Below are positions 1-64,000 of a stretch of 64,000 nt of DNA, one piece after another. Under the pieces are notes generated by a model. The model ran no database searches, was not told where the DNA came from, and saw only the letters and a list, made by a program, of their open reading frames with translations. The stretch spans positions 100,744-164,743 of the forward strand of contig JABIHA010000085.1 in NCBI GenBank assembly GCA_018649885.1, given 5' to 3'. Positions within the stretch are counted from its first letter, which is position 1. Every line of letters starts with the position of its first letter. The position numbers and the translations under genes are program-made. Origin of the DNA: Bacteriovoracaceae bacterium. Lineage in GTDB: Bacteria; Bdellovibrionota; Bacteriovoracia; Bacteriovoracales; Bacteriovoracaceae.

Positions 1-51
1 GAAGAAGTTAATACACACAATATTGTGAGAAAAATGGGGCGCTTGTCATGA
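1..51 (+). CDS. C-terminal end of an upstream gene (partial)
   Basis: A reading frame is open from base 1 to a TGA at 49-51, giving a 16-residue tail ending RKMGRLS. Its stop overlaps the ATG of the next gene in an ATGA arrangement, which is typical of translationally coupled operon partners. Because U32-family genes often occur as adjacent pairs (for example UbiU/UbiV), this could be the tail of a U32 partner. That identity is only a guess; the fragment is too short to assign. Confidence 0.4.
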   Translation, partial: EEVNTHNIVRKMGRLS

Positions 52-1211
52 GGTATAATTGCCCAATTTCTTCACTCCAAAATGAAACAGAACTCTCGGG
101 AGATTTTTTTGATGAGTTTTTGCTTGAGAGCTCAGACTTATCAAGAGTAGGCTCACTCTGCGTAGAAGAAATGTGTGGTGTGGCCAGAGGGTTGAATCAG
201 TTAGGGAAGAGGGTCGTTTTAGTTTGGGATCTATTAATGACCCAATCAGTTTTTGAAAAGAAACAACTAATTTTTGAAGCAATTGATCTCACACTATTTG
301 ATGCAGTTAGGGTAAGTGACCCAGGTGCCTATCATTATCTAAATACAAAATTTCCAAATACTGCAGTTCAATTGGTTTTAGACAATGGAAATCATAACTT
401 AGCCGGTATTTTAGGATGGGAAAAGTTGAGTGGTAACCTAGAAAGGCTTGTTTTATCGAGCCAACTTCCATTTAATATCATTACACAATACTGCATAAAT
501 TTGAGTACAGATGTGGAAATTCAAATTTTCGGAAAAATCCCATTATTTTATTCTCCCAGAAAGTTGCTTAATTCTCATTTAGAGCAGGCATCTGGTAGTG
601 CACTTCTTGAAGCCGTAGGAACTAGTGAGGAGAGTCCTCACAAAGGATTTACAATCCTTGAAAATGAGCATGGCACATTTATGTATCATCCCAAAGAGCT
701 CTCTTTGATGGACAGGATTGAAAAACTAAATGTCTCTAAAATAAAATGGGGAAGATTTGATTTGAGACATCCTCACCAAGTCAGTAGCGTGGGAGTATTA
801 GAAGAGTTAGTTTCTAATTTTAGTGCCTCGGCTTACAGGGAGTTTAGAGAATCTTACTCACATCAGTTAATAAGAGGCTTTTTTGAGGTCAACAAAACGG
901 ACGCCCAATTTAAAAACCTTGTGAACCGAAAAGTGCAACGAAAAGATGAAAATTACCTGGGAGAGATTGCAGAGGTTAAAAAAGAGCGCTACCTCGGTAT
1001 TGATATAAAAAAATGTGAAGGCACTTTGAGATTGGGTCAAAAAGTATTGATTAAAACACCTGATGGAAAAGAGCTTTTGACTAGTTTCAAAAAATGTTTT
1101 GATGTTGATGGCGTGGAAATTCAGACAATTACGAAGCCTGGACTTTATAGATTTAATTTTATCCCTAAAACTTCTAAGAAATCTCAAATTTATCTCTACT
1201 CTGGCGAATAG
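48..1211 (+). CDS. Peptidase U32-family protein
   Basis: A 387-residue cytoplasmic protein without signal peptide. Residues about 90-190 carry the U32 pattern: a DPGAYHYL-like segment after a beta strand, then VLDNGNHN, and finally EIQIFGKIPLFYSPRKLL, which matches the block of UbiV/YegQ relatives just before their first conserved cysteine. The Cys-x(n)-Cys residues that follow in UbiU/UbiV are not evident, so the iron-sulfur site may be absent. U32 proteins act in RNA or quinone hydroxylation or are annotated as peptidases; which applies here cannot be told. The ATG overlaps the stop of an upstream frame (ATGA), and the 3' end overlaps the convergent metallopeptidase gene by 16 bp. Confidence 0.7.
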   Translation: MRYNCPISSLQNETELSGDFFDEFLLESSDLSRVGSLCVEEMCGVARGLNQLGKRVVLVWDLLMTQSVFEKKQLIFEAIDLTLFDAVRVSDPGAYHYLNTKFPNTAVQLVLDNGNHNLAGILGWEKLSGNLERLVLSSQLPFNIITQYCINLSTDVEIQIFGKIPLFYSPRKLLNSHLEQASGSALLEAVGTSEESPHKGFTILENEHGTFMYHPKELSLMDRIEKLNVSKIKWGRFDLRHPHQVSSVGVLEELVSNFSASAYREFRESYSHQLIRGFFEVNKTDAQFKNLVNRKVQRKDENYLGEIAEVKKERYLGIDIKKCEGTLRLGQKVLIKTPDGKELLTSFKKCFDVDGVEIQTITKPGLYRFNFIPKTSKKSQIYLYSGE

Positions 1212-2869
1212 AGTTTTTCAGAACACCTGGCCACAATTCCTGGTTCAACTGGATCATCTATTGAGTTATGAACTTCTTTTACAGGAACATCAGCGCATCC
1301 AATAAGCTTTCTATAATTTGGTTCAGTGGTTATTGTCCTGAGTCTCTGGCTCGCAAGTAGGTGGGGATCATATTGTCTCAAATAAGAAATTGGTCCCGAT
1401 ATTTCTTTTTGATACCCTTCACATTCCCAAGTTATGGTCTGACCAATTGCAGGAAAAGTTTCTAATCGTTTACCAATATCGATATACTTGGTACCCCTAT
1501 TTTCTAAAAATGAAATTCCGAGGTCACCGTCACTAAATTCTGGCGTGCCATTCAAATAAGGTGAAGCATTTGGTGAGAGATCAATTAATCGTGATAGCTC
1601 ACTTCCGCTTTCACCAGAATTGCCCAGAGAGTTTGAAAATGCCCTATCACCCAATAGGTCGGAGAATGTTTCTCCTACTTGCCCATTTTGACATCCAATT
1701 CCTTCATGGATCTCCGGATTAAAAGGAGGGGTATAGAAACTTCCATAGGGATTTTTTTGAGCTTTAACAATAAACTTTGAGATAATTTTGGCCATTTCCA
1801 TGCGACCGTCTTTCTCATATTCCTTTTTAACTCTTTTGAGGCAGCTTATATCTGAAATCTTGGCACCTGTTGTATCCTTTCTCTGAAGGCAATGAACTTC
1901 TTTTGAAAAAGGGTAGTTCTCCGAAAGTTCTCTTTGAATACTGGTACTGGGGTCTATTTGATGAGAGAGCTCATGAAGCAAAATTCTATATATATTAGAG
2001 GGAGCAAAATCAATTAATGTAATGGCACCTTCAAGTATGGTAGTGTTGTGGTCTCCTGCTAAATCATGATAGCCAAGATTTATTGCTGTTAGTCCATCAG
2101 AAGCCTTTTCAAAATAGGGGACATTGACTTGGTACTCACTGTCTTCTCTTCTAGCTCCGGTGCCAATATTATAGCGAAGTTCTTTTCCCGCAAATATGTC
2201 ACCACTTCTTCCAAAGTTCACCTGCTGTCTTGCGATTATTTCTATCATCTTCTGTAGGTTTTTTATTTGGAGTGCAACCTCTTGTTTTTCTTTTTTGCTT
2301 GAAGATTGTGAAAGGCCATCTTGTAAGACCGCCTTTTGCTTTTCTAGTTCTGCTATAAGGCTTTGTTTGGCATATTCATGGATCTTGCTGGCCTTTTCAA
2401 CACGCTTTGGAGTGAAGAGTTTCTTTTTTAAAAGAGTATTGAAATATGCCACACAACTCACAAATTTTTTTTTGGAGCTCATTCGATCAATTTCATGACA
2501 ATCTTTCACTCCAAACTTTTCTCGATTGTAGGCAATATATTGAGGATCTTTTCTGATCTCCATTTTTGCTATTATATACGCAGCTCTTGCAGCTTGTTGA
2601 CTGTCTAGATGAGGGTTGTAGGTTGGGTCACATAAATAAGGAATTGGATCTTGGCAGAATTTTTGGTGATCAACTGCTGTTTTCGGCAGATTAGACTTCC
2701 CAGACATTGCCTCACATGTTGGACACTGAGCAATTGGTTCTACTCCGTGGGTTAAAGCAGCTTCGGGAACCTCTACAGATTCCACTCTCAGCTCACCAGC
2801 TTGAGAGTGCTGGATCAGCAAGTTGTGACCTAATATAATAAGGATAGTGATGACAAAAATTTCTTTCAT
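1196..2869 (-). CDS. Exported HExxH zinc metallopeptidase-like protein
   Basis: 557 residues. An N-terminal signal peptide (hydrophobic stretch about 4-18, then QHSQAG) directs export. The body contains HELSH at residues 299-303, matching the HExxH zinc site of gluzincin/metzincin-like peptidases, preceded by a hydrophobic YRILL strand. No recognised family could be named. Cysteine pairs near residues 49-52 (CPTC), 72/80 and others suggest disulfides in the periplasm or outside. A lysine/glutamate-rich helical segment lies around 160-215. It is monocistronic on the minus strand, divergent from the next exported protein across about 200 bp. A hydrolytic role is inferred only from the motif. 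Confidence 0.6.
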   Translation of the reverse strand: MKEIFVITILIILGHNLLIQHSQAGELRVESVEVPEAALTHGVEPIAQCPTCEAMSGKSNLPKTAVDHQKFCQDPIPYLCDPTYNPHLDSQQAARAAYIIAKMEIRKDPQYIAYNREKFGVKDCHEIDRMSSKKKFVSCVAYFNTLLKKKLFTPKRVEKASKIHEYAKQSLIAELEKQKAVLQDGLSQSSSKKEKQEVALQIKNLQKMIEIIARQQVNFGRSGDIFAGKELRYNIGTGARREDSEYQVNVPYFEKASDGLTAINLGYHDLAGDHNTTILEGAITLIDFAPSNIYRILLHELSHQIDPSTSIQRELSENYPFSKEVHCLQRKDTTGAKISDISCLKRVKKEYEKDGRMEMAKIISKFIVKAQKNPYGSFYTPPFNPEIHEGIGCQNGQVGETFSDLLGDRAFSNSLGNSGESGSELSRLIDLSPNASPYLNGTPEFSDGDLGISFLENRGTKYIDIGKRLETFPAIGQTITWECEGYQKEISGPISYLRQYDPHLLASQRLRTITTEPNYRKLIGCADVPVKEVHNSIDDPVEPGIVARCSEKLYSPE

Positions 2870-3070
2870 TTTAAGATGTTATCTCCCTGAATGTTATCGG
2901 CTGGACCACAGGCGGGTGTGAGCGGGGTCAATCGATTTTGTTGATAATTTCTACATGGATTGGGAAAATACTTGTAAGCTATCGAAAATCGGCGTATTAA
3001 CGCAGTAGGTAGAGAGAGAAACACTGGAGGGCCTTTGGGCCTTTTGGTATCAAATTGGGAGAGAGTTACT

Positions 3071-4027
3071 GTGAAATCCATCTATTTATTTGGGCCCATT
3101 TTAATGAGCCTTTTTGCTACTACCGTTTTTTCCACAGAGTTAGATAGTCTCACCAATAGGGATCCTCAGTTGATTGACTCCTATAGTGTACTAAATCTTG
3201 AGCTTAACAACAGGATGGCCCTCGCTGTTAAAGAGGCCAACGAGTCTAAGAAAAAATCTTGCAGATTTAAAACTCTAAGGAAAAAATTAAAAAAATCATT
3301 AAAGGCCGGCATTAAAGATTTCTATTTGTTCTCACCCATTGAGCATTTCGCCAACAAAAGTGAGTTGGTTGATAGACAAGTGACAAAGAAGAAAGAGTCA
3401 ATATATCGGCACATCAATTTTTTTCAATCAGTTCCTATTAATGTCTACCCACTAGGGGGGACGATCAAGGTTTCCGATCATTTTATTGCAGGTGATAAGT
3501 TTAGCCATTTTTTCAATGTTGGTTTCACTTACTATAAAAGACATTACAAAAAAAAGAGAAAGCTTGAAAGAATCGTTAACTTTGGTCACTTCACAGAGGT
3601 CACTATTTATGGAAAAGGCTCTTCGGGTGTTTACTCGTACTCAGACCAGGTTGCCAACTTTAATGGCATGAGGTTTTGGGGAAGAGTTGAGGGAGTTGGA
3701 ATCGATCCAATTACAGGTAATCCAAATGTTGAATTGAAGTACTTTGATTGTGTGGACAATAAGTGGGAACAAATAAGAAAATTTGATTGGTTAGATTACG
3801 TGGATTCTGCTTGGGATGAAGGTGTAAATTGCAATGCCTATCGGACTAAAAAATTTGAAAAAGATGTCATTCTTGCAATGGAAGAGCTCTCTAGTGAGAG
3901 AGGACGAGAAATTACTTGTCCAAATACCAGTACAGATCAGGAATATGAGAGGGAGAGATTAAAGCTTGTAGATAAATATGGTGATTTTGCTTACAGACTT
4001 CTCAATCTACCGGGACTTGATTACTGA
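3071..4027 (+). CDS. Exported protein of unknown function
   Basis: The frame opens earlier with a TTG at 3035, but GTG at 3071 is preferred: it has GGGAGAG just upstream and begins a clean signal peptide (VKSIYLFGPILMSLFATTVFSTE). The mature protein, about 295 residues, has a basic stretch near the start (KKKSCRFKTLRKKLKKSLK) and a segment DHFIAGDKFSHFFNVG followed by aromatic and basic strands, which loosely recalls periplasmic or outer-membrane lipoprotein families, without a firm match. Its 3' end overlaps the convergent gene by 7 bp. I do not recognise the family. Confidence 0.65.
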   Translation: MKSIYLFGPILMSLFATTVFSTELDSLTNRDPQLIDSYSVLNLELNNRMALAVKEANESKKKSCRFKTLRKKLKKSLKAGIKDFYLFSPIEHFANKSELVDRQVTKKKESIYRHINFFQSVPINVYPLGGTIKVSDHFIAGDKFSHFFNVGFTYYKRHYKKKRKLERIVNFGHFTEVTIYGKGSSGVYSYSDQVANFNGMRFWGRVEGVGIDPITGNPNVELKYFDCVDNKWEQIRKFDWLDYVDSAWDEGVNCNAYRTKKFEKDVILAMEELSSERGREITCPNTSTDQEYERERLKLVDKYGDFAYRLLNLPGLDY

Positions 4028-4395
4028 CAGTTTACTGAAATAGAATATCTTTTTTCATTTTTCATATCTTGCACGAAAAAATGAACAACATCATTTCTTT
4101 GACTACAATCTAGTAGTAGGCTTATTTGAATTTTCGTTTTGACCATTTTATCTTGGCAGGTAATGTGTTTCTTGCCTTTCATTAAAGCAAAATCACCGAT
4201 CATACACTCAAGTCCAAAGATATCAATGGGGATCCTAAAAGTGCGATGGGGTGGAATGTAGTTTGATTTCTTCTTAGTAGTGAGGTTGTATACTTCAACT
4301 CGAATTCCGGCCATAACAGAGCTCGAAATTAGAAAGAGTATCACCCAGATTAATTTTTTATTTTTTAGTTTTTGGCCCATCTTGTTCTTCATCAC
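4021..4395 (-). CDS. Small exported protein of unknown function
   Basis: 124 residues with a lysine-rich N-terminus, hydrophobic segment LIWVILFLISSSV and MAG cleavage site, so secreted to the periplasm. The mature part of about 95 residues is beta-rich and has four cysteines (including LECMIGD, ITCQ, LLDCSQ and the C-terminal VNCQ), suggesting two disulfides. It overlaps the 3' end of the Sel1-repeat gene (38 bp, or 23 bp if it starts at the ATG at 4380) and is probably translated from the same transcript. No clear Shine-Dalgarno separates the candidate starts. Function unknown. Confidence 0.55.
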   Translation of the reverse strand: MMKNKMGQKLKNKKLIWVILFLISSSVMAGIRVEVYNLTTKKKSNYIPPHRTFRIPIDIFGLECMIGDFALMKGKKHITCQDKMVKTKIQISLLLDCSQRNDVVHFFVQDMKNEKRYSISVNCQ

Positions 4396-4999
4396 TGCAA
4401 AGGGTTTTCATGCCATAAAGACATGCTAGTTTTTGGTATTTGTCTACTTGGTCAATTTCACCAGATTTTTTATAAATGAGTGATAGGTTTGCGCATGCCT
4501 GGCCAAGTTTTAATGTACAGGCCTTTTCAAAATAGCTCTGAGTCAGTTTAGGTTTTCTTTTTCTGTGATAGACAGCTGCAAGTGAGTTACAGCTTAGTGC
4601 ATGACCTTTTTTACAAGCTGCTTTAAATGGAGCTATTGCCAAACTGGTATTTCTTTTTCTTAGGTAGTAGGTCCCCAAATTGTAGCAAGATTTGAGATTT
4701 GCTCCTTTGCATCCCATTTTCCAGGTTTTTATGGCCTTTGATTTTTTTCCAGACCTCATGTAGTGAAGACCTAGCTCTGAGCAGTGGTCCATCACACCTT
4801 TTTCGCAATCAAAAATGAGTTTGAGTTCTTGGTTTTGCCCGGTGAGTTTTTTTATAGTTTTAGTTTTTTTTATATCTGATTTGAGTTGTTTATTCTTACT
4901 TTTTAGATCATCAATAGTTTGATCCATATCTGGATCTTCTGTCCCTGAAGCAAATGAGCTCAGTGAAATACAAAAAGTAATAAGTGCCAAAATATTCAA
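4358..4999 (-). CDS. Exported cysteine-rich Sel1-repeat protein
   Basis: 213 residues. A TTG start at 4999 with AAGGG-type ribosome binding sequence gives a signal peptide (NILALITFCISLSSFASG). After a charged coiled-coil-like segment (about 25-55) come repeated about 36-residue helical units with paired cysteines (for example CEKGVMDHCSELGLHYM, CKGANLKSCYNLGTYYL, CKKGHALSCNSLAAVYH, CTLKLGQACANLSLIYK). This is the Sel1/TPR-like pattern of Hcp beta-lactamase-like proteins, in which each repeat is closed by a disulfide. Such proteins usually mediate protein-protein contacts in the periplasm or outside. It lies 18 bp downstream of the RNA methyltransferase gene on the same strand. Confidence 0.8.
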   Translation of the reverse strand: MNILALITFCISLSSFASGTEDPDMDQTIDDLKSKNKQLKSDIKKTKTIKKLTGQNQELKLIFDCEKGVMDHCSELGLHYMRSGKKSKAIKTWKMGCKGANLKSCYNLGTYYLRKRNTSLAIAPFKAACKKGHALSCNSLAAVYHRKRKPKLTQSYFEKACTLKLGQACANLSLIYKKSGEIDQVDKYQKLACLYGMKTLCSDEEQDGPKTKK

Positions 5000-5017
5000 A
5001 ACTCTGCCCTTTTCAAT

Positions 5018-6187
5018 CTATTTTAATTGATCTTGGCAAAAGAGTGAATAATCTACTTTTATGCCACAATTTGAAAAAGTTGTAGTGAATACCTTGGTAT
5101 ATCCGTCGGGATCTTGGGGTTGGGGGCCTTCGGTTTTAGGAAAAACGACTCCAAAAACTTTCGGATGATGGAAACTTGCAATGCGTTTGATTAACTGAGC
5201 GTAATACTTTGCTGTCCCCACACGGTTTTTAAGTCTCTTTCCATAGGGAGGATTGACTAGCAAAATGTCAGTGGATGACTTGATCTCTGGCAATTGATCA
5301 GAAAATAAATCAGCGTACTGTGTACTGACATTTGAATTTTCTGGAGTGATAGAGTTGATTACCTTCGTTTTCTCAATCATTTCTTTGTCAATATCATTAC
5401 CGGTGATATTTTTGAAAATAGGAATGCCTTTGATTTCAAATTTTTTTTCTATGAATTCCACTCCTTTTATCAGTGGCATAGATTCAAAACTAAAATCTCG
5501 ATTCCAGTTACTAGTGTGAAAATAAGCTGCCTCAAGAAGAAAAGTTCCACTTCCGCACATTGGATCTAGAAAACTAAGACCATCTAAATTCTGCATATAC
5601 TTTCTTGCACTCCATAAAAGTGAGTAGGCAAAGCTCTCTCTAATGGGGGCCCCCGAAGTAAAGCTTTTCATCCCCCTCCTATCAAGTCTTTCGCCAGATG
5701 TATCAATTGAAAGAGTTAGGCTGTCATCACAAACGCGTACATGAATTTGTGGAGCTTGGTAATTCTCACTATACTCAGGAGGTAATTTGGGTGGAGTTTT
5801 CTTTTTGTAGTATTTTGAAATGGCTTCTACAATTGTGTTTTCCATTTTCTTTGTATTTATCAGCCTCGACTTGAGAGTGGTGATGAACATTTGGGGGAAT
5901 TCACCTGCTCTAATATATTGATTCCAATCAACTGAAGAAAATTTCTTATAGAGCTTGGGAAAATCACGACATTTATAGGAATCTATTCTTAAAAGAATTC
6001 TAGTGGGAATTTTTAAAAAATAATTGAGGGCGAAGCCATGCTCATATGAGGCCAATATCTCAATTCCCCCATGTGTGGTAGACTGAACCCTAGGAGCTTC
6101 ACCAAAAATAGTTTGATATTTTTCTTCAAGCTCGCTAGTGGCCAGAGTTTCAAGTCCAGGTGGAATTACTATAAAAAAACTTTTCAT
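5018..6187 (-). CDS. THUMP-domain class I SAM-dependent RNA methyltransferase (RlmL/YpsC family)
   Basis: 389 residues, matching the length of stand-alone RlmL-type enzymes (the N-terminal half of E. coli RlmKL). The N-terminus (FFIVIPPGLETLATSEL) is the family signature, followed by a THUMP region to about residue 160. The SAM-binding motif is LDPMCGSGTFLLEA (about 207-220) and the catalytic motif NPPYGKRL sits near 315-322, typical of N2-guanine methylation. Likely role: modification of 23S rRNA. The ATG at 6187 is followed downstream by the Sel1-repeat gene. Its upstream region is filled by the 105-bp inverted-repeat element. Confidence 0.85.
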   Translation of the reverse strand: MKSFFIVIPPGLETLATSELEEKYQTIFGEAPRVQSTTHGGIEILASYEHGFALNYFLKIPTRILLRIDSYKCRDFPKLYKKFSSVDWNQYIRAGEFPQMFITTLKSRLINTKKMENTIVEAISKYYKKKTPPKLPPEYSENYQAPQIHVRVCDDSLTLSIDTSGERLDRRGMKSFTSGAPIRESFAYSLLWSARKYMQNLDGLSFLDPMCGSGTFLLEAAYFHTSNWNRDFSFESMPLIKGVEFIEKKFEIKGIPIFKNITGNDIDKEMIEKTKVINSITPENSNVSTQYADLFSDQLPEIKSSTDILLVNPPYGKRLKNRVGTAKYYAQLIKRIASFHHPKVFGVVFPKTEGPQPQDPDGYTKVFTTTFSNCGIKVDYSLFCQDQLK

Positions 6188-6197
6188 ATAGACTACC

Positions 6198-6302
6198 TAT
6201 ACCGAAGTGATTTAGGCTTTCCAGTGAGTGGATGACGAAGAAGGCGTGTAACACACTCCGATGAGGAATACGCCACTGGAAAGCCTGAAGCACTTCGGTA
6301 TA
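6198..6302. repeat. 105-bp long inverted-repeat element
   Basis: Two 29-base arms (6198-6226 and 6274-6302) are reverse complements at 27 of 29 positions; the outer part reads TATACCGAAGTG and the inner AGGCTTTCCAGTG. The two mismatches are at 6210/6290 and 6213/6287, the latter a possible G-U pair in RNA. A 47-base centre (6227-6273) separates them. The element fills nearly the whole space between two divergent genes. It could be a MITE-like insertion with terminal inverted repeats, or a structured RNA or regulatory hairpin. No second copy was noticed in the window. Confidence 0.8.
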
Positions 6303-6318
6303 TCAGGGTCTTTTATTA

Positions 6319-6903
6319 TTGGCAAAGCAGGACGTGTTTATTTTGCATCAATTAAAAAAATTTCAATCAAATGGAGATGATGGGCATCTTGTCAGGGTCT
6401 CCTTAGAGCAAGCCTGCGATAAATTTTTAGTTGAGTTTATTGTAGAAAAAAAGGGCCTTGATCCTTGGCATATATTGAAATCAACAAGTTGCGATCACTA
6501 CGGCAATTGGGGTCTATGGGAAGGTGATGTGGTTGAGGTATTCATTCAAGGAAGAGAAGACGCAGAAGCTTTGCTTGCTCCTTATCTTGAGCTCAATGTT
6601 TCGCCCAATGGACATCGATTTGCGCTAGTCGTTCAAAAACCCAGACAAACTTTCTATACGCCGATCCAGCTTGATTTTAAATCGGTTGTCTGTCATACAA
6701 CACATGATGGTGGTGAATTGTGGAAAACCAGTATTAATTTTGATTTACCTGAGCAAATCAAAGGAAAGCTATTTATTAATTTTAACTGCTGCCTTAAATG
6801 TAGTGGTGAAACTGAGTACTATGGACTTAATTTGGCCAACACGGGGAAGGCCGATTTCCATAGGCCCGAGGTTTTTCTTCCCTTATGCGACATAGTCCTC
6901 TAG
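6319..6903 (+). CDS. DOMON-like / CBM9-like beta-sandwich protein
   Basis: 194 residues with no signal peptide. The sequence has the layout of the type-9 carbohydrate-binding-module/DOMON-like fold: FLVEFIVEKK strand, GLWEGDVVEVFI (the W-x-D-x-hydrophobic-E-x-hydrophobic-hydrophobic block typical of these domains), YLELNVSPNG, and a C-terminal NFNCCLKCSGETEYYGLN strand pair. These domains bind sugars or haem in other proteins, but this stand-alone cytoplasmic form has no assigned function. The start is a TTG at 6319 with AGGG about 10 bases upstream; a GTG at 6334 is an alternative. The RsmI-like gene follows immediately. Confidence 0.6.
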   Translation: MAKQDVFILHQLKKFQSNGDDGHLVRVSLEQACDKFLVEFIVEKKGLDPWHILKSTSCDHYGNWGLWEGDVVEVFIQGREDAEALLAPYLELNVSPNGHRFALVVQKPRQTFYTPIQLDFKSVVCHTTHDGGELWKTSINFDLPEQIKGKLFINFNCCLKCSGETEYYGLNLANTGKADFHRPEVFLPLCDIVL

Positions 6904-6914
6904 TATCTGGGCTC

Positions 6915-7613
6915 ATGAAATCTGGACTTTTATATTTAGTTTCGACTCCTATCGATGATCATTCTAATTTGACGGCAGAGACTGTCGAATTTGTAAAAAG
7001 TGAGTGGGAGCGTGGGAGCATTATTGCCGTCGAGGAGGCCAAGGCCTGCCGTAGAAGATGGCTTCGTTTCGGTCTGCCAAAAGAGGCCATTGCTGATTTT
7101 GTCATTTACAACGAGCATAATCAGAAAAATGATGCATCTCAGCTAGTGAAAGAGCTAAAGAGTGGAAAAAATATTCTATTATTTAGTGACTGTGGTCTTC
7201 CCGCTTTTTGCGATCCGGGACAATATCTTGTGCAGGAATGCCACCGCCAAGGGATTCGAGTTAGTGCAACGGCATGTCATAATTCTCCTCTTCTTGCTTT
7301 TGCACTAAGCGGGTTTGAAGCAAAAGAGTGGGTGTTTCGAGGATTTTTGCCAAGAAACAAGGAAGAGTACACAAAAAAACTAGGCCAGCTTGTCTCAGAG
7401 TCCAGGGTTCAGCTCATTATGGACACACCCTACAGGCTAACAAAGACACTTTCTTCTCTTTCAAACGCGATGCCTAACCGTCAGGCCTTACTAGCTCTTG
7501 ATTTAGGGATGGAGACTGAGCGAGTCAAAAGAGGACAACTTGCAAAGCTTTGTAAAGAATTCAGTGATATCAAGGCAGAATTCATATTAGTATTAGGCCC
7601 AAAACTGCTCTAA
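6915..7613 (+). CDS. RsmI-like tetrapyrrole-methylase-family rRNA methyltransferase
   Basis: SAM-dependent methyltransferase of the RsmI group, which 2'-O-methylates C1402 of 16S rRNA. The N-terminus GLLYLVSTPIDD matches the RsmI opening, and LLFSDCGLPAFCDPGQYL corresponds to the SDAGTPxxxDPG motif. ALSGF..EWVFRGFLPR is the conserved central block. The start at ATG 6915 is preferred because it gives the expected N-terminus; the frame also opens at 6885, overlapping the previous gene. At 232 residues it lacks the C-terminal extension of full RsmI (about 280), and the motif carries Cys and Leu/Ala substitutions. It may be a divergent paralogue rather than the housekeeping enzyme. Confidence 0.75.
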   Translation: MKSGLLYLVSTPIDDHSNLTAETVEFVKSEWERGSIIAVEEAKACRRRWLRFGLPKEAIADFVIYNEHNQKNDASQLVKELKSGKNILLFSDCGLPAFCDPGQYLVQECHRQGIRVSATACHNSPLLAFALSGFEAKEWVFRGFLPRNKEEYTKKLGQLVSESRVQLIMDTPYRLTKTLSSLSNAMPNRQALLALDLGMETERVKRGQLAKLCKEFSDIKAEFILVLGPKLL

Positions 7614-7615
7614 TA

Positions 7616-7643
7616 TTGACCCCAGTATATTTGAACATAAATT
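7616..7643 (+). promoter_or_regulatory. Candidate sigma70-type promoter for the mevalonate operon
   Basis: TTGACC (7616-7621) is followed after 16 bases by TAAATT (7638-7643), a 5/6 and 4/6 match to the consensus boxes. It lies in the gap between the RsmI-like gene and fni, about 50 bases before the proposed fni start. There is no experimental support, and transcription from the upstream genes is also possible. Confidence 0.35.
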
Positions 7644-7694
7644 TCTACCATGGTAAGTAGTTAGAATTGGCAATTGATAACTAGGGGTTTTGTG

Positions 7695-8714
7695 GTGACT
7701 GACGATCAAAACAGCTCAAAAAGAAAAGACGATCACTTAGAGTTGGCGCTTAGTGCCCAGCTTTGTTCAAGTGAAAACGATAATAGATTTTATTACGAGC
7801 CAATGCTTAGCGCTCACCCCAATCCAGATTTAAATGAACTTGAATGCGAATTTTTAGATAAAAAAATTGGTGCGCCTATCTGGATTTCCTCTATGACTGG
7901 TGGAAGTGTTGAGGGGAGAAGGATTAATGAAAACCTTGCTAGGGTTGCTAAGAAGCACTCCCTTCCCATGGCCCTAGGTTCATGCAGAAGTCTTTTAGAT
8001 TCTGATGAAAGGTTTGAAGATTTTAATATGCGACCTATTCTTGGAGATCTTCCTCTCTGGGCCAATCTAGGAATAGCTCAAGTAGAAAAGCTGATTGAAG
8101 CAGAACAAGAAAATAAAATACTAGAGCTTGTAGAAAAACTATCAGCCGATGGTTTGATTATACATGTAAACCCTCTACAGGAATGGATACAGCCCGAGGG
8201 GGACCATATAAAGTATGCACCCGTCGAAACTATAAAAAAATGCCTCGAATTATTGAACCTACCTCTTATCGTAAAAGAAGTGGGTCAAGGAATGGGCCCT
8301 TCTTCTTTGAGGGCCTTAATGGAGTTGCCACTAAGTGCAATTGAGTTTGGTGCTTTTGGTGGAACAAATTTTTCCTTGATGGAAGGGATGAGAGGAGATG
8401 AAACTGAGCAGTTACGCTCCAGCACTCTTGCAACTCTAGGTCACACTGCCGAAGAAATGGTGTGTATGGTCAACACTCTTTTAGAGCTACCTGGAACATG
8501 CGTTAAGTGTCGGGAATTTATCATCTCAGGGGGAGTTAAGGGATTTTTGGATGGCCAGTATTTAATAAAAAAGATAGGTTCAAAAGCAGTTTTTGGACAA
8601 GCAGGTACCCTACTTAAATACGCGAGAGTTTCATTCGAGGCCCTTGATGAATACATAGAAGGACAAATCGAAGGTCTAAAACTGGCAAATAGTTTTACCC
8701 ATTTGAAAAAGTGA
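7695..8714 (+). CDS. fni: Isopentenyl-diphosphate delta-isomerase, type 2
   Basis: FMN-dependent enzyme interconverting IPP and DMAPP. Signature parts are all present: KRKDDHLELAL near the N-terminus, APIWISSMTGG, the catalytic/metal-binding H-x-N-x-x-Q-E block (HVNPLQE), VKEVGQGMG and the FMN-phosphate loop SGGVKGFLDGQ..FGQAG. Length about 339 residues is normal. The GTG at 7695 is chosen because AGGGG lies 7 bases upstream and the protein begins just before KRKDDH; TTG 7674 would be longer. Its stop overlaps the next start (GTGA), so it leads the mevalonate operon. Using type 2 rather than type 1 isomerase is common in mevalonate-pathway bacteria. Confidence 0.93.
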   Translation: MTDDQNSSKRKDDHLELALSAQLCSSENDNRFYYEPMLSAHPNPDLNELECEFLDKKIGAPIWISSMTGGSVEGRRINENLARVAKKHSLPMALGSCRSLLDSDERFEDFNMRPILGDLPLWANLGIAQVEKLIEAEQENKILELVEKLSADGLIIHVNPLQEWIQPEGDHIKYAPVETIKKCLELLNLPLIVKEVGQGMGPSSLRALMELPLSAIEFGAFGGTNFSLMEGMRGDETEQLRSSTLATLGHTAEEMVCMVNTLLELPGTCVKCREFIISGGVKGFLDGQYLIKKIGSKAVFGQAGTLLKYARVSFEALDEYIEGQIEGLKLANSFTHLKK

Positions 8715-10045
8715 ATATGGATAAAGATAAACTCATTGAAGGTTTTTCCAAGTTGGAAAAAAAGCAAAAGATCGACTGGATCAACAGTGAATTTATGGCC
8801 CGGCCCAATCTTAGTGAAATGGTTGAATCCTTTTGGCATCCAGACTTAAAAAAGCAAAAGGTCTTTGACGAGTTTAGTGAAAATACCATCACAAATTTTT
8901 ATTTCCCTTTTGGTGTGGCACCAAATTTTCTAATTAATAATCGTGTCTATTGTATTCCGATGGTGATTGAAGAATCATCAGTGGTAGCAGCTGCTTCCAA
9001 GGCCGCAAAGTTTTGGCTAAGTAGAGGTGGATTTCATACTGAAGTTCGATCTGTCGAAAAAGTTGGGACAATTTATTTTCGCTATCCTGGTGCGGCTTCC
9101 GCGCTCAAGAATTTTTTCGAAAATTATAGTGAGACACTTACCCTGGAGGCAAGTGAGCTATCTGCCAATATGGAAGAAAGGGGCGGCGGGATTATCGATA
9201 TTAATCTAATCGATATGAATGAGTCGGAAGCAAACCTATATAAAATCGAAGTAACTTTTAATACCTGTAATGCCATGGGCGCAAATTTTATAAACTCGAT
9301 TTTAGAGTGTTTTACTGAGAAATTTAAACAAGATGTAAATACTGGAAGAGTTCTCCAAGAGGGAAATTACCCAGTTGAAATAATAATGTCCATTCTTTCA
9401 AATTATACTCCAAATTGTTCAGTTAGAGCTTGGGTAGAGTGTGATGTTGATGAACTGGGAGAGTTTCCGGGAGGAATGTCCGCCGAGGTTTTTGCAGAAA
9501 AATTCTTAATGGCGACAAAGATTGCCCAGATCGATCCCTATAGAGCGACTACCCATAACAAGGGTATTATGAACGGAATTGACTCAGTTGTCATGGCTAC
9601 AGGAAATGATTTTCGGGCAGTGGAAGCTTGTGCTCATACATACGCTAGTAGAAAAGGAACTTATAGTTCTCTATCTCGGGCAGAAGTCGCAAACGGCCTT
9701 TTTAAATTTGAGTTGGAAATACCTATGTCGCTTGGAACTGTTGGTGGCTTAACCTCACTTCATCCAATGGCAAAATACTCACTAGAATTACTAGGCTCAC
9801 CTAGCTCAGATGAGTTAATGCAAATAGTTGCCACTGTTGGTCTTGCTCAGAATTTTTCTGCTATTAGATCTCTGATAACGACTGGAATTCAAAAAGGGCA
9901 TATGAAAATGCACTTACTAAATATTTTGAAATCCCTTGGAGCTAGTGAGGACGAAACTCTAAGGGCCGTGGATTACTTTAAGGAGCACAAAGTGTCCTTC
10001 AAAGGTGTGAGAAGTTTTTTAAGTGAAAGAAGATCCTACCAATAG
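8711..10045 (+). CDS. mvaA: Hydroxymethylglutaryl-CoA reductase (class II)
   Basis: Reduces HMG-CoA to mevalonate, the committed step of the pathway. Motifs: PFGVAPNFLINN and IPMVIEESSVVAAASKAAKFW (catalytic Glu), the HNKGIMNGIDSVVMATGNDFRAVEA block (catalytic Lys and Asp), GTVGGLTSLHP, and GHMKMHL near the C-terminus (catalytic His). No membrane segment, 444 residues, and the overall pattern are of the soluble bacterial class II. The GTG start overlaps the fni stop by 4 bp; ATG at 8717 is two codons in. The 3' end overlaps the following kinase gene by 23 bp. Confidence 0.93.
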   Translation: MNMDKDKLIEGFSKLEKKQKIDWINSEFMARPNLSEMVESFWHPDLKKQKVFDEFSENTITNFYFPFGVAPNFLINNRVYCIPMVIEESSVVAAASKAAKFWLSRGGFHTEVRSVEKVGTIYFRYPGAASALKNFFENYSETLTLEASELSANMEERGGGIIDINLIDMNESEANLYKIEVTFNTCNAMGANFINSILECFTEKFKQDVNTGRVLQEGNYPVEIIMSILSNYTPNCSVRAWVECDVDELGEFPGGMSAEVFAEKFLMATKIAQIDPYRATTHNKGIMNGIDSVVMATGNDFRAVEACAHTYASRKGTYSSLSRAEVANGLFKFELEIPMSLGTVGGLTSLHPMAKYSLELLGSPSSDELMQIVATVGLAQNFSAIRSLITTGIQKGHMKMHLLNILKSLGASEDETLRAVDYFKEHKVSFKGVRSFLSERRSYQ

Positions 10046-11057
10046 AAAAGCCCTGGGGAATTATTTGTCTACGCATATAGAAAGAGATCAATATTTTTAT
10101 GGAAAAGGTAAAATCCTTCTTAGTGGTGAGTATTTTATTTTAGATGGAGCGTGCTCTATTGCTCTGCCCACTGCTTTAGGTCAATCGCTTAGTGTAAAGT
10201 ATAGGCGATCATTTGATCCCAAATTATATTGGAAGGCCCTAGATAGTAAGGGCAACACCTGGTTTGAGGCCACCTTTGAATTTTGGCATTTTAGTTGTCT
10301 TGATCATAAAGATAATGCTTATGCTAAGAAACTCGAACATATTCTCAATATGGTGAGAAGCCAGAATAAGCATTTCTTAAGAGACGGGGTCGATGTATTT
10401 GTCGAAACTAAACTTGAGTTTCCAATGGATTGGGGTTTAGGCTCCAGCTCTTCTTTGATTTATAATATTGCACAGTGGGCCTATATTTCTCCTTTTGAGC
10501 TTTTATCTCAAACTTTTGGAGGTTCGGGTTATGATATTGCTTGTGCCCAGGCCGTAGGACCCATCATCTTCAAGAAAGTGGGAACTACTCCTACTTGGTC
10601 TCAAGTAGAGTTCAATCCTGTTTTTAAAGAAAATCTATACTTTGTTCATTTAGAAAAAAAGCAAAGCACCAGTGAAGCAATCGAGTTTTACAGAAGGGCC
10701 AGCGTTAAAAAAAATGAGCTGGCCATAAAACTAACAGATATTACCAAAAATCTTTTAAAGACTAATAACCTTGAAGAGTTTGAATTTCTAATAGCTGGAC
10801 ATGAAAAAATTGTTGCGAATGCACTTGAAATGACCAGGGTTAAACAAAAGTATTTTGATGATTTCTGGGGAGAGGTCAAGTCCCTTGGTGCATGGGGAGG
10901 AGACCTAGTCTTGGCCACCAGTACTAGAGGGCATGATCAAACTTGTGAGTATTTCAAGAGCAAGGGGTTTCCAGAAGTGATTGCTTTTAATAAATTGGTT
11001 GAATTGCCTGAGCGCGCTGTTTCAGAGGTCGTTAAAAGTGAAAGAGTTCTTCAATAA
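10023..11057 (+). CDS. GYDIA-family GHMP kinase, candidate phosphomevalonate kinase
   Basis: 344 residues. The N-terminal FYGKGKILLSGEYFILDGACSIALPT is the first GHMP-kinase block, GLGSSSSL (about 140) is the phosphate-binding loop, and GGSGYDIACA is the signature naming the GYDIA family known mainly from Bacteroidetes mevalonate operons. The C-terminal GAWGGDLVLAT is the third, atypical motif. Position between mvaA and mvaD, plus a separate mevalonate kinase gene downstream, suggests it supplies the phosphomevalonate kinase step, but the family's substrate is not certain from sequence. GTG start overlapping mvaA by 23 bp, and overlapped by mvaD. Confidence 0.8.
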   Translation: MKEDPTNRKALGNYLSTHIERDQYFYGKGKILLSGEYFILDGACSIALPTALGQSLSVKYRRSFDPKLYWKALDSKGNTWFEATFEFWHFSCLDHKDNAYAKKLEHILNMVRSQNKHFLRDGVDVFVETKLEFPMDWGLGSSSSLIYNIAQWAYISPFELLSQTFGGSGYDIACAQAVGPIIFKKVGTTPTWSQVEFNPVFKENLYFVHLEKKQSTSEAIEFYRRASVKKNELAIKLTDITKNLLKTNNLEEFEFLIAGHEKIVANALEMTRVKQKYFDDFWGEVKSLGAWGGDLVLATSTRGHDQTCEYFKSKGFPEVIAFNKLVELPERAVSEVVKSERVLQ

Positions 11058-12132
11058 CAAATACACGCAGGGTGAGTTTGAGCTAGGCTCAAATTCAATT
11101 TGCTATAGCTGCCCTTCAAATATTGCCCTCATCAAGTATTGGGGGAAAAAAGAAACTCAACTGCCCCGTAATCCATCTTTAGGTTTTTCTCTTGAAGACG
11201 CTAGAACTACTACTAAACTAAAGTATTCAAAACGCGGAAGGCCCTGGGATGATTCTCCTGATCTCAAATTTTATTTTGAAGGAAGTCAAAATCAAAGCTT
11301 TGCTATGAAAGTTAGTGGCTTCATTACCAAGGCCTCTGAGTATTTGCCTTTTTTAAGATGGCTTGATTTTGAATTTGATTCCTCCAACTCTTTTCCCCAC
11401 TCCTCGGGGATGGCCTCATCGGCTTCGGCCATGAGTGCAATTGCGCTGATCTTCGTAGACATTGAAAATCAATTATTTAATCTTGACCAAAACCAGGACG
11501 TGATCCGAAAAAAGGCTTCAGCTCTTGCGAGGATTGGATCAGGTAGTGCTTGCAGAAGTCTCCTTCCGCACTTTAGTGTTTGGGGAGAGACCCCTGAGTA
11601 TGAGGGCAGTAGTGATCTATTTGCCATAGACATAGACAAGCAGGTCCATCAAGACTTCATGGATATTTGTGACAGTGTGGTCATCGTTTCGAGTCAAGTT
11701 AAGAGTGTTTCAAGTAGTCACGGACACAAATTGATGGACCAGCATCCTTTTGCTGAAAATAGGTATCTTCAAGCTAGGGAAAATCTCTCTAAGCTAAAGG
11801 GCCATTTGAAAAAAGGCGACTGGGTAGGGTTCGGTGAGCTCATTGAATTAGAGGCCCTCACCCTCCATGGACTTATGATGTCTTCATCACCGTCATACAC
11901 TTTGCTAAGGCCTCTCAGCTTGGAGATAATTGAAGAGTTGAAGAACTTTAGGACGAAAACGAATTGTGATATTTATTTTACCCTTGATGCTGGGCCTAAT
12001 ATTCACCTAATTTATCCTCATAAGGAAAAAGAAAATCTATTGGTCTTTTTGAGATCATTAAACCTTAGCTGTGATGTCCATCATGACCACCTTGGAAGTG
12101 GCCCTAAAAAATTGGTGGTGACGAATGGGTGA
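11038..12132 (+). CDS. mvaD: Diphosphomevalonate decarboxylase
   Basis: Catalyses ATP-dependent decarboxylation of diphosphomevalonate to IPP. Diagnostic sequences: CPSNIALIKYWGKKE, SSGMASSASAMSAIA (ATP loop), ARIGSGSACRSL (catalytic Arg), and FTLDAGPNIHL (catalytic Asp region). The frame extends upstream to 10981, but GTG at 11038 is preferred: GAGGT lies about 8 bases before it and homologous proteins start shortly before the PSNIALIKY block. It overlaps the upstream kinase by 20 bp and the mevalonate kinase by 8 bp, giving continuous translational coupling. Confidence 0.92.
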   Translation: MKEFFNNKYTQGEFELGSNSICYSCPSNIALIKYWGKKETQLPRNPSLGFSLEDARTTTKLKYSKRGRPWDDSPDLKFYFEGSQNQSFAMKVSGFITKASEYLPFLRWLDFEFDSSNSFPHSSGMASSASAMSAIALIFVDIENQLFNLDQNQDVIRKKASALARIGSGSACRSLLPHFSVWGETPEYEGSSDLFAIDIDKQVHQDFMDICDSVVIVSSQVKSVSSSHGHKLMDQHPFAENRYLQARENLSKLKGHLKKGDWVGFGELIELEALTLHGLMMSSSPSYTLLRPLSLEIIEELKNFRTKTNCDIYFTLDAGPNIHLIYPHKEKENLLVFLRSLNLSCDVHHDHLGSGPKKLVVTNG

Positions 12133-13057
12133 TAATTTTTCTTCGAAAATATTACTATTTGGAGAGTACTCAATTATTCATAATTCTGATGCTCTTGCAA
12201 TTCCTTATGAGCTGTTCGAAGGGAAACTAAATTTTTCGACAGAAGGAGATCATCCTTTTAAGGTAAAGGAATCCAATAAAGAGCTGAAAAATTTTCTACT
12301 CTACCTATACGATATTAAAGAACAGATTGATTCTTATATTGATTTGACTTCTTTTGAGTTTGATATTGAACAAGGCCTTTATTTTAAGAGCTCTATTCCT
12401 CAAGGGCATGGCATTGGTAGTTCTGGGGCATTATGTGCTGCCATTTATGATTGTTATGGAAAAGGACAGTACCGGATTGATAAGATCTTCTCTAATCAAG
12501 ACATCCATCAACTTAAAACTATATTTGGACTTCTTGAGAGTTATTTTCATGAAAAGAGCTCTGGTATTGATCCACTCATTAGTTATTTAAGCAGACCTCT
12601 ACTTATTATCGGTGGAAAAGATTTTGAATCTCCTTCTCCTGATCTTAAATCAAAGGGGAAGGGAGTCATTTTTCTTTGTGATACGGGAAGATCGAGAAGG
12701 ACAGGACCACTCGTAAATTTATTTTTAGAAAAATGTCAGAATGAAAAATTTCTAGCTGATTTTAATGACCAGTATGTACCTCTTAATAATATTTGTATTC
12801 AAAATTTTCTTAAAAGAGAGAGCTCTGAGCTCATCACCAACTTTAAAAAACTCTCTGAGTATCAATACAAGTGTTTTTTACCTATGATTCCTAAACTGAT
12901 TCGTAAAGTTTGGAGGCAAGGGATTGAATCTGATGATTACTACCTTAAGTTATGTGGTGGAGGTGGAGGTGGATTTCTTCTCGGAATGACAACTGATTTT
13001 GAGAAGTGTAAAAAGTATTTTACAAATTTCCCTATCAGGGAAGTTTGCCAATTTTAA
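12125..13057 (+). CDS. mvk: Mevalonate kinase
   Basis: 310 residues, GHMP family. KILLFGEYSIIHNSDALAIP is motif 1 of mevalonate kinases, HGIGSSGALCAAIYD the phosphate-binding loop, ESYFHEKSSGIDPLISY the region with the catalytic Asp, and LKLCGGGGGGFLLG the C-terminal glycine motif. It phosphorylates mevalonate using ATP. Last gene of the operon. Its stop shares a TTAA with the stop of the convergent dehydrogenase gene. The non-standard order (isomerase first, mevalonate kinase last) resembles Bacteroidetes-type operons more than Firmicutes ones. Confidence 0.88.
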   Translation: MGDNFSSKILLFGEYSIIHNSDALAIPYELFEGKLNFSTEGDHPFKVKESNKELKNFLLYLYDIKEQIDSYIDLTSFEFDIEQGLYFKSSIPQGHGIGSSGALCAAIYDCYGKGQYRIDKIFSNQDIHQLKTIFGLLESYFHEKSSGIDPLISYLSRPLLIIGGKDFESPSPDLKSKGKGVIFLCDTGRSRRTGPLVNLFLEKCQNEKFLADFNDQYVPLNNICIQNFLKRESSELITNFKKLSEYQYKCFLPMIPKLIRKVWRQGIESDDYYLKLCGGGGGGFLLGMTTDFEKCKKYFTNFPIREVCQF

Positions 13058-13998
13058 CATTCAAGTAATACTTTGAGAGTGCCTTTTTCAGCAGCTCTTT
13101 TCAGTCCGGTGGTACCTTCAGTGAGAGAAAAGCTTTGATCAATTAAGGGAGTAGGATTTAACTTACCTGAACTTAGCATTTCTACTGCTTTTTCAAATGG
13201 ACCGCATCTAGACCCTATAAGGCTTAGCTCATTAATAACAACCATTGCAGGATTAAATAAAAATGAATTGGCGTAAGTAGATTTTAATACGATTGTACCT
13301 TTCGGCTTGGTTATGGAAATAGCCTTTTCTAACCCCTTGGGGCAACCAGTTGCTTCAATCACAAGATCGAAGTGTCTATCTCCAGTTGTATCGACATAGT
13401 TAATTTCTAGAGGGCCAAGCCTTGAGCTTCTGTCGGGGTGATGTCCTAAAAGGGTTGTGTCTTTTCCATTTGCTGCTAGCGACATAGCGATCAAAAGACC
13501 AAGCTTTCCATCACCCAGGACACAAACCTGATGGTTTTCTTCAATCTCAACTTGCTGTTGAATTTCAAGTGCGGCTGCAAGAGGTTCTACAAACACGGCT
13601 TGTCGGTCGCTGACATGACTAGGAACTTCAACCAGATTGACTGTAGGGACGCAGATATATTCTGAAAAGCACCCTGGGCGGTTCACTATCCCCATGACGG
13701 ATCGAGTAGGGCAGTGATGAAAATCTCCTCTTAGGCATACAGCACACTCCCTACAAGAGAAATTTATGTCACAGACTACTCTTTTGTCTATCCACTGGGA
13801 GTCGCTTGATTCAACCACAACACCCACAAACTCATGGCCTAAAATTCCCGAAAATTCCATATAGCCATTCATGATCTCTAGATCAGTATTGCAGATACCT
13901 GCGGTTGTAACTCGAATTAAACTTTCACTTGCCGTAGGAATAGGACGGTCGACTTCAATATATCGGGGTGTTCCCTTTGAAAAAACTAGTGCTTTCAT
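13054..13998 (-). CDS. Zinc-dependent MDR alcohol dehydrogenase
   Basis: 314 residues. GILGHEFVGVVVE (catalytic-zinc region GHE), the structural zinc cysteines in SCRECAVCLRGDFHHC, and the nucleotide-binding GDGKLGLLIAMSLA identify a medium-chain dehydrogenase/reductase related to threonine and sorbitol dehydrogenases. It probably oxidises a secondary alcohol with NAD(P). ICNTDLEI supplies the first zinc-ligand Cys. Slightly shorter than the usual 340-350 residues. The substrate cannot be told. Convergent with mvk, sharing the TTAA at their stops. No terminator was seen between them. Confidence 0.85.
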   Translation of the reverse strand: MKALVFSKGTPRYIEVDRPIPTASESLIRVTTAGICNTDLEIMNGYMEFSGILGHEFVGVVVESSDSQWIDKRVVCDINFSCRECAVCLRGDFHHCPTRSVMGIVNRPGCFSEYICVPTVNLVEVPSHVSDRQAVFVEPLAAALEIQQQVEIEENHQVCVLGDGKLGLLIAMSLAANGKDTTLLGHHPDRSSRLGPLEINYVDTTGDRHFDLVIEATGCPKGLEKAISITKPKGTIVLKSTYANSFLFNPAMVVINELSLIGSRCGPFEKAVEMLSSGKLNPTPLIDQSFSLTEGTTGLKRAAEKGTLKVLLEC

Positions 13999-14051
13999 GA
14001 TTCAAATTATGCCGTATTTTTGGGTGGTAGTGCAAGTATTAGGTTGCTTGA

Positions 14052-17000
14052 TTAAATATAGTCAAACATATACTCAGAAGGGGCGCCATATTTGACTACA
14101 AATAATTCGTAGGGAAGATTGACTAGAACCTCTAGATCATCTGCGCCCTCAGGTTCAAATTCTGTTTTTTGTAGCGCTCCAATATAGGGGAGGTCCGCTC
14201 GAAAAAGGATAACGTGGAGACCGGAACCAAATAGGTTGTTGGCCATCCTGATATTGAAGTCAGTGGAGGTAATTAAAAAATCATCTGCGCTTTTTATTCC
14301 AGAGCTAGCAGATTTTGATCTCAGAAGTCTTACAAGTGGTCCATATTCCCCTGTTTTAACATTGTTTTTAAGCAGTCTATTGACTCCAATAGTTCTGGCA
14401 TTTGATGAAATGGCAATATAAGCTCCTAGCATAACGCTTGTGAGAGCAACTCGCTTAATTTTTTCTGCGCCGGTCTCGTTATTTGTTGCTGACTTATAGT
14501 CGTAATATTCAAGTGCAGCAGCAGGTATCCCTCCTGCGATGGCACCAATGAGAAAAAGAGGAAGAAGGCTTTTTCCAAATTGCCCAAGAAAACTTACTTT
14601 ACCTCCAAGCACTACACCATTTTTAACTGCAAGAGCTTGCATTGCTTCCATAGATAAAGTTTCCCCTGCTTTCATAAGTCCTTTAGCTGTCAAGGCTTCT
14701 GTCAGTTGGAGTTTTTTTGCATTTGTTACTACTTGTGTGGGATTCATTCTAGCAGTGCTTATGCCCGCTGCCTCAAGAACACCTCTAAGTTGTTTAAAGC
14801 GGGACAGTGTCGTAAATAGATGAAGAGATCCCACAATGACAATGGCACCGATCAAATTTGTACCCACAAAGTTCCAATCCTTGAGCATTTCATCAAAATT
14901 ATCGCGAACCATATAATCCACACTGAGCATTACACCCATATCAATGGCAATATCAGTGCCTGCTAAAACGTAGAAGCTGGGCTCAATTGCAAGTGCTTTG
15001 TGGTGTAGCCCTAGAAAATACTTTAAGGCCCTCGACATACCTGGTATGCCTTTGGCACCTCCAACCGAGGCAAGCATACGAGAATATAATGTAGGCCTTG
15101 AAAGGCCCTTAGCGAACATTGCTGCCCTCATCTGTAACTCTTTTGTGAGTACTGCTTTCTGGGCAACTGTGGCACCAACAGATCTGAGTTTTAAAAATGT
15201 TTGTCCAGCTCTGAAGGAAAGAAATTTTCCAAGACTTCCAAGAGCGCGAAGTGATAATTTTGATGTTTGCATCAGGGCTATAATGGCCCTTGATTTTGCT
15301 ATTGGAATTATCACTTTTGTCCCAACAACTTTGAGTCCTCTTGTGAGAAGCATCAGTTTATTGGCCGGGATAAATGTCAAAATCCCCATTATGATCATAT
15401 CTCTAAGGGCATCAGATTCAATTTCTACAGATTCTTCTGAGTATTCATGTTGTGATCCATCAACTGTGCCAAAGAATAAATTTGAAGCTAGCTTTGCTAC
15501 TCTTCTTTTGTCTACATAACTGAGGACACTACCAGCAAACGCAACCGATCCTCCTACAAAAAAAGCTGCAGTGGCCACATTAATACTGGTCCCTGCGATT
15601 GTCACTAATATTGGGGCTGCTCCTGCCAAGGCCAGTCCGCCAGTTAATAAAACCGCTCCAACTGCGACTATACTCCCACCAATCATTAGACCTTGCACAA
15701 GCTTGGCACGACTTCTCTGTTTTTGACTTAACTTTGAGGCCAAAAGGTAGGCACCATTGTCAATAGCAGCTGCATGCTCAGCAAATAATTCTTTTGCAGC
15801 AGCAACGTAACCAGGAAAAATGGCAAGTTCATGAAATGGCATATCTGAGCTAAAGTATGAATCACCAAAACCATCGTAGTTTTCGGTTGTACTATAATAT
15901 TCAAGACTTTCACCATTGGCCCTTAGGGCAGTGTAAAGAATTTTTTCAAGGGTTCCAGCAAATGTATCGTAGGCATTCATAAAATAGCTGTTTTTCACTG
16001 AATCCATCGAGGTCATTAAGTTAGAGTCAAAGGCCATTGGCATTTCCATGGGAAGCGACTCAGAGTAGGATTGATTACTACTATACTCAAGTGGATGAAT
16101 AATCTCTGTAGAGTATGAAGGCCAGCTATTATCTGGCACACTTTGAACTTCCTTAGTAGATGGAAATTCGTAGTTTTTCACAAAGTATGAGTAAATATGT
16201 TGATATAATGGAATAGACTCAAAATCATTGGATAAAATTCTATATCTATTTAATATATACTCCCTTGTTGCCAGGAGTTCTTCTATTTGTGGTCCAATTT
16301 TATATCTGGTGATGTATTTTTTCTTGAGCTTGGCTATATGGTGTTTTAGATTGTTTCGGGGGGTGCAATATCCCTCTTTTTGACTGCAATAAAGATCCTG
16401 GGCACGGTCACTTTCGGCCATAGAAATGAATTTGGGATGAAGCCACATTTCATCATTTAAAAATCTTATTCTTTGATCTAGTTTTGTTAACTCAAAACTA
16501 TAGAGAATGAGACCATCAAAAACCTTTCTTTTGAGAGCATAGCTTGATCCATAATCTCTACTATCAAGATCTTCAATAATTGAACCCAGTGGTTCGTATT
16601 GATTAACCCTTCCATAACTGTAGAGAATTTTTACGTCTGTGGGGACTGAAAAATCTTGATAGTTAGAAACCCTACCACCGTAACGAGTATTTAGTCTTGT
16701 TAGACCACTTTCTCCACCAATTAACTGTTTAAGAGATAGTCTCGATTTCAACAAATCTAAAATGGCAGCAGTTCTAATTGTGTAAGCAGCTATCATTTTG
16801 TCTTTTTTAGGGCCTGACTGTGATCTGATTGAGTATGATTTCTCGCCCCTTATGCCATCAAACATACCATTATTAGGTAGTCCATCTTGAAGAATTAGGC
16901 GGACTCCTGAGCCTTCGACATAGCCTTTGCCCTCATCAATATCATAGTCGTGATATTTTAATTGAGATTTAATATGGGTGAGAATTTCACTTAAGTTGGG

Positions 17001-17129
17001 TGGGGAGTCGTCTTGAGGGCAATAATCTTGTGCCCAAACGATCTGCAAATTTGAAAAGCAGCTAACTATTAGAAATTGAATAAGAGTAATGAGTGCAGAC
17101 TTTCTAATTATAAACGCTCCTGACTTCAT
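14052..17129 (-). CDS. Large exported protein of unknown function with a hydrophobic core
   Basis: About 1025 residues starting at ATG 17129; a TTG at 17168 would add 13 residues. The N-terminus is a signal peptide (IIRKSALITLIQFLIVSCF...VWAQ). The first 450 residues are soluble and rich in Tyr and Ser. From about 490 to 550 there is a long Ala/Gly/Val-rich hydrophobic region, and several further hydrophobic stretches (about 600-640, 770-800, 885-930) separated by basic helices. No enzymatic motif was seen. This pattern of a soluble head and membrane-active C-terminal half recalls secreted or outer-surface effectors, but no family is recognised. An 11-bp inverted repeat lies just upstream of the start. 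Confidence 0.6.
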   Translation of the reverse strand: MKSGAFIIRKSALITLIQFLIVSCFSNLQIVWAQDYCPQDDSPPNLSEILTHIKSQLKYHDYDIDEGKGYVEGSGVRLILQDGLPNNGMFDGIRGEKSYSIRSQSGPKKDKMIAAYTIRTAAILDLLKSRLSLKQLIGGESGLTRLNTRYGGRVSNYQDFSVPTDVKILYSYGRVNQYEPLGSIIEDLDSRDYGSSYALKRKVFDGLILYSFELTKLDQRIRFLNDEMWLHPKFISMAESDRAQDLYCSQKEGYCTPRNNLKHHIAKLKKKYITRYKIGPQIEELLATREYILNRYRILSNDFESIPLYQHIYSYFVKNYEFPSTKEVQSVPDNSWPSYSTEIIHPLEYSSNQSYSESLPMEMPMAFDSNLMTSMDSVKNSYFMNAYDTFAGTLEKILYTALRANGESLEYYSTTENYDGFGDSYFSSDMPFHELAIFPGYVAAAKELFAEHAAAIDNGAYLLASKLSQKQRSRAKLVQGLMIGGSIVAVGAVLLTGGLALAGAAPILVTIAGTSINVATAAFFVGGSVAFAGSVLSYVDKRRVAKLASNLFFGTVDGSQHEYSEESVEIESDALRDMIIMGILTFIPANKLMLLTRGLKVVGTKVIIPIAKSRAIIALMQTSKLSLRALGSLGKFLSFRAGQTFLKLRSVGATVAQKAVLTKELQMRAAMFAKGLSRPTLYSRMLASVGGAKGIPGMSRALKYFLGLHHKALAIEPSFYVLAGTDIAIDMGVMLSVDYMVRDNFDEMLKDWNFVGTNLIGAIVIVGSLHLFTTLSRFKQLRGVLEAAGISTARMNPTQVVTNAKKLQLTEALTAKGLMKAGETLSMEAMQALAVKNGVVLGGKVSFLGQFGKSLLPLFLIGAIAGGIPAAALEYYDYKSATNNETGAEKIKRVALTSVMLGAYIAISSNARTIGVNRLLKNNVKTGEYGPLVRLLRSKSASSGIKSADDFLITSTDFNIRMANNLFGSGLHVILFRADLPYIGALQKTEFEPEGADDLEVLVNLPYELFVVKYGAPSEYMFDYI

Positions 17130-17137
17130 GTAGATAG

Positions 17138-17170
17138 TTTTGTTTCTTAATTTTACTAAAAGAAACAAAA
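17138..17170 (-). promoter_or_regulatory. Inverted repeat upstream of the large exported protein
   Basis: TTTTGTTTCTT (17138-17148) and its exact reverse complement (17160-17170) surround an 11-base spacer. The repeat sits 9 to 41 bases before the ATG at 17129, where a leader or promoter would be. It could be an operator or an mRNA hairpin controlling translation. No strong Shine-Dalgarno is visible next to the ATG. Confidence 0.4.
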
Positions 17171-17248
17171 TTAGTCTGGATCATTTACCAATCTACTATT
17201 TCTTTCAGGGTGTAAGTGGCATTTTATGAGCAGATTTGTAGAGAATTT

Positions 17249-17279
17249 GAGAAATGATGTAATTTTTACATCATTTCTC
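17249..17279 (-). terminator. 14-bp perfect stem-loop downstream of the crotonase gene
   Basis: GAGAAATGATGTAA (17249-17262) and TTACATCATTTCTC (17266-17279) form a perfect 14-bp stem with a 3-base loop (TTT). It is 23 bases after the stop of the minus-strand crotonase gene, in the expected terminator position. There is no long U-run behind the stem, so it may be a terminator with weak tail or an mRNA-stabilising hairpin. Confidence 0.55.
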
Positions 17280-17301
17280 TGGAGCGAGATAAACTATCAA
17301 A

Positions 17302-18138
17302 TTAATTATTTTCCCCACCTTGGCCTTGACGAATGCAGTGAATGGCCTCTTGAGCACTGTGAAAATTGGCCTTAACATTTTCCATTTTAGTTAAAACAAA
17401 CTCTTTCCAGTCATGGGATATAAGGCTTGCAAGGGAGATTTTCTTCTCAATTTCGATGCCTTTATCCAACTGTGCCATCACACCTTCTAACATGGCCCTC
17501 TTTGCTTGCATTCTTGCCATGGGAGCTTGCATATTGATGCCATTCAAAATATTTTGGGTTGTACTTTTCTTTGTATTGTCGGAGTAAACTTGGTGAACAA
17601 AACCACAAGACATGAGCTGGCTATACTCAACTGGGCTTCCAGAAAGTATCCAATTTCTGTAAATTCCGTGAGGAACAAAGTAGGGAAGAAATCCAATCCC
17701 ACCTGATGATGGAGTGAATCCCTGTTTGAGGTGATTAAAACAGACCTTTCCATCGGTGGCCATAATCTTTATGTCAGCACCTATTACTAATTCACTGGCA
17801 ACTCCAGAGACGCCATTTTTTAAATCAACGACCACTGTTTGTGGTAAAAAAAGCATACCGTAGGTAAGAGCTTGTACTCTAAGTAGTAGTTCAGCTAGTT
17901 CATTATTATCGAGGCATGATATCTCTTCAGGGTCCCAGCCTAACGAAAAATGGGGTGTGTTTGAAGTGAGAAGTATTGAGGAAATTTCAATTTTACTAGT
18001 GGCCCAACTAAGTATTGATTCCAATTCAAAAATTGTTTTACTGCATAGTTTTTGATTGGGTTTTGAAAGTTCGATGAGTAGTGATCTTGTCTCTTTTTGT
18101 AGATCAACATTTAAGGTTTTATATTGAAACCTAGACAT
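17302..18138 (-). CDS. Enoyl-CoA hydratase/isomerase (crotonase) family protein
   Basis: 278 residues. The crotonase fold is shown by the HFSLGWDPEEI segment (oxyanion-hole strand), GVSGVASELVIGADIKIMATDGKVCF and then GFTPSSGGIGFLPYFV. In typical enoyl-CoA hydratases the segment after the ADIKIM strand carries the catalytic Glu (FxxPE), but here the sequence is FNHLKQG, with no Glu and slightly shorter. It may therefore be a non-hydratase crotonase or inactive homologue. It stands alone, upstream of a palindromic site at 18262-18288. Confidence 0.75.
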   Translation of the reverse strand: MSRFQYKTLNVDLQKETRSLLIELSKPNQKLCSKTIFELESILSWATSKIEISSILLTSNTPHFSLGWDPEEISCLDNNELAELLLRVQALTYGMLFLPQTVVVDLKNGVSGVASELVIGADIKIMATDGKVCFNHLKQGFTPSSGGIGFLPYFVPHGIYRNWILSGSPVEYSQLMSCGFVHQVYSDNTKKSTTQNILNGINMQAPMARMQAKRAMLEGVMAQLDKGIEIEKKISLASLISHDWKEFVLTKMENVKANFHSAQEAIHCIRQGQGGENN

Positions 18139-18261
18139 TTATTACCGTCCTTGGTGAGTTGCTAGAGAACTTAATCCGTATTCTCTTTTCAACAGTTCTT
18201 TATCTATTCAATAATTACCCAATTTAAGTGTCAAGCACGCTTTGAATATATTCTCCTCACT

Positions 18262-18288
18262 AATTTAACCAACCTTGTTGGTTAAATT
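18262..18288. promoter_or_regulatory. Palindrome between divergent crotonase and receiver genes
   Basis: AATTTAACCAA and TTGGTTAAATT are perfect 11-bp inverted repeats around CCTTG. It lies in the 247-bp divergent intergenic region, about 125 bases upstream of the crotonase start and 98 before the response-regulator start. Placement between divergent starts favours an operator; the trailing T-run would also allow a terminator hairpin. Confidence 0.45.
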
Positions 18289-18385
18289 TTTCAGAGACAC
18301 AAAACCATTGTTTTAGAGATAATTTGGGGTGATACTAAGGAAAATCAAGCCATGGTTTTTATAGCTGATAAAAGAGGTTTTTTCT

Positions 18386-18772
18386 TTGAATATAGATATC
18401 TTAAAAGGCCGAAGAATATTGGTCGTTGATGATGAAGAACATATTAGATCTATCTTAAAAGATGAAATGGAAGAGCTGGGGATGGAGGTTATGGAAGCAT
18501 CCAATGGTGACGAGGCCTTCGATATTATAAAATCAAGTGAAATAGATATTATTATCTCAGACGTGCGAATGCCTGTGGCATCTGGGATGAAATTACTTGA
18601 ACATCTAAGTACACTTGAAAAGAAACCCCGTACTATAATGATAAGTGGGTTTTCAGATTTAACTATTGATAAAGCAAAAGAGATGGGAGCACACGGGATA
18701 ATGGCCAAGCCATTTCACTTTGATGCTATCCTTGAGCAAATGGCACTTGTATTATCTAGCAAGGCTTCTTAA
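18386..18772 (+). CDS. Single-domain response regulator (CheY-like receiver)
   Basis: 128 residues containing only a receiver domain. Acidic pocket DD at 15-16, phospho-acceptor Asp59 in IIISDVRMP, Ser87 and Lys108 (AKPF) are all present, so it should be phosphorylated by a histidine kinase and act through protein contacts. It starts with TTG at 18386, with AGAGG about 10 bases upstream. The stop codon shares TTAA with the convergent trxB stop. No partner kinase is adjacent. The soluble hybrid kinase at 25352-27487 is one possible partner by function only. Confidence 0.88.
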   Translation: MNIDILKGRRILVVDDEEHIRSILKDEMEELGMEVMEASNGDEAFDIIKSSEIDIIISDVRMPVASGMKLLEHLSTLEKKPRTIMISGFSDLTIDKAKEMGAHGIMAKPFHFDAILEQMALVLSSKAS

Positions 18773-19698
18773 AGAGGATTTTCTTCTAGAAATTTTTCGG
18801 CCTTAATGGCAGCAGCACATCCAGAACCAGCAGCTGTAATGGCCTGTCTGTAATAGGGATCTTGAACATCTCCACAAGCGAATACGCCTGGGACATTTGT
18901 ATCGGGATGACCACTTGTTTTAATAAAGCCGTGCTCATCGAGCTCAATTTGCCCTGCAAGGAACTCAGTATTTGGATGATGTCCAATACCGTAGAATAAT
19001 CCGTCCGCAGATTTCTCGACTCTTTCATTTGTCTGAGTGTTTTCCACGACTATACCAGTTAGTCCAGATTGGTCGTATTTTAATTCCACAACAGATTGAT
19101 TCCAAAGAAACTCTATTTTTTCATTTTCGCGGGCCCTTTTTTGCATGGGCTGACTCGCTCTAAGGGTATCTCTTCTGTGGACGATATAAACTTTTTTGGC
19201 AAACTTGGTAAGAAATGTTGCCTCTTCCATGGCCGTATCACCGCCACCAACAACATAAACCTCTTTGTCTCTGTAAAAGAAACCATCACATGTGGCACAG
19301 GCAGAAAGGCCTCTTCCCATTAACTCAGCTTCATGTTCAAGGCCCAGAAACTTTGCTGATGCCCCTGTAGAGACAATCAAAGTCTTGGTCATAATCTCAT
19401 CACCGTTTTCACATGTAAGCTTAAAGGGGCGGCTACTTAGGTCTGCATGGGTCACTTTTGTACTGAGAAACTCAGTTCCAAACCGGAGGGCCTGCTTTCT
19501 CATATTTTCCATAAGATCAGGTCCCATTATGCCTTCGGGGAATCCAGGGAAATTATCTACATCAGTTGTGAGTGTTAGCTGTCCTCCTGGGAGTCCACCT
19601 TCAATCACTAAGGGGGCCAAGTCAGCCCTTGAATTATACAGAGCAGCAGTAAAACCGGCAGGTCCTGTTCCAACTATAACGACTTCCCTTGTACTCAT
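18769..19698 (-). CDS. trxB: Thioredoxin reductase
   Basis: 309 residues, the usual length. FAD motif GTGPAGFTAAL near the N-terminus, redox-active CATC in ACATCDGFFYRD, NADPH motif GGGDTAMEEA, and C-terminal GVFACGDVQD. It reduces thioredoxin with NADPH in the cytoplasm. The gene begins 4 bases after the end of the small poly-Glu protein gene on the same strand, so they are probably co-transcribed. Convergent with the receiver gene with shared stop bases. Confidence 0.95.
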   Translation of the reverse strand: MSTREVVIVGTGPAGFTAALYNSRADLAPLVIEGGLPGGQLTLTTDVDNFPGFPEGIMGPDLMENMRKQALRFGTEFLSTKVTHADLSSRPFKLTCENGDEIMTKTLIVSTGASAKFLGLEHEAELMGRGLSACATCDGFFYRDKEVYVVGGGDTAMEEATFLTKFAKKVYIVHRRDTLRASQPMQKRARENEKIEFLWNQSVVELKYDQSGLTGIVVENTQTNERVEKSADGLFYGIGHHPNTEFLAGQIELDEHGFIKTSGHPDTNVPGVFACGDVQDPYYRQAITAAGSGCAAAIKAEKFLEENPL

Positions 19699-19702
19699 AT
19701 GC

Positions 19703-19942
19703 CTATGCCTCGCTTTCTTCCTGCTCTTCTTCTTCTTCTTCCTCTTCGAAGTATTCTACTTCCTCAGCTTGCTTTTTTTCGAGCTCAGGTCTGTCATCTT
19801 CTTCAGGATGAAGTTCATAGTAGGCACCTACTGAAACCAAGTCATCAGGATTTTGTGCTTTTCCATGTATTTTGAATTTACGCCCGGTAATGGTGCAATT
19901 GTAAAAGTTAAATTCAACACCGCGCTTCTTTCTCTTGGCCAA
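19703..19942 (-). CDS. Small protein with basic head and poly-glutamate tail
   Basis: 79 residues. The N-terminus is basic (KRKKRGVEF), followed by a beta-rich core with NCTITGRKFKI, and the last 25 residues are almost all Glu. It ends just before trxB in an apparent operon. No recognised domain. The charge-segregated structure suggests binding to nucleic acid or ribosome or a chaperone-like role, but this is inference only. Conserved coding structure rather than chance is supported by the ATG, the tight spacing to trxB, and the lysine/glutamate segregation. Confidence 0.6.
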   Translation of the reverse strand: MAKRKKRGVEFNFYNCTITGRKFKIHGKAQNPDDLVSVGAYYELHPEEDDRPELEKKQAEEVEYFEEEEEEEEQEESEA

Positions 19943-20113
19943 GGTAGATCTCCAGAAAATGGTTTAAGAGGATTTTATAATTGAGGGGGGGGCTTTGTGC
20001 AAGTAATCTATCTAAATATGTTTAGATTTTTGGATAGGTGTCGTAAAATAGAAGAGCTACGGAAGCGCAACGTAGTTTTGTTGCGTTGGGTTATAACAAG
20101 GAAGTCACTACCC

Positions 20114-21619
20114 ATGGCGAGATGCATTTTCTTATTTTTTTCCCTGATATTTTCGGGCCACGCCCAGATGGTTCCCATGAAGGTCAAATTGCTCAGGGTC
20201 AGCAAAAGCAAGAGAACTGTTATTGTTGATCGAGGCCATCTAGATGGTCTTGAAAAAGATGATTTCTCCATTTTTCTTATTCGGCCTGATGATCTTAAGG
20301 ATGAGCATTACTATGTGGCCAAAGGAAGACTGTCTTCTCTTTCTCACAATTATTCTATGTGGGATTTAGTGGAGGTGGCCGATCCTCTTGCCTTAGAAAA
20401 AGGTGGTCGCCTGGTTATGAAAAACCAAAGAACAACTTTTAAAGGCAGAGTTCCAAAAAAGATGGATCGAAAAAAAGTGATTTTGAATTCAAACGGCTCC
20501 AGGGCAGAAGTCAAATCAAAGGTTGATGGGCTCTATCAGAAGGGTCCTAATTTAAACCCTAAATTGACTGAAGGTTTTAAGGGCGGCGATACCTACACAA
20601 AGCTAGAAGATACCGCAACTTGGGAAGAAGATGATGATCTGGAACTTAATGCGCTAGACTTAGTGCTTAAGAGCAAGTCAGAGTCACCTACAAGAAAAGA
20701 TATGTCTGAAGATGATTTACAAAAAGTCGTCCAGACAGAAGAGTTTTATAGAATCAATGGGGGAGAGCTTAAAGAGTTGCAAGACCCCTCTATGTCATTA
20801 TCGGGAAAATACAGTGACAGTATGAGAGTGGACGATATGGTTGATTTCCAAGATAAGGCTGCCTATCCCTCAACTTATGATCAAGTGAAATCACATCTTG
20901 TGAATAATGAAAGGTTTCTTAAAGATGATGCTCTACTGAGAATCGAAGATGAAGGGCCGGGTTGGTCAGATTATTTTACTGAAGCAGAGCTGGCTTCATT
21001 TGTTCATAAAAATGGACTTCGGGAAGAATTAGAAAAGCAGCAAGAAGCAGTCAATAGTACTGATAAAATTAATGATATTTCTTTTACCATGTCCTTACCT
21101 GTTGTCGATTCATCAGATTCAGAAAATGCTCAAAATAAAAATAGCAAAAATTTTGATATCGGAATTGGTCACGAAATTTATCTTGGTAGTCGTTTTCCAT
21201 CCTTTCATCATTTTGGATTTAAATACGGACTTGTTAAATCTTACTCGAGCGTTGGTCTTGAAGGTGCTAATGGCTCATTTTCAGAATTGTATATATTGGG
21301 AACAATTTTTTGGTATCCCTTTCAGTCTCCCCAAAGAGTTAAAACACCTATGTTTTATCTGGGTCTTGGTACCAAAAGAGGGACCGGAACAATGACTTTA
21401 AATGACTCTGGAAAAATTTCGAAATATTCGACTTCCTCACTTGCTAGACTTTTTACAGGACTTAAATTTAGATTTTCTCAAACATTGGGAATGAGGGCAC
21501 AGATTGGATTATCGAGAGATACTTTAAGACAAAGTGATTTGTCTGATTCACTGGTTTTTCCAACTGATGTAAGTGTTACTGAAATTAAGTTTGGAGTTAG
21601 CTTAAGCACGTATTTGTAA
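20114..21619 (+). CDS. Exported outer-membrane beta-barrel-like protein A
   Basis: The frame is open from 19997, but ATG 20114 is preferred because it begins a signal peptide (MARCIFLFFSLIFSGHAQ) and has GGAAG upstream. About 501 residues. Residues after the signal show a compact domain (KLLRVSKSKRTVIVDRGHLDGLEKDD) shared with the next gene, then a long acidic linker and a C-terminal half rich in alternating hydrophobic/polar strands (YKLV..GLKYGLVKSYSS, FYLGLGTKRGTGTM). This suggests an N-terminal periplasmic domain and an outer-membrane barrel. Its last base overlaps the next gene's ATG (TAATG). Confidence 0.65.
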   Translation: MARCIFLFFSLIFSGHAQMVPMKVKLLRVSKSKRTVIVDRGHLDGLEKDDFSIFLIRPDDLKDEHYYVAKGRLSSLSHNYSMWDLVEVADPLALEKGGRLVMKNQRTTFKGRVPKKMDRKKVILNSNGSRAEVKSKVDGLYQKGPNLNPKLTEGFKGGDTYTKLEDTATWEEDDDLELNALDLVLKSKSESPTRKDMSEDDLQKVVQTEEFYRINGGELKELQDPSMSLSGKYSDSMRVDDMVDFQDKAAYPSTYDQVKSHLVNNERFLKDDALLRIEDEGPGWSDYFTEAELASFVHKNGLREELEKQQEAVNSTDKINDISFTMSLPVVDSSDSENAQNKNSKNFDIGIGHEIYLGSRFPSFHHFGFKYGLVKSYSSVGLEGANGSFSELYILGTIFWYPFQSPQRVKTPMFYLGLGTKRGTGTMTLNDSGKISKYSTSSLARLFTGLKFRFSQTLGMRAQIGLSRDTLRQSDLSDSLVFPTDVSVTEIKFGVSLSTYL

Positions 21620-22755
21620 TGATCAAGGAGATGATTGTGCGGTTTTATTTAGGTTTTTTTCTTGTTTGTGCTATACTTGTATCGCTGCCTGCGCGCTCGC
21701 TTGAGATTGATGAAAAACTAACTTTTAGAATACTAAAACTTTCTCATTCCACTGATACTGTACTTACAAATAGAGGAATCGAAGATGGTGTCGCAGTGGG
21801 CGATCATGCAAAGTGGTTTATCACTGTTGGAGTCGTTGCGAGGGCCGTTGTTATAAAGGCGTCTCCTACAAGGTCAGTGTGGTCTGTTTATAAAAAAATA
21901 GATAAGTCTTATATCAAAGAAGATATGGTTTTAAATTTAAAGATCACTCCTCCTGTTAAATTGACAACTGATCCCAGTAAAGTATTTGCAAAGACAGTCA
22001 ACGCAGGCAGAGTGCACGACTATAATAAAATCCCTCTCGCTGAGAATGCCAATGATTTGGATAAGCCAATTGAATTGCCAGATATGACGGACGAAGATAG
22101 AAGGGAGCTTGAAGCAATTTATGCTAAATCAACGGCCCAAATTTCTATGGACGATCGTTTGTGGGAAATATGGTCACAGCTACATATTGGGAACCTTGCA
22201 GTTCAAAACTCAGCCGATGTTTCATCAATTAATGATACTGAAGGCGCCCATACATATTTTGATTTATCGCTAGGAATAGAGAAATACTTTGAAGATTTTG
22301 ATACATGGTACGGACCTCTTTCATTTTACCCGATGCTACATTTCACCAAGCATAATTCAATAAGTATTGATGGAATGTCTGTATCATCAACCGTTTTTGA
22401 ATGGGGAATGGGTTTTAGGTACCACTTTTTCAATCCGCCAAATTTAACTGGTGGAGTCTCCCTTTTTCTAGGGATGAATCTAGGTCTTGGTATTGCCAGA
22501 GAAACAAGAGAGGATCAGCAGGACGCTGCTAGTGATATTAATGAGCCTACTATAAAAGGTAAAACTTGGTACTTTGCTTTTGAGTCGGGGATTAAATATT
22601 ATTGGATGTCAGGCCTTGGCATTAGAGCATCACTGGATTGGTATCGAAGAAGAGAAGAGTACGATCCTGAAGATCTAACTGCAACCACAACAGTAATTAG
22701 AAGAAGAGTTGTGAGAGGTCCTAGGATTGCTATAGGGATCAGCTATCGTTTTTAG
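21619..22755 (+). CDS. Exported outer-membrane beta-barrel-like protein B
   Basis: 378 residues. Signal peptide near the N-terminus (IVRFYLGFFLVCAILVSLPARS). The segment LTFRILKLSHSTDTVLTNRGIEDGVAVGDH is homologous in pattern to the one in protein A. The C-terminal 200 residues alternate hydrophobic and polar strands and end in GISYRF, a terminal Phe typical of outer-membrane barrels recognised by BamA. The TAATG overlap with the preceding gene means they are translated together, likely forming one complex or functional unit. Function not recognised. Confidence 0.65.
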   Translation: MIKEMIVRFYLGFFLVCAILVSLPARSLEIDEKLTFRILKLSHSTDTVLTNRGIEDGVAVGDHAKWFITVGVVARAVVIKASPTRSVWSVYKKIDKSYIKEDMVLNLKITPPVKLTTDPSKVFAKTVNAGRVHDYNKIPLAENANDLDKPIELPDMTDEDRRELEAIYAKSTAQISMDDRLWEIWSQLHIGNLAVQNSADVSSINDTEGAHTYFDLSLGIEKYFEDFDTWYGPLSFYPMLHFTKHNSISIDGMSVSSTVFEWGMGFRYHFFNPPNLTGGVSLFLGMNLGLGIARETREDQQDAASDINEPTIKGKTWYFAFESGIKYYWMSGLGIRASLDWYRRREEYDPEDLTATTTVIRRRVVRGPRIAIGISYRF

Positions 22756-22768
22756 GTAGTTATATTTA

Positions 22769-23503
22769 CTAAAGAATTTGGCGTAGGAAGTTCTTTGTTC
22801 GCTCTTGTTTAGGGGAAGTGAATATCTCATTAGGGGAGCCTTGTTCAACGATTTTACCATCGCTCATAAAAACAACTCTTGTCCCCACTTCTTTTGCAAA
22901 GCCCATTTCATGTGTAACACAAACCATGGTCATGCCTTCACTTGCTAGTAATTTCATAATATCAAGAACCTCTCCAACCATTTCTGGATCAAGTGCAGAG
23001 GTCGGCTCATCAAATAACATTATTTGGGGATCCATAGCAAGAGCGCGGGCTATGGCCACTCTTTGTTTTTGTCCACCAGAGAGCTGTTCTGGGTATTTAT
23101 CTCTTTGATCTAAAATCCCTACTTTTAAAAGCAATTCTTCCGCTTTCTTGGTGGCCTCAACTTTTGATTTTTTTAATACCTTCATTTGGGCCAAGATAAT
23201 ATTTTGAAGGATTGAAAGGTGAGAGAATAAATTAAAAGACTGAAAGACCATTCCTACATTTTGTCTTAGATGATCAATATTTGTTTTTGGAGAGTAGAGA
23301 TCTGATCCAAGTACGACAACCGTTCCAGAATCTATAATTTCAAGTCCATTAATACATCGAAGCAGTGTACTTTTTCCAGAACCACTTGGTCCTATGATCA
23401 CTAAAACCTCAGATGGTACCACATTAATACTTACCGTACTTAGGGCATGAGTTTTTCCAAAAATTTTTGATACGCCTTCAACACTGATAATATTTTCGCT
23501 CAC
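22769..23503 (-). CDS. Polar amino-acid ABC transporter ATP-binding protein
   Basis: 244 residues, the GlnQ/HisP/ArtP size. Walker [10 protein letters not shown], signature [16 protein letters not shown], Walker [20 protein letters not shown], and the H-loop VTHEM are all present. It couples ATP hydrolysis to import in the cytoplasm. It overlaps the upstream permease gene by 4 bp, and with the permease and binding protein forms a three-gene importer operon. Substrate is a polar or charged amino acid by family; not more specific. Confidence 0.93.
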
Positions 23504-24462
23504 CGCTCCCCCCTTCTCATTTTGTTTTCGAAAGATTTAATTAAATGGGAGAGTCCATAGGTAAGAAGAAAATATAATAGGGCTATAGTAAGCCAAACTT
23601 CAAAAACCATGAAGCTGCTGGAAACTATCTCTCTGGCCGTTTTGGTTAAATCAGTTAGGGCCATTACCGAAACGAGAGAGGAGTCCTTAATAAGTGAGAT
23701 AAATACTCCTGCAAGAGAGGGAAGAGTATTTTTTAATACTTGAGGCAAAATGATAAAAACCATGGCCTGAAAATAACTCATACCTAGGCTTCTTGCTGCT
23801 TCCATTTGTCCGTAGTGAATATTTTGAATTCCAGAGCGGATTATCTCTCCAGCATAGGCTCCAGAAAAGAGGCCAAGGGCTATGACACCGCATAAGAAAC
23901 GATCATTTAATCCTACAACTGAACCAAACATAAAGTAGATTATAAAAAGTTGTACTAAAAGTGGAGTCCCTCTGATGACTTCAATATAAAATATGGATGG
24001 CCAACGAAAGAAGGGGTTTTTTGAGGTTTTCGATAGACCAGATGCCAAACCAAGAATTAGTCCCAATATACCACTGGCAAATGATAATTTTAAGGTGACA
24101 AGAAGTCCTGTTATCAGTGGTCCAAAACCCTTTGTCATTTTTTGGCCGAGTTCATCACCTTCAAACACAAGGTCATTTTCAGCTACAGTTTGCTGATTAG
24201 CCGGGATAGAGAAATTATAAGTATTTCCATCTTCACCAGTAAGAGTGATATTGCTATTTTCAATTTTTAAGATTTCTCCCCCCACGGGAGCATTAATGGA
24301 GACTGTATCTTCATACCAGAAATATTGTGGGATCCGCTCCCAAGTCCAGTTATAGTCAAAACGATTGGTGAGAATAATCACAAGGGAAAAGAAGGCAATA
24401 AAACTTGCTATTGAAAGTATTGCCCAGCCAGTATTTGAATGTACTTTTTTTAGAGTCGACAT
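23500..24462 (-). CDS. Amino-acid ABC transporter permease with a periplasmic insert
   Basis: 320 residues, longer than the usual 215-250 of GlnP/HisM permeases. The core (about 115 onward) is standard: [31 protein letters not shown], and the EAA loop [21 protein letters not shown]. Between the first membrane segment (about 13-33) and the core is an insert of about 75 residues ([14 protein letters not shown]...EGDELGQ) resembling a biotinyl/lipoyl-like beta-sandwich. The insert should lie in the periplasm. It is preceded by the binding-protein gene 3 bases away. Confidence 0.85.
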
Positions 24463-24465
24463 GGT

Positions 24466-25257
24466 TTACTTAATCTGAGAAAGCCACTTATCACCTTTAA
24501 ACCATTTCTGGTAAAGCTTATCGTAGCGGCCATCATTTTTAACTTGAGAAATAAAATTATTGAGAAAATTTAAAAAATTGGGGTCACTCTTTCTAAGTGC
24601 CATGCCTATAGGTTCATGGGTGAAGGGGGTCGATAAGTGAATGACTTTACCCTTTCCTTTGGCATTTACAAAAATTGAGTTGTAGGGGTGATCATAAACA
24701 AAAGCATCAGCTTTTCCTGACATAATTTCAAGTGCTGCCTCTTGTTCTGTTTGATAGGCCCGGTATTTTGCATTTGGTAATAATTTCTTCACTGCTTGCT
24801 CACCTGTGGTGCCAAGTTTTGAAATAACATTGTATTTTGATGAGTTAAGTTGTCGGTAGTTTTTGATTTTTCCCTTTAATTTCTTATTTAACAAAATTGT
24901 TTGTCCCACAATAATATAAGGAGTTGCAAAATTGACTTTTAAATTCCTTTTTTGAGTGACAGTCATTCCACTCATTATTAGATCAAACTTTTTTGTCAAA
25001 AGAGCCGGTATAATGCCGTCCCATTCAGTGTTGATAAATTTGACTTTGACTCCCATTTCTTTTGCTAAAATTTTGGCCAAATCTACATCAAACCCAATCA
25101 AGCCGCCTTTCTTATTTTTCATTTCAAAGGGAATATAGCCCGCTTCCATACCAATTCTTATCTCTTTTCTGCTTACTATTTCTGATAGGAGGTCTTCAGC
25201 CGAGAAAGCGGAATAAGAAAGTGCATTTAGGATCAGACATAAAAATAAGAATTTCAT
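24466..25257 (-). CDS. Amino-acid ABC transporter substrate-binding protein
   Basis: 263 residues with signal peptide (MKFLFLCLILNALSYSAFSA). Family-3 solute-binding motifs: IRIGMEAGYIPFEMKNKKGGLIGFDVDLAKILAKEMGVKVKFINTEWDGIIPALLTKKFDLIMSGMTVTQKR. It delivers a polar amino acid to the permease. First gene of the operon with the permease and ATPase. No clear Shine-Dalgarno. Confidence 0.92.
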   Translation of the reverse strand: MKFLFLCLILNALSYSAFSAEDLLSEIVSRKEIRIGMEAGYIPFEMKNKKGGLIGFDVDLAKILAKEMGVKVKFINTEWDGIIPALLTKKFDLIMSGMTVTQKRNLKVNFATPYIIVGQTILLNKKLKGKIKNYRQLNSSKYNVISKLGTTGEQAVKKLLPNAKYRAYQTEQEAALEIMSGKADAFVYDHPYNSIFVNAKGKGKVIHLSTPFTHEPIGMALRKSDPNFLNFLNNFISQVKNDGRYDKLYQKWFKGDKWLSQIK

Positions 25258-25351
25258 AGGTTTTCTCTCAGTTTGTAAGTATGAATAATTTTAGCATGGG
25301 CCGGAGCTTTAATAAGGGCTTCGTGCGGCAAAGAAATAACTAGGTTATTTG

Positions 25352-27487
25352 TTAGCTGGCCATTTGGTTTTTTTGATCGATTAAGCGCATGACTGATTCA
25401 AATAATTCTTTAGACGAAAAGGGTTTTGTAATAAAACCTTTAAGATTTGGAGTTTTTTCTGAGTTTATCTGCTTTTTGGAAAAGCCTGAAACAAGTAGAA
25501 ATGGGAGCTCTGGATTAATACTCAGCACTTTCTCCATAAGCTGGGTCCCTGTTAGTTCTGGCATTGTTTGATCTGTAATTATAAGGTCAAACTTCTTAGG
25601 AAAACGAGTAATAATATTTAAGGCCTGAGAAGAGGAAGTCATGGAAAGAACTTTAAATCCCTTCTCTTCAAGCATATCTCTACCAATTTCTGATATATCA
25701 AATTCATCATCAACCCATAAAATGCTACCTTCACCGCTTGCCTCGAAATCAAGCTCGTCTTCATCAGGGGTAATGACTGTTTCATTAAAGGTGGGCAAAA
25801 CGATATCAAAAGTTGTACCTTTCCCCTCAGTAGAGAGCACATTAATCACACCTCCATGGTCAGAAATAATGCCATGTGTGACACTGAGGCCAAGGCCCGT
25901 ACCTTCACCTACTTTTTTTGTTGTGAAAAAGGGATCAAAAATTTTACTAATCACCTGATCACTCATTCCTACACCAGAGTCAGTGATCTTGATTGAGGAA
26001 TAGAGACCATCGGGTGATTTAGATAGCTCTCCATTATGAATATCAGGAGGTGCAAAACCTTCAATCTTTACAGTTAATCTTCCACCTGAGTCTTTCATAG
26101 CATGGAATGCGTTAGTACATAAATTCATAAAAACTTGATGAAGTTGTGTTTTATCAGCGTAGACTATCGCCTGCTCTGTAGGAATTTGTTCTACCACTGT
26201 AATAGTAGTAGGTAGAGTCGAGCGTATAAGTGATAGAACCTCTTCAAGAATCTCATTTACAGAAATATACTGTTTGTCTGATAAATTTTTCCGACTGAAA
26301 CTGAGGATTTTTTGAACCAAATCTTTTGCTCTCATGGATGAATTTCTAATTCTCTTTGCCGATTGAAATTCTTTTGATGAAGGCTCAAGGCTTCTCATTA
26401 GTCTTTCAGAGCTCATGAGAATTGGTGTTAAAATATTGTTAAAATCATGGGCAATTCCACCGGAGAGAGTCCCGATCGTTTCCATCTTTTGCGATTGCCG
26501 TAATTGATCTTCAAGTTTATCCTTCTCTGTTTCAATTCGTTGTTTTTCGGCCACATTAACTGCCATGATCATAAAGCATGGCTTTTCACCAAAATTAGTA
26601 TACTGAAAACTAGCTTCAACAGGATATATGGTCCCATCTTTATTTTTTAGATCAAGTAATAAAGTGACTCGATCAAATTTATATTCCTTTAGTGGCTTGA
26701 GTCTACTACCAAATTCTTTTTCATTATATTCATTAACTAGGTCAGCAAAGTTCATTTTGAATAATTCACTAATTGTATAGTTGAGTGACTTTCTAGCCTC
26801 CCTATTAAATTGAATGATATCAAAATTTGAAGCATCGATGATATAAATTTCTTGAAAGCATTCATCCATCACTCTAGCAAAGTTTATAGAAAGATTTTCG
26901 GCACGTTTTTTATCCGAAATATCTTGGACAATTCCTCTGATGACAGAGGATTGTTTTTTTTCATTTTCATCTAATATACATTCGCTTCTAAAATATCGGT
27001 TCTTGCCGTCAGGTGATTGTATTTTAAATTCTATAGCGAAAGGGGTTCCAAACTCTATGAGATCATTAAATTTCTCTTTAAACTGAAAAGAGTCATCGGG
27101 ATGTACCAGTTCAAAAAAATTTTCTATAGTCGGTTCAAATTCATCTTGATTTTGTTCAAAGATTTTATAGAGATCTTCTGACCAGTTGAGGGTTTTATCG
27201 TCTAAGTGATATTCCCATGAACCAATTTTAGCTAGCTTTAAGGCCCTATCAAGAGAGGTCTGTCTACTTTCAAAAACTTGTATAAATTCTTCAAATACAT
27301 TCTTAGTCAGCAGTTTTGGGCTTATACCTTTTTTCTTCGCATATTTTTCAACGGTATCAATGTATTCAACAACGGTGGCCTTTTTTAACTTGCCTAGAAT
27401 ATCTAAAAGCTCACCATTGTGCTTTTTAGATAGCTCGAATTTCTTTGTGAGAAATTCTCCAAATTGCTTGATAAAATGATTACTCAT
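25352..27487 (-). CDS. Soluble hybrid sensor histidine kinase (PAS-PAS-HisKA-HATPase-REC)
   Basis: 711 residues and no membrane segment, so cytoplasmic. Order: an N-terminal helical region, a PAS domain (about 85-200, LAKIGSWEYHLDDKTLNW), a second PAS (about 205-320), HisKA with H-box GGIAHDFNNILTPI (about 340-350), HATPase with G1/G2 boxes GVGMSD and GEGTGLGLSVTHGI, and a C-terminal receiver with DDE and LIITDQTMPELTG and KPF. The H-box resembles CckA-type kinases. Followed by no downstream gene of the same strand before the ABC operon. It may phosphorylate separate receivers such as the CheY-like protein at 18386. Confidence 0.9.
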   Translation of the reverse strand: MSNHFIKQFGEFLTKKFELSKKHNGELLDILGKLKKATVVEYIDTVEKYAKKKGISPKLLTKNVFEEFIQVFESRQTSLDRALKLAKIGSWEYHLDDKTLNWSEDLYKIFEQNQDEFEPTIENFFELVHPDDSFQFKEKFNDLIEFGTPFAIEFKIQSPDGKNRYFRSECILDENEKKQSSVIRGIVQDISDKKRAENLSINFARVMDECFQEIYIIDASNFDIIQFNREARKSLNYTISELFKMNFADLVNEYNEKEFGSRLKPLKEYKFDRVTLLLDLKNKDGTIYPVEASFQYTNFGEKPCFMIMAVNVAEKQRIETEKDKLEDQLRQSQKMETIGTLSGGIAHDFNNILTPILMSSERLMRSLEPSSKEFQSAKRIRNSSMRAKDLVQKILSFSRKNLSDKQYISVNEILEEVLSLIRSTLPTTITVVEQIPTEQAIVYADKTQLHQVFMNLCTNAFHAMKDSGGRLTVKIEGFAPPDIHNGELSKSPDGLYSSIKITDSGVGMSDQVISKIFDPFFTTKKVGEGTGLGLSVTHGIISDHGGVINVLSTEGKGTTFDIVLPTFNETVITPDEDELDFEASGEGSILWVDDEFDISEIGRDMLEEKGFKVLSMTSSSQALNIITRFPKKFDLIITDQTMPELTGTQLMEKVLSINPELPFLLVSGFSKKQINSEKTPNLKGFITKPFSSKELFESVMRLIDQKNQMAS

Positions 27488-27576
27488 TAATTAGTACTCC
27501 ACTAAGGTTTTCGGAGTATTTCTAGCTAAATTGATGGTTTTAAGTAGTTAAGAACTCTTAAGTTTGTGACATATAC

Positions 27577-27603
27577 AAAAAAAGCATGGAGTTTCCTCCA
27601 TGC
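27577..27603 (-). terminator. Rho-independent terminator of the EF-hand protein gene
   Basis: Stem GCATGGAG (27584-27591) and CTCCATGC (27596-27603), loop TTTC, with seven consecutive A on the plus strand (27577-27583) that become a U-run on the minus strand. It lies 8 bases after the stop of the 27611-29827 gene. Confidence 0.9.
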
Positions 27604-27610
27604 ATTGTAT

Positions 27611-29827
27611 CTATCTAGGGACAGGTTTTTCTACCCGACAGTCTTGGTCGGGTACTTCTGGCGGATCTGAAAAGTTAACGAGAATAGAAGCGATTGCTCC
27701 TCTGTCGGCAGCAATTTTCTTTTTATTCACAAAGAGGTTGAACTCAATATGATAGCCAATGGCCTGAATAGGTGTTGGAACTTTTTGTTTAAGTATAAGG
27801 TAGAAAAATACTGTTCTGGCCAGAAATGCAGTTGCAGGGGAAAGGCCTCCAAACTCCATAATCGCCTCTTTAAAGTGATCAGAGGCAAGCTCTAACTCTT
27901 CAAAGGAGAGAACATCATCTTGGTCGTGGTCAAGGGCCAAAAATGTTTCTTCTAGTGAAATGAGGCCGCCTGTGACGAGAATGACATCTCTTTTTGAAAT
28001 TGTGATTTCATTTTCACCATCTTCGTAGTCATATGGGCATTGGCGCGCAAACTTTGAAAGATTTCTGACATAATCAAAAGATCCATCTTCATCTAGTGTT
28101 AAGTAATACTTATAAAGCTTAGGGAATTGCCCTCGAAATTCGTTGAAAATTCGAAAGAAATTATTGTAAAAATACATGGTAGGAACTCCATTAAGATCTC
28201 CTCCCAAATAACAACCGCTCTCATTAAGGCAATCACTTTCAAGGGTGTCGTACACTTGGTCAGCAATTTTATAACTTGAAAGTTGCATTGTTACATATTC
28301 AATGGCCTCTTTGAGATCGATATACCCATTTGCATTGGCATTATATCTAAAATAATCCATCATCAGATAGTTTGTTTTTGCCATACCACTAACTGGATTT
28401 TTCCACAACTTCATTTCAGTTACAAAGTCATCATAAGCAAGAACAACTCCTAAGAATTCTTCTTCCGTAATTCTATCTTCTCTTTCAAGCTGAGAGTAGG
28501 CCTTAAAGAATAGCTTTAGTGCATATTCATAAACAACAATCTCTCCTAAACCTTTGAAGTTTCTCTTGTTTGAATAGCTATAGTAGGGGACAGGCTCATC
28601 TCCACGATAAAACTTATAGGTTTTTACAAGTCTTGAGAATTCTTTGTTTAAGAAAGTCTCATGCGTGCTAACCTCACTTAGATTGTCTTCTATTGGGTTG
28701 GGGGATAAAAGAGTATCCTCATTTAAGAGCCACATTTTCTGGAAGTAGTGTAATCTCTCCAATATATCTTCTGCATATCCAATCACTTTTATTATATTAT
28801 TGTAGCTAAAATAGTCCCCGTAAACTCCAGGACCTATGATTTGTGAATGCTTTACTTCTCTTACTGAATCTGAAAAAGGTTCGAGATCTAAGAGTAGGTC
28901 ACTATATCTAGTTGAAGCTTTTATAATCTCTTCGTAGTGAAAGTACTTTTCGTTATTTCCCTCTTCGTGAAAAAACATCGCCTTCAGAGTTTCAATATTT
29001 TCGATTAACATCTCCATATAGGCATCATCTTGACCAAAATTAACTTTGAATCCTACAAAAATATCGTAGGAAAGTTTTGCAAGCGTTGGCAGCTTCCCAA
29101 GAAAAGTTTTTACTTCAGCAAAAGTTAAAATATCTTCATTTCCACCAAGGAGAAGGACTTTTAAAAATCTAAGAGAAGAAATATCATCCATTGATTTTGC
29201 ATTTTTTTCAGTTCTTCCCAGTTCAAATATTTCATCTATCTCTAGATCTGGTCTATTAGCTGAATGAGCATTAATTGTGTTTAATACTTCTGTTGCTAGA
29301 TGCTCAATATTTGCCATTAATTCTGATTGGTTCGAGAAAAATTCTGACTCAATGATTGGGTCCTCAATATCTATAAGTTTAAAGGCACTGTATATGGGAA
29401 GAATGCTCCTATTCATACTTCGTAAGAAGTTGAATAGGTTTGGTATATTTTCGACACCAATTTTTCCTCGAGGTTCATTGAAGATATGATGATTGGCCTC
29501 AAAAAGAGTTGTTACTCCGTGCTCTAGATCAATTTCAGAAGTCATGAAGGCCGAAAGAAAACTACCCAGTTCTTTTTCATCAATGTAATCAATATCCTCT
29601 CTTTGATCTACTTGGGCGTAAAGCGTGAGCTTAGCTTCCAGGCACTGCAGGTCTGATTCTACATTTTCTTCAAAAAAACGATTGATTTTGTCAGTGTCAA
29701 TATCACACTCTGCCGACATAGTGCCGGCAGTTAAACTTGTATTGTCTGGAGGTGCATCGTTAAACTTGCATCCGAAATGCAGTGTCATCAGAATTGCTAA
29801 TTGAACCCAGATCCATGCGCGTCCCAT
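27611..29827 (-). CDS. Exported EF-hand-like calcium-binding protein, possibly lipoprotein
   Basis: 738 residues. The N-terminal VQLAILMTLHFGCKFN has a lipobox-like end (LHFGC, weak), suggesting export with lipid anchoring. Most of the sequence is helical and acidic. Near the C-terminus, DHDQDDVLSFEELELA is a good EF-hand loop; NANANGYIDLKEAIEY and DEDGSFDYVRNL are weaker ones. The rest has no recognised domain. A strong RBS (AAGGATGTGG) precedes ATG 29827. Monocistronic with a clear terminator. Function unknown; calcium-binding scaffolding is inference. Confidence 0.65.
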   Translation of the reverse strand: MGRAWIWVQLAILMTLHFGCKFNDAPPDNTSLTAGTMSAECDIDTDKINRFFEENVESDLQCLEAKLTLYAQVDQREDIDYIDEKELGSFLSAFMTSEIDLEHGVTTLFEANHHIFNEPRGKIGVENIPNLFNFLRSMNRSILPIYSAFKLIDIEDPIIESEFFSNQSELMANIEHLATEVLNTINAHSANRPDLEIDEIFELGRTEKNAKSMDDISSLRFLKVLLLGGNEDILTFAEVKTFLGKLPTLAKLSYDIFVGFKVNFGQDDAYMEMLIENIETLKAMFFHEEGNNEKYFHYEEIIKASTRYSDLLLDLEPFSDSVREVKHSQIIGPGVYGDYFSYNNIIKVIGYAEDILERLHYFQKMWLLNEDTLLSPNPIEDNLSEVSTHETFLNKEFSRLVKTYKFYRGDEPVPYYSYSNKRNFKGLGEIVVYEYALKLFFKAYSQLEREDRITEEEFLGVVLAYDDFVTEMKLWKNPVSGMAKTNYLMMDYFRYNANANGYIDLKEAIEYVTMQLSSYKIADQVYDTLESDCLNESGCYLGGDLNGVPTMYFYNNFFRIFNEFRGQFPKLYKYYLTLDEDGSFDYVRNLSKFARQCPYDYEDGENEITISKRDVILVTGGLISLEETFLALDHDQDDVLSFEELELASDHFKEAIMEFGGLSPATAFLARTVFFYLILKQKVPTPIQAIGYHIEFNLFVNKKKIAADRGAIASILVNFSDPPEVPDQDCRVEKPVPR

Positions 29828-29884
29828 ACCACATCCTTGTTGTGGGCAAACCTAAAGCGCGGGGTGTGTGTGTGTTCTGTATTT

Positions 29885-31198
29885 TTAGAATACGTGCCCA
29901 AGCTTTACATAGACGGCATCATTGCCTCTAAAAGGTGCCCAATAGGTTCCATCATTTGGTGCCGATATTGCTCTTATTCCGAGCTCGGATTTAAAACCTC
30001 TCGCAAGGTCATATTCAACACCAGTAGACAGAACTGTGTCTTCTTTCTCTACGTCATGAGTCATATCGAACTTCCACCTTGCATCCTTTAGAATTTCCAG
30101 TGAAAATTTAGTTTTAATGGCCCTTGACCATTTAGGTTTGTTACCTAATGTATCATCGCCTGCAGGTGCACCTGAAAATAGGTGGAGATAATAAACACCC
30201 CAGGAAAACACTTTCTTTTTTCTGGTGAATCCCGTCATGAAATAGTCTTCTTTTTGTCTTCGTGTCTCAATAGTCAAGTATCTTCTGACTAAGGCAGAAC
30301 TTTGAGGTGTCGACTCAGGTCGAACGGTCAAAATCATAGTATCCACTTGAAAAGATTTATTTCTGTAAGACATTTGTCCTCCAAAAATATTTTCATTGTA
30401 TAGCTCAGGATAAATTTGAGCATCAATAACACCTGCTGAAGCATTTGTAGAAACTGTCGCAGAAACTCTAAAAGTATTTTCAGGCTTGTGCATATAAAAG
30501 CCTTTCGCTATCCAATGCTTCGAATCAAGCCCACCTGAAATACCATAAGAAGGCTTAAAAACAATGTCCGCAAGCTTTGGCTTGTTGAGTGTGTAATTAA
30601 TTGGAGCGACAGTTCCACCTTGCCCTAGATTTGCATATGCAGGGGGGAGTTCGGCCCATTCACTTTTAGAGGTAAGCTTTCCATCCTCTTCTTCAATCAT
30701 TGGGTTGAGTTCTGGAACGTATAAATATGAGCCAAAGCCTTCAATTGCCCAATTTTTACCAAGTTTAAATTTAGCGTTAAGTCCTATTACTCCTTCATTC
30801 CCGTGGTCAACGAGATCAAAGTTCTTTCTATTATTGATAATTCCTGTTCCCCAAATATCATCTAGCGGGGCCCAGTCAATGGCGTATCTTCCAAAACGAG
30901 CTCTACCACCATCTTGCAATTTGTAGTTTAAACTAGCTTCTTCAATAGAAATCATAGTTGCGCCCTTATCATTCATTCGAGCACTTGCTTTAAATTTCTG
31001 ATGGTTTTTCTTCTTTTTCAGGTTATCCCAACTGACATCAGCATCAATCACGTGGTTGACTACAACAGGTGATAACTTTTTGTTATTTAACTGCTGATTC
31101 GTGTAGTAAAGACTACCGCTGAAATTGGAGGCTCCTGCAGCTGTTACTGTTAGAGCACAAAGGCTTGCTAGTTTTGTTAATTTTGAAATTCTTTTCAT
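29885..31198 (-). CDS. Outer-membrane beta-barrel protein
   Basis: 437 residues. Signal peptide (MKRISKLTKLASLCALTVTAAGASN). Many alternating strands with aromatic girdles, and a C-terminal VYVKLGHVF, ending in the Phe expected of barrel proteins. SNFSGSLYYTNQQL and later repeats resemble porin-like or alginate-export families, but no clear name. AAGGGA precedes the ATG. Co-directional with the next exported protein upstream with a 16-base gap, so in one operon with it. Confidence 0.7.
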   Translation of the reverse strand: MKRISKLTKLASLCALTVTAAGASNFSGSLYYTNQQLNNKKLSPVVVNHVIDADVSWDNLKKKKNHQKFKASARMNDKGATMISIEEASLNYKLQDGGRARFGRYAIDWAPLDDIWGTGIINNRKNFDLVDHGNEGVIGLNAKFKLGKNWAIEGFGSYLYVPELNPMIEEEDGKLTSKSEWAELPPAYANLGQGGTVAPINYTLNKPKLADIVFKPSYGISGGLDSKHWIAKGFYMHKPENTFRVSATVSTNASAGVIDAQIYPELYNENIFGGQMSYRNKSFQVDTMILTVRPESTPQSSALVRRYLTIETRRQKEDYFMTGFTRKKKVFSWGVYYLHLFSGAPAGDDTLGNKPKWSRAIKTKFSLEILKDARWKFDMTHDVEKEDTVLSTGVEYDLARGFKSELGIRAISAPNDGTYWAPFRGNDAVYVKLGHVF

Positions 31199-31214
31199 TA
31201 TAATTTCCCTTCAA

Positions 31215-31997
31215 TTAAAAGAGTTTTAAACCTTTCTCACCTGTCCATTGAATCCCTACTATTGCGGATAGTATTTCATGATCGAATCTTGACTTGAAAG
31301 TGCCAAGGCCCACAACATAGTTTAGAGATTCATCTTGTATTCTTGTAAAGAGTAATTTCATTTGGGATCTGTCGCCTGATTTTTGATATTTGTTGTGTAT
31401 AAATAGCGTTCCCATCGCCATCGTATCACTAAGCTTATATCCTAAGGCAAGGTTTCCTCCAAAGAGGTTATCGCGTCCAGTCTGAGCAATTATTGTGGCT
31501 CTTTCATCAGCAAATGGTTTGCCTTTTTGGTCGAATTGAGTTCTTTGGAGCCTAAAATTCGACATAGCAAAAAAGTTCTTTACTGTGATTGCAAATTTAC
31601 TTCCAATATAAGTCCTATTGATTCTTCCATCACAGTATTCAGCCTCACAGTTAAAAGGCCCCATATCAATATTTCTATATGTAATATCTTTCCCAACGTA
31701 GAAGCCGAAAAATGAGACAGGCATGAGGTCAACTTCGACACGACCTCCATTGACTAGACCACTACTTTGAACTGTGGCCGATGGTCTTATATATCCATAC
31801 CAAGGATTGAGTCTTCCATGGGGGAGTCGATTTGTTTTCCAAAGAGTAAATCCTCTTCCAATATTACCCGCTGTGAAAAAGCCAACAGGAAATGATCTTG
31901 TCATTACTTGAGCATTGTAATCCATCTCACTTTTTGCAAAAGTGTAAGAGCTCAAAAAACTTGTGATAATTAAAATCGCGGCCGTTAGTTTATTCAT
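31215..31997 (-). CDS. Exported beta-barrel-like protein
   Basis: 260 residues with a signal peptide (MNKLTAAILIITSFLSSYTFA). The mature part alternates hydrophobic and polar residues and ends in LKLF, suggesting an outer-membrane barrel. Two cysteines (NCEAEYC) may form a loop disulfide. RBS GGGAG 10 bases upstream of ATG. Placed between the SDR gene (3 bp upstream) and the 437-residue barrel gene. No recognised family. Confidence 0.65.
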   Translation of the reverse strand: MNKLTAAILIITSFLSSYTFAKSEMDYNAQVMTRSFPVGFFTAGNIGRGFTLWKTNRLPHGRLNPWYGYIRPSATVQSSGLVNGGRVEVDLMPVSFFGFYVGKDITYRNIDMGPFNCEAEYCDGRINRTYIGSKFAITVKNFFAMSNFRLQRTQFDQKGKPFADERATIIAQTGRDNLFGGNLALGYKLSDTMAMGTLFIHNKYQKSGDRSQMKLLFTRIQDESLNYVVGLGTFKSRFDHEILSAIVGIQWTGEKGLKLF

Positions 31998-32000
31998 CTT

Positions 32001-32876
32001 TTACACTCCCTTAAATACGGCCATTCTGAAGAAAAATTCTACAGACCAGACATAGAGAGAGTTAGGGATAAAGCTATTTACCAATGACATGATGATGCCA
32101 TCCGCCCCAACGGCTTTTCTTATAGGAACACTTTTACTTCCGACGTATTTTGTAATTAGTGAAGCAACCTTATCGGGATCACCTGCCACTCTTGAGCTAT
32201 TTTGCAGCAGCTCATTTAATTTATCAGTTCTTGCCTGATAAGCGGGGTGAGTTTTTAAACTGTTGCCTTGTTTAAGCGCAACCTCTACAAATTTGGTTTT
32301 AAATGAACCTGGTTCAATTAAACAAGTATCTATGCCAAATGGTTTAAGCTCATAGTGTAAGGCCTCAGAAAATCCTTCTAGTGCATATTTACTTGCGCAG
32401 TAGGCAGAGTAGAAGGGAAGAGTTTTAATTCCAAGTACACTACTAATATTTATAATTCGACCTGAAGACTTTCTTAGGTAGGGGAGACATTCTTTTGTCA
32501 AAAGAGCTGGACCATTAAAATTAACATCCATTTGATACTCAATATCTTCGGGGCCCATGGCCTCTAGAGGACCAATTAATCCATATCCAGCATTGTTAAT
32601 GAGAACATCAAGCTTGCCTTTAAAATGTGTTTCTAAGATTTCATGAATACGACTAAAAGTATCTGCTTTATCCATATGTAGATCGCAGCCTTTTAGTCTT
32701 CCCGATTTTAGGGCGTCGAGGATATCTCTATCTTCTGAGTTTGCTTCCGCCATTTGGTAGAGTCTTTCTTCTCCACCACGTATACCTGCTAAGACGAGAT
32801 TACCCGCCTTTAAAATCTTTTTTAAAGATAGTTTTCCAAAACCACTGGATACTCCAGTAATAAGAATCGTTTTCAC
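32001..32876 (-). CDS. Short-chain dehydrogenase/reductase
   Basis: 291 residues. TGVSSGFG (nucleotide-binding TGxxxGxG), DVLINNAGYG, and the catalytic YSAYCASKYALEGFSEAL (YxxxK) with a preceding Ser are all present, so it should be an NAD(P)-dependent oxidoreductase. Start is GTG at 32876 with GGGGGTT upstream. First gene of the short operon with the two exported barrel proteins, so it may act on lipid or an envelope precursor; this is only inference. Confidence 0.85.
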   Translation of the reverse strand: MKTILITGVSSGFGKLSLKKILKAGNLVLAGIRGGEERLYQMAEANSEDRDILDALKSGRLKGCDLHMDKADTFSRIHEILETHFKGKLDVLINNAGYGLIGPLEAMGPEDIEYQMDVNFNGPALLTKECLPYLRKSSGRIINISSVLGIKTLPFYSAYCASKYALEGFSEALHYELKPFGIDTCLIEPGSFKTKFVEVALKQGNSLKTHPAYQARTDKLNELLQNSSRVAGDPDKVASLITKYVGSKSVPIRKAVGADGIIMSLVNSFIPNSLYVWSVEFFFRMAVFKGV

Positions 32877-32994
32877 TGCTTAACCCCCAGTATAATAGTC
32901 AATGCCATTTACCAATACCTTCTATGCAGCCTCGGTTTGGAATTTCACAATGCTTCAAAGTGAGCAAAAGCACGGTGCCACACAATTCCATATA

Positions 32995-34425
32995 TTAAGG
33001 CCAAAACTTAGTTATCTCAGCCTTGTTTACTATAATATAACGCGACATGTCGTCAAGCATGCCTGTAAAAAAGTCCACAAAGGACTTCTTATGATTCCAG
33101 TTAGATAGCGATAAAAGGCCCATTCTCCGATGAATTAGGTCCGAAAAAGTCCTTACTTTTTCGTGGCTTAGGCTTTCTAGGACTGCCTGCTCACTGAGCT
33201 CCCATGGCGTGAATGTTGGGAAAACAGAAGGCTGTCTGAGCGCTTGCAATGTAGTGCCTGGATTGTATGTTCCGCCAAAACCGTGAACTATCTCAGAGCT
33301 TATTTCCCTGCCCATGACTCTAAAGGTTGTATATTTGCCACCAAAGATCACATAAAGGTTTTTACCAGGTCTGAAAACTTGATGCTCTCTGGAGGTGTTG
33401 TGGGCATTGCCGCCCTCTTTTTTTACTAGGGGTCTAATGCCAGCAAAAGTGGAAAGGATATCTTTTCTTGATACTCCAGCTGCGGGAAAAAATTCTTGTA
33501 GGTTTTTTAAAAGATAATCAATTTCTTCCTCAGAGCACTTGAGGTCAAAAAAATCACCCTTAGCTTGAATTTCAGTAGTACCAACTAAAATGGCATCTCT
33601 TTGTGGTATGACAAAAATAATTCTTCCATCAAATGTCTGAAGAACTAAAGGGTAGGGGATATCTAGACTATTTTTTCTGATCCACAAATGTGAACCTTTA
33701 GTGGGAAGCAGTCTGTTTTTCCAGGAAAAACCTAAATTCATCAGTAGGTCATCACTAAATGGGCCTGTGGCAAACACTACTTTTTTAGCAATGATAGAGT
33801 TTTTTTCACCTGTTAATGTATTTGTAAGTTCTGCTTTATAGCTGTCACCAAACGCTTCGACTTTATCAATTTTGGTGTAATTGAAGGCATTGGCATTTGG
33901 CTCAAGTAGAGAGTCATAGAGGCACTCGAGTGTTAGTTTTGCATCGTCAACGATCGCATCATAGTAGACACCCGCTCCTTTGAGTCCTTCTTTTTTTATC
34001 CCTGGTAATTTCAAAATAGTTTCTTTAGCACGAAGTATTTTATGTGCTGAGTTTTGAAAACCTGATAGAAAATCATATGTTTTTAAAGCAACTTTTGTCA
34101 TCCAAAGAAATGGGTATTTTGATTCCCAGTAAACAGGAAGATAAAAGGGCAATTCTTGGCATAGGTTTGGAGCGAGCTTTAGCCATAGATTTTTTTCATG
34201 TAAGGCCTCTTTAACAAGAGCGAAGTCAAAGGATTCAAGATACCTAATTCCTCCATGTAACATTTTCGAAGAAGCAGAACTTGTTTGAGAAGCAAAATCC
34301 TTGGCATCAATTAGAAGACAATCTACCCCATGAAGAGCGAGGTCTCTAAAAATGCCAACGCCAGTACACCCACCTCCAACGATGAGCACATCTGTTTTTA
34401 AAGGTATTTGATTCAATTCACCCAC
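32995..34425 (-). CDS. glpD: FAD-dependent glycerol-3-phosphate dehydrogenase
   Basis: 476 residues. FAD motif DVLIVGGGCTGVGIFRDLALHGVDCLLIDAKDF followed by ASSKMLHGGIRYLESFDFALVKEALHEK, the GlpD signature. It oxidises glycerol-3-phosphate to DHAP and passes electrons to quinone. The C-terminal GlpD regulator region is shorter than in E. coli (501 residues). The GTG start overlaps the stop of the acidic protein upstream by 13 bp, so they are co-transcribed. Confidence 0.9.
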   Translation of the reverse strand: MGELNQIPLKTDVLIVGGGCTGVGIFRDLALHGVDCLLIDAKDFASQTSSASSKMLHGGIRYLESFDFALVKEALHEKNLWLKLAPNLCQELPFYLPVYWESKYPFLWMTKVALKTYDFLSGFQNSAHKILRAKETILKLPGIKKEGLKGAGVYYDAIVDDAKLTLECLYDSLLEPNANAFNYTKIDKVEAFGDSYKAELTNTLTGEKNSIIAKKVVFATGPFSDDLLMNLGFSWKNRLLPTKGSHLWIRKNSLDIPYPLVLQTFDGRIIFVIPQRDAILVGTTEIQAKGDFFDLKCSEEEIDYLLKNLQEFFPAAGVSRKDILSTFAGIRPLVKKEGGNAHNTSREHQVFRPGKNLYVIFGGKYTTFRVMGREISSEIVHGFGGTYNPGTTLQALRQPSVFPTFTPWELSEQAVLESLSHEKVRTFSDLIHRRMGLLSLSNWNHKKSFVDFFTGMLDDMSRYIIVNKAEITKFWP

Positions 34426-35861
34426 ACTATATTACCAACTGATGTTAATTTATATTTATTTTGAATGCCTTCATCATTTTCGATCACAAGAGGGGATATC
34501 TGGTAGGCCACACCGACAATGGCATTTCCACCCAGCTTAAGAGCTTTCTCCTTCAATTTAAATGCCAAAATTTGGTAATAGGCCCCAAAATCCTTATCAC
34601 CATCTTCTTTTGCTTCGAGTATCTCAAACTCGCTATGATCAATTACCAGATGCTCAGTGGCCATATCAATATATCTCTCGATTTGGTGGCCTTCCAGCGA
34701 GCTTGTTGAGCTAATAATTATTGAATCGATTCCACTTTTATCATCAGAAAAAGTTGCAGAGTCTTTAGTGTTAGTGAACAGCTGTCTTTTTCCAATAAGG
34801 CCTTTGTTTTCGTCAGAGTAACTCTGGGGTGTATGCAATTCTTCACCGAGTCCCATATGGAGATCGAGATCATACTTTCTTAATTTGTGGGTTAGAACTA
34901 TGGCGTTGAATTCACCAAGCTGTGAAAGAAGGAGTGATCCTCTTTTTAAGCTAGATCTAACTTGTTCATCATTTTCATCTCCTACAAGACCATGTTCTTT
35001 TAGAAGAGAAATGATATTTTCCAAATCTTCAACATATTTTACATTTCTAATGATAATGGAAAAAGGAGGGTTTCCTGGAGCACTGTAATCACCTATGAGA
35101 AGATTATTTGCAAATTCTTTAAGTTCATCAAGGTTTTCTTTTTGAGGCTTTGGTTCAGGGCAAGTTGTGATGATGGGAGTTTTTTCGGCCACTTCACCCC
35201 GCTGCTGATCTTCATCAATTGGTGGAATGGCAATGGCATTTTCCTCAATGCTATAATCATCCTCATCCTCTACTCCTACCTCTATCTCTACCTCAGTCTC
35301 AAGGGCGAACTCTTCAGTCTGCAATTCTTCTTCTGGTATTTCAGGGAACTCAGACTCTTCATTTTCTAGCTCAAATTCCTCTGTATTAGGAAGAATCGAT
35401 TCCTGAGTTTCAAATAACCCTGAATCATCTTCCTCACCTTCATCAACAAATGAATTTAACTCATCACTATCGTCTTCAAAGGAGGGGATTTCAGCAACTT
35501 GTTCATCTGAATCTTCTGACATGGATTCAAAGAATGTTTCATTATCTCCATCCTCTCCAAAGGATAAAGATTCTGAAATATCTTTTTCTTCCGTGGCATC
35601 GCTATCTTGCTCTTCATCACTAAAATGGTTGATGTCAAAATCACCTTCAATAAAAGATTCTGTTTGATCTTCGTTCACAATATCGTCAGAAGTGATATCG
35701 ATTTGTGAATCATCTATGGGAAATTCAGGGGGAGATTCTTCTTCAGCAGAAGTTTGAAAACTGGAATCTAATTCCTCATCTTCTTTCTTACTCGATTCAT
35801 GGAGAAACTCCCCAATATCTTCGAGGCGCGTAAGATCTGACTTGTCTTCATCATCTGACAT
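34413..35861 (-). CDS. Acidic N-terminal protein with a YbjQ-like (UPF0145) C-terminus
   Basis: 482 residues. Residues 1 to about 235 are strongly acidic and low complexity, with Glu/Asp repeats and few hydrophobic residues. A middle domain follows (about 255-330, SIIIRNVKYVEDLENIISLL ... FNAIVLTHKLRKYDLDLHMGLG). The C-terminus (IIISSTSSLEGHQIERYIDMATEH ... AFKLKEKALKLGGNAIVGVAYQI ... TSVGNIVWV) matches the layout of YbjQ/UPF0145, which is built around a beta strand, amphipathic helix and GxNAIVGV strand. No signal peptide, so cytoplasmic. First gene of the pair with glpD, adjacent to secA. Function unknown. Confidence 0.65.
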   Translation of the reverse strand: MSDDEDKSDLTRLEDIGEFLHESSKKEDEELDSSFQTSAEEESPPEFPIDDSQIDITSDDIVNEDQTESFIEGDFDINHFSDEEQDSDATEEKDISESLSFGEDGDNETFFESMSEDSDEQVAEIPSFEDDSDELNSFVDEGEEDDSGLFETQESILPNTEEFELENEESEFPEIPEEELQTEEFALETEVEIEVGVEDEDDYSIEENAIAIPPIDEDQQRGEVAEKTPIITTCPEPKPQKENLDELKEFANNLLIGDYSAPGNPPFSIIIRNVKYVEDLENIISLLKEHGLVGDENDEQVRSSLKRGSLLLSQLGEFNAIVLTHKLRKYDLDLHMGLGEELHTPQSYSDENKGLIGKRQLFTNTKDSATFSDDKSGIDSIIISSTSSLEGHQIERYIDMATEHLVIDHSEFEILEAKEDGDKDFGAYYQILAFKLKEKALKLGGNAIVGVAYQISPLVIENDEGIQNKYKLTSVGNIVWVN

Positions 35862-35875
35862 TGTGCACTTTACCC

Positions 35876-35928
35876 AGTAAGCATTTTAGCAAAATTAGTA
35901 TGTACTACTATTTTACCTCATGCTTACT
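35876..35928. repeat. Long imperfect palindrome between secA and the acidic gene
   Basis: AGTAAGCAT (35876-35884) and ATGCTTACT (35920-35928) are a perfect 9-bp inverted repeat. Inside, AAAATTAGTA and TACTACTATTTT continue the symmetry with gaps. It overlaps the secA stop codon and lies upstream of the acidic protein gene. Possible terminator for secA or regulatory structure. Confidence 0.5.
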
Positions 35929-38479
35929 TACCATGGCAGTGCTTATACTTTTTGCCCGAACCACATGGACATGGCTCATTTCTGCTAACTTTGGTTTGAC
36001 CTCTAGTAACAGGTGCTCTCTTTCCAGAGCCCCTCTGGTCAGCATCTTGGGCCCTTTTGTGGGCATCTAGTTGAGCTTTTAACTCAGCCTCTTGCTGTCT
36101 TTTTAGTTCTTCAAGCTCCTCTTTATTATAGAGTTGTACACTATAGATTTGCTCAACTATTGATCTTTTTACGGCAAGTCTCATATGCTCGAATATTTCA
36201 AAGGCCTCTTTTTTATATTCAGTGAGAGGATCTTTTTGTCCATATGACCGAAGATTTATACCTTCTTTTAAGTGGTCCATATTTTGGAGGTGTTGCTTCC
36301 AATTGGAATCAAAGTTTGAAAGTAAGATTTCTCTAAGTACAAGTTTGACATGATCATCTTCAAACTCTTCAAATTTTGCATCGTATTGATTTCTGGCCAG
36401 GTCAATCATGGCCTTAGCTAGATTTCCTTCAAATTCATTTGATACAAGTTCTGCTGATAAATCTTTTTCAGCGTGGAAAATATTTTTGAAAAGGGGAGTG
36501 ATGTCTGCCCAAGGCCATTCATCAATTGGAACTTTTCCCTCTGGCTTTAAGCTGATAGCTAAGTGATGACAAACATCTTCAACGAAATCAAAAAGAAGTT
36601 CTTGATTTCCTTGGTCACTAATAATCTCTCTTCTGAGTCTATAGATAACTTTTCTTTGCTCATTCATAACATCGTCGTATTCAAGAAGATGCTTTCTGAT
36701 ATCAAAGTTATGGCCTTCAACTTTCTTTTGGGCCTTTGCGATAGCGTTACTTATCATTTTGTGTTCAATGGGCTCGTCTTCTTCCATGCCGAGTTTTTCC
36801 ATTATCCCACTGATACGATCACTTCCAAATATTCTCATCAAATCATCTTCAAGTGAGAGGAAAAATTTTGAAAGACCGGGGTCTCCTTGCCTTCCTGATC
36901 GACCTCTTAGCTGATTGTCAATTCTTCTGGACTCATGTCTTTCAGTTCCAATTATACACAGACCACCAGCTTCAAGAGTTTCCGGTGTGAGCTTAATATC
37001 AGTTCCTCTACCGGCCATATTCGTGGCAATGGTAACCATCCCAGGGTTCCCGGCACCAGCTACAATTTCTGCTTCTCTTTCATGTTGTTTGGCATTTAAA
37101 ACATTGTGAGCAACACCAGCTTTGGTCAAATGTTTGGACAATATTTCACTGGACTCAATTGTGATTGTACCAATTAAAACGGGCTGCTTTCTTTTATTGA
37201 GCTCGGTGATCATTTGAGCAACAGCTTTGTATTTGGCAGTTTTATTTTTATAAACAACATCTGCTTCATCTAATCTTACCATTGGAAGATTTGTAGGAAC
37301 GACTATTACTTCAAGTTTATAAATTTTTCCAAATTCTTCAGCTTCAGTATCAGCAGTACCTGTCATACCTGAAAGCTTTGAATACATTTTAAAATAGTTT
37401 TGGAATGTGATAGAAGCCAGAGTTTGGTTCTCTGAAACAATTTTCACACCTTCTTTTGCTTCTACAGCTTGATGAAGTCCATCAGACCATCTAGAGCCTT
37501 CTTTTAGCCTTCCAGTAAACTCATCAACAATTATGACCTCACCATCTTTCACAACATAATCAGCATCTACTTTAAATAGTGTGTGAGCACGAAGGGCCTG
37601 GTTAATTGCATGTAGCTTGTCGATATTTTTAAGATCGTAAAGATTTTCTATTCCAAGTTGTTTTTGAACCTCTGTAACACCTTCATCTGTAAGGATTGCA
37701 GACCTTGATTTTTCATCAACTGTGTAATGTTTTTCTTTTTCAATTTTAGGAATGATTTTGTTTATGTGACCATAAATACTCGGGTCGCCTTCACTGGGGC
37801 CAGAAATGAGCAGTGGAGTTCTGGCTTCATCAATTAAGATAGAGTCAACCTCATCCACAATACAGTAATGAAATTCTCTTTGAACATAGTCGTCCAAATC
37901 AAACTTCATATTGTCTCTTAGGTAGTCAAAGGCAAATTCATTATTTGTACCGTAGGTAATATCTTTATTGTAATTTTCTTGTCTTTCTTCATCTTCCATA
38001 TTACCCAGGATTACTCCTGTTGTAAGACCTAAGAAGTTATAAAGTTTTCCCATCCATTCGGCATCTCTTTCTGCCAGGTAATCGTTAACTGTAACAAGGT
38101 GAGCACCTCTTCCATCGAGAGCATTGAGATACATTGCAAGTGTTGCAGTTAGGGTTTTTCCCTCACCTGTTTTCATCTCAGCAATTTTGCCATCGTGCAG
38201 GACTATCGCCCCGATTAGTTGAACATCAAAAGGACGAAGACCCAAAACTCGCCAAGAAGCTTCTCTGACTGTGGCAAATGCCTCAGGCAGAATGTCTCCG
38301 TGAGTGGATCCGTTTTCTAACATTTTCCTAAACTTTGGGGTTTGTGCTTGTAGTTCCTCATCACTGAGCTTTTTCATATCAGCTTCGAGGCCATTAATTT
38401 GAGCTACCAAGGGTCTGAGGACCTTAATATCTCTATCTTGTTTTGTGCCAAATATTGAACGAAGGGCCTTGCCTATCAT
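35924..38479 (-). CDS. secA: Preprotein translocase ATPase SecA
   Basis: About 851 residues. ATG 38479 is the start: GGAG is 6 bases upstream and the protein begins MIGKALRSIFG, as in other SecAs; the TTG at 38491 would include the ribosome site in the coding sequence. Walker A EMKTGEGKT, DEVDSILIDEARTPL, and the C-terminal SRNEPCPCGSGKKYKHCHGK zinc motif that binds SecB are present. It drives protein export through SecYEG. Monocistronic on the minus strand, next to the M23 peptidase. Confidence 0.97.
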   Translation of the reverse strand: MIGKALRSIFGTKQDRDIKVLRPLVAQINGLEADMKKLSDEELQAQTPKFRKMLENGSTHGDILPEAFATVREASWRVLGLRPFDVQLIGAIVLHDGKIAEMKTGEGKTLTATLAMYLNALDGRGAHLVTVNDYLAERDAEWMGKLYNFLGLTTGVILGNMEDEERQENYNKDITYGTNNEFAFDYLRDNMKFDLDDYVQREFHYCIVDEVDSILIDEARTPLLISGPSEGDPSIYGHINKIIPKIEKEKHYTVDEKSRSAILTDEGVTEVQKQLGIENLYDLKNIDKLHAINQALRAHTLFKVDADYVVKDGEVIIVDEFTGRLKEGSRWSDGLHQAVEAKEGVKIVSENQTLASITFQNYFKMYSKLSGMTGTADTEAEEFGKIYKLEVIVVPTNLPMVRLDEADVVYKNKTAKYKAVAQMITELNKRKQPVLIGTITIESSEILSKHLTKAGVAHNVLNAKQHEREAEIVAGAGNPGMVTIATNMAGRGTDIKLTPETLEAGGLCIIGTERHESRRIDNQLRGRSGRQGDPGLSKFFLSLEDDLMRIFGSDRISGIMEKLGMEEDEPIEHKMISNAIAKAQKKVEGHNFDIRKHLLEYDDVMNEQRKVIYRLRREIISDQGNQELLFDFVEDVCHHLAISLKPEGKVPIDEWPWADITPLFKNIFHAEKDLSAELVSNEFEGNLAKAMIDLARNQYDAKFEEFEDDHVKLVLREILLSNFDSNWKQHLQNMDHLKEGINLRSYGQKDPLTEYKKEAFEIFEHMRLAVKRSIVEQIYSVQLYNKEELEELKRQQEAELKAQLDAHKRAQDADQRGSGKRAPVTRGQTKVSRNEPCPCGSGKKYKHCHGK

Positions 38480-38620
38480 CGCTTTCTCCAAAAAAAATGG
38501 GTTTGAGATTCCTTATATTTTACCGCTACGCAGTTGTGGAGGTAACAGGAGTATTATGCCACATTTAATAGAGTTTAAAAATAGTAAAACACTAAGTCAT
38601 CACACTCGAACAAATTTCAT

Positions 38621-39736
38621 TTAATCTAGGACGTAGTAGAGAGGATCAACCGCCACTCCGTTAACCCTTACTTCATAGTGGAGGTGGGGAGCAGTTGAGT
38701 AGCCAGTATTTCCAACTTGAGCGATGGAATCACCGCGTTGAACAAGTTCTCCATTTTTTACGATCAGTTTTTTTGCGTGGGCGTAGATTGTTTCCAGACC
38801 GTAACCATGATCAAGTTGGATATAGTTGCCCAGTCCCATCCGGTGTCCAGAAAAGGTCACAATTCCATCTGCTGCAGCTATTATAGTCGTTCCCAGCCTT
38901 GCTCCCACATCGAGCCCTTCATGAAATTTACGCCGCCCAGATATGGGGCTTTTTCTTGGGCCATAATAGCTAGTAATCCAGCCATTCGTGGGAAGTATTG
39001 TAGGAGTCGATTTCAAGAAGGATTCTCTATCGAGTAGGTATTGATCGAGGTCATTCATCCTAATTTCAAGGTCAGTTAAAAAACTGTTCATTAAGGAGTA
39101 CTTAAAGTCGAAGCTGGCAAATTGTTGAGATAGCGCAAAGGATCTTTTGAATAAATCAGACCATTTTTTTGTGTAAGCATAACTACTTTGAATTCCCAGA
39201 ATACCTGCCATTTTTTGGTCGTAGAGATTTTTCAGCTGGAGGTACTTTGGATCAGTAGTAAAATTGTCAAAATTCTTTTTGAATTCAATTGGTTCGGGGG
39301 AAATTGAAGATGTGGATCTTCCACTTTCTTTTGAACCTTGTTTTTTTTCTTTTTTATTGGGCGTTTCTTTTTCTGTGCCTTGCTCTATGGACTTGGAGTA
39401 GGGGCTCTCATCTGATAGATCTACGTTTTCAACCCCTGCAATGATTCGAAGTTTTTTCTCTAATGTGTTGATTCTTTGAAGGTCACTGGAAAAGGAGTTC
39501 AGCTTCATTTGAAATTGTTGAACTTGCTCTCGCAACTGCCGGTTTTCCGCCGATAGGTGTTTGTTTTGGTAAACTTGCCCGATCACATTCCAATAGTCAT
39601 AGGCCAAAATGCCTGTGATGAATATGCCAAAAACAAAAATCGTTGTAACAGCTCGGACAATAATTCTAGGAATCCTAAAGGTTTTTACGCTTTTTTCTCG
39701 CTCCGGAATAATCATAATTGTGTAATAGCGATCCAA
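38621..39736 (-). CDS. Membrane-anchored M23 (LytM/EnvC-like) metallopeptidase
   Basis: About 371 residues. TTG at 39736 is chosen because AAGGAG lies 8 bases upstream; the frame opens earlier at 39781. After a cytoplasmic start (DRYYTIMIIPEREKS) there is one membrane segment (VRAVTTIFVFGIFITGILAY), then a coiled-coil region (AENRQLREQVQQFQMKLNSF) and a C-terminal M23 domain with HEGLDVGA, YAHAKKL and HLHYEVRVNGVAVDPL, i.e. complete zinc and active-site ligands. Likely a peptidoglycan endopeptidase or division-linked amidase activator facing the periplasm. Transcribed toward secA but separated from it by about 140 bp. Confidence 0.9.
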   Translation of the reverse strand: MDRYYTIMIIPEREKSVKTFRIPRIIVRAVTTIFVFGIFITGILAYDYWNVIGQVYQNKHLSAENRQLREQVQQFQMKLNSFSSDLQRINTLEKKLRIIAGVENVDLSDESPYSKSIEQGTEKETPNKKEKKQGSKESGRSTSSISPEPIEFKKNFDNFTTDPKYLQLKNLYDQKMAGILGIQSSYAYTKKWSDLFKRSFALSQQFASFDFKYSLMNSFLTDLEIRMNDLDQYLLDRESFLKSTPTILPTNGWITSYYGPRKSPISGRRKFHEGLDVGARLGTTIIAAADGIVTFSGHRMGLGNYIQLDHGYGLETIYAHAKKLIVKNGELVQRGDSIAQVGNTGYSTAPHLHYEVRVNGVAVDPLYYVLD

Positions 39737-39971
39737 ATCTATATCTCCTTGAGAGGATTCAAACGAGTAATTTTTATACAATTAGTCTACTCCGGCCATC
39801 TCCATTTTCCAATTGAGTTAGCGTGAATAGAGACACTTTGATCCCGCCCAGATGTAAGGGCCAATAATTTCTTACAATGAGCGTTATTTTGCTGTTTTTT
39901 TAAGGCCTTGCCCCCTTTAAGTTAAAAATTCGTGTAGGTTGTCCCCAAGCTTGCGATCCGGGAGGGAGAGA

Positions 39972-40529
39972 ATGAGAGCAAAAAATCTATTGCATGGTTT
40001 ACTATTTATTTCTTTTTTAATGAGTAGTTTATCACTAGCATCCGTGGTCGATTTAAAGAAAACTGCAGCAGCCGGAAGTGGTTGCAAAAACGGCAATGTT
40101 TATCTTGAGAAGACTTCTGACGGGGCCCAAATTTATTTCAATGATCTTTTTATTCAGGTCCAGGACAGCCCAAGGTCACTCATTAGGAAAAACTGTAATT
40201 TGGCCATTCCTATTAGCTTGCCAGCTGGAAAGCTATTAGTTGTTGATGATGTTACTTTGATTGGAATTAGCTATCTTGGGCAAAGCGCCAGCTCGAAAAT
40301 TACCACAGAGACCTTTTTTAGTGGGGGAACGGGACAAAAACTTACGGTGGGTAATGCAAAGCCAGGTCTCAAATTTAATTATCTAACTCAGCCAGATACA
40401 CTTATTTCAGGCTGTGGGCAGGATACACTACTGAGAACAAGGGCCACGGCACTTCTTAAGCCAAAACTTGGCTATAATTTACTTTATCTTTCTAAGCTAA
40501 AACTTAATTATCATTTGGAAGACTGTTAA
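39972..40529 (+). CDS. Exported DUF4360-like protein
   Basis: ATG 39972 is the start: GGAGGGAG lies 4 bases upstream and a signal peptide follows (MRAKNLLHGLLFISFLMSSLSLA). 185 residues. The mature sequence has AGSGCKNGNVYLE, RKNCNLAIPISLPAGKLL and ISYLGQ, the cysteine and strand pattern of DUF4360 secreted proteins, a family with no known function. Ends in a paired cysteine (LEDC). Convergent with the PP2C gene across a likely bidirectional terminator. Confidence 0.65.
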   Translation: MRAKNLLHGLLFISFLMSSLSLASVVDLKKTAAAGSGCKNGNVYLEKTSDGAQIYFNDLFIQVQDSPRSLIRKNCNLAIPISLPAGKLLVVDDVTLIGISYLGQSASSKITTETFFSGGTGQKLTVGNAKPGLKFNYLTQPDTLISGCGQDTLLRTRATALLKPKLGYNLLYLSKLKLNYHLEDC

Positions 40530-40553
40530 TTTAGAAAAGACGATAGACTTGGT

Positions 40554-40590
40554 TGCAGAGGCCTTTGTAAAATAGGCCTTTGCAACTTTA
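40554..40590. terminator. Bidirectional terminator-like hairpin between convergent genes
   Basis: TTGCAGAGGCC (40554-40564) pairs with GGCCTTTGCAA (40576-40586) including one G-U, with an 11-base loop. It lies between the DUF4360-like gene and the convergent PP2C gene, whose stop is at 40588. The T-run after it is short (CTTTATTT), so efficiency may be modest. Confidence 0.6.
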
Positions 40591-41331
40591 TTTAGCAACC
40601 GTAACAATCACACTGATATTGTCGTTCCCACCATTTTCATTTGCTTGAGTAACTAGCTCTTCTACAGCGGCATCCACGTTTTCTTGCTTAGCAATTGAGG
40701 GGTCAGGGAGGTGCTTCGAAATGATGTGTAGTATATCTGGATCACTGACATATCCGTGTAATCCATCAGAGCAGATCATAAAAATATCATTTTTGTGGAC
40801 TTTGAAGTTAAAAATGTCGCAGTCTACCTCGGGTTCGAAGCCAACTGTCCTTATTAAGACGTTTTTTTGCTTATCTTCAGCAGCTTCCTCTCTTGTATAG
40901 ATTCCAAGATTTAATTTTTCTTGAACAAGTGAGTGATCTTTAGATAGTTGAAACAGTGAGTCTTGGTTTATCAAGTAGGCCCTAGAGTCGCCAATATTGA
41001 AAACGTAGAGGTGGCTTTCATAGTAGTGATAACCGACTAGGGTGGTCCCCATTCCCTTTAATTCTTCTTCATCCTGAGACTTTTGGTAGATTGTTCCATT
41101 AGTTTGTTTGAAGGAATTCCTGATACATTTTGTGATTTCCTCACTTTTGAACTCTTCAAATGCCTGGGGAAATACTTTGACTGCCATTTGGGAGGCAATG
41201 TCACCGCCGTTGTGACCGCCCATTCCGTCTGCGACTATAAAAAGAAGCTCATCAGGTCCAATATAAATTGAATCTTGGTTGGTCTTTCTTTTTCTGCCAA
41301 TATCAGTTTTTCCGCTATAGATAATTCCCAT
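40588..41331 (-). CDS. PP2C-family Ser/Thr protein phosphatase
   Basis: 247 residues. Metal-binding and catalytic motifs are intact: KRKTNQDS, VADGMGGHNGGDIAS, NIGDSRAYLI, MICSDGLHGYVSD, and GGNDNISVIV. It dephosphorylates Ser/Thr-phosphorylated proteins using Mn/Mg. It is divergent from prkA, sharing a 204-bp region, which suggests it may oppose the PrkA kinase. A weak AAG-rich ribosome site is present. Confidence 0.92.
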   Translation of the reverse strand: MGIIYSGKTDIGRKRKTNQDSIYIGPDELLFIVADGMGGHNGGDIASQMAVKVFPQAFEEFKSEEITKCIRNSFKQTNGTIYQKSQDEEELKGMGTTLVGYHYYESHLYVFNIGDSRAYLINQDSLFQLSKDHSLVQEKLNLGIYTREEAAEDKQKNVLIRTVGFEPEVDCDIFNFKVHKNDIFMICSDGLHGYVSDPDILHIISKHLPDPSIAKQENVDAAVEELVTQANENGGNDNISVIVTVAK

Positions 41332-41535
41332 AAATACATCTTAAGGGTGCAGCGGTTTTATTTCAAAGGGTTTATTTCAGTGGGGTATATAGTTGAGCTA
41401 ACTACTCGGGTCAATGCGGAAAGTTCTTCACCCTAAATCTTCTCTTTATGGTGTGTACGTCTAAGAATATAATGATTAGGATGGGTTACCAGTAAAATGC
41501 TGGGCCTAAGAGTTCACCATTGAAGGAGAGAAAAA

Positions 41536-43599
41536 ATGGCAAAGATAGATGTCTCTGAGTTTATTGAGAGTAATTATAAAAGAAATGATTTTTCTCATCT
41601 TCATTGGACGGGATCATTTCAAGATTATGTAAATATTGTTTCTGAACATCCAAAAGTTGCAAGAAATGCATTTCAAAGAATTCACGATATGATTTTTACT
41701 TTCGGGATAGAGAAATACAGCGAGTACAAAAAAGAAATTACACGCTATCACTTTTTTAGTGATCCCTTTGAAAAGGGAAAGGATGCAATCTTTGGTATAG
41801 ATGTGCATTTAATGAAGCTAGTAAACTTTTTTAAATCCGCAGCTGCTGGATATGGTACAGAAAAAAGAGTTCTTCTTCTTCATGGTCCTGTAGGCTCGGC
41901 GAAATCTTCAATTGCAAGATTAATGAAAAAAGGTCTTGAGCATTATTCTAAAACAGATGACGGAGCGCTCTACACTTTTGAGTGGGTTGATGAGGAAGAA
42001 TCTGAAATCTTAGGCGGGGCCAAATTATTTTCTTCCCCTATGCATGAAGATCCTTTGAAGTTAGTGCCAACAGAAGTACGAGCAGAATTTTTGACAGAGT
42101 TAAATAAAGGGCGTGCTGATGGAGAAAGGAAAATCGATATTAAAGGAGAGTTGAATCCTGCTTGTCGATATATTTTTGAACAATATATGCTTAAGTACGA
42201 TGGTGATTGGAATGTCATGATCAAAAATCATGTGCGTATCAAAAGACTTATACTTTCTGAAAAAGATAGAATTGGTATTGGAACCTTCCAACCTAAAGAT
42301 GAGAAAAACCAAGACTCAACAGAGTTAACCGGTGATATTAATTACAGAAAAATCGCCAAGTATGGTTCTGACTCCGATCCGAGAGCATTTAACTTTGATG
42401 GTGAATTTAATATTGCAAACCGTGGGATTGTAGAATTTATTGAGATGCTCAAATTAGATGTGGCCTTTCTTTACGATCTTTTAGGAGCTTCCCAAGAGCA
42501 GAGTATTAAGCCCAAGAAATTTGCCCAAACTCATATTGATGAAGTGATACTAGGCCACACTAATGAGCCTGAATTTAGGAAACTTCAAAATAATGAATTT
42601 ATGGAAGCCTTGAGGGATAGAACGGTTAAAATCGATGTTCCTTACATCACAAGGCTTGATCAAGAAGTGAAGATTTACCAAAAAGATTTTAATGCAGATA
42701 AAATCCCTCATGTTCATATTGCTCCCCATACGCTTGAGATGGGCTCCCTTTGGGCCATTTTAACAAGAATGGAAGAGCCAAAAAAATCTGACCTGACAAA
42801 ACTTCAAAAACTTAAGCTCTATAATGGCAAAACTCTTCCAGGCTATAGCGAAGACAATGTCAAAGAGCTTAGGAAAGAAGCTGTGAGAGAGGGACTTGAG
42901 GGAATATCTCCAAGATATATTCAAGACAAAATCTCAAACGCCCTAGTTAAAAATGCTCACCACGGATGTTTGAACCCATTTATGGTCTTTAATGAATTGG
43001 AGTCTGGCTTAAAACATCACGCTCTTATTAACAACACCGAAATGTATGATAAATACAAAGAAATGCTTGTAGTTTCACGGCAAGAGTATGAAGACATCGT
43101 CAAAAATGATGTTCAAAAGGCCATCAGTGTTGATGAAAATGCCATTCAAACACTTTGTGCAAATTACATTGATAACGTGAAGGCCTATATTCAAAAAGAA
43201 AAAGTAAGAAATAAATACTCAAATCGATTGGAAGAATCTGATGAGAGATTTATGCGCTCAATTGAAGAAAAAATTGATATCCCAGAAAGTCGAAAAGATG
43301 ATTTTAGACGGGAAATCATGAATTACATTGGAGCTCTTGCCATTGAAGGTAAGCAATTTGATTATAGAAAAAATGAAAGGCTGCACAGAGCACTTGAGCT
43401 TAAACTTTTCGAAGATCAAAAAGATACTATTAAACTCACAACTATTATTTCGAATGTCGTCGATAAGGCCACACAAGAGAAGATAGAAGTGGTCAAAACA
43501 AGACTGATTAAGAATTTTGCCTATTGTGAAATTTGTGCAACAGATGCTCTCAATTATGTTGCTTCAATTTTTGCAAAGGGTGACAGCGCCAAGTCTTAG
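41536..43599 (+). CDS. prkA: PrkA serine protein kinase
   Basis: 687 residues, full length. The AAA+ half carries Walker A GPVGSAKS (about 117-124) and the C-terminal kinase-like half is helical. Homologues in E. coli and B. subtilis (YeaG/PrkA) act in nutrient stress or sporulation. GAAGGAG precedes the ATG. First of three genes with YeaH and SpoVR, spaced by 8 bp. Function in a non-sporulator is stress or starvation adaptation by analogy. Confidence 0.95.
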
Positions 43600-43607
43600 G
43601 GAGGAGT

Positions 43608-44729
43608 ATGGATCATCCTATAAAAAGGGACCATTCACGATTTCGAAAGATTGTTAAAGGTAAGATTCGAGATAATCTTAGGAAATATGTTTCTGAAGGT
43701 GAAATGCAAGCACCTAAAGGCAAAGATGTTTTCAGAATCCCCATGCCACAAATTGAAACACCTAAATTCAAATTCGGTGATAAATCTCAAGGTGGGATGG
43801 GGCAAGGCGATGGTCAGGCCGGAGATCCTGTTGATGGACAAGGTCAAGATGGTGAAGGCCCTGGAGAGGGTAAAGAAGCTGGATCTGATGAAGGTTCAAA
43901 AGAACTTGAAGTAGAGCTGACGCTTGATGAACTGGCCCAGATTTTAGGTGAAGAACTTGAACTTCCCAATATTGAACCCAAAGGCAAAAAATCAATTCAG
44001 TCACAAACAGAGAGATATACCTCAATTGGCACCGTTGGTCCTGATTCACTTAAGCATTTTAAAAGGACTTACAGAGAGGCCTTGAAAAGGCAGGTCGCCA
44101 TTGGGTCGTATGATCCTGATAATCCTATTATCATTCCTATCCGTTCCGATTATAGGTTTAGGTCCGCTGACGTAAAAACAGAATATGAAAATTCTGCAGT
44201 GGTTATCTATATGATGGATGTTTCTGGCTCTATGGGTGATGAACAAAAAGAAATTGTTAGGACCGAGAGTTTTTGGATTAATTTATGGCTTCGAAGCCAG
44301 TATAAATCAATTGAAATGCGATATATTATTCACGATGCTACCGCCAAAGAAGTTGATGAAGAAGTATTCTTTAAAACGAGAGAGAGTGGTGGAACATTAA
44401 TTTCTTCTGCTTATCACTTGTGTAAAGAAATAATAGAGGCAGATTATAACCCTGCTGAATGGAATATTTATCCTTTTCATTTTTCAGATGGAGACAACTG
44501 GTCTAGTGATGACACCAAAGTTTGTCTGGAATTATTAGATAATGTTATTCTTCCTTCTAGTAATGTTTTTTGCTATGGCCAAGTTGAAAGTCGATATGGG
44601 TCAGGTCAGTTTTTTAAAGACCTACACGGTAAATACGGCAAGGAAGCAGATAGTGTTATTCTAAGTAAAATAAAAAATCGTGATGGCATCTTAGATTCTA
44701 TCAAAGACTTTTTGGGGAAAGGAAAATGA
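43608..44729 (+). CDS. YeaH/YhbH family protein (DUF444), VWA-like
   Basis: 373 residues. N-terminal [17 protein letters not shown] matches YeaH/YhbH. A Gly/Asp/Glu-rich stretch occupies about 60-100, and a MIDAS-like MDVSGSMG (DxSxS) lies about 205-212. YeaH is the invariable partner of PrkA in the stress operon. RBS GGGAGGAG just before ATG. It overlaps the spoVR start by 4 bp. Confidence 0.93.
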
Positions 44730-46237
44730 TGCACGATTTGGTAAGCCCTCTGTCTGGAGAGCTTCTAAAATTAAAAGTAGAAATTGAGGCATACGCTAAA
44801 GATTATGGCCTTGATTTTTATCCTGTGGTATTTGAAGTGTGTGATTACGATACAATTAATATACTTGCCTCCCTTGGTGGATTCCCCAGTCGGTACCCCC
44901 ACTGGCGCTTCGGAATGGATTACGATCAGCTCTCCAAGGGCTACGCCTATGGACTTCAAAAAATTTATGAAATGGTTATCAATACCGACCCATGCTATGC
45001 CTACTTATTAAAAGGCAATCACATGGTCGATCAGAAAATGGTTATGGCCCATGTCTTTGGGCATGCTGACTTTTTTAAAAACAATGCTTGGTTTTCAAAT
45101 ACTGATAGAAAAATGATGGATGTAATGGCCAATCATGGAACCAAAATCAGACGTTATATGGGTGTCAATGGACAAGATAAAATCGAAGCTTTTATAGATA
45201 AAGTTCTATCCTTAGAAAATCTGCTAGATATAAATGTTTTATTTGAAACAAGTGAAGTCAAAAAACAAAGAGAAAATACAGAGAAAAGAGCAAAAGAAGA
45301 AGATCTTGTAGATGATGACGGTCGCTCCCAAGCACTTAAGTCCTATATGAGAACTAAGAATAAACACGATAAGTCTAATCAAGCAGAAGCTAAGCCGGGG
45401 GATGCGGATCGCTTTGAGATCAAAAAATATCCGGAAAGACCTGTTCGTGATATTTTACAATTTTTAGCAGAAAATGCTCCTCTTGAAGAATGGGAATCAG
45501 ATATTATTTCAATCTTAAGAGAAGAGGCTTACTATTTTCTCCCTCAAAGACTGACTAAAATTATGAATGAAGGGTGGGCGAGTTACTGGCACTCCACCAT
45601 TATGACCAAGCATGCCCTCAAGGCCTCAGAGATTATTGACTTCGCTGACCACCATGCTGGTGTGATGGCGATGAGTAAGAAAAATATAAATCCTTATAAA
45701 GTAGGAATTGAGCTATTTCGTGATATTGAATATCGCTGGGATACTGGTCGTTTTGGAAAAAATTATATTGATTGTGACAATATGGTTAAAAAATATGAGT
45801 GGAATAAAGACCTAGGTCTTGGGAAAGAGAAAATTTTTGAAGTGCGCGCCACTCATAATGATATTACTTTTCTGGATGAATTTTTTACTCAAGATTTTTG
45901 TGAAAGGCAGCAACTGTTTACTTATAAGTACAATCCAAGAAGTGGTCGCTTTGAAATTGATACCAGAGACTTCTTGGCCATCAAGCAAAAATTTTTATCA
46001 TCACTCACAAATTTTGGGCAACCAGTCATTGATGTTGATGACGCAAACTTTAATAATAGAGGTGAACTGCATATGACTCATCGCCATCAAGGTGTAGATT
46101 TAGATGCTAATTTTGCAGAGCAAACAATGAAAAATATTTTTGCTATCTGGAAGAGGCCGATAAATTTAACAACAAAGTACGATGATAAAGAGTGTACTTT
46201 TTGTTTTAACGGCAAAGAGTTTAAACCTCTTAAATAG
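44726..46237 (+). CDS. spoVR: SpoVR family protein
   Basis: 503 residues. Conserved blocks: [39 protein letters not shown], and [18 protein letters not shown] with ...[10 protein letters not shown]. SpoVR is linked to spore cortex in Bacillus and to the PrkA operon in Proteobacteria; biochemical activity is not known. It ends the three-gene operon; a strong terminator follows at 46311. Confidence 0.94.
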
Positions 46238-46310
46238 ACGTTATATAGACATTTAAAACCATCATAACATTTCTTAATTTTGCACAATGCGTTTATTTTA
46301 TCACGCTTGG

Positions 46311-46362
46311 GCGGGGCGGCTTGCACCATGCTCTCCGTGTAAAATGCCCCGCATTTTTTTTT
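46311..46362 (+). terminator. Strong Rho-independent terminator after spoVR
   Basis: Outer stem GCGGGGC (46311-46317) with GCCCCGC (46346-46352), an inner hairpin TTGCAC/GTGTAA, and a run of nine T (46354-46362). It lies about 75 bases after the spoVR stop. The two-tier structure is larger than a minimal terminator and could also be the 3' end of a small RNA. Confidence 0.85.
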
Positions 46363-46523
46363 CTTGCAATGCATTTGTCTTGTCGTACCAATTAGCCTTC
46401 GCCAATATGCAACAATAATTTTCACGTGCAAGAAAAAGTGATTTTCAATTACACGTAACAATACATTAATATATTTAAACTTAGATTTGCGATGACAGTC
46501 TATTATTAAGGGAGAGAAGAATT

Positions 46524-47471
46524 ATGAGAAGTTTATTAGTATTAGCTTTATTTTCGCTTTTTGCTACAACGGGTTTTTCTGGCGCTTTAGAAGACGCTAA
46601 AGATGCTTGGGCAAAAAGAGGATACGATGCTGCAGGTGTTGCAAATGCACAACTTGCTGCTGACACTTACAAAACACTTGCTGATAGTGCAGCTGGAGTT
46701 ACAAAAGCTGAGTACCTGTTCTTACAAGGTGAAGCTCTTTATTTTGTTGGTGCTGGTACAGCTGACAATAAAGTAAAAATTCAAAAACACGAAGAAGGTT
46801 TTGCTGCTGCTGGAGCGGCTTTTGCTCTTGCTAAATCTGAAGGTGATAATGATCTTTGGGCAAAGGCAAAATACTTTTGGGGTGCTAACAAAGGTAAGTG
46901 GGGACTAGCTAGTGGACCTGCTAAAGTTATCAAACATAAAAAATATCTAATTGAAGCTATGAATGAACTTATGGCCGCTGGATATGAGTCAGTATTTGAT
47001 TACGGCCCACACAGAATTTTAGGAAAACTATACGGAACTCTTCCAGGCCTTCTTGGTGGAGACAAAAAACTTGCGGTTTATCACTTATCTTACGCTCTTG
47101 AGAATACAAGAAATGATCTTGACGAGCCAGTTCACGGAATTAACGTAAACTACGTTGGTGAGATTTTTCCAAGTGCTAAATCTTCAAAATACCAAGGTGG
47201 ACTTGAGTTAGCTGTTGAAAGAGCTACTGCTGCTCTTGAAGTTGCTGAAGATGCCGGTGATGACGCTGAAGTTGAAAGACTTGAAGGTGTTGTTGAAAGA
47301 TTAGAAACAATGCAAGAAAAATCTTCTAAAGAAGTAGCGAAAGAAGTTCTTACTGAATTTGTAGCAGCTGTTGAAGATGCAACCAGAGATGGTCGTGAAC
47401 TTAACTCTAGCAGAAAAGCAGAGACTGCTTCTGAAGTACTTACTTCGAAGTCACTTCTTGCTAAGTTATAA
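46524..47471 (+). CDS. Exported alanine-rich protein, TatT-like fold possible
   Basis: 315 residues with signal peptide (MRSLLVLALFSLFATTGFSG). Helical TPR-like body, with DYGPHRILGKLYGTLPGLLGGDKKLAVYHLSYALENTRN resembling the TRAP-transporter T-component (TatT) family, where such a helical hairpin follows HxxLG. Ala/Glu-rich acidic C-terminus. It has a good Shine-Dalgarno (GGGAGAGAAG), a clean terminator, and codon use (many GCT, CTT, GAA) suggesting a high expression level. Monocistronic. The TatT relationship is tentative. Confidence 0.6.
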   Translation: MRSLLVLALFSLFATTGFSGALEDAKDAWAKRGYDAAGVANAQLAADTYKTLADSAAGVTKAEYLFLQGEALYFVGAGTADNKVKIQKHEEGFAAAGAAFALAKSEGDNDLWAKAKYFWGANKGKWGLASGPAKVIKHKKYLIEAMNELMAAGYESVFDYGPHRILGKLYGTLPGLLGGDKKLAVYHLSYALENTRNDLDEPVHGINVNYVGEIFPSAKSSKYQGGLELAVERATAALEVAEDAGDDAEVERLEGVVERLETMQEKSSKEVAKEVLTEFVAAVEDATRDGRELNSSRKAETASEVLTSKSLLAKL

Positions 47472-47496
47472 GAAAAAAATTAGATGACTAAAATAG

Positions 47497-47525
47497 GCGC
47501 TCCATTTTTGGGGCGCTTTTTTTTT
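47497..47525 (+). terminator. Rho-independent terminator after the exported alanine-rich protein
   Basis: Stem GCGCTCC (47497-47503) with GGGGCGC (47510-47516), one T-G wobble, loop ATTTTT, followed by nine T (47517-47525). About 25 bases after the stop codon at 47471. Confidence 0.92.
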
Positions 47526-47571
47526 GTAAAAATGTTAAATTCAAACTGAGATCAGTATATTTCAAAAGGAA

Positions 47572-48309
47572 TTGAAAATGGTAGGCAAACATATTGTGCC
47601 CTCTCTTGAGCCAGGATGTCCGTGGTATGAGCTATCTAAAATTGCTCCCCCAAATATTAAATGGTGTGAGGCTTCGCAATGTGGTTGGGTGACAGAACCA
47701 GCTAATACTTGGTCAAATATATTCTATATTGTTGTCGCAGTTCTGATGTTTATTCACTGGAACAAAGAAAAAGTCAGTGGACCTATGAAGTGGTTTCCTT
47801 TTTCGATGGTTTTTGTAGGAGTTACTTCTGGTATTTATCATGCTTCCTATACATTTTTCTTTCAGATATTCGACTTTGCTGGAATGAACTTGTTTCTCAG
47901 CTTATTTTTTGGCCTCAATCTTATAAGAATTGGAAAAGTGGGGGTTGAAAAGTTTTATATCTTCTCAACCATTGTCCCCATCTTCTTGACCCTTGTTGTA
48001 GGGATTTTTTACATGATAGATTTTCCAATCCAGCTTATCGTTGTGGTGCTTGTCATAAGCCTAATCACCACTGAGGGGGCGATCTTTTTCAGCAAGAAGA
48101 GTGCTGAGACCAATTACAAATACTTCTTTTTAGGGATTATTGTCATTGCTGTCGCTGCTACATTTAGTGGACTTGATATTACTAGAACATTTTGTGATCC
48201 GGGTAACCATATCATTCAAGGGCATGCTATTTGGCACTTTTTCACTTCTATAGGCCTTTACCTGATCTGGAAATTTTATCTTCAATTTGGAATTAAAAAG
48301 GAGGGCTAG
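47572..48309 (+). CDS. Ceramidase-family (CREST) integral membrane hydrolase
   Basis: 245 residues with about seven membrane segments. The alkaline ceramidase signatures are present: CEASQCGWVTEPANTWSNIFYI at the start, GIYHASYTFFFQIFDFAGMNLF (His and Asp), and GHAIWHFFTSIGLYLIW near the end (HxxxH). These are the zinc ligands of the CREST superfamily. Predicted role: hydrolysis of ceramide or a similar amide in the membrane. Fits the presence of sphingolipids in Bacteriovorax-type bacteria; this is known for the group, not shown here. Confidence 0.82.
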   Translation: MKMVGKHIVPSLEPGCPWYELSKIAPPNIKWCEASQCGWVTEPANTWSNIFYIVVAVLMFIHWNKEKVSGPMKWFPFSMVFVGVTSGIYHASYTFFFQIFDFAGMNLFLSLFFGLNLIRIGKVGVEKFYIFSTIVPIFLTLVVGIFYMIDFPIQLIVVVLVISLITTEGAIFFSKKSAETNYKYFFLGIIVIAVAATFSGLDITRTFCDPGNHIIQGHAIWHFFTSIGLYLIWKFYLQFGIKKEG

Positions 48310-48321
48310 AAAACCCTCCTT
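48298..48321 (+). terminator. Stem-loop at the end of the ceramidase-family gene
   Basis: AAGGAGGG (48298-48305) and CCCTCCTT (48314-48321) form an 8-bp stem with an 8-base loop containing the stop codon of the ceramidase-family gene. There is no T-run behind it, so termination strength is uncertain. Confidence 0.45.
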
Positions 48322-48353
48322 GTATGATAGAAATGGCAATTTGAAGAAGAACT

Positions 48354-49808
48354 TTAAAGCTTCAATCTGGAGAAATTACCTCCCAGAATATCTTTGATAT
48401 TATTTGCATCAAAAATAGTCTCGGGATTTACCCCTTCTTCAAAGTTACCAGTGTTAAAGAATGGATTACTTGCCGCTTCAATTGTAGGCAACATAACTCC
48501 ATTTGGGATATCTAAACCACTGGTACCAGTCATTCCACTGACAACATAATGTTTGGCATAAAGTATTCCATCTTCTAAGTTTCTGTACTTGGCAAAATGG
48601 GCCGCAAAGACTGCTCTTTTTGTGTTGATAAGACCACCCGATTTAACTTTCTCAGCAAGCCAAGACTTTTTATCAACGGTCTCCATTATAATTTTCTTAA
48701 TCTCTGCAGGGCCTAAGGCCTTATTAACTTCTTTGATTCTCAGTGCTAAGTTTGAAACAAGGGGAGCAGCTTGGCTGGTACCACTCATTTTAACACCATT
48801 ATAGCCTGGAACTGTGGACGCAATATTAACCCCAGGTGCTGCCACATCCACAAACTTTTTTCCGAAGTTGCTGAAATCAGCTAACTTGGTATCCCCATAG
48901 GTTGCTGCGACACTGATAACATTAGCTTGCTGGATATTGGCCGGAGCAACTGGAAAGACATCATTATTTTGGCCATCATTTCCGGCAGCAAAAACAAAGA
49001 GAGTATCCGGGGAGCTCTCAACCATTTTCTTGTGTTCATCGAGCATGGTGTACATGAATTTAAAGCTGTACTCTACAAGTTCTTCTTGGCTTGGATATCT
49101 ACCGAGCATATTAACAAAGCTTGCTTGAACAAGCTTAGAGGCCTGAAAAATGGATAGGCCAAATGATCCATTGGCCACCTCAACTTTTTTTGAATTGAGA
49201 TACTTTCCCACCTCGATCATCGATTTGCTCTGAGACAAAATATTGGAAACAAGAACAGAAGATATAGTGATATCATCACTTTCATTAAGCGCCATGGTTA
49301 GAGAGCTACTTAGTGTTTGTGAAAAAGAACTCTTTAAGAGTTTTATCCCCATAACCTTTGATTTTTTATTATCTTTTAGTGCAATTCCTGCAACGTGGGT
49401 TCCATGGGCAAATTGACCATAGTTATTAACGAGTCCCATAAGCCTATAGCTTGCACGGGCCTGAGAAAGAAAAGATGAATCAGATCTTGTTAAAAGACCG
49501 TCTACCTCCTTGGCCCTTAAATCCATATATTTATGAACGGTTTCTTCACCAAATTGACCAATTAATTCTCGTCGTAATAGTGAGCTTGAATTTTCTGCAA
49601 AATTCCATCCGTTGAGATCGTCTACCAATCCATTTCCATCATCATCTTTTGAGTTACTTGACTCACTACCATTACTCCACAGCTTGCTCACAAGTTGAGT
49701 ATGTTTAACATCAAGTCCCGAATCGATGACAGCGATTGTAGCACTGCGCGCGCTAACGGTTGAAAAAACGGTTAATAAAATGACTCCCTTCAATTTGTGC
49801 ATCGACAT
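48354..49808 (-). CDS. Subtilisin-family (S8) serine protease, exported
   Basis: 484 residues from ATG 49808, preferred over the frame start at 49826 because AGGGAGG lies just upstream. After the signal peptide, the catalytic triad is complete: AVIDSGLD (Asp29), FAHGTHVAGIA (His), FAAGND (oxyanion Asn), and MSGTSQAAPLVS (Ser). The catalytic Asp is directly after the signal peptide, so no propeptide is visible. A long insert lies between His and Asn, and the region around residues 40-90 has DDDGNGLVDDLNGWNF (calcium-site-like). Possible predatory or nutritional exoprotease. Confidence 0.9.
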   Translation of the reverse strand: MSMHKLKGVILLTVFSTVSARSATIAVIDSGLDVKHTQLVSKLWSNGSESSNSKDDDGNGLVDDLNGWNFAENSSSLLRRELIGQFGEETVHKYMDLRAKEVDGLLTRSDSSFLSQARASYRLMGLVNNYGQFAHGTHVAGIALKDNKKSKVMGIKLLKSSFSQTLSSSLTMALNESDDITISSVLVSNILSQSKSMIEVGKYLNSKKVEVANGSFGLSIFQASKLVQASFVNMLGRYPSQEELVEYSFKFMYTMLDEHKKMVESSPDTLFVFAAGNDGQNNDVFPVAPANIQQANVISVAATYGDTKLADFSNFGKKFVDVAAPGVNIASTVPGYNGVKMSGTSQAAPLVSNLALRIKEVNKALGPAEIKKIIMETVDKKSWLAEKVKSGGLINTKRAVFAAHFAKYRNLEDGILYAKHYVVSGMTGTSGLDIPNGVMLPTIEAASNPFFNTGNFEEGVNPETIFDANNIKDILGGNFSRLKL

Positions 49809-50011
49809 GATTTCCTCCCTCTCCACTCAATGTGCTCCACCAAGTGTGCACTTTTCCCTCTAGTTAAGTGCCAGGGTATTCTAAGCGCACAGTTGGGGGC
49901 GCTCCAAGAGAGGTTTGTAAATGTAAGGTGAAAAAGTGCTGAATGTAAGAAAGTGTCTTAAACCCGCTCTAGTAAGGGGGGATGAGGTGACAGAATGGCA
50001 CTTTATGAAGG

Positions 50012-50896
50012 TTAGAAATTTGAGATTTGGTCCACAAGTTCTGGGTAATCAATGAATGTGTTTCGGCTGCCTTGAATAGTAAAGATCATTTCATGTCTTC
50101 TAATTTCACTATTATCTACTGGATCTTCCAGGTGCCACTTTCTTAAGTAGTGTTCTTCAACTGCATCAATTTTGATGTTGTAGGTAACACTAAAGTAGAA
50201 AATTGCTCTCGCCACATTTCCCTTATGTGAATCGGTAGGTTCGAAGTAAATAGAGTAGTGGTCACTTTTTGCTGGAAATGTTGGGTCAATATAGCCAAGT
50301 TTATTTTGTGAACAAGTTGTATTTTTTGTTTCTGTGTAAACTTCTGCAAATTTAAAGCTACCTCTTTGAGAGTTTTGGAGGCTATCAGTTGGGTAGAGAT
50401 GGTGTAAGTCTGTTTTTTGAACCTGGTGGCTTGAAGTAGAAGAAAACCTGCTTTGTGGCCAGGTGTGCTCTACGTTGAGTACTTGGTGGTCTGGCGGTTG
50501 TATTGGGCCTGGGCCTTTGCCTCTAGAAAAGTCGGATTTTGTGTAGTTCTTTTCACAATAAACGCCTTTTATATAATAATTATTTTTGGCCCCTTCCAAG
50601 TGAATGCTTGAAAGAAGATGCTTCCTGCTTTCTCTATACTGGAAAACCTTGTGCTTGTAGCAACCCTTTGCATGGCATGAGCCGTCAGAAATGGTGTCAA
50701 AGTTTCCGGGAACTTTTTGATGATAAGATTTATGAATTTTTTGAATTGCTCTTTTGAGGGAACTCTCTTTAAGAGTTCTTTTGGTGTGGTAGAAATCGCT
50801 GCCATAGTAGTGGTCAGAGGCGTCTAGTCCATTGGCAGAAACTGACGCAGATATTAAAAAAAACGAACAAATGAAAACCCTTTTTAAGAGATTCAT
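50012..50896 (-). CDS. Secreted endonuclease I family nuclease
   Basis: 294 residues with a signal peptide (MNLLKRVFICSFFLISASVSANG). The endonuclease I pattern is clear: LNVEHTWPQSRFS, KTDLHHLYPTDSLQNSQRG and GNVARAIFYFSVTYN. It should cut DNA (and RNA) outside the cytoplasm, as EndA/Dns do. Six or more cysteines. Downstream of the S8 protease gene region but with its own transcription unit. Likely used to degrade prey or environmental DNA. Confidence 0.88.
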   Translation of the reverse strand: MNLLKRVFICSFFLISASVSANGLDASDHYYGSDFYHTKRTLKESSLKRAIQKIHKSYHQKVPGNFDTISDGSCHAKGCYKHKVFQYRESRKHLLSSIHLEGAKNNYYIKGVYCEKNYTKSDFSRGKGPGPIQPPDHQVLNVEHTWPQSRFSSTSSHQVQKTDLHHLYPTDSLQNSQRGSFKFAEVYTETKNTTCSQNKLGYIDPTFPAKSDHYSIYFEPTDSHKGNVARAIFYFSVTYNIKIDAVEEHYLRKWHLEDPVDNSEIRRHEMIFTIQGSRNTFIDYPELVDQISNF

Positions 50897-51012
50897 GGGT
50901 ACCCCGTTTCAAGTAGTGAATCGAATTTTATATTAGAAAATATAATAGATAGTATTAGTAAATGTCATTAAAAAAGTTGAAGTTTTCTGTGAATGGCGCA
51001 GAGCAAAGACTC

Positions 51013-51960
51013 TTAAATGTTGTAACAGCTCACTTGTCTTCCAAATTTCCCGGTAAGTATGGGGATTTCAGTTTTGCACCGGTCTGTTGCGAGTGGACAA
51101 CGCTGGTGAAAATGACAACCACTTGGGGGGTTGAGAGGCGAGGGAAGCTCGCCACTTAGTGGGGTCATTTCAATTAAATTTCTGACTCCTACTTCTGGAG
51201 TCGATTGTATTAGTGCCTTTGTATAAGGATGTTTGGGTTCAGTAATAACATTGTGAGTATTGCCAAATTCTACAATTTTTCCCAGATACATCACGAGGAT
51301 TTTGTCTGCAATGTGTTTTACCACTGACAGGTCGTGGGAAATAAAGATGTAGGAAAGGCCCAGGTTGTCTTGTAAGTCCATCAGCAGGTTAAGTATCTGT
51401 GCTTGAATGCTTACGTCCAGTGCGGAAACTGGCTCATCGCAAATGAGTATTTTTGGGTGATTAATTAAGGCCCTGGCAATTCCGATTCTCTGTCTTTGGC
51501 CGCCACTAAACATATGTGGATATCTATCTACAAGTTCAACTCGAAGTCCTACCTTGGCCATCATTTCAATTGCTCTGTCTCGGCATTGGGTCTTGGTTAA
51601 TTTTGAGTTTATGAGAAGTGGTTCAGAAATTATTTGCCAAGCTTTTTTTCTAGGGTTGAGAGAGCCCATGGGATCTTGGAAAATCATTTGAATATGAGAC
51701 TGGAGCTCTTTGGCCGTTAGGACAAATCCATTTTTATTGTCAATTTCAAATTCACCAGCAGTTGCTTTCTCGATATTCATTAAGACTTTTGCAAGAGTAC
51801 TTTTTCCGCAGCCACTCTCTCCCACAACTGCCAATGTTTCTCCTGGCAAAAGATCGAAAGTTAATCCATCTACTGCTTTGACAATACCTGTCGTTCCAAA
51901 AATTCCCTTTATATCGTAGTGCTTTTTGAGATTTTGAACTTTTATAATAGGGACGTTCAT
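51013..51960 (-). CDS. Oligopeptide/dipeptide ABC transporter ATP-binding protein (OppF/DppF)
   Basis: 315 residues. Walker A GESGCGKST, signature FSGGQRQRIGIARAL, Walker B ILICDEPVSALDVS, and the C-terminal oligopeptide-binding Cys region (GCHFHQRCPLATDRCK) are present. The last gene of a four-gene importer operon and overlaps the OppD gene by 4 bp. Confidence 0.93.
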   Translation of the reverse strand: MNVPIIKVQNLKKHYDIKGIFGTTGIVKAVDGLTFDLLPGETLAVVGESGCGKSTLAKVLMNIEKATAGEFEIDNKNGFVLTAKELQSHIQMIFQDPMGSLNPRKKAWQIISEPLLINSKLTKTQCRDRAIEMMAKVGLRVELVDRYPHMFSGGQRQRIGIARALINHPKILICDEPVSALDVSIQAQILNLLMDLQDNLGLSYIFISHDLSVVKHIADKILVMYLGKIVEFGNTHNVITEPKHPYTKALIQSTPEVGVRNLIEMTPLSGELPSPLNPPSGCHFHQRCPLATDRCKTEIPILTGKFGRQVSCYNI

Positions 51961-52943
51961 GAGGACCTCGGAGATTGATTAAGAGGAAAGTGGCATCTAC
52001 CCATTCTTTGGTTTTTTTTGAATTGTGTTGGCGCTTGCTCTTTACACTTGTCTTCAAAGTTAGGACACCTTGGGTGGAAGTAACAGCCATTTGGTCTATC
52101 TAATAAGTTGGGCACAACGCCGCTTATTGGTGTCAATTTTTCTTTGGTGACAGTATGTGTTCCAGGCAAAGATTCTAAAAGACCTTTTGAGTAAGGGTGA
52201 AAAGGTGAATCAATAACCTCTAGAGTTGGACCAGACTCAATCATTTGTCCTGCATACATGACCATTATTCGATCACTGACTTGAGAGACAACCCCCATAT
52301 CGTGGGTAATAAAAACAAGACCCATATTGTGTTTTTCTTGAAGACTTTTGAGTAGTCTGAGTATTTGGGCCTGAATTGTTACATCAAGTGCTGTTGTTGG
52401 CTCATCGGCAATTAAGAGCTTGGGCTTGCAAGCAAGTGCCTGAGCAATCATCACTCTTTGTGCCATTCCTCCTGAGAGTTCATGGGGGTAGCACTTGAGT
52501 CTAGATTTTGGTGCGGGAATTCCCACTTGGTCGAGAAGATCACAGGCCTTTTCACTTAGCTCTTTTTTAGTTCCAGTTTGGTGGGCCTGTAGCGTTTCTA
52601 TTAATTGATATCCAACATTAAAGCATGGATTTAAAGCACTCATTGGATCTTGGAAAATCATGGAAATATCTTTTCCGCGAGATTTCTGCAGTTCACTTTC
52701 ACTTTGTGTCAGCAGATTTTTTCCTTCAAAGAAAATACCGTCGGCCTTGAGCTCAGCAGTACCTGGAAGAAGTTGCATAATAGAAAGTGAGCTCATAGAT
52801 TTTCCACAGCCACTTTCTCCAACGATTCCTAAGCATTCACCTCTTTTAAGACTAAAATTTATATTTTCTAAAACCTGTACTCTGCCCTGGGAAGTTTTAA
52901 AGAATAGATTGAGATTTTTTACTTCTAATAGTGGTTTTGTCAT
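51957..52943 (-). CDS. Oligopeptide/dipeptide ABC transporter ATP-binding protein (OppD/DppD)
   Basis: 328 residues. Walker A GESGCGKS, signature LSGGMAQRVMIAQALA, Walker B LLIADEPTTALDVT, C-terminal GCYFHPRCPNFEDKCK. Pairs with the OppF-like ATPase. Overlaps the permease gene upstream (ATGA-type, 4 bp). Confidence 0.93.
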   Translation of the reverse strand: MTKPLLEVKNLNLFFKTSQGRVQVLENINFSLKRGECLGIVGESGCGKSMSSLSIMQLLPGTAELKADGIFFEGKNLLTQSESELQKSRGKDISMIFQDPMSALNPCFNVGYQLIETLQAHQTGTKKELSEKACDLLDQVGIPAPKSRLKCYPHELSGGMAQRVMIAQALACKPKLLIADEPTTALDVTIQAQILRLLKSLQEKHNMGLVFITHDMGVVSQVSDRIMVMYAGQMIESGPTLEVIDSPFHPYSKGLLESLPGTHTVTKEKLTPISGVVPNLLDRPNGCYFHPRCPNFEDKCKEQAPTQFKKNQRMGRCHFPLNQSPRSS

Positions 52944-53833
52944 GATTTTTTCAACCTTGGATCAAGGGCATCACGAAGACCATCTCCCAGAAGATTAAAA
53001 CCAAGAACAACAAGCAGGATACAAATCCCTGGCAGCGTTACCATCCAAGGTGCACTTTCAATATAGGCGCGAGCATCGGCAAGCATTGTTCCCCATTCAG
53101 ATAGTGGTGGTTTGGCACCTAGACCTAAAAAGCCAAGGGCAGCAATATCAAGTATCCCGTTACTAAAGCCAATAGTTGCTTGAACGATAAGTGGCGCCAT
53201 ACAGTTTGGTAATATATTGATAAACATCTGCCTTGCTGAACTGGCACCAAAGGTTTTTGAGGCCGTTACATAAGGCCTTTTCATTTCGGCCATGGTTTGG
53301 GCCCTGATAAGTCTTATAAAGTGCGGAATGGATACGATACTTACGGCAATTACTGTGTTTAAAAGTCCTGGTCCTAAAATTGATGCAACTACGATGGCCA
53401 AAAGAATTGAGGGAAGAGACATCATGATATCGACAAGTCTCATGGTCATTCGGTCTACGGCCCCACCATAGTAGCCGGCGATAAGGCCTAGACTTGTTCC
53501 AATGGTGCCTGAGAGTAGTACGACTAAAAAACTATAAACGATGGAGATTCTTCCACCAAAAATTAAGCGGCTTAAAATATCTCTACCCACATCATCTGTT
53601 CCCAAAATAAATTCCATACTTCCACCTTGCGCAAAAAAGGGAGGAAGAGTGGCCTTTCCAGGAAAAATTTGGGCCGGGTCGTAGGGGGCAATCACTTCGG
53701 CAAATAGTCCTAAGAATAGAAAAAATGTGATGATAACAAGACCTATAAGCCCACCAAGGTGAGATTTAAAGTGATACCAAAACTCTATGAGAGGAGACGG
53801 GGGAGCTGAGAGTTTGGAAGTGGCATTACTCAC
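52940..53833 (-). CDS. Oligopeptide/dipeptide ABC transporter permease (OppC/DppC)
   Basis: 297 residues, five to six membrane segments. N-terminal region LIEFWYHFKSHLGGLIGLVIITFFLFLGLFAEVIAPYDP and LGTDDVGRDILSRLIFGGRIS are the standard OppC signatures. EAA loop KTFGASSARQMFINILPN. Sits 2 bp downstream of OppB. Confidence 0.92.
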   Translation of the reverse strand: MSNATSKLSAPPSPLIEFWYHFKSHLGGLIGLVIITFFLFLGLFAEVIAPYDPAQIFPGKATLPPFFAQGGSMEFILGTDDVGRDILSRLIFGGRISIVYSFLVVLLSGTIGTSLGLIAGYYGGAVDRMTMRLVDIMMSLPSILLAIVVASILGPGLLNTVIAVSIVSIPHFIRLIRAQTMAEMKRPYVTASKTFGASSARQMFINILPNCMAPLIVQATIGFSNGILDIAALGFLGLGAKPPLSEWGTMLADARAYIESAPWMVTLPGICILLVVLGFNLLGDGLRDALDPRLKKS

Positions 53834-53834
53834 T

Positions 53835-54845
53835 TTATTGCCCTCTCATTTTTGGATTAATGACTGCGTAGACAAGGTCTACCAGCATATTGATCATAAT
53901 AATCATAAAAGCAATAATTAGGATTCCACTTTGGATCACAGGGTAATCTCTTGCTGCAACAGCAGACACCATCCATTTTCCAATTCCAGGCCAGCTAAAA
54001 ATAGTTTCTGTCAGTATTGCCCCTGTCATAATGGAGCCGAACATAAGGCCTATGACTGTCACAACTGGAATGAGAGCATTTCTGAGGCCATGAACATAGA
54101 TGATTTTTTTAGGAGAAATACCTTTGGCCTTGGCAGTTCTCATATAATCTTCTGATAAAACTTCAAGCATTGCTGAACGGGTCATTCGAGCAATAATCGC
54201 CAGCGGAATAGTACCCATGGCAATTGCCGGCAGCATTAAATGTTTTACAGCGTCAATAAATGCTTCGAGTCCTTCACCAGAAAGCCAAGTATCTATTAGC
54301 ATCAACCCTGTAATGGGATCGATATCATACATAATAGATAATCTACCAGCTACAGGCGTTATTCCCAGAGTTACTGAAAATATTAAAATAAGAATAAGTC
54401 CCCACCAAAAAATAGGCATAGAGTACCCCGCTAAGGAGACTCCCATAACCATTAAATCTATAGGTCCATTTTTTTTAATAGCTGCAATAATACCAAGGGG
54501 GATACCAAAAATAATGGCAATTAATAGGGCCACAAAGCCTAGTTCAAATGTTGCTGGAAACCTATCAAAGAATTCTTCTTTGACAGTTCTTCTAGAGACA
54601 ATTGATTTTCCAAGATCACCCATGGAAATATTCTTAATAAAAATTGCGTATTGAATAAAAAGAGGCTTATCGAGGCCTAGATTTTTTTTCATTTGTTCGT
54701 AAACAACTGGATCAGCACCTCTTTCCCCTAACATCAACATAACGGGGTCTCCAGGAGCCAGTCTGATTAAAACAAAGCTTAAGATAGAGACACCAATGAG
54801 GGTGGGGAAGAGCCCGAAAAATTTTTTGGCCAAAAACTTGATCAT
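53835..54845 (-). CDS. Oligopeptide/dipeptide ABC transporter permease (OppB/DppB)
   Basis: About 336 residues. MIKFLAKKFFGLFPTLIGVSILSFVLIRLAPGDP and DLGKSIVSRRTVKEEFFDRFPATFEL are typical OppB sequences; later HGLRNALIPVVTVIG. Start at ATG 54845 gives the usual MIKF N-terminus; a GTG at 54857 is also possible (AGGA is 2 bases before it). First gene of the BCDF operon. No binding protein lies next to it. Confidence 0.92.
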   Translation of the reverse strand: MIKFLAKKFFGLFPTLIGVSILSFVLIRLAPGDPVMLMLGERGADPVVYEQMKKNLGLDKPLFIQYAIFIKNISMGDLGKSIVSRRTVKEEFFDRFPATFELGFVALLIAIIFGIPLGIIAAIKKNGPIDLMVMGVSLAGYSMPIFWWGLILILIFSVTLGITPVAGRLSIMYDIDPITGLMLIDTWLSGEGLEAFIDAVKHLMLPAIAMGTIPLAIIARMTRSAMLEVLSEDYMRTAKAKGISPKKIIYVHGLRNALIPVVTVIGLMFGSIMTGAILTETIFSWPGIGKWMVSAVAARDYPVIQSGILIIAFMIIMINMLVDLVYAVINPKMRGQ

Positions 54846-54961
54846 GAAATTATGCACATTCCTAAAAAATTAATTCATTGCAACTTACCAAAGTGTTGGC
54901 TTTTAGTCATGTTTTGAATTCTGATGTAACTTGCTGGAATTACGAGCATTTTTGTGGCTTT

Positions 54962-56917
54962 CTATCTAACTTTTTTGAAAAATGAAATTCCGAAATGTCC
55001 TGTTTTACTCCAGGGAACCTGAAAGAAGGAATAGACCAAGAAGTTTCGAAGCGTCATTTTTTTGTAATTGGGAACCCACCACGCTCTCAGTGGAATGATC
55101 ATATGCTTGTGGGTCTTTTTAAGAAGATTTTTAGACTTGTCATTTACATTCATAAAAACATAGTCGTACTTGGAAATATCTTTGTCTTTAATAAACCTAT
55201 AAGTGTGAACATCTCTGAGATACCAGGTTAATGGCCAAAGGGCGTCACCTTGAAGATAAATTGAAGGTTTTTTGGCACTTATGGGTGAGAAGTATTTTCT
55301 TCTGAGATCACGGGCCATTTTATCAAACTGCCAGGTGGTGTGAACTTGTCCAATTATTTGTGATCTTTTTCCCGCTCTTCCAAAGTTTGTCATCACTGAG
55401 AGTCTAAGAGTGAAGAGAAATAAAAAAGTAAAAATAAAATTTTGAGTGTGGAATGAGGGAGTTTCAAATTTGTCTTTGATGGAAAAGAAAAAGATTGAAG
55501 AGGTTGCAGTGCAGACAATAATTGTGAGCATTGAAAATGTTCTTTCTTCTATTGAGAAAACCGTAGCAAAAAAGAAGATGGATACTGAAAGCATGGTGGC
55601 GAGTTCCAATATATTAAACTTCTTTCTCTTAATCAGATCGTATTGACCGAAATACAAGGCCAAATAAATCAGGCCTGGTACCAGTGTATAGAGTGAAAGC
55701 CAGGGAACTTTTTCCCCCAAATATGAATAAGTGAAAAAATTGGCCCAGGTAAAATATCCAAAAAATGCCAACCCTCTTTTTTTATCAGATAGGTGAGTTG
55801 CGGTGATAACAATAGGATGAATCAAAAAGATGAAAAGAAGAGGGATATCAAAAGGTATTTTAAGTTTGAAAAATTGTAGAATAGGAACTTTTGATAAATC
55901 ACTTTCATTAAATACAAAGTAAAGGACAGTACAGGGAAAGAGTATTGTGAAAAAAGAAATTATATGGGTCATTCCACGGCTAAAATAAAAATGGATTGTG
56001 GATATGAGAAGAGCTCCTATAAAGACAACTTCGTACATAGACAGAATCATAAATTGAAAGGAGAAGGGCCCCTTAATTCGTTCTATATTGTGCTGCTTTA
56101 TCCAGTAACCAATACTCTTTCTATAAAGACCATCTAGTATCCCCTGCGGGTATTTGAAACCGGCCGAAAAAAAGTAGCAAAAAATAAACGAGCCCAATAA
56201 TAAACCACCAATCCAAAACCATGGATAATTTTTAATATTTTTGAACCAAGAGCTTAGTAGGGGGACAAGTTCACGGCTTTTATCTGATAAGTGTAAATAA
56301 AAGAATTCAAATATAAGATACCCTAGGCAAAGGGCCATAAAAACATAGCTATTTTCTTTGATCGCCAACTGTAGTGCCAAGGAGGTTAGGGCATAAACCC
56401 CTCTCCTTTTTGCAGGAGCAATGAGAAGACCATAGAGAAGTAAAAAATGTGCCGAAATCATAAAGTAGTCATGCCTTGAAAAGCGTGACCAATAAACAAT
56501 TGAAGGAGCAATAGCAATATAGGCAGTAAGAAATAAAAGTGCTTTGGTGGTTAAAAATCGTCTAAATAAGAAGGGGAGAAATAGAAATAAACTCCCCATT
56601 AAGGCCATTGGAAACCTGACGGCAAAGTCAGTGTTGCCAAGAAAATCATAAACCCAGGGCATAACATTATATAAAATTGGCCCGTGAAGAAGAGGCTGGT
56701 ATTTATAAAAACTGGTACTCGGTCTGTCGTATGCATATTGCCCATACATACCGTGAAGGGATTCATCGTGGTGGATAGGTCTCGAAGTATCTAATTGATA
56801 CCAGCGAAGTGAAAGTCCTATAAGTATGATGATAAATAAAATCGCCTTGGGATTTTTCTCATACCACCTAATAATATTAAAACCCTCTCCACTTTTAATG
56901 GGAGTTTGCTCTTCCAT
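54962..56917 (-). CDS. Multipass membrane glycosyltransferase-like protein (TIGR03663/Agl23-like)
   Basis: 651 residues with at least ten membrane segments. LDTSRPIHHDESLHGMYGQYAYDRPSTSFYKYQPLLHGPILYNVMPWVYDFLGNTDFAVRFPMA is the conserved N-terminal block of TIGR03663/Agl23 (GT39-like) proteins, with the acidic HHDE pair corresponding to the GT-C catalytic loop, and VYWSRFSRHDYFM a second family motif. Agl23-like proteins are associated with lipid-linked glycan flipping in archaea. Minus strand, divergent from the plus-strand glycosyltransferase genes. Confidence 0.8.
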   Translation of the reverse strand: MEEQTPIKSGEGFNIIRWYEKNPKAILFIIILIGLSLRWYQLDTSRPIHHDESLHGMYGQYAYDRPSTSFYKYQPLLHGPILYNVMPWVYDFLGNTDFAVRFPMALMGSLFLFLPFLFRRFLTTKALLFLTAYIAIAPSIVYWSRFSRHDYFMISAHFLLLYGLLIAPAKRRGVYALTSLALQLAIKENSYVFMALCLGYLIFEFFYLHLSDKSRELVPLLSSWFKNIKNYPWFWIGGLLLGSFIFCYFFSAGFKYPQGILDGLYRKSIGYWIKQHNIERIKGPFSFQFMILSMYEVVFIGALLISTIHFYFSRGMTHIISFFTILFPCTVLYFVFNESDLSKVPILQFFKLKIPFDIPLLFIFLIHPIVITATHLSDKKRGLAFFGYFTWANFFTYSYLGEKVPWLSLYTLVPGLIYLALYFGQYDLIKRKKFNILELATMLSVSIFFFATVFSIEERTFSMLTIIVCTATSSIFFFSIKDKFETPSFHTQNFIFTFLFLFTLRLSVMTNFGRAGKRSQIIGQVHTTWQFDKMARDLRRKYFSPISAKKPSIYLQGDALWPLTWYLRDVHTYRFIKDKDISKYDYVFMNVNDKSKNLLKKTHKHMIIPLRAWWVPNYKKMTLRNFLVYSFFQVPWSKTGHFGISFFKKVR

Positions 56918-57137
56918 AGAACCCCTTGTATTTATACTATTTTACGCTGTGCAAGCTCATGCAAAAAGAGGAAATAATAGGACCCTCGTATTAATGTCTG
57001 ATTGGATTCCCCGGTTAAGTAACAGATAAATTTGTTTTTTGAATAGTCATATAGAGTACATCTTTGCCGTGCATCACAACTTTTCAATAGGCCTTAAAAT
57101 ATTAGTAACTTATATAAAATATCTAAGGTAGGAATTG

Positions 57138-57845
57138 ATGTCTTCTGAATTATTAATAATGATGCCCGTTTACAATGAAGAAGAGGCGCTCGGAGCTGTT
57201 GTTGATGAATGGATCAAGGTTTGCAAAAAACTAGATGCCAAAATGCTTTTAATTAATGATGGATCAAAAGACAAAACCATTGATGTCATAAAGCAAAAAG
57301 CAGGTGAGTATGAGGAAATCATGTTTATTGATAGAGAGAATAAAGGGCATGGCCCAACTATAAGGGAAGGTTATCAATATGCTATTGATCAAGGATATAA
57401 ATGGGTTTTCCAAACAGATAGTGACGGGCAAACAAATATAGAAGAATTTTATCCACTATGGGATAATCGTGAGGCAGGACCATTTCAATTTGGAATGAGA
57501 AGAAATAGAGGCGATGGCCGAGGAAGAGATATTATTAGTCTTGTCCTTAGGACTTTGATTTATCTCATTTTTGGAGTTTACCCCAAGGATGCCAATGTCC
57601 CATTTAGAATTATGCGTACTGATAAGCTAAAAGAATATCTTGCCCATGTTCCAGTGAGCTTTTTTCTCACAAATTCACTACTGTCAGCACTTATTTTGCA
57701 AAAAGGTGAAGATCAGATCCACTGGTTTCCCATAACATTCCTGCCAAGGGCCGGAGGGGTTCCATCTATTACTTGGTCGAGATTTTTTACAATCGGGCTT
57801 CAGGCTATCAAAGATTTTAGAGATATAAAACGGAGTTTAAAATAA
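57138..57845 (+). CDS. Glycosyltransferase family 2, dolichyl-phosphate mannosyltransferase-like
   Basis: 235 residues. MPVYNEEEALGAVVDEW, INDGSKDKTID, GHGPTIREGYQYAIDQGYKWVFQTDSDGQ (DxD metal site) and later a C-terminal hydrophobic region. This is the DPM1/GT2 type that transfers sugar from nucleotide-sugar to a polyprenyl phosphate. ATG 57138 with TAGG upstream is preferred; TTG 57135 also possible. First of three plus-strand genes. Confidence 0.85.
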   Translation: MSSELLIMMPVYNEEEALGAVVDEWIKVCKKLDAKMLLINDGSKDKTIDVIKQKAGEYEEIMFIDRENKGHGPTIREGYQYAIDQGYKWVFQTDSDGQTNIEEFYPLWDNREAGPFQFGMRRNRGDGRGRDIISLVLRTLIYLIFGVYPKDANVPFRIMRTDKLKEYLAHVPVSFFLTNSLLSALILQKGEDQIHWFPITFLPRAGGVPSITWSRFFTIGLQAIKDFRDIKRSLK

Positions 57846-57852
57846 CTGCTCT

Positions 57853-59403
57853 ATGAATAGATTTATCCAAAGCATCACTCAAAAGCGTCAGCTAAATCTC
57901 TCTCCTTATATAGAGTGGACCACATTCTCTTATTTATTTTGTCCTTTTATCATCTTTTTTTTCGGATATTTTAAAACCTGGATTTTTCTATGTTGGCTGA
58001 TTCTCTTAGGGCTTTTGGTCTATAAGAATAAAGACAAACTTTGGGTCAAGCGTAGTGATTACTCTACCCAGTATAGCTACTTAAATTTAGCACTTCTTCT
58101 GATGGGAGTTTGCTTATGGGTTTATTACTCAGGGATTGGTTGGTTTAGTTTTACTAATGGGGATTATGTCAAACACAACGCTATACTTTACGATTTAGTG
58201 AGTAAGGAGTGGCCTGTATATTATCACAACGGGCCTGAAGGCGGAGGCAAGGGCTTCTACCTTCATTACTATTTTGGCTATTATCTAATTCCAACGGTCG
58301 TTGGAAAATGGCTGGGTTTTTTAGCAGGACTTAGGTTCACCTATTTCTGGGCAATTTTGGGAATTCTTTTAGGTTTATATTGGAGCTTTAAATTAATAGG
58401 AAAGATCAGGCCCATAGTATTTGTGGTATTTGTCTTTTTTAGTGGTTGGGATATTGTGGGGCATCTACTTATGAACGGTAAGATTCCAAGCCTTGGAACC
58501 CATATGGAGTGGTGGTCTGGATCTTGGCAGTTCTCAGGAAATTCGACATTACTATACTGGGTTCCACAGCATGTAATCCCCGCATGGATTTTGACTCCTA
58601 TAATTATGGATAAAATTCTACAAAGGCGAGGTGAGTCCACTGCTCTTTGTTGGTATTGTTTAACAAGCTTTTGGTCTCCTTTTGTTATGTTTGGGTTACT
58701 TCCTTTCATTTTTATTTGGTTTATTCGAACAAATATTAAAAAGTGGTTCTCGATCCAAAATATATTCTTTGCAGGATTCATCTTTACTGTTTTTGGACTT
58801 TACTATTTTTCTGGAAGCTTAAATCACCGTAGTGGATTTATTTGGAGTACACAAAATTTTGATCAACATATTACAAAGCTTCTGTGGTTCTATCTGCTTG
58901 AGTTTATCAACTTTTGGATTTTTGCTCTTCCACATTTTTGGTATGGAAAAAAAGAGCACAAGATATTAACAGTATCCGTGGCGATCTTGCTGGTAATCAT
59001 TCCACTGTATGTTTTTGGTATGTACAATGATTGGGCCATGAGAGTCTCAATCCCTTCTCTTTTTGCTCTTCAACTTTTAATCATGATCCAGTTCTTTCAG
59101 TACCAGTACAAAGGAAAGAAAATTGCTCTTGGTTTTTTTGCTCTTTTCTGGGCAATTGGATCGATCACTTGTCTGTCAGAAATTACCAGGTCAGTAAAAA
59201 ACCCCACGGCGCGAATTCCAAAGCGTGGGATCAATCAAATGAGGCAGTATCAAACGAGTGCTCAGTATATGGGAATACCCATTTCCCCATTTTTTAAGTA
59301 TTTAACGAGAAAACCCTCAAAGGGCTATAAACTAAACCCAAGTGTCTACAAACATCTTAGACTGAAACACACCCCCATATGGTCTGAGTATTTCGACAAA
59401 TAA
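57853..59403 (+). CDS. Multipass membrane protein, GT-C-like
   Basis: 516 residues with about ten hydrophobic segments. NGDYVKHNAILYDLVSKEWPVYYHNGPEGGGKGFYLHYYFGYYLIP is the first large loop, with an Asp and two His in the place of GT-C catalytic loops. No named family, but combination with the adjacent GT2 gene suggests a polyprenyl-sugar-using glycosyltransferase. Ends after a C-terminal soluble region of about 60 residues. Co-directional, 7 bp after the GT2 stop. Confidence 0.65.
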   Translation: MNRFIQSITQKRQLNLSPYIEWTTFSYLFCPFIIFFFGYFKTWIFLCWLILLGLLVYKNKDKLWVKRSDYSTQYSYLNLALLLMGVCLWVYYSGIGWFSFTNGDYVKHNAILYDLVSKEWPVYYHNGPEGGGKGFYLHYYFGYYLIPTVVGKWLGFLAGLRFTYFWAILGILLGLYWSFKLIGKIRPIVFVVFVFFSGWDIVGHLLMNGKIPSLGTHMEWWSGSWQFSGNSTLLYWVPQHVIPAWILTPIIMDKILQRRGESTALCWYCLTSFWSPFVMFGLLPFIFIWFIRTNIKKWFSIQNIFFAGFIFTVFGLYYFSGSLNHRSGFIWSTQNFDQHITKLLWFYLLEFINFWIFALPHFWYGKKEHKILTVSVAILLVIIPLYVFGMYNDWAMRVSIPSLFALQLLIMIQFFQYQYKGKKIALGFFALFWAIGSITCLSEITRSVKNPTARIPKRGINQMRQYQTSAQYMGIPISPFFKYLTRKPSKGYKLNPSVYKHLRLKHTPIWSEYFDK

Positions 59404-59454
59404 GTATTTTAATTTTGCATAAGATAATTATTGTTCAATATTGGATTGGTAAAA

Positions 59455-60564
59455 ATGATTAGACCATTATATCTCCTATACTTTCTTTATATTTCATTTC
59501 TAATTACAGGCAAAACTATTGTTCATGGACCCGATGGGATTTTAGAGTGGATTGATATTCCTCTAAGTTACTTGGCCCTCTTTGGCCTTTATTTACATGT
59601 ATTTAAAATTAGAAGTAAGAAAATTGCTTTTTGGAAGTTTTACTCTCTGACTTTTCCAATTTGGGATATAGGAATTAATACCTATTTTCATTTCCAAAAA
59701 TATGGCAGTATCTCATTAAATAAATATATTTATGGGCTTACGACTGCATTTCCTCTCTATGTTGGAGTGGTGCTTTATAGCTTTTCCACTCGAAAAGTAT
59801 CTATGCCATTGAAAGAAGAAAGTTCTTTGAAAAAGAAAACTGCTACCAAACAAAGAGGTATGAAAAAAAATGAATCCATTTTTATCTCAACACTCGTTCT
59901 CTGTGGAGTCTGTCTCTTTTTCTATGCACAGTTTTCAAAAAAAGCTAGAGCTAACTTGAATGATCTTACTGTGGGAGTCTTTAAACCTGTTATTTATCTG
60001 TATCCTCAGCAAGAAACAAAAATTAGAGCGAAATTGGACTTTGATGGACAATTTCATTTTACATGGCCTCCTTACCATGAAGGTTGGGAGGTTGTCGCAG
60101 ATCCTAATGGTAAAATTCAAACAATGGATGGAAACGAGTATAGCTATCTTTTTTGGGATGGACTATTCAATCTGCCTGATATGTGGAAAGAAGATGGCAC
60201 CGTAGTTGAAGGCAATAAGCTAGACGTCTATCTAAGAAAAACTATGATCAACATGGGACTAAAACCTACCGAGTATAATGAGCTCATTGTTTTTTGGACG
60301 CCAATACTAAAAAAATCACCTTATGTACAAGTAACTATTCTAACTGATGAATACGAAAAAATGGTTCCTCTCCACATTGAGCCCAAGCCAGACAATATTC
60401 TTAGACTCTATATCCTTTTTAGAAAACTGGATGAAAGAATTGAAGTTAAAGCTCAAAAACTACCAACTTTAATACGTGAAGGGTTCACTGTAGTCGAATG
60501 GGGGGGATCAATAATTAAGGATGATAGGCCTGGTGGTATCTTTCAGTTGATCCATCAATATTAG
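59455..60564 (+). CDS. Membrane protein with a KPVIYLYP extracytoplasmic domain
   Basis: About 369 residues from ATG 59455; a TTG at 59431 would add eight residues. The first 125 residues form four hydrophobic segments, then a lysine-rich linker, another membrane segment (about 143-158), and a C-terminal domain of about 200 residues. That domain begins FKPVIYLYPQQETKIRAKLDFDG and has EYSYLFWDGL, which is the pattern of the uncharacterised KPVIYLYP family seen in many bacteria. Third plus-strand gene of the glycosyltransferase cluster. Function unknown. Confidence 0.65.
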   Translation: MIRPLYLLYFLYISFLITGKTIVHGPDGILEWIDIPLSYLALFGLYLHVFKIRSKKIAFWKFYSLTFPIWDIGINTYFHFQKYGSISLNKYIYGLTTAFPLYVGVVLYSFSTRKVSMPLKEESSLKKKTATKQRGMKKNESIFISTLVLCGVCLFFYAQFSKKARANLNDLTVGVFKPVIYLYPQQETKIRAKLDFDGQFHFTWPPYHEGWEVVADPNGKIQTMDGNEYSYLFWDGLFNLPDMWKEDGTVVEGNKLDVYLRKTMINMGLKPTEYNELIVFWTPILKKSPYVQVTILTDEYEKMVPLHIEPKPDNILRLYILFRKLDERIEVKAQKLPTLIREGFTVVEWGGSIIKDDRPGGIFQLIHQY

Positions 60565-60585
60565 AGCTCACTTGAGCTTCTTTGT
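60564..60585 (+). terminator. Candidate weak terminator after the glycosyltransferase cluster
   Basis: GAGCTC (60564-60569) with GAGCTT (60574-60579), loop ACTT, one G-T wobble, and CTTTGTT behind. It overlaps the stop codon of the preceding gene. Stability is limited. Confidence 0.4.
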
Positions 60586-60719
60586 TAAACAACCGTTACC
60601 AGTGTCAAAACCTTTTGGCCCCACCTAAAATAATTTTTATTTATTGCCGTTGAGAAATCAATTCTTTGCTAGTGGTCCCCAATTTGTATTAATAGATGTA
60701 GCTCTATGGAGGTAGGTCA

Positions 60720-63218
60720 ATGGTAAAAAGGCTATTTTTCGTTCAATTACTAGTATTGGTATTTAGTGGGTGCAATAGTGGAGGTGACGGCGGTGGTGGT
60801 GACACATCCTCTCCCGGAACTCCTCCCATAACGAGTGCTCCTCCACCTTCAACTGGCAATCAGCAGCCGCTATCACCAGAGGAAAAAGTGAATGGTGCCT
60901 TAGATGCTTTGACCGCTGATGATATTTTAAATTTAAATACAGATTTAAATTCTATTACCAGTGACTTAGTTCTACCTGATTATTTAAATGAAGATGTGAA
61001 TTTAACATGGAAAATTGACTCTGCTTTTATTTCTGAGCTTGGAGTGATCACCCGTCCAGACTACACAGAGGGGGATCAAACCGTAGATATTATTGCGACA
61101 CTTTCAATTGAAGATCAAATAAAAGAAAAAATATTCACTCTTAAAATTAAGGCCCTGCCTATACCGGATGAGGTGGTTTTACAAAGTGAGTACGATAAAC
61201 TAACTGCAGGGTTGATTGTCTTGCAAAATAGCTCACTATACGAAGTTACCAGTGATCTCAATCTTGTGAGTACTCTCGGAAGTGGAGTACAGGTGAGCTG
61301 GACAGAAAGTAGTAATTACATAACTAGTAGTGGGTCTGTCCAGCGTCCAAACTATATTACTGGCAATGAGGAGTTAACTCTAAAGGCCACTTTAAAGTTA
61401 AACGAATTATTGCTTGAAAAGGAATTCACTGTAGTGATACTCGCAGATGAACTTGGTGATATTGAAGCCGTTAGGCTCGCCTCTGATTTGATCACTGAAG
61501 AAAGTATCTTACTATCAAATAGTTCACTCAAAAATATCACCTCTAAACTAAAGCTTCCGAGTCTTGGAAGCTTTGGCACTACCATCTACTGGAATTCAAC
61601 AGTACCCTATAATTTAATTGACACAGACAGTGGTGAAATTGCAGAAAACCTAAGGTTTCCTCGGGTGGGAAAATTGACTGCCAATATATATAAAGGATCA
61701 TCTTGGAGCTATAAGCAATTTATTGTGACTGTTACTTTCACTAACCCTGCTCAGGCCAGAGCTTACGGTGTATTAAAGTCAATTGGTATCGCAGATATTA
61801 TAGGAGCTAATTTATCTCGCTACAATATTTCCTCATCATTTGAGCTCACTGAAGTTCGTGTCAAATTTCCTGATTGCGATATTTATTTGACTACAAGCTA
61901 TGGTACATTAAATCGCGATGGCAAACGCCAAGGAAATCTCAGTTACTATGACTATACTGAGTATCCTAAAATTAGAGTTGGTTGTGGAGGGCCTGCGGAC
62001 TTACAGCAAGGCCTTGGCAGAATTACCTATGCATCCGCTAGTGAAGGACAGATAAAAGATACAGATCTCGATGGACTCTCTGATCGTGAGGAAAGAGAAG
62101 TTTATTTTACTAATCCTTCTGTCTCCGATAGTGATGGTGATGGTTTTAGTGATAGTGAAGAAGTTCTCCCTACTGGGAAAAATGGGGTATCTCTAGTGGA
62201 TTTAGGCGCCAATCCCAATGTACGAGATATTTTTATCGAAATTGATTATATGGCCAGTCCCAAAGGCCTAGAAAATTCTGAAACTGACACAACAAAGTCT
62301 TTTAAAGGGCTTCAAATCTTTGAGGAATCACTAAGAAAAGTTCAATTGGCGTTTGCTGCTTACGATCCCGAAATTAATGGAGGAAAAAAAACACCATTTA
62401 AAATTCATTTTGATATAGGCGATCTCTTTGACAAATCAAGTGGTCTAAACCCCGAAAAATTTGATCTTGGGGGAGGACAGGAGATTCCTTTTCAGTCAAA
62501 ACTTCGTATTGCATACCCAGGAAGCTCACTTTCTCACAATGATCTTAAACAACTTTATTTTGATCCTAGCAGACAGGGGATTTTTCACTACTTGATTTGG
62601 GGATACGAGTTTGAGGAGCACTATAACCCTAAAACAGGGTATAGAGTCACCTCTGGTATTCACGGATTGGCCGAAATCCCAGGCAATGATTTTGCCATTT
62701 GCATTGGTTGGGTCTCTGTAGGTAATAGCGTGTATTCTCACAATATGCAGGCAATGGAAATTATGCACGAACTAGGTCATAACCTAGGTCTCAGTCACGA
62801 CGGAAGTAGAAAAGAGTATTGGGGGAGAAAGCCAAACTATCCATCCATTATGAGCTATCAATATACTTATTACGATTCAGATATTGAGGGAAACGGTTGG
62901 CGCTATTATTCATCTAGTTCGCCTTATAGGAAAAAGCTTGTTGAGATTGGCAAGGGGTCACCGATGAACCTCCATTCTCCTGATTATCTACCGTACTACT
63001 CTTATGGTCTGAATATTGGTCTCGATGAAGATAATATGAGTGAGAAAATGGGTTGGAGTGGGATATTCATCGATTATAATAAAAATGGTGTTATTGACGA
63101 TGCTAAGTTTCAAAAAGACTTCAACTCTGATGGGAATAAATGGTCAGATCACGTGGACTTCAATGACTGGGCCAATCTCAAACTCGATTTTGGTGGTCAT
63201 CCCTATTACAATGACTGA
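60720..63218 (+). CDS. Lipoprotein zinc protease (metzincin-type) with Ig-like domains
   Basis: 832 residues. Lipobox LVFSGC with Cys18 after a signal peptide, then a Gly/Ser/Pro-rich linker. Three aBig_2-like Ig domains follow (about 55-145, 153-242, 248-340; each has a WxxSS-like and RPxxxxG pattern). Thrombospondin type-3-like calcium repeats DTDLDGLSDREEREVY and DSDGDGFSDSEEV lie about 447-482. The C-terminal catalytic region has HELGHNLGLSHD (683-694), the HExxHxxGxxHD zinc site, and PSIMSYQY as Met-turn. It should be a surface-anchored protease. Ends overlapping the convergent nucleosidase by 41 bp. Confidence 0.85.
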   Translation: MVKRLFFVQLLVLVFSGCNSGGDGGGGDTSSPGTPPITSAPPPSTGNQQPLSPEEKVNGALDALTADDILNLNTDLNSITSDLVLPDYLNEDVNLTWKIDSAFISELGVITRPDYTEGDQTVDIIATLSIEDQIKEKIFTLKIKALPIPDEVVLQSEYDKLTAGLIVLQNSSLYEVTSDLNLVSTLGSGVQVSWTESSNYITSSGSVQRPNYITGNEELTLKATLKLNELLLEKEFTVVILADELGDIEAVRLASDLITEESILLSNSSLKNITSKLKLPSLGSFGTTIYWNSTVPYNLIDTDSGEIAENLRFPRVGKLTANIYKGSSWSYKQFIVTVTFTNPAQARAYGVLKSIGIADIIGANLSRYNISSSFELTEVRVKFPDCDIYLTTSYGTLNRDGKRQGNLSYYDYTEYPKIRVGCGGPADLQQGLGRITYASASEGQIKDTDLDGLSDREEREVYFTNPSVSDSDGDGFSDSEEVLPTGKNGVSLVDLGANPNVRDIFIEIDYMASPKGLENSETDTTKSFKGLQIFEESLRKVQLAFAAYDPEINGGKKTPFKIHFDIGDLFDKSSGLNPEKFDLGGGQEIPFQSKLRIAYPGSSLSHNDLKQLYFDPSRQGIFHYLIWGYEFEEHYNPKTGYRVTSGIHGLAEIPGNDFAICIGWVSVGNSVYSHNMQAMEIMHELGHNLGLSHDGSRKEYWGRKPNYPSIMSYQYTYYDSDIEGNGWRYYSSSSPYRKKLVEIGKGSPMNLHSPDYLPYYSYGLNIGLDEDNMSEKMGWSGIFIDYNKNGVIDDAKFQKDFNSDGNKWSDHVDFNDWANLKLDFGGHPYYND

Positions 63219-63894
63219 GCTTTGGTATCCACTCAGGAAGTGAGTGGATCAATTTTGGAATGATGTCTTTGGCCCCCGTGTGATAGTCATCTGTATTTTT
63301 TTGATAGGACTGTGGTTTTTCTAAACTAACTGTATCACTAACACCTCTAATAATGAGACATTTCACATTGTTTTTTTGGCAGACTCTTGCAATGGAGCCT
63401 GACTCCCAGTCTACAACTTTAGCACCGTACTTGGATTTGAGGTGGGGTATATCGCTCTGATCTAAATCTCTATCCGCAGATAGCATCGTCTCTCTTGTGA
63501 CTGGAAGTGGGCATGTCTCAAGCCAGCATAAATCAATATCAGTTGAATACTCTCTTATGAACTGATCGGGATCGGACATTTTTTCATACATGTCATAGAT
63601 AATGGTTTTTTCCACTAAAATGAGATCCCCTCTACTGACTTCTCCGGCAATTCCACCACATGTGCCTAGATTGAAAACTATGCTTGGGCCCCATTTTGAA
63701 ATTAAATATTGAGCCGAGGCAGCTGCATCCACTTTTCCACAGCCCCCGCGTAGAAAAACAAGGTCACCATGATAAAAATATTCACCATAAGGACACAAGC
63801 CAATCTTTTCTGGGGAGAGCGTTGACTTTGCTGCCCTCCATTCAGAATTTGCAGAAATAATAACACCAACTTGAATTTTCTTATTTTCATTCAT
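63178..63894 (-). CDS. MTA/SAH-type nucleosidase (phosphorylase superfamily)
   Basis: 238 residues. GGCGKVDAAASAQYL, FNLGTCGGIAGEVSRGDLILVE, VVDWESGSIARVCQKNNVKCLIIRGVSDT are the family pattern, including the catalytic Asp in RGVSDT and the Glu in DWES. It likely cleaves 5'-methylthioadenosine or S-adenosylhomocysteine or a related nucleoside. No Shine-Dalgarno before the ATG; TTTTTGTACT immediately precedes it, leaving the start somewhat uncertain. Overlaps the convergent protease gene. Confidence 0.8.
   Translation of the reverse strand: MNENKKIQVGVIISANSEWRAAKSTLSPEKIGLCPYGEYFYHGDLVFLRGGCGKVDAAASAQYLISKWGPSIVFNLGTCGGIAGEVSRGDLILVEKTIIYDMYEKMSDPDQFIREYSTDIDLCWLETCPLPVTRETMLSADRDLDQSDIPHLKSKYGAKVVDWESGSIARVCQKNNVKCLIIRGVSDTVSLEKPQSYQKNTDDYHTGAKDIIPKLIHSLPEWIPKLSHCNRDDHQNRV
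63227..63249 (+). terminator. Hairpin just after the metzincin gene
   Basis: ATCCACTCA (63227-63235) and TGAGTGGAT (63241-63249) form a perfect 9-bp stem with loop GGAAG, then CAATTTT. It lies 9 bases after the stop of the plus-strand gene, within the coding end of the convergent nucleosidase. Likely a terminator for the protease transcript. Confidence 0.55.
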
Positions 63895-63898
63895 AGTA

Positions 63899-63923
63899 CA
63901 AAAATGAGCACTGAGTGCTCATT
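63899..63923 (-). terminator. Palindromic terminator between the binding-protein fragment and nucleosidase
   Basis: AATGAGCACT (63903-63912) and AGTGCTCATT (63914-63923) are perfect inverted repeats, preceded on the plus strand by a run of A (63900-63904), which gives a U-run on the minus strand. It overlaps the stop of the upstream fragment and ends 5 bases before the nucleosidase ATG. It could alternatively be an operator. Confidence 0.55.
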
Positions 63924-63999
63924 ACTTGAATTCAACCCAAGTGAAAATATCGTGTCCTAGTGGGTCCATTTTATATCCACTTAAGTTTTTCGACATTGC
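63922..63999 (-). CDS. C-terminal fragment, probable family-5 solute-binding protein
   Basis: The frame is open from the window edge to a TAA at 63922-63924. The 25-residue tail contains LSGYKMDPLGHDIFTWVEFK, which resembles the GYxxDPxG...FTWV end of oligopeptide/dipeptide binding proteins. Only the end is in the window, so identity is tentative. It may be the missing binding protein for the OppBCDF importer at 51013-54857, though it is not adjacent. Confidence 0.45.
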   Translation of the reverse strand, partial: AMSKNLSGYKMDPLGHDIFTWVEFK

Positions 64000-64000
64000 T

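Follow-up and report, generated by a model that had tools for sequence, protein, structure and literature searches.

Our analysis suggests, with a probability of about 0.8, that a 105-bp inverted repeat lying between two divergent genes of a Bacteriovoracaceae bacterium belongs to a family of non-autonomous, MITE-type mobile palindromes. This reading is based on dispersed copies that have fixed ends, differing flanks and random orientation, on their occurrence in two genera, and on a longer spacer at this locus than in most of the relatives compared. As a MITE-type palindrome the element is ordinary, but it represents a new family with an unusual strand-specific stem that resembles the stem of ERIC. 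A search of the literature on MITEs in Bdellovibrio, on tandem G-A in such repeats and on strand-specific or compensatory features, with coverage that leaves out most subscription journals, found no report of this element family or of the tandem G-A design.

The window, by which we mean the whole stretch of 64 kb that was analyzed, contains the following features (all coordinates are those of the window):

6198..6226, plus strand: left arm, or terminal inverted repeat, of subfamily A, starting with TATAC
6227..6273, plus strand: 47-nt centre, common to both arm subfamilies and identical to that of the subfamily-B copy B_C76
6274..6302, plus strand: right arm, ending in TATA
6234..6241, plus strand: 5' side of the serial tandem G-A stretch (GA C GA A GA), opposite 6260-6267, placed by folds and pair counts
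6260..6267, plus strand: 3' side of the serial tandem G-A stretch (GA T GA G GA), in which 6262 covaries with 6239
5018..6187, minus strand: neighbouring RlmKL-like methyltransferase-domain gene (PF01170), start codon 10 bp from the element
6319..6903, plus strand: adjacent ORF with no assigned family, beside the methyltransferase gene in 9 relatives; its predicted start codon lies 16 bp away from the element
47536..47559, minus strand: solo-end remnant of the element family (G000:C72:148285-148302)

Recomputing the inverted repeat at 6198-6302 gave the same figures as the first-pass annotation: a length of 105 bp, arms of 29 nt that match at 27 of 29 positions (93% complementary) and a centre of 47 nt. 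The predicted RNA fold of 6190-6310 reaches -61 kcal/mol, whereas shuffled sequences average -28.1 (z of -9.3; 0 of 200 shuffles as good), and no other inverted repeat with non-overlapping arms occurs in the 64-kb window at settings of at least 18 nt, an 11-nt seed and within 300 bp. The element had been described as filling nearly all of the space between an RNA methyltransferase gene and a DOMON-like gene. The spacer and the methyltransferase domain (PF01170) were recovered, but the DOMON-like assignment was not, as the 6319-6903 ORF matches no Pfam family at E 0.001. Similarly, the window was said to have no second copy, which is correct for full copies but overlooks the remnant on the minus strand at 47536-47559, a 24-nt family end with 2 mismatches to the subfamily-B arm (0 in 100 shuffles). 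A run of genes that follows closely downstream of the element includes one of the tetrapyrrole methylase family (PF00590, 6885-7613) and an HMG-CoA reductase gene (PF00368, 8711-10045).

Related copies are dispersed throughout the host genome (G000; 5.45 Mb in 151 contigs, 92% complete), for which the copy numbers, drawn from pattern and blastn searches, are minimum counts. A blastn search with the element gives 27 matches, some of which are one copy read on the opposite strand, and when a degenerate version of the subfamily-B arm is searched with up to 3 mismatches allowed, 38 matches are obtained, against 0 for the reversed control. Twenty-one full-length copies could be assembled: 4 in subfamily A, which has the arms of the window copy, and 17 in subfamily B. 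Most of these (17) are exactly 105 bp long, the others being 104, 106, 109 and 133 bp, and across dispersed copies the ends are fixed (TATACTG...CAGTATA) and the flanks differ. The family is therefore of the kind defined as MITEs, being short, non-coding, bounded by terminal inverted repeats and present in many dispersed copies. In the 133-bp copy (G000:C25:32674-32806), the hairpin tip is extended by about 28 bp in which a CCAGTGTGGAGCAC-like unit is repeated.

The two subfamilies are distinguished by their arms: comparing the left arm of A_C8 with that of B_C76 shows 8 differences in 29 positions, and the centre of the window copy is that of B_C76. Judged from these sequences, a simple decay model does not explain arm divergence together with identical centres. 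Subfamilies A and B look as if copies had swapped arms or centres.

Truncated copies are common, and include solo ends at several host loci, among them 47536-47559 in the window, and short forms in which much of the hairpin is deleted. The shortest form, the 18-bp palindrome TATACTGNNNNCAGTATA, occurs seven times in the host and six times in G031, a genome that belongs to the same family but to another genus, and is absent from the remaining 57 of 59 genomes searched; the host positions are C3:18750, C27:21655, C43:30683, C81:8802, C105:40039, C128:2768 and C130:4720. Its sequence would fit a deletion between the CAG repeats of both ends, and these palindromes are probably deletion remnants. 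Their recurrence would also be compatible with a bound protein.

Outside the host, a related family of longer elements is found. G031 contains a 172-bp element with ends TATACTGRTYCCAGTTGAGTTTTCAAGTGA as in the host family and a different centre, of which five full copies were read, along with deletion forms of 98, 51, 40 and 39 bp. The host itself has a lone 168-bp copy of this long type (G000:C54:7338-7505, locus L105, hereafter the C54 copy), which is 67% identical to it (113 of 168 aligned bases). With the 105-bp element as a query, blastn matched one of 59 genomes, the host's own. Of 368 genomes of the phylum, 5 contain the exact ends pattern, with many copies in the host and G031 only and single matches in three others; these single-end matches lie inside long ORFs in G112 and G146 and between ORFs in G070. 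A match to the centre pattern in one other named genome was taken as chance, as the likeness is limited to the searched stretch. A phage or plasmid vehicle was rejected, given that the exact pattern has no match in viral contigs, the 105-bp element none by blastn in plasmids and phages, and the 172-bp element none by blastn in plasmids. Five loci in G031 (L130, L132, L140, L147 and L188) have another repeat of about 60-100 bp, 84-92% alike, in their intergenic flanks, which does not contain the element's motifs.

The locus in the window is as expected for an insertion. Homologues of the 6319-6903 ORF were found in 13 relatives, and in nine of these the methyltransferase gene lies divergently beside it within the fetched stretch. 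The spacers projected for these nine from protein alignments, in which the true start codons may shift the values by some bases, are 5, 6, 9, 19, 20, 26, 29, 44 and 182 bp, compared with 131 bp in the window, which is 105 + 26; of the comparisons made, this one comes closest to an empty site. Without the element, the two divergent genes would be only about 26 bp apart, so that the insertion has probably altered their promoter and leader region and displaced or split whatever promoters both genes had. This gives a local case in which a small repeat can separate two divergent genes that are spaced by 5-44 bp in most relatives compared. The one long spacer, of 182 bp (L214, in G013), counts against the insertion; within it lies ATCAGTATA, which corresponds, possibly by chance, to the final 9 bases of the right end in subfamily B. 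The relatives' spacers are not alignable base by base with that of the window. Among the fetched flanks, a search for filled and empty pairs (4883 rows, from which near-identical overlaps were dropped to leave 26 rows without the element motif) found no empty site in those 26. TA starts 29 of the 38 arm matches in the host, and the remaining nine begin otherwise. The first-pass annotation had offered a MITE-like insertion as one possibility and a functional RNA hairpin as the other, and the insertion is the reading favoured by the dispersed copies in two genera and by the much shorter spacer in 8 of 9 relatives; the search for further copies with the same arms that it proposed yielded the 21 full-length host copies and a related family in a second genus.

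Most copies are intergenic, several of them 0-13 bp from a gene start or end, and a few overlap the end of an ORF. There is no preferred orientation to the neighbouring genes: with the element oriented, the flanking gene directions given by a simple ORF caller are +- in 8, -- in 7, -+ in 6 and ++ in 6 of 27 copies (21 from the host and 6 from G031). An outward TTGAAA is present in all 34 subfamily-B arms, with TATA exactly 16 bp further on in 24 of them. The window copy has the weaker TGGAAA, with a promoter match of 8/12 on each side, and a promoter scan of this copy gave no match at the scan threshold. The same scan placed one terminator-like match, with 0.1 expected, in the element's centre. 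A known RNA family was rejected, as the three loci searched in Rfam have no family at the gathering score; in E-value mode, the window stretch gave two matches, both far below that score.

The stem is conserved on one strand in particular. In an alignment of 20 copies, from which the 133-bp copy was left out, the hairpin has 42 pairs, 97.6% of cells are paired and 14 of the 42 pairs are changed on both sides, although several of these double changes represent the single A/B split, so that independent events are fewer than 14; none of 500 shuffles and no slid version scored as high. The centre is not an open loop, and consists instead of GAxGA tandem mismatches with single Watson-Crick pairs between them. 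One such pair, 6239-6262, covaries between uncorrected G-A pairs (A-U in 11, G-C in 8 and G-U in 1 of the 20 copies). The same strand, which is the plus strand at the window locus, folds better in 28 of 28 copies (21 from the host, 6 from G031 and the C54 copy). On this folding strand the 609 arm pairs of the 21 host copies include 38 G-U, 4 A-C and 11 other mismatches; counted by distinct position, and pooled with one G031 copy, there are 18 G-U and 3 A-C (p = 0.0015, in a two-sided test that allows in part for the strand having been named after looking).

GAxGA accounts for 45 of the 64 2x2 loops in 27 copies, whose relatedness means that pooled loop and pair counts are not independent; the folds predicted for three copies (A_C36, B_C81 and B_C134) lack a 2x2 loop of this type. 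Among 3000 simulated imperfect palindromes, by comparison, GAxGA accounts for 19 of 1420 2x2 loops on the better strand, and none has two or more. A G031 copy folds to -100 kcal/mol on the better strand and -61 kcal/mol on the other, a difference per base that none of the 3000 simulated palindromes reaches; the difference in B_C142 is reached by 2.3% of them and that in the window copy by 9.4%. Taken by itself, then, the window copy is unremarkable in its energy difference, and it is the family-wide pattern that is remarkable.

The best independent test of stem conservation is the C54 copy. It folds to -102.4 kcal/mol on one strand and -67.2 kcal/mol on the other, and keeps 68 of 71 aligned G031 pairs, of which 17 are changed on both sides and 6 on one side; the other 3 are broken. 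Its 73-pair stem contains 11 G-U pairs and no A-C mismatch, and the interruptions are purine-rich (AGAxGA, GAAxGA, AAxAA, A-G and G-A), with no exact 2x2 GAxGA loop.

ERIC was chosen for comparison because of its TA ends and because the cited papers (see below) leave its mobility unexplained. Fourteen ERIC regions (8, plus 6 plasmid copies) were collected, and 11 remained after three repeat loci were dropped. The better fold is on the same ERIC strand in all 11, and each copy has from one to three GAxGA loops. G-U is commoner on the better-folding strand in 10 of the 11, with fewer in L236 (2 versus 6). In one Citrobacter copy, as read from the alignment, the inner stem is changed on both sides and the GAxGA loop is kept. 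TATACT occurs at several ERIC ends and is changed in other ERIC copies. Homology to ERIC beyond this terminal hexamer was rejected, as shuffles that keep TATACT reach the score in 8.5-80% of cases.

In the mechanism that we propose, the element would insert at TA and would be moved in trans by an enzyme that has been lost or is yet to be found. Copies would then decay as deletions take out some or most of the hairpin, giving rise to the solo ends, the 30-98 bp forms and the 18-bp palindromes. The strand with the near-continuous stem and the serial tandem G-A may be used as a folded single strand, either ssDNA or RNA, at some stage; what points to such a stage is that the near-continuous stem with tandem G-A is found on one strand, and that ERIC has a similar design.

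The alternative that survives best is movement as a duplex: as has been proposed for RUP, a DDE transposase of the IS630 type would mobilize the element at TA in double-stranded form, and the strand asymmetry would be incidental. We regard this as a serious contender, at somewhat under even odds. The TA at 29 of 38 arm ends is in its favour, as are the intact IS630-family transposase gene (C124:6563-7456) and the broken one (C178:9674-10011) in G031. The end repeats of the intact G031 IS630, like ATAATACCAATCGCAAAAATTAATT, contain ATACCA, and their TACCA is somewhat like the TACTG of the element; however, they differ from the element ends, and the G031 IS630 repeats ATACCAWTYGCAWAAATTAATT do not otherwise match. 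In the host, searches with PF13358 and the IS630 model gave no match at 92% completeness; across the whole analysis, the transposase families covered were DDE_3, NF033545 and Y1_Tnp. Nor is the G-U bias predicted by movement as a duplex. No full IS with the element ends TATACTGRTYCCAGTT was found among 18-nt end matches with up to 3 mismatches in the host and G031, although an autonomous partner with shared ends is a supporting rather than a necessary feature of MITEs. A 2.2-kb pair of ends in G031 contig C162 was considered as an autonomous element and rejected, as the 496-aa ORF inside it has no visible transposase character and the right end has 3 mismatches in 18.

It is unlikely that the symmetry and the compensatory changes come solely from replication template switching between the arms, with no selection on the folded strand. 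Template switching can repair and create stems, and is therefore a source of compensatory changes (PMC8794818), and some copies, such as B_C134 and B_C20, have symmetric changes at both ends. However, such a process would be expected to remove G-A mismatches, and would not obviously favour G-U over A-C. GAxGA nevertheless makes up 45 of 64 2x2 loops, the 6239-6262 pair covaries between G-A pairs that stay uncorrected, and the C54 copy has 11 G-U pairs and no A-C mismatch.

We consider it rather improbable that, in the manner of REPINs, the folded strand is mobilized by a single-strand nuclease, whether of the Y1 (RAYT-like) type or another. The preservation of one strand as the folding one would fit this model, as would three Y1_Tnp matches in the host genome. 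Y1_Tnp is, however, present in 36 of 59 genomes but was not found in G031 (86% complete), which carries the elements. REPINs are small, dispersed, gene-free palindromes made up of two REPs, each with its own tag, and have a linked RAYT gene, whereas the element is a single long hairpin.

More doubtful still is a functional RNA, working either as an sRNA or in cis on mRNAs, whose dispersal would be secondary to its function. The compensatory changes, the G-U bias and the tandem G-A on one strand are RNA-like, and ERIC within mRNA has been reported to change transcript stability (PMC2229807). Against this, the random orientation of 27 copies to neighbouring genes argues against a cis-acting mRNA element, no Rfam family reaches the gathering score, the spacer is short in 8 of 9 relatives, and copies are often truncated or shortened by deletion. 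A single-locus promoter or terminator structure without mobile relatives, which the first-pass annotation had set against a mobile element, would suit a position 10 and 16 bp from two predicted start codons, but it is very improbable given the multiple copies found by blastn and arm pattern, the short spacer in 8 of 9 relatives, and the single terminator-like match in the centre with no promoter-like match at threshold.

The MITE-type mobile palindrome that we favour can be compared with several known systems. Like REPINs and REP-BIME, these elements are small dispersed palindromes that lack a gene; unlike REPINs, they form one long hairpin, and the distribution of Y1 genes does not fit. The Correia or NEMIS elements of Neisseria are about 107 and 155 bp long, with 24-bp terminal repeats and TA ends (PMC2229807), and sigma70-like promoters have been reported for them (PMC10969869). 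The element is like Correia, by description only, in its size, its TA ends and the outward promoter-like motif of the subfamily-B arms, but the promoter match is weak in the window copy. RUP, from pneumococcus, is 107 bp long, has a TA target and forms a compact hairpin with paired ends (PMC2229807, PMC3049150). The size, the TA and the compact hairpin with paired ends are all shared by the element; RUP ends, however, resemble a resident IS630, and no such partner was found here.

The closest likeness is to ERIC (also IRU or RU-1). Both are of the same size class (ERIC is 127 bp), are TA-terminated with TATACT ends, and form an intergenic long stem-loop in which one strand folds better and GAxGA loops interrupt the stem; neither is known to have a transposase. 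They differ in that the terminal repeats are 29 bp here, compared with the 7 bp listed for ERIC (PMC2229807), and in host lineage, as ERIC is found in enterobacteria and vibrios (PMC10969869). In two papers from 2007, the mechanism of ERIC movement is given as not known (PMC2229807, PMC2759123), and transposases are described as lacking experimental support for such repeats (PMC2229807). The element, which we do not call an ERIC, is thus built like ERIC and, by analogy, may work like ERIC. Since the family is not alignable to ERIC beyond TATACT, yet has a similar strand-specific stem, it provides an independent data set, and the tandem G-A and G-U on one strand are a concrete feature that a mechanism should explain. 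A bolder suggestion, which we put forward as an outside chance, would unite ERIC and these elements in a single class of mobile hairpins that spans phyla and whose members are maintained, copied or moved in folded single-stranded form; its signature would be TATACT ends, serial tandem G-A and a one-strand G-U bias. If such a class exists, the enzyme that moves ERIC-type repeats would act on the folded strand, or on its RNA, rather than on duplex DNA.
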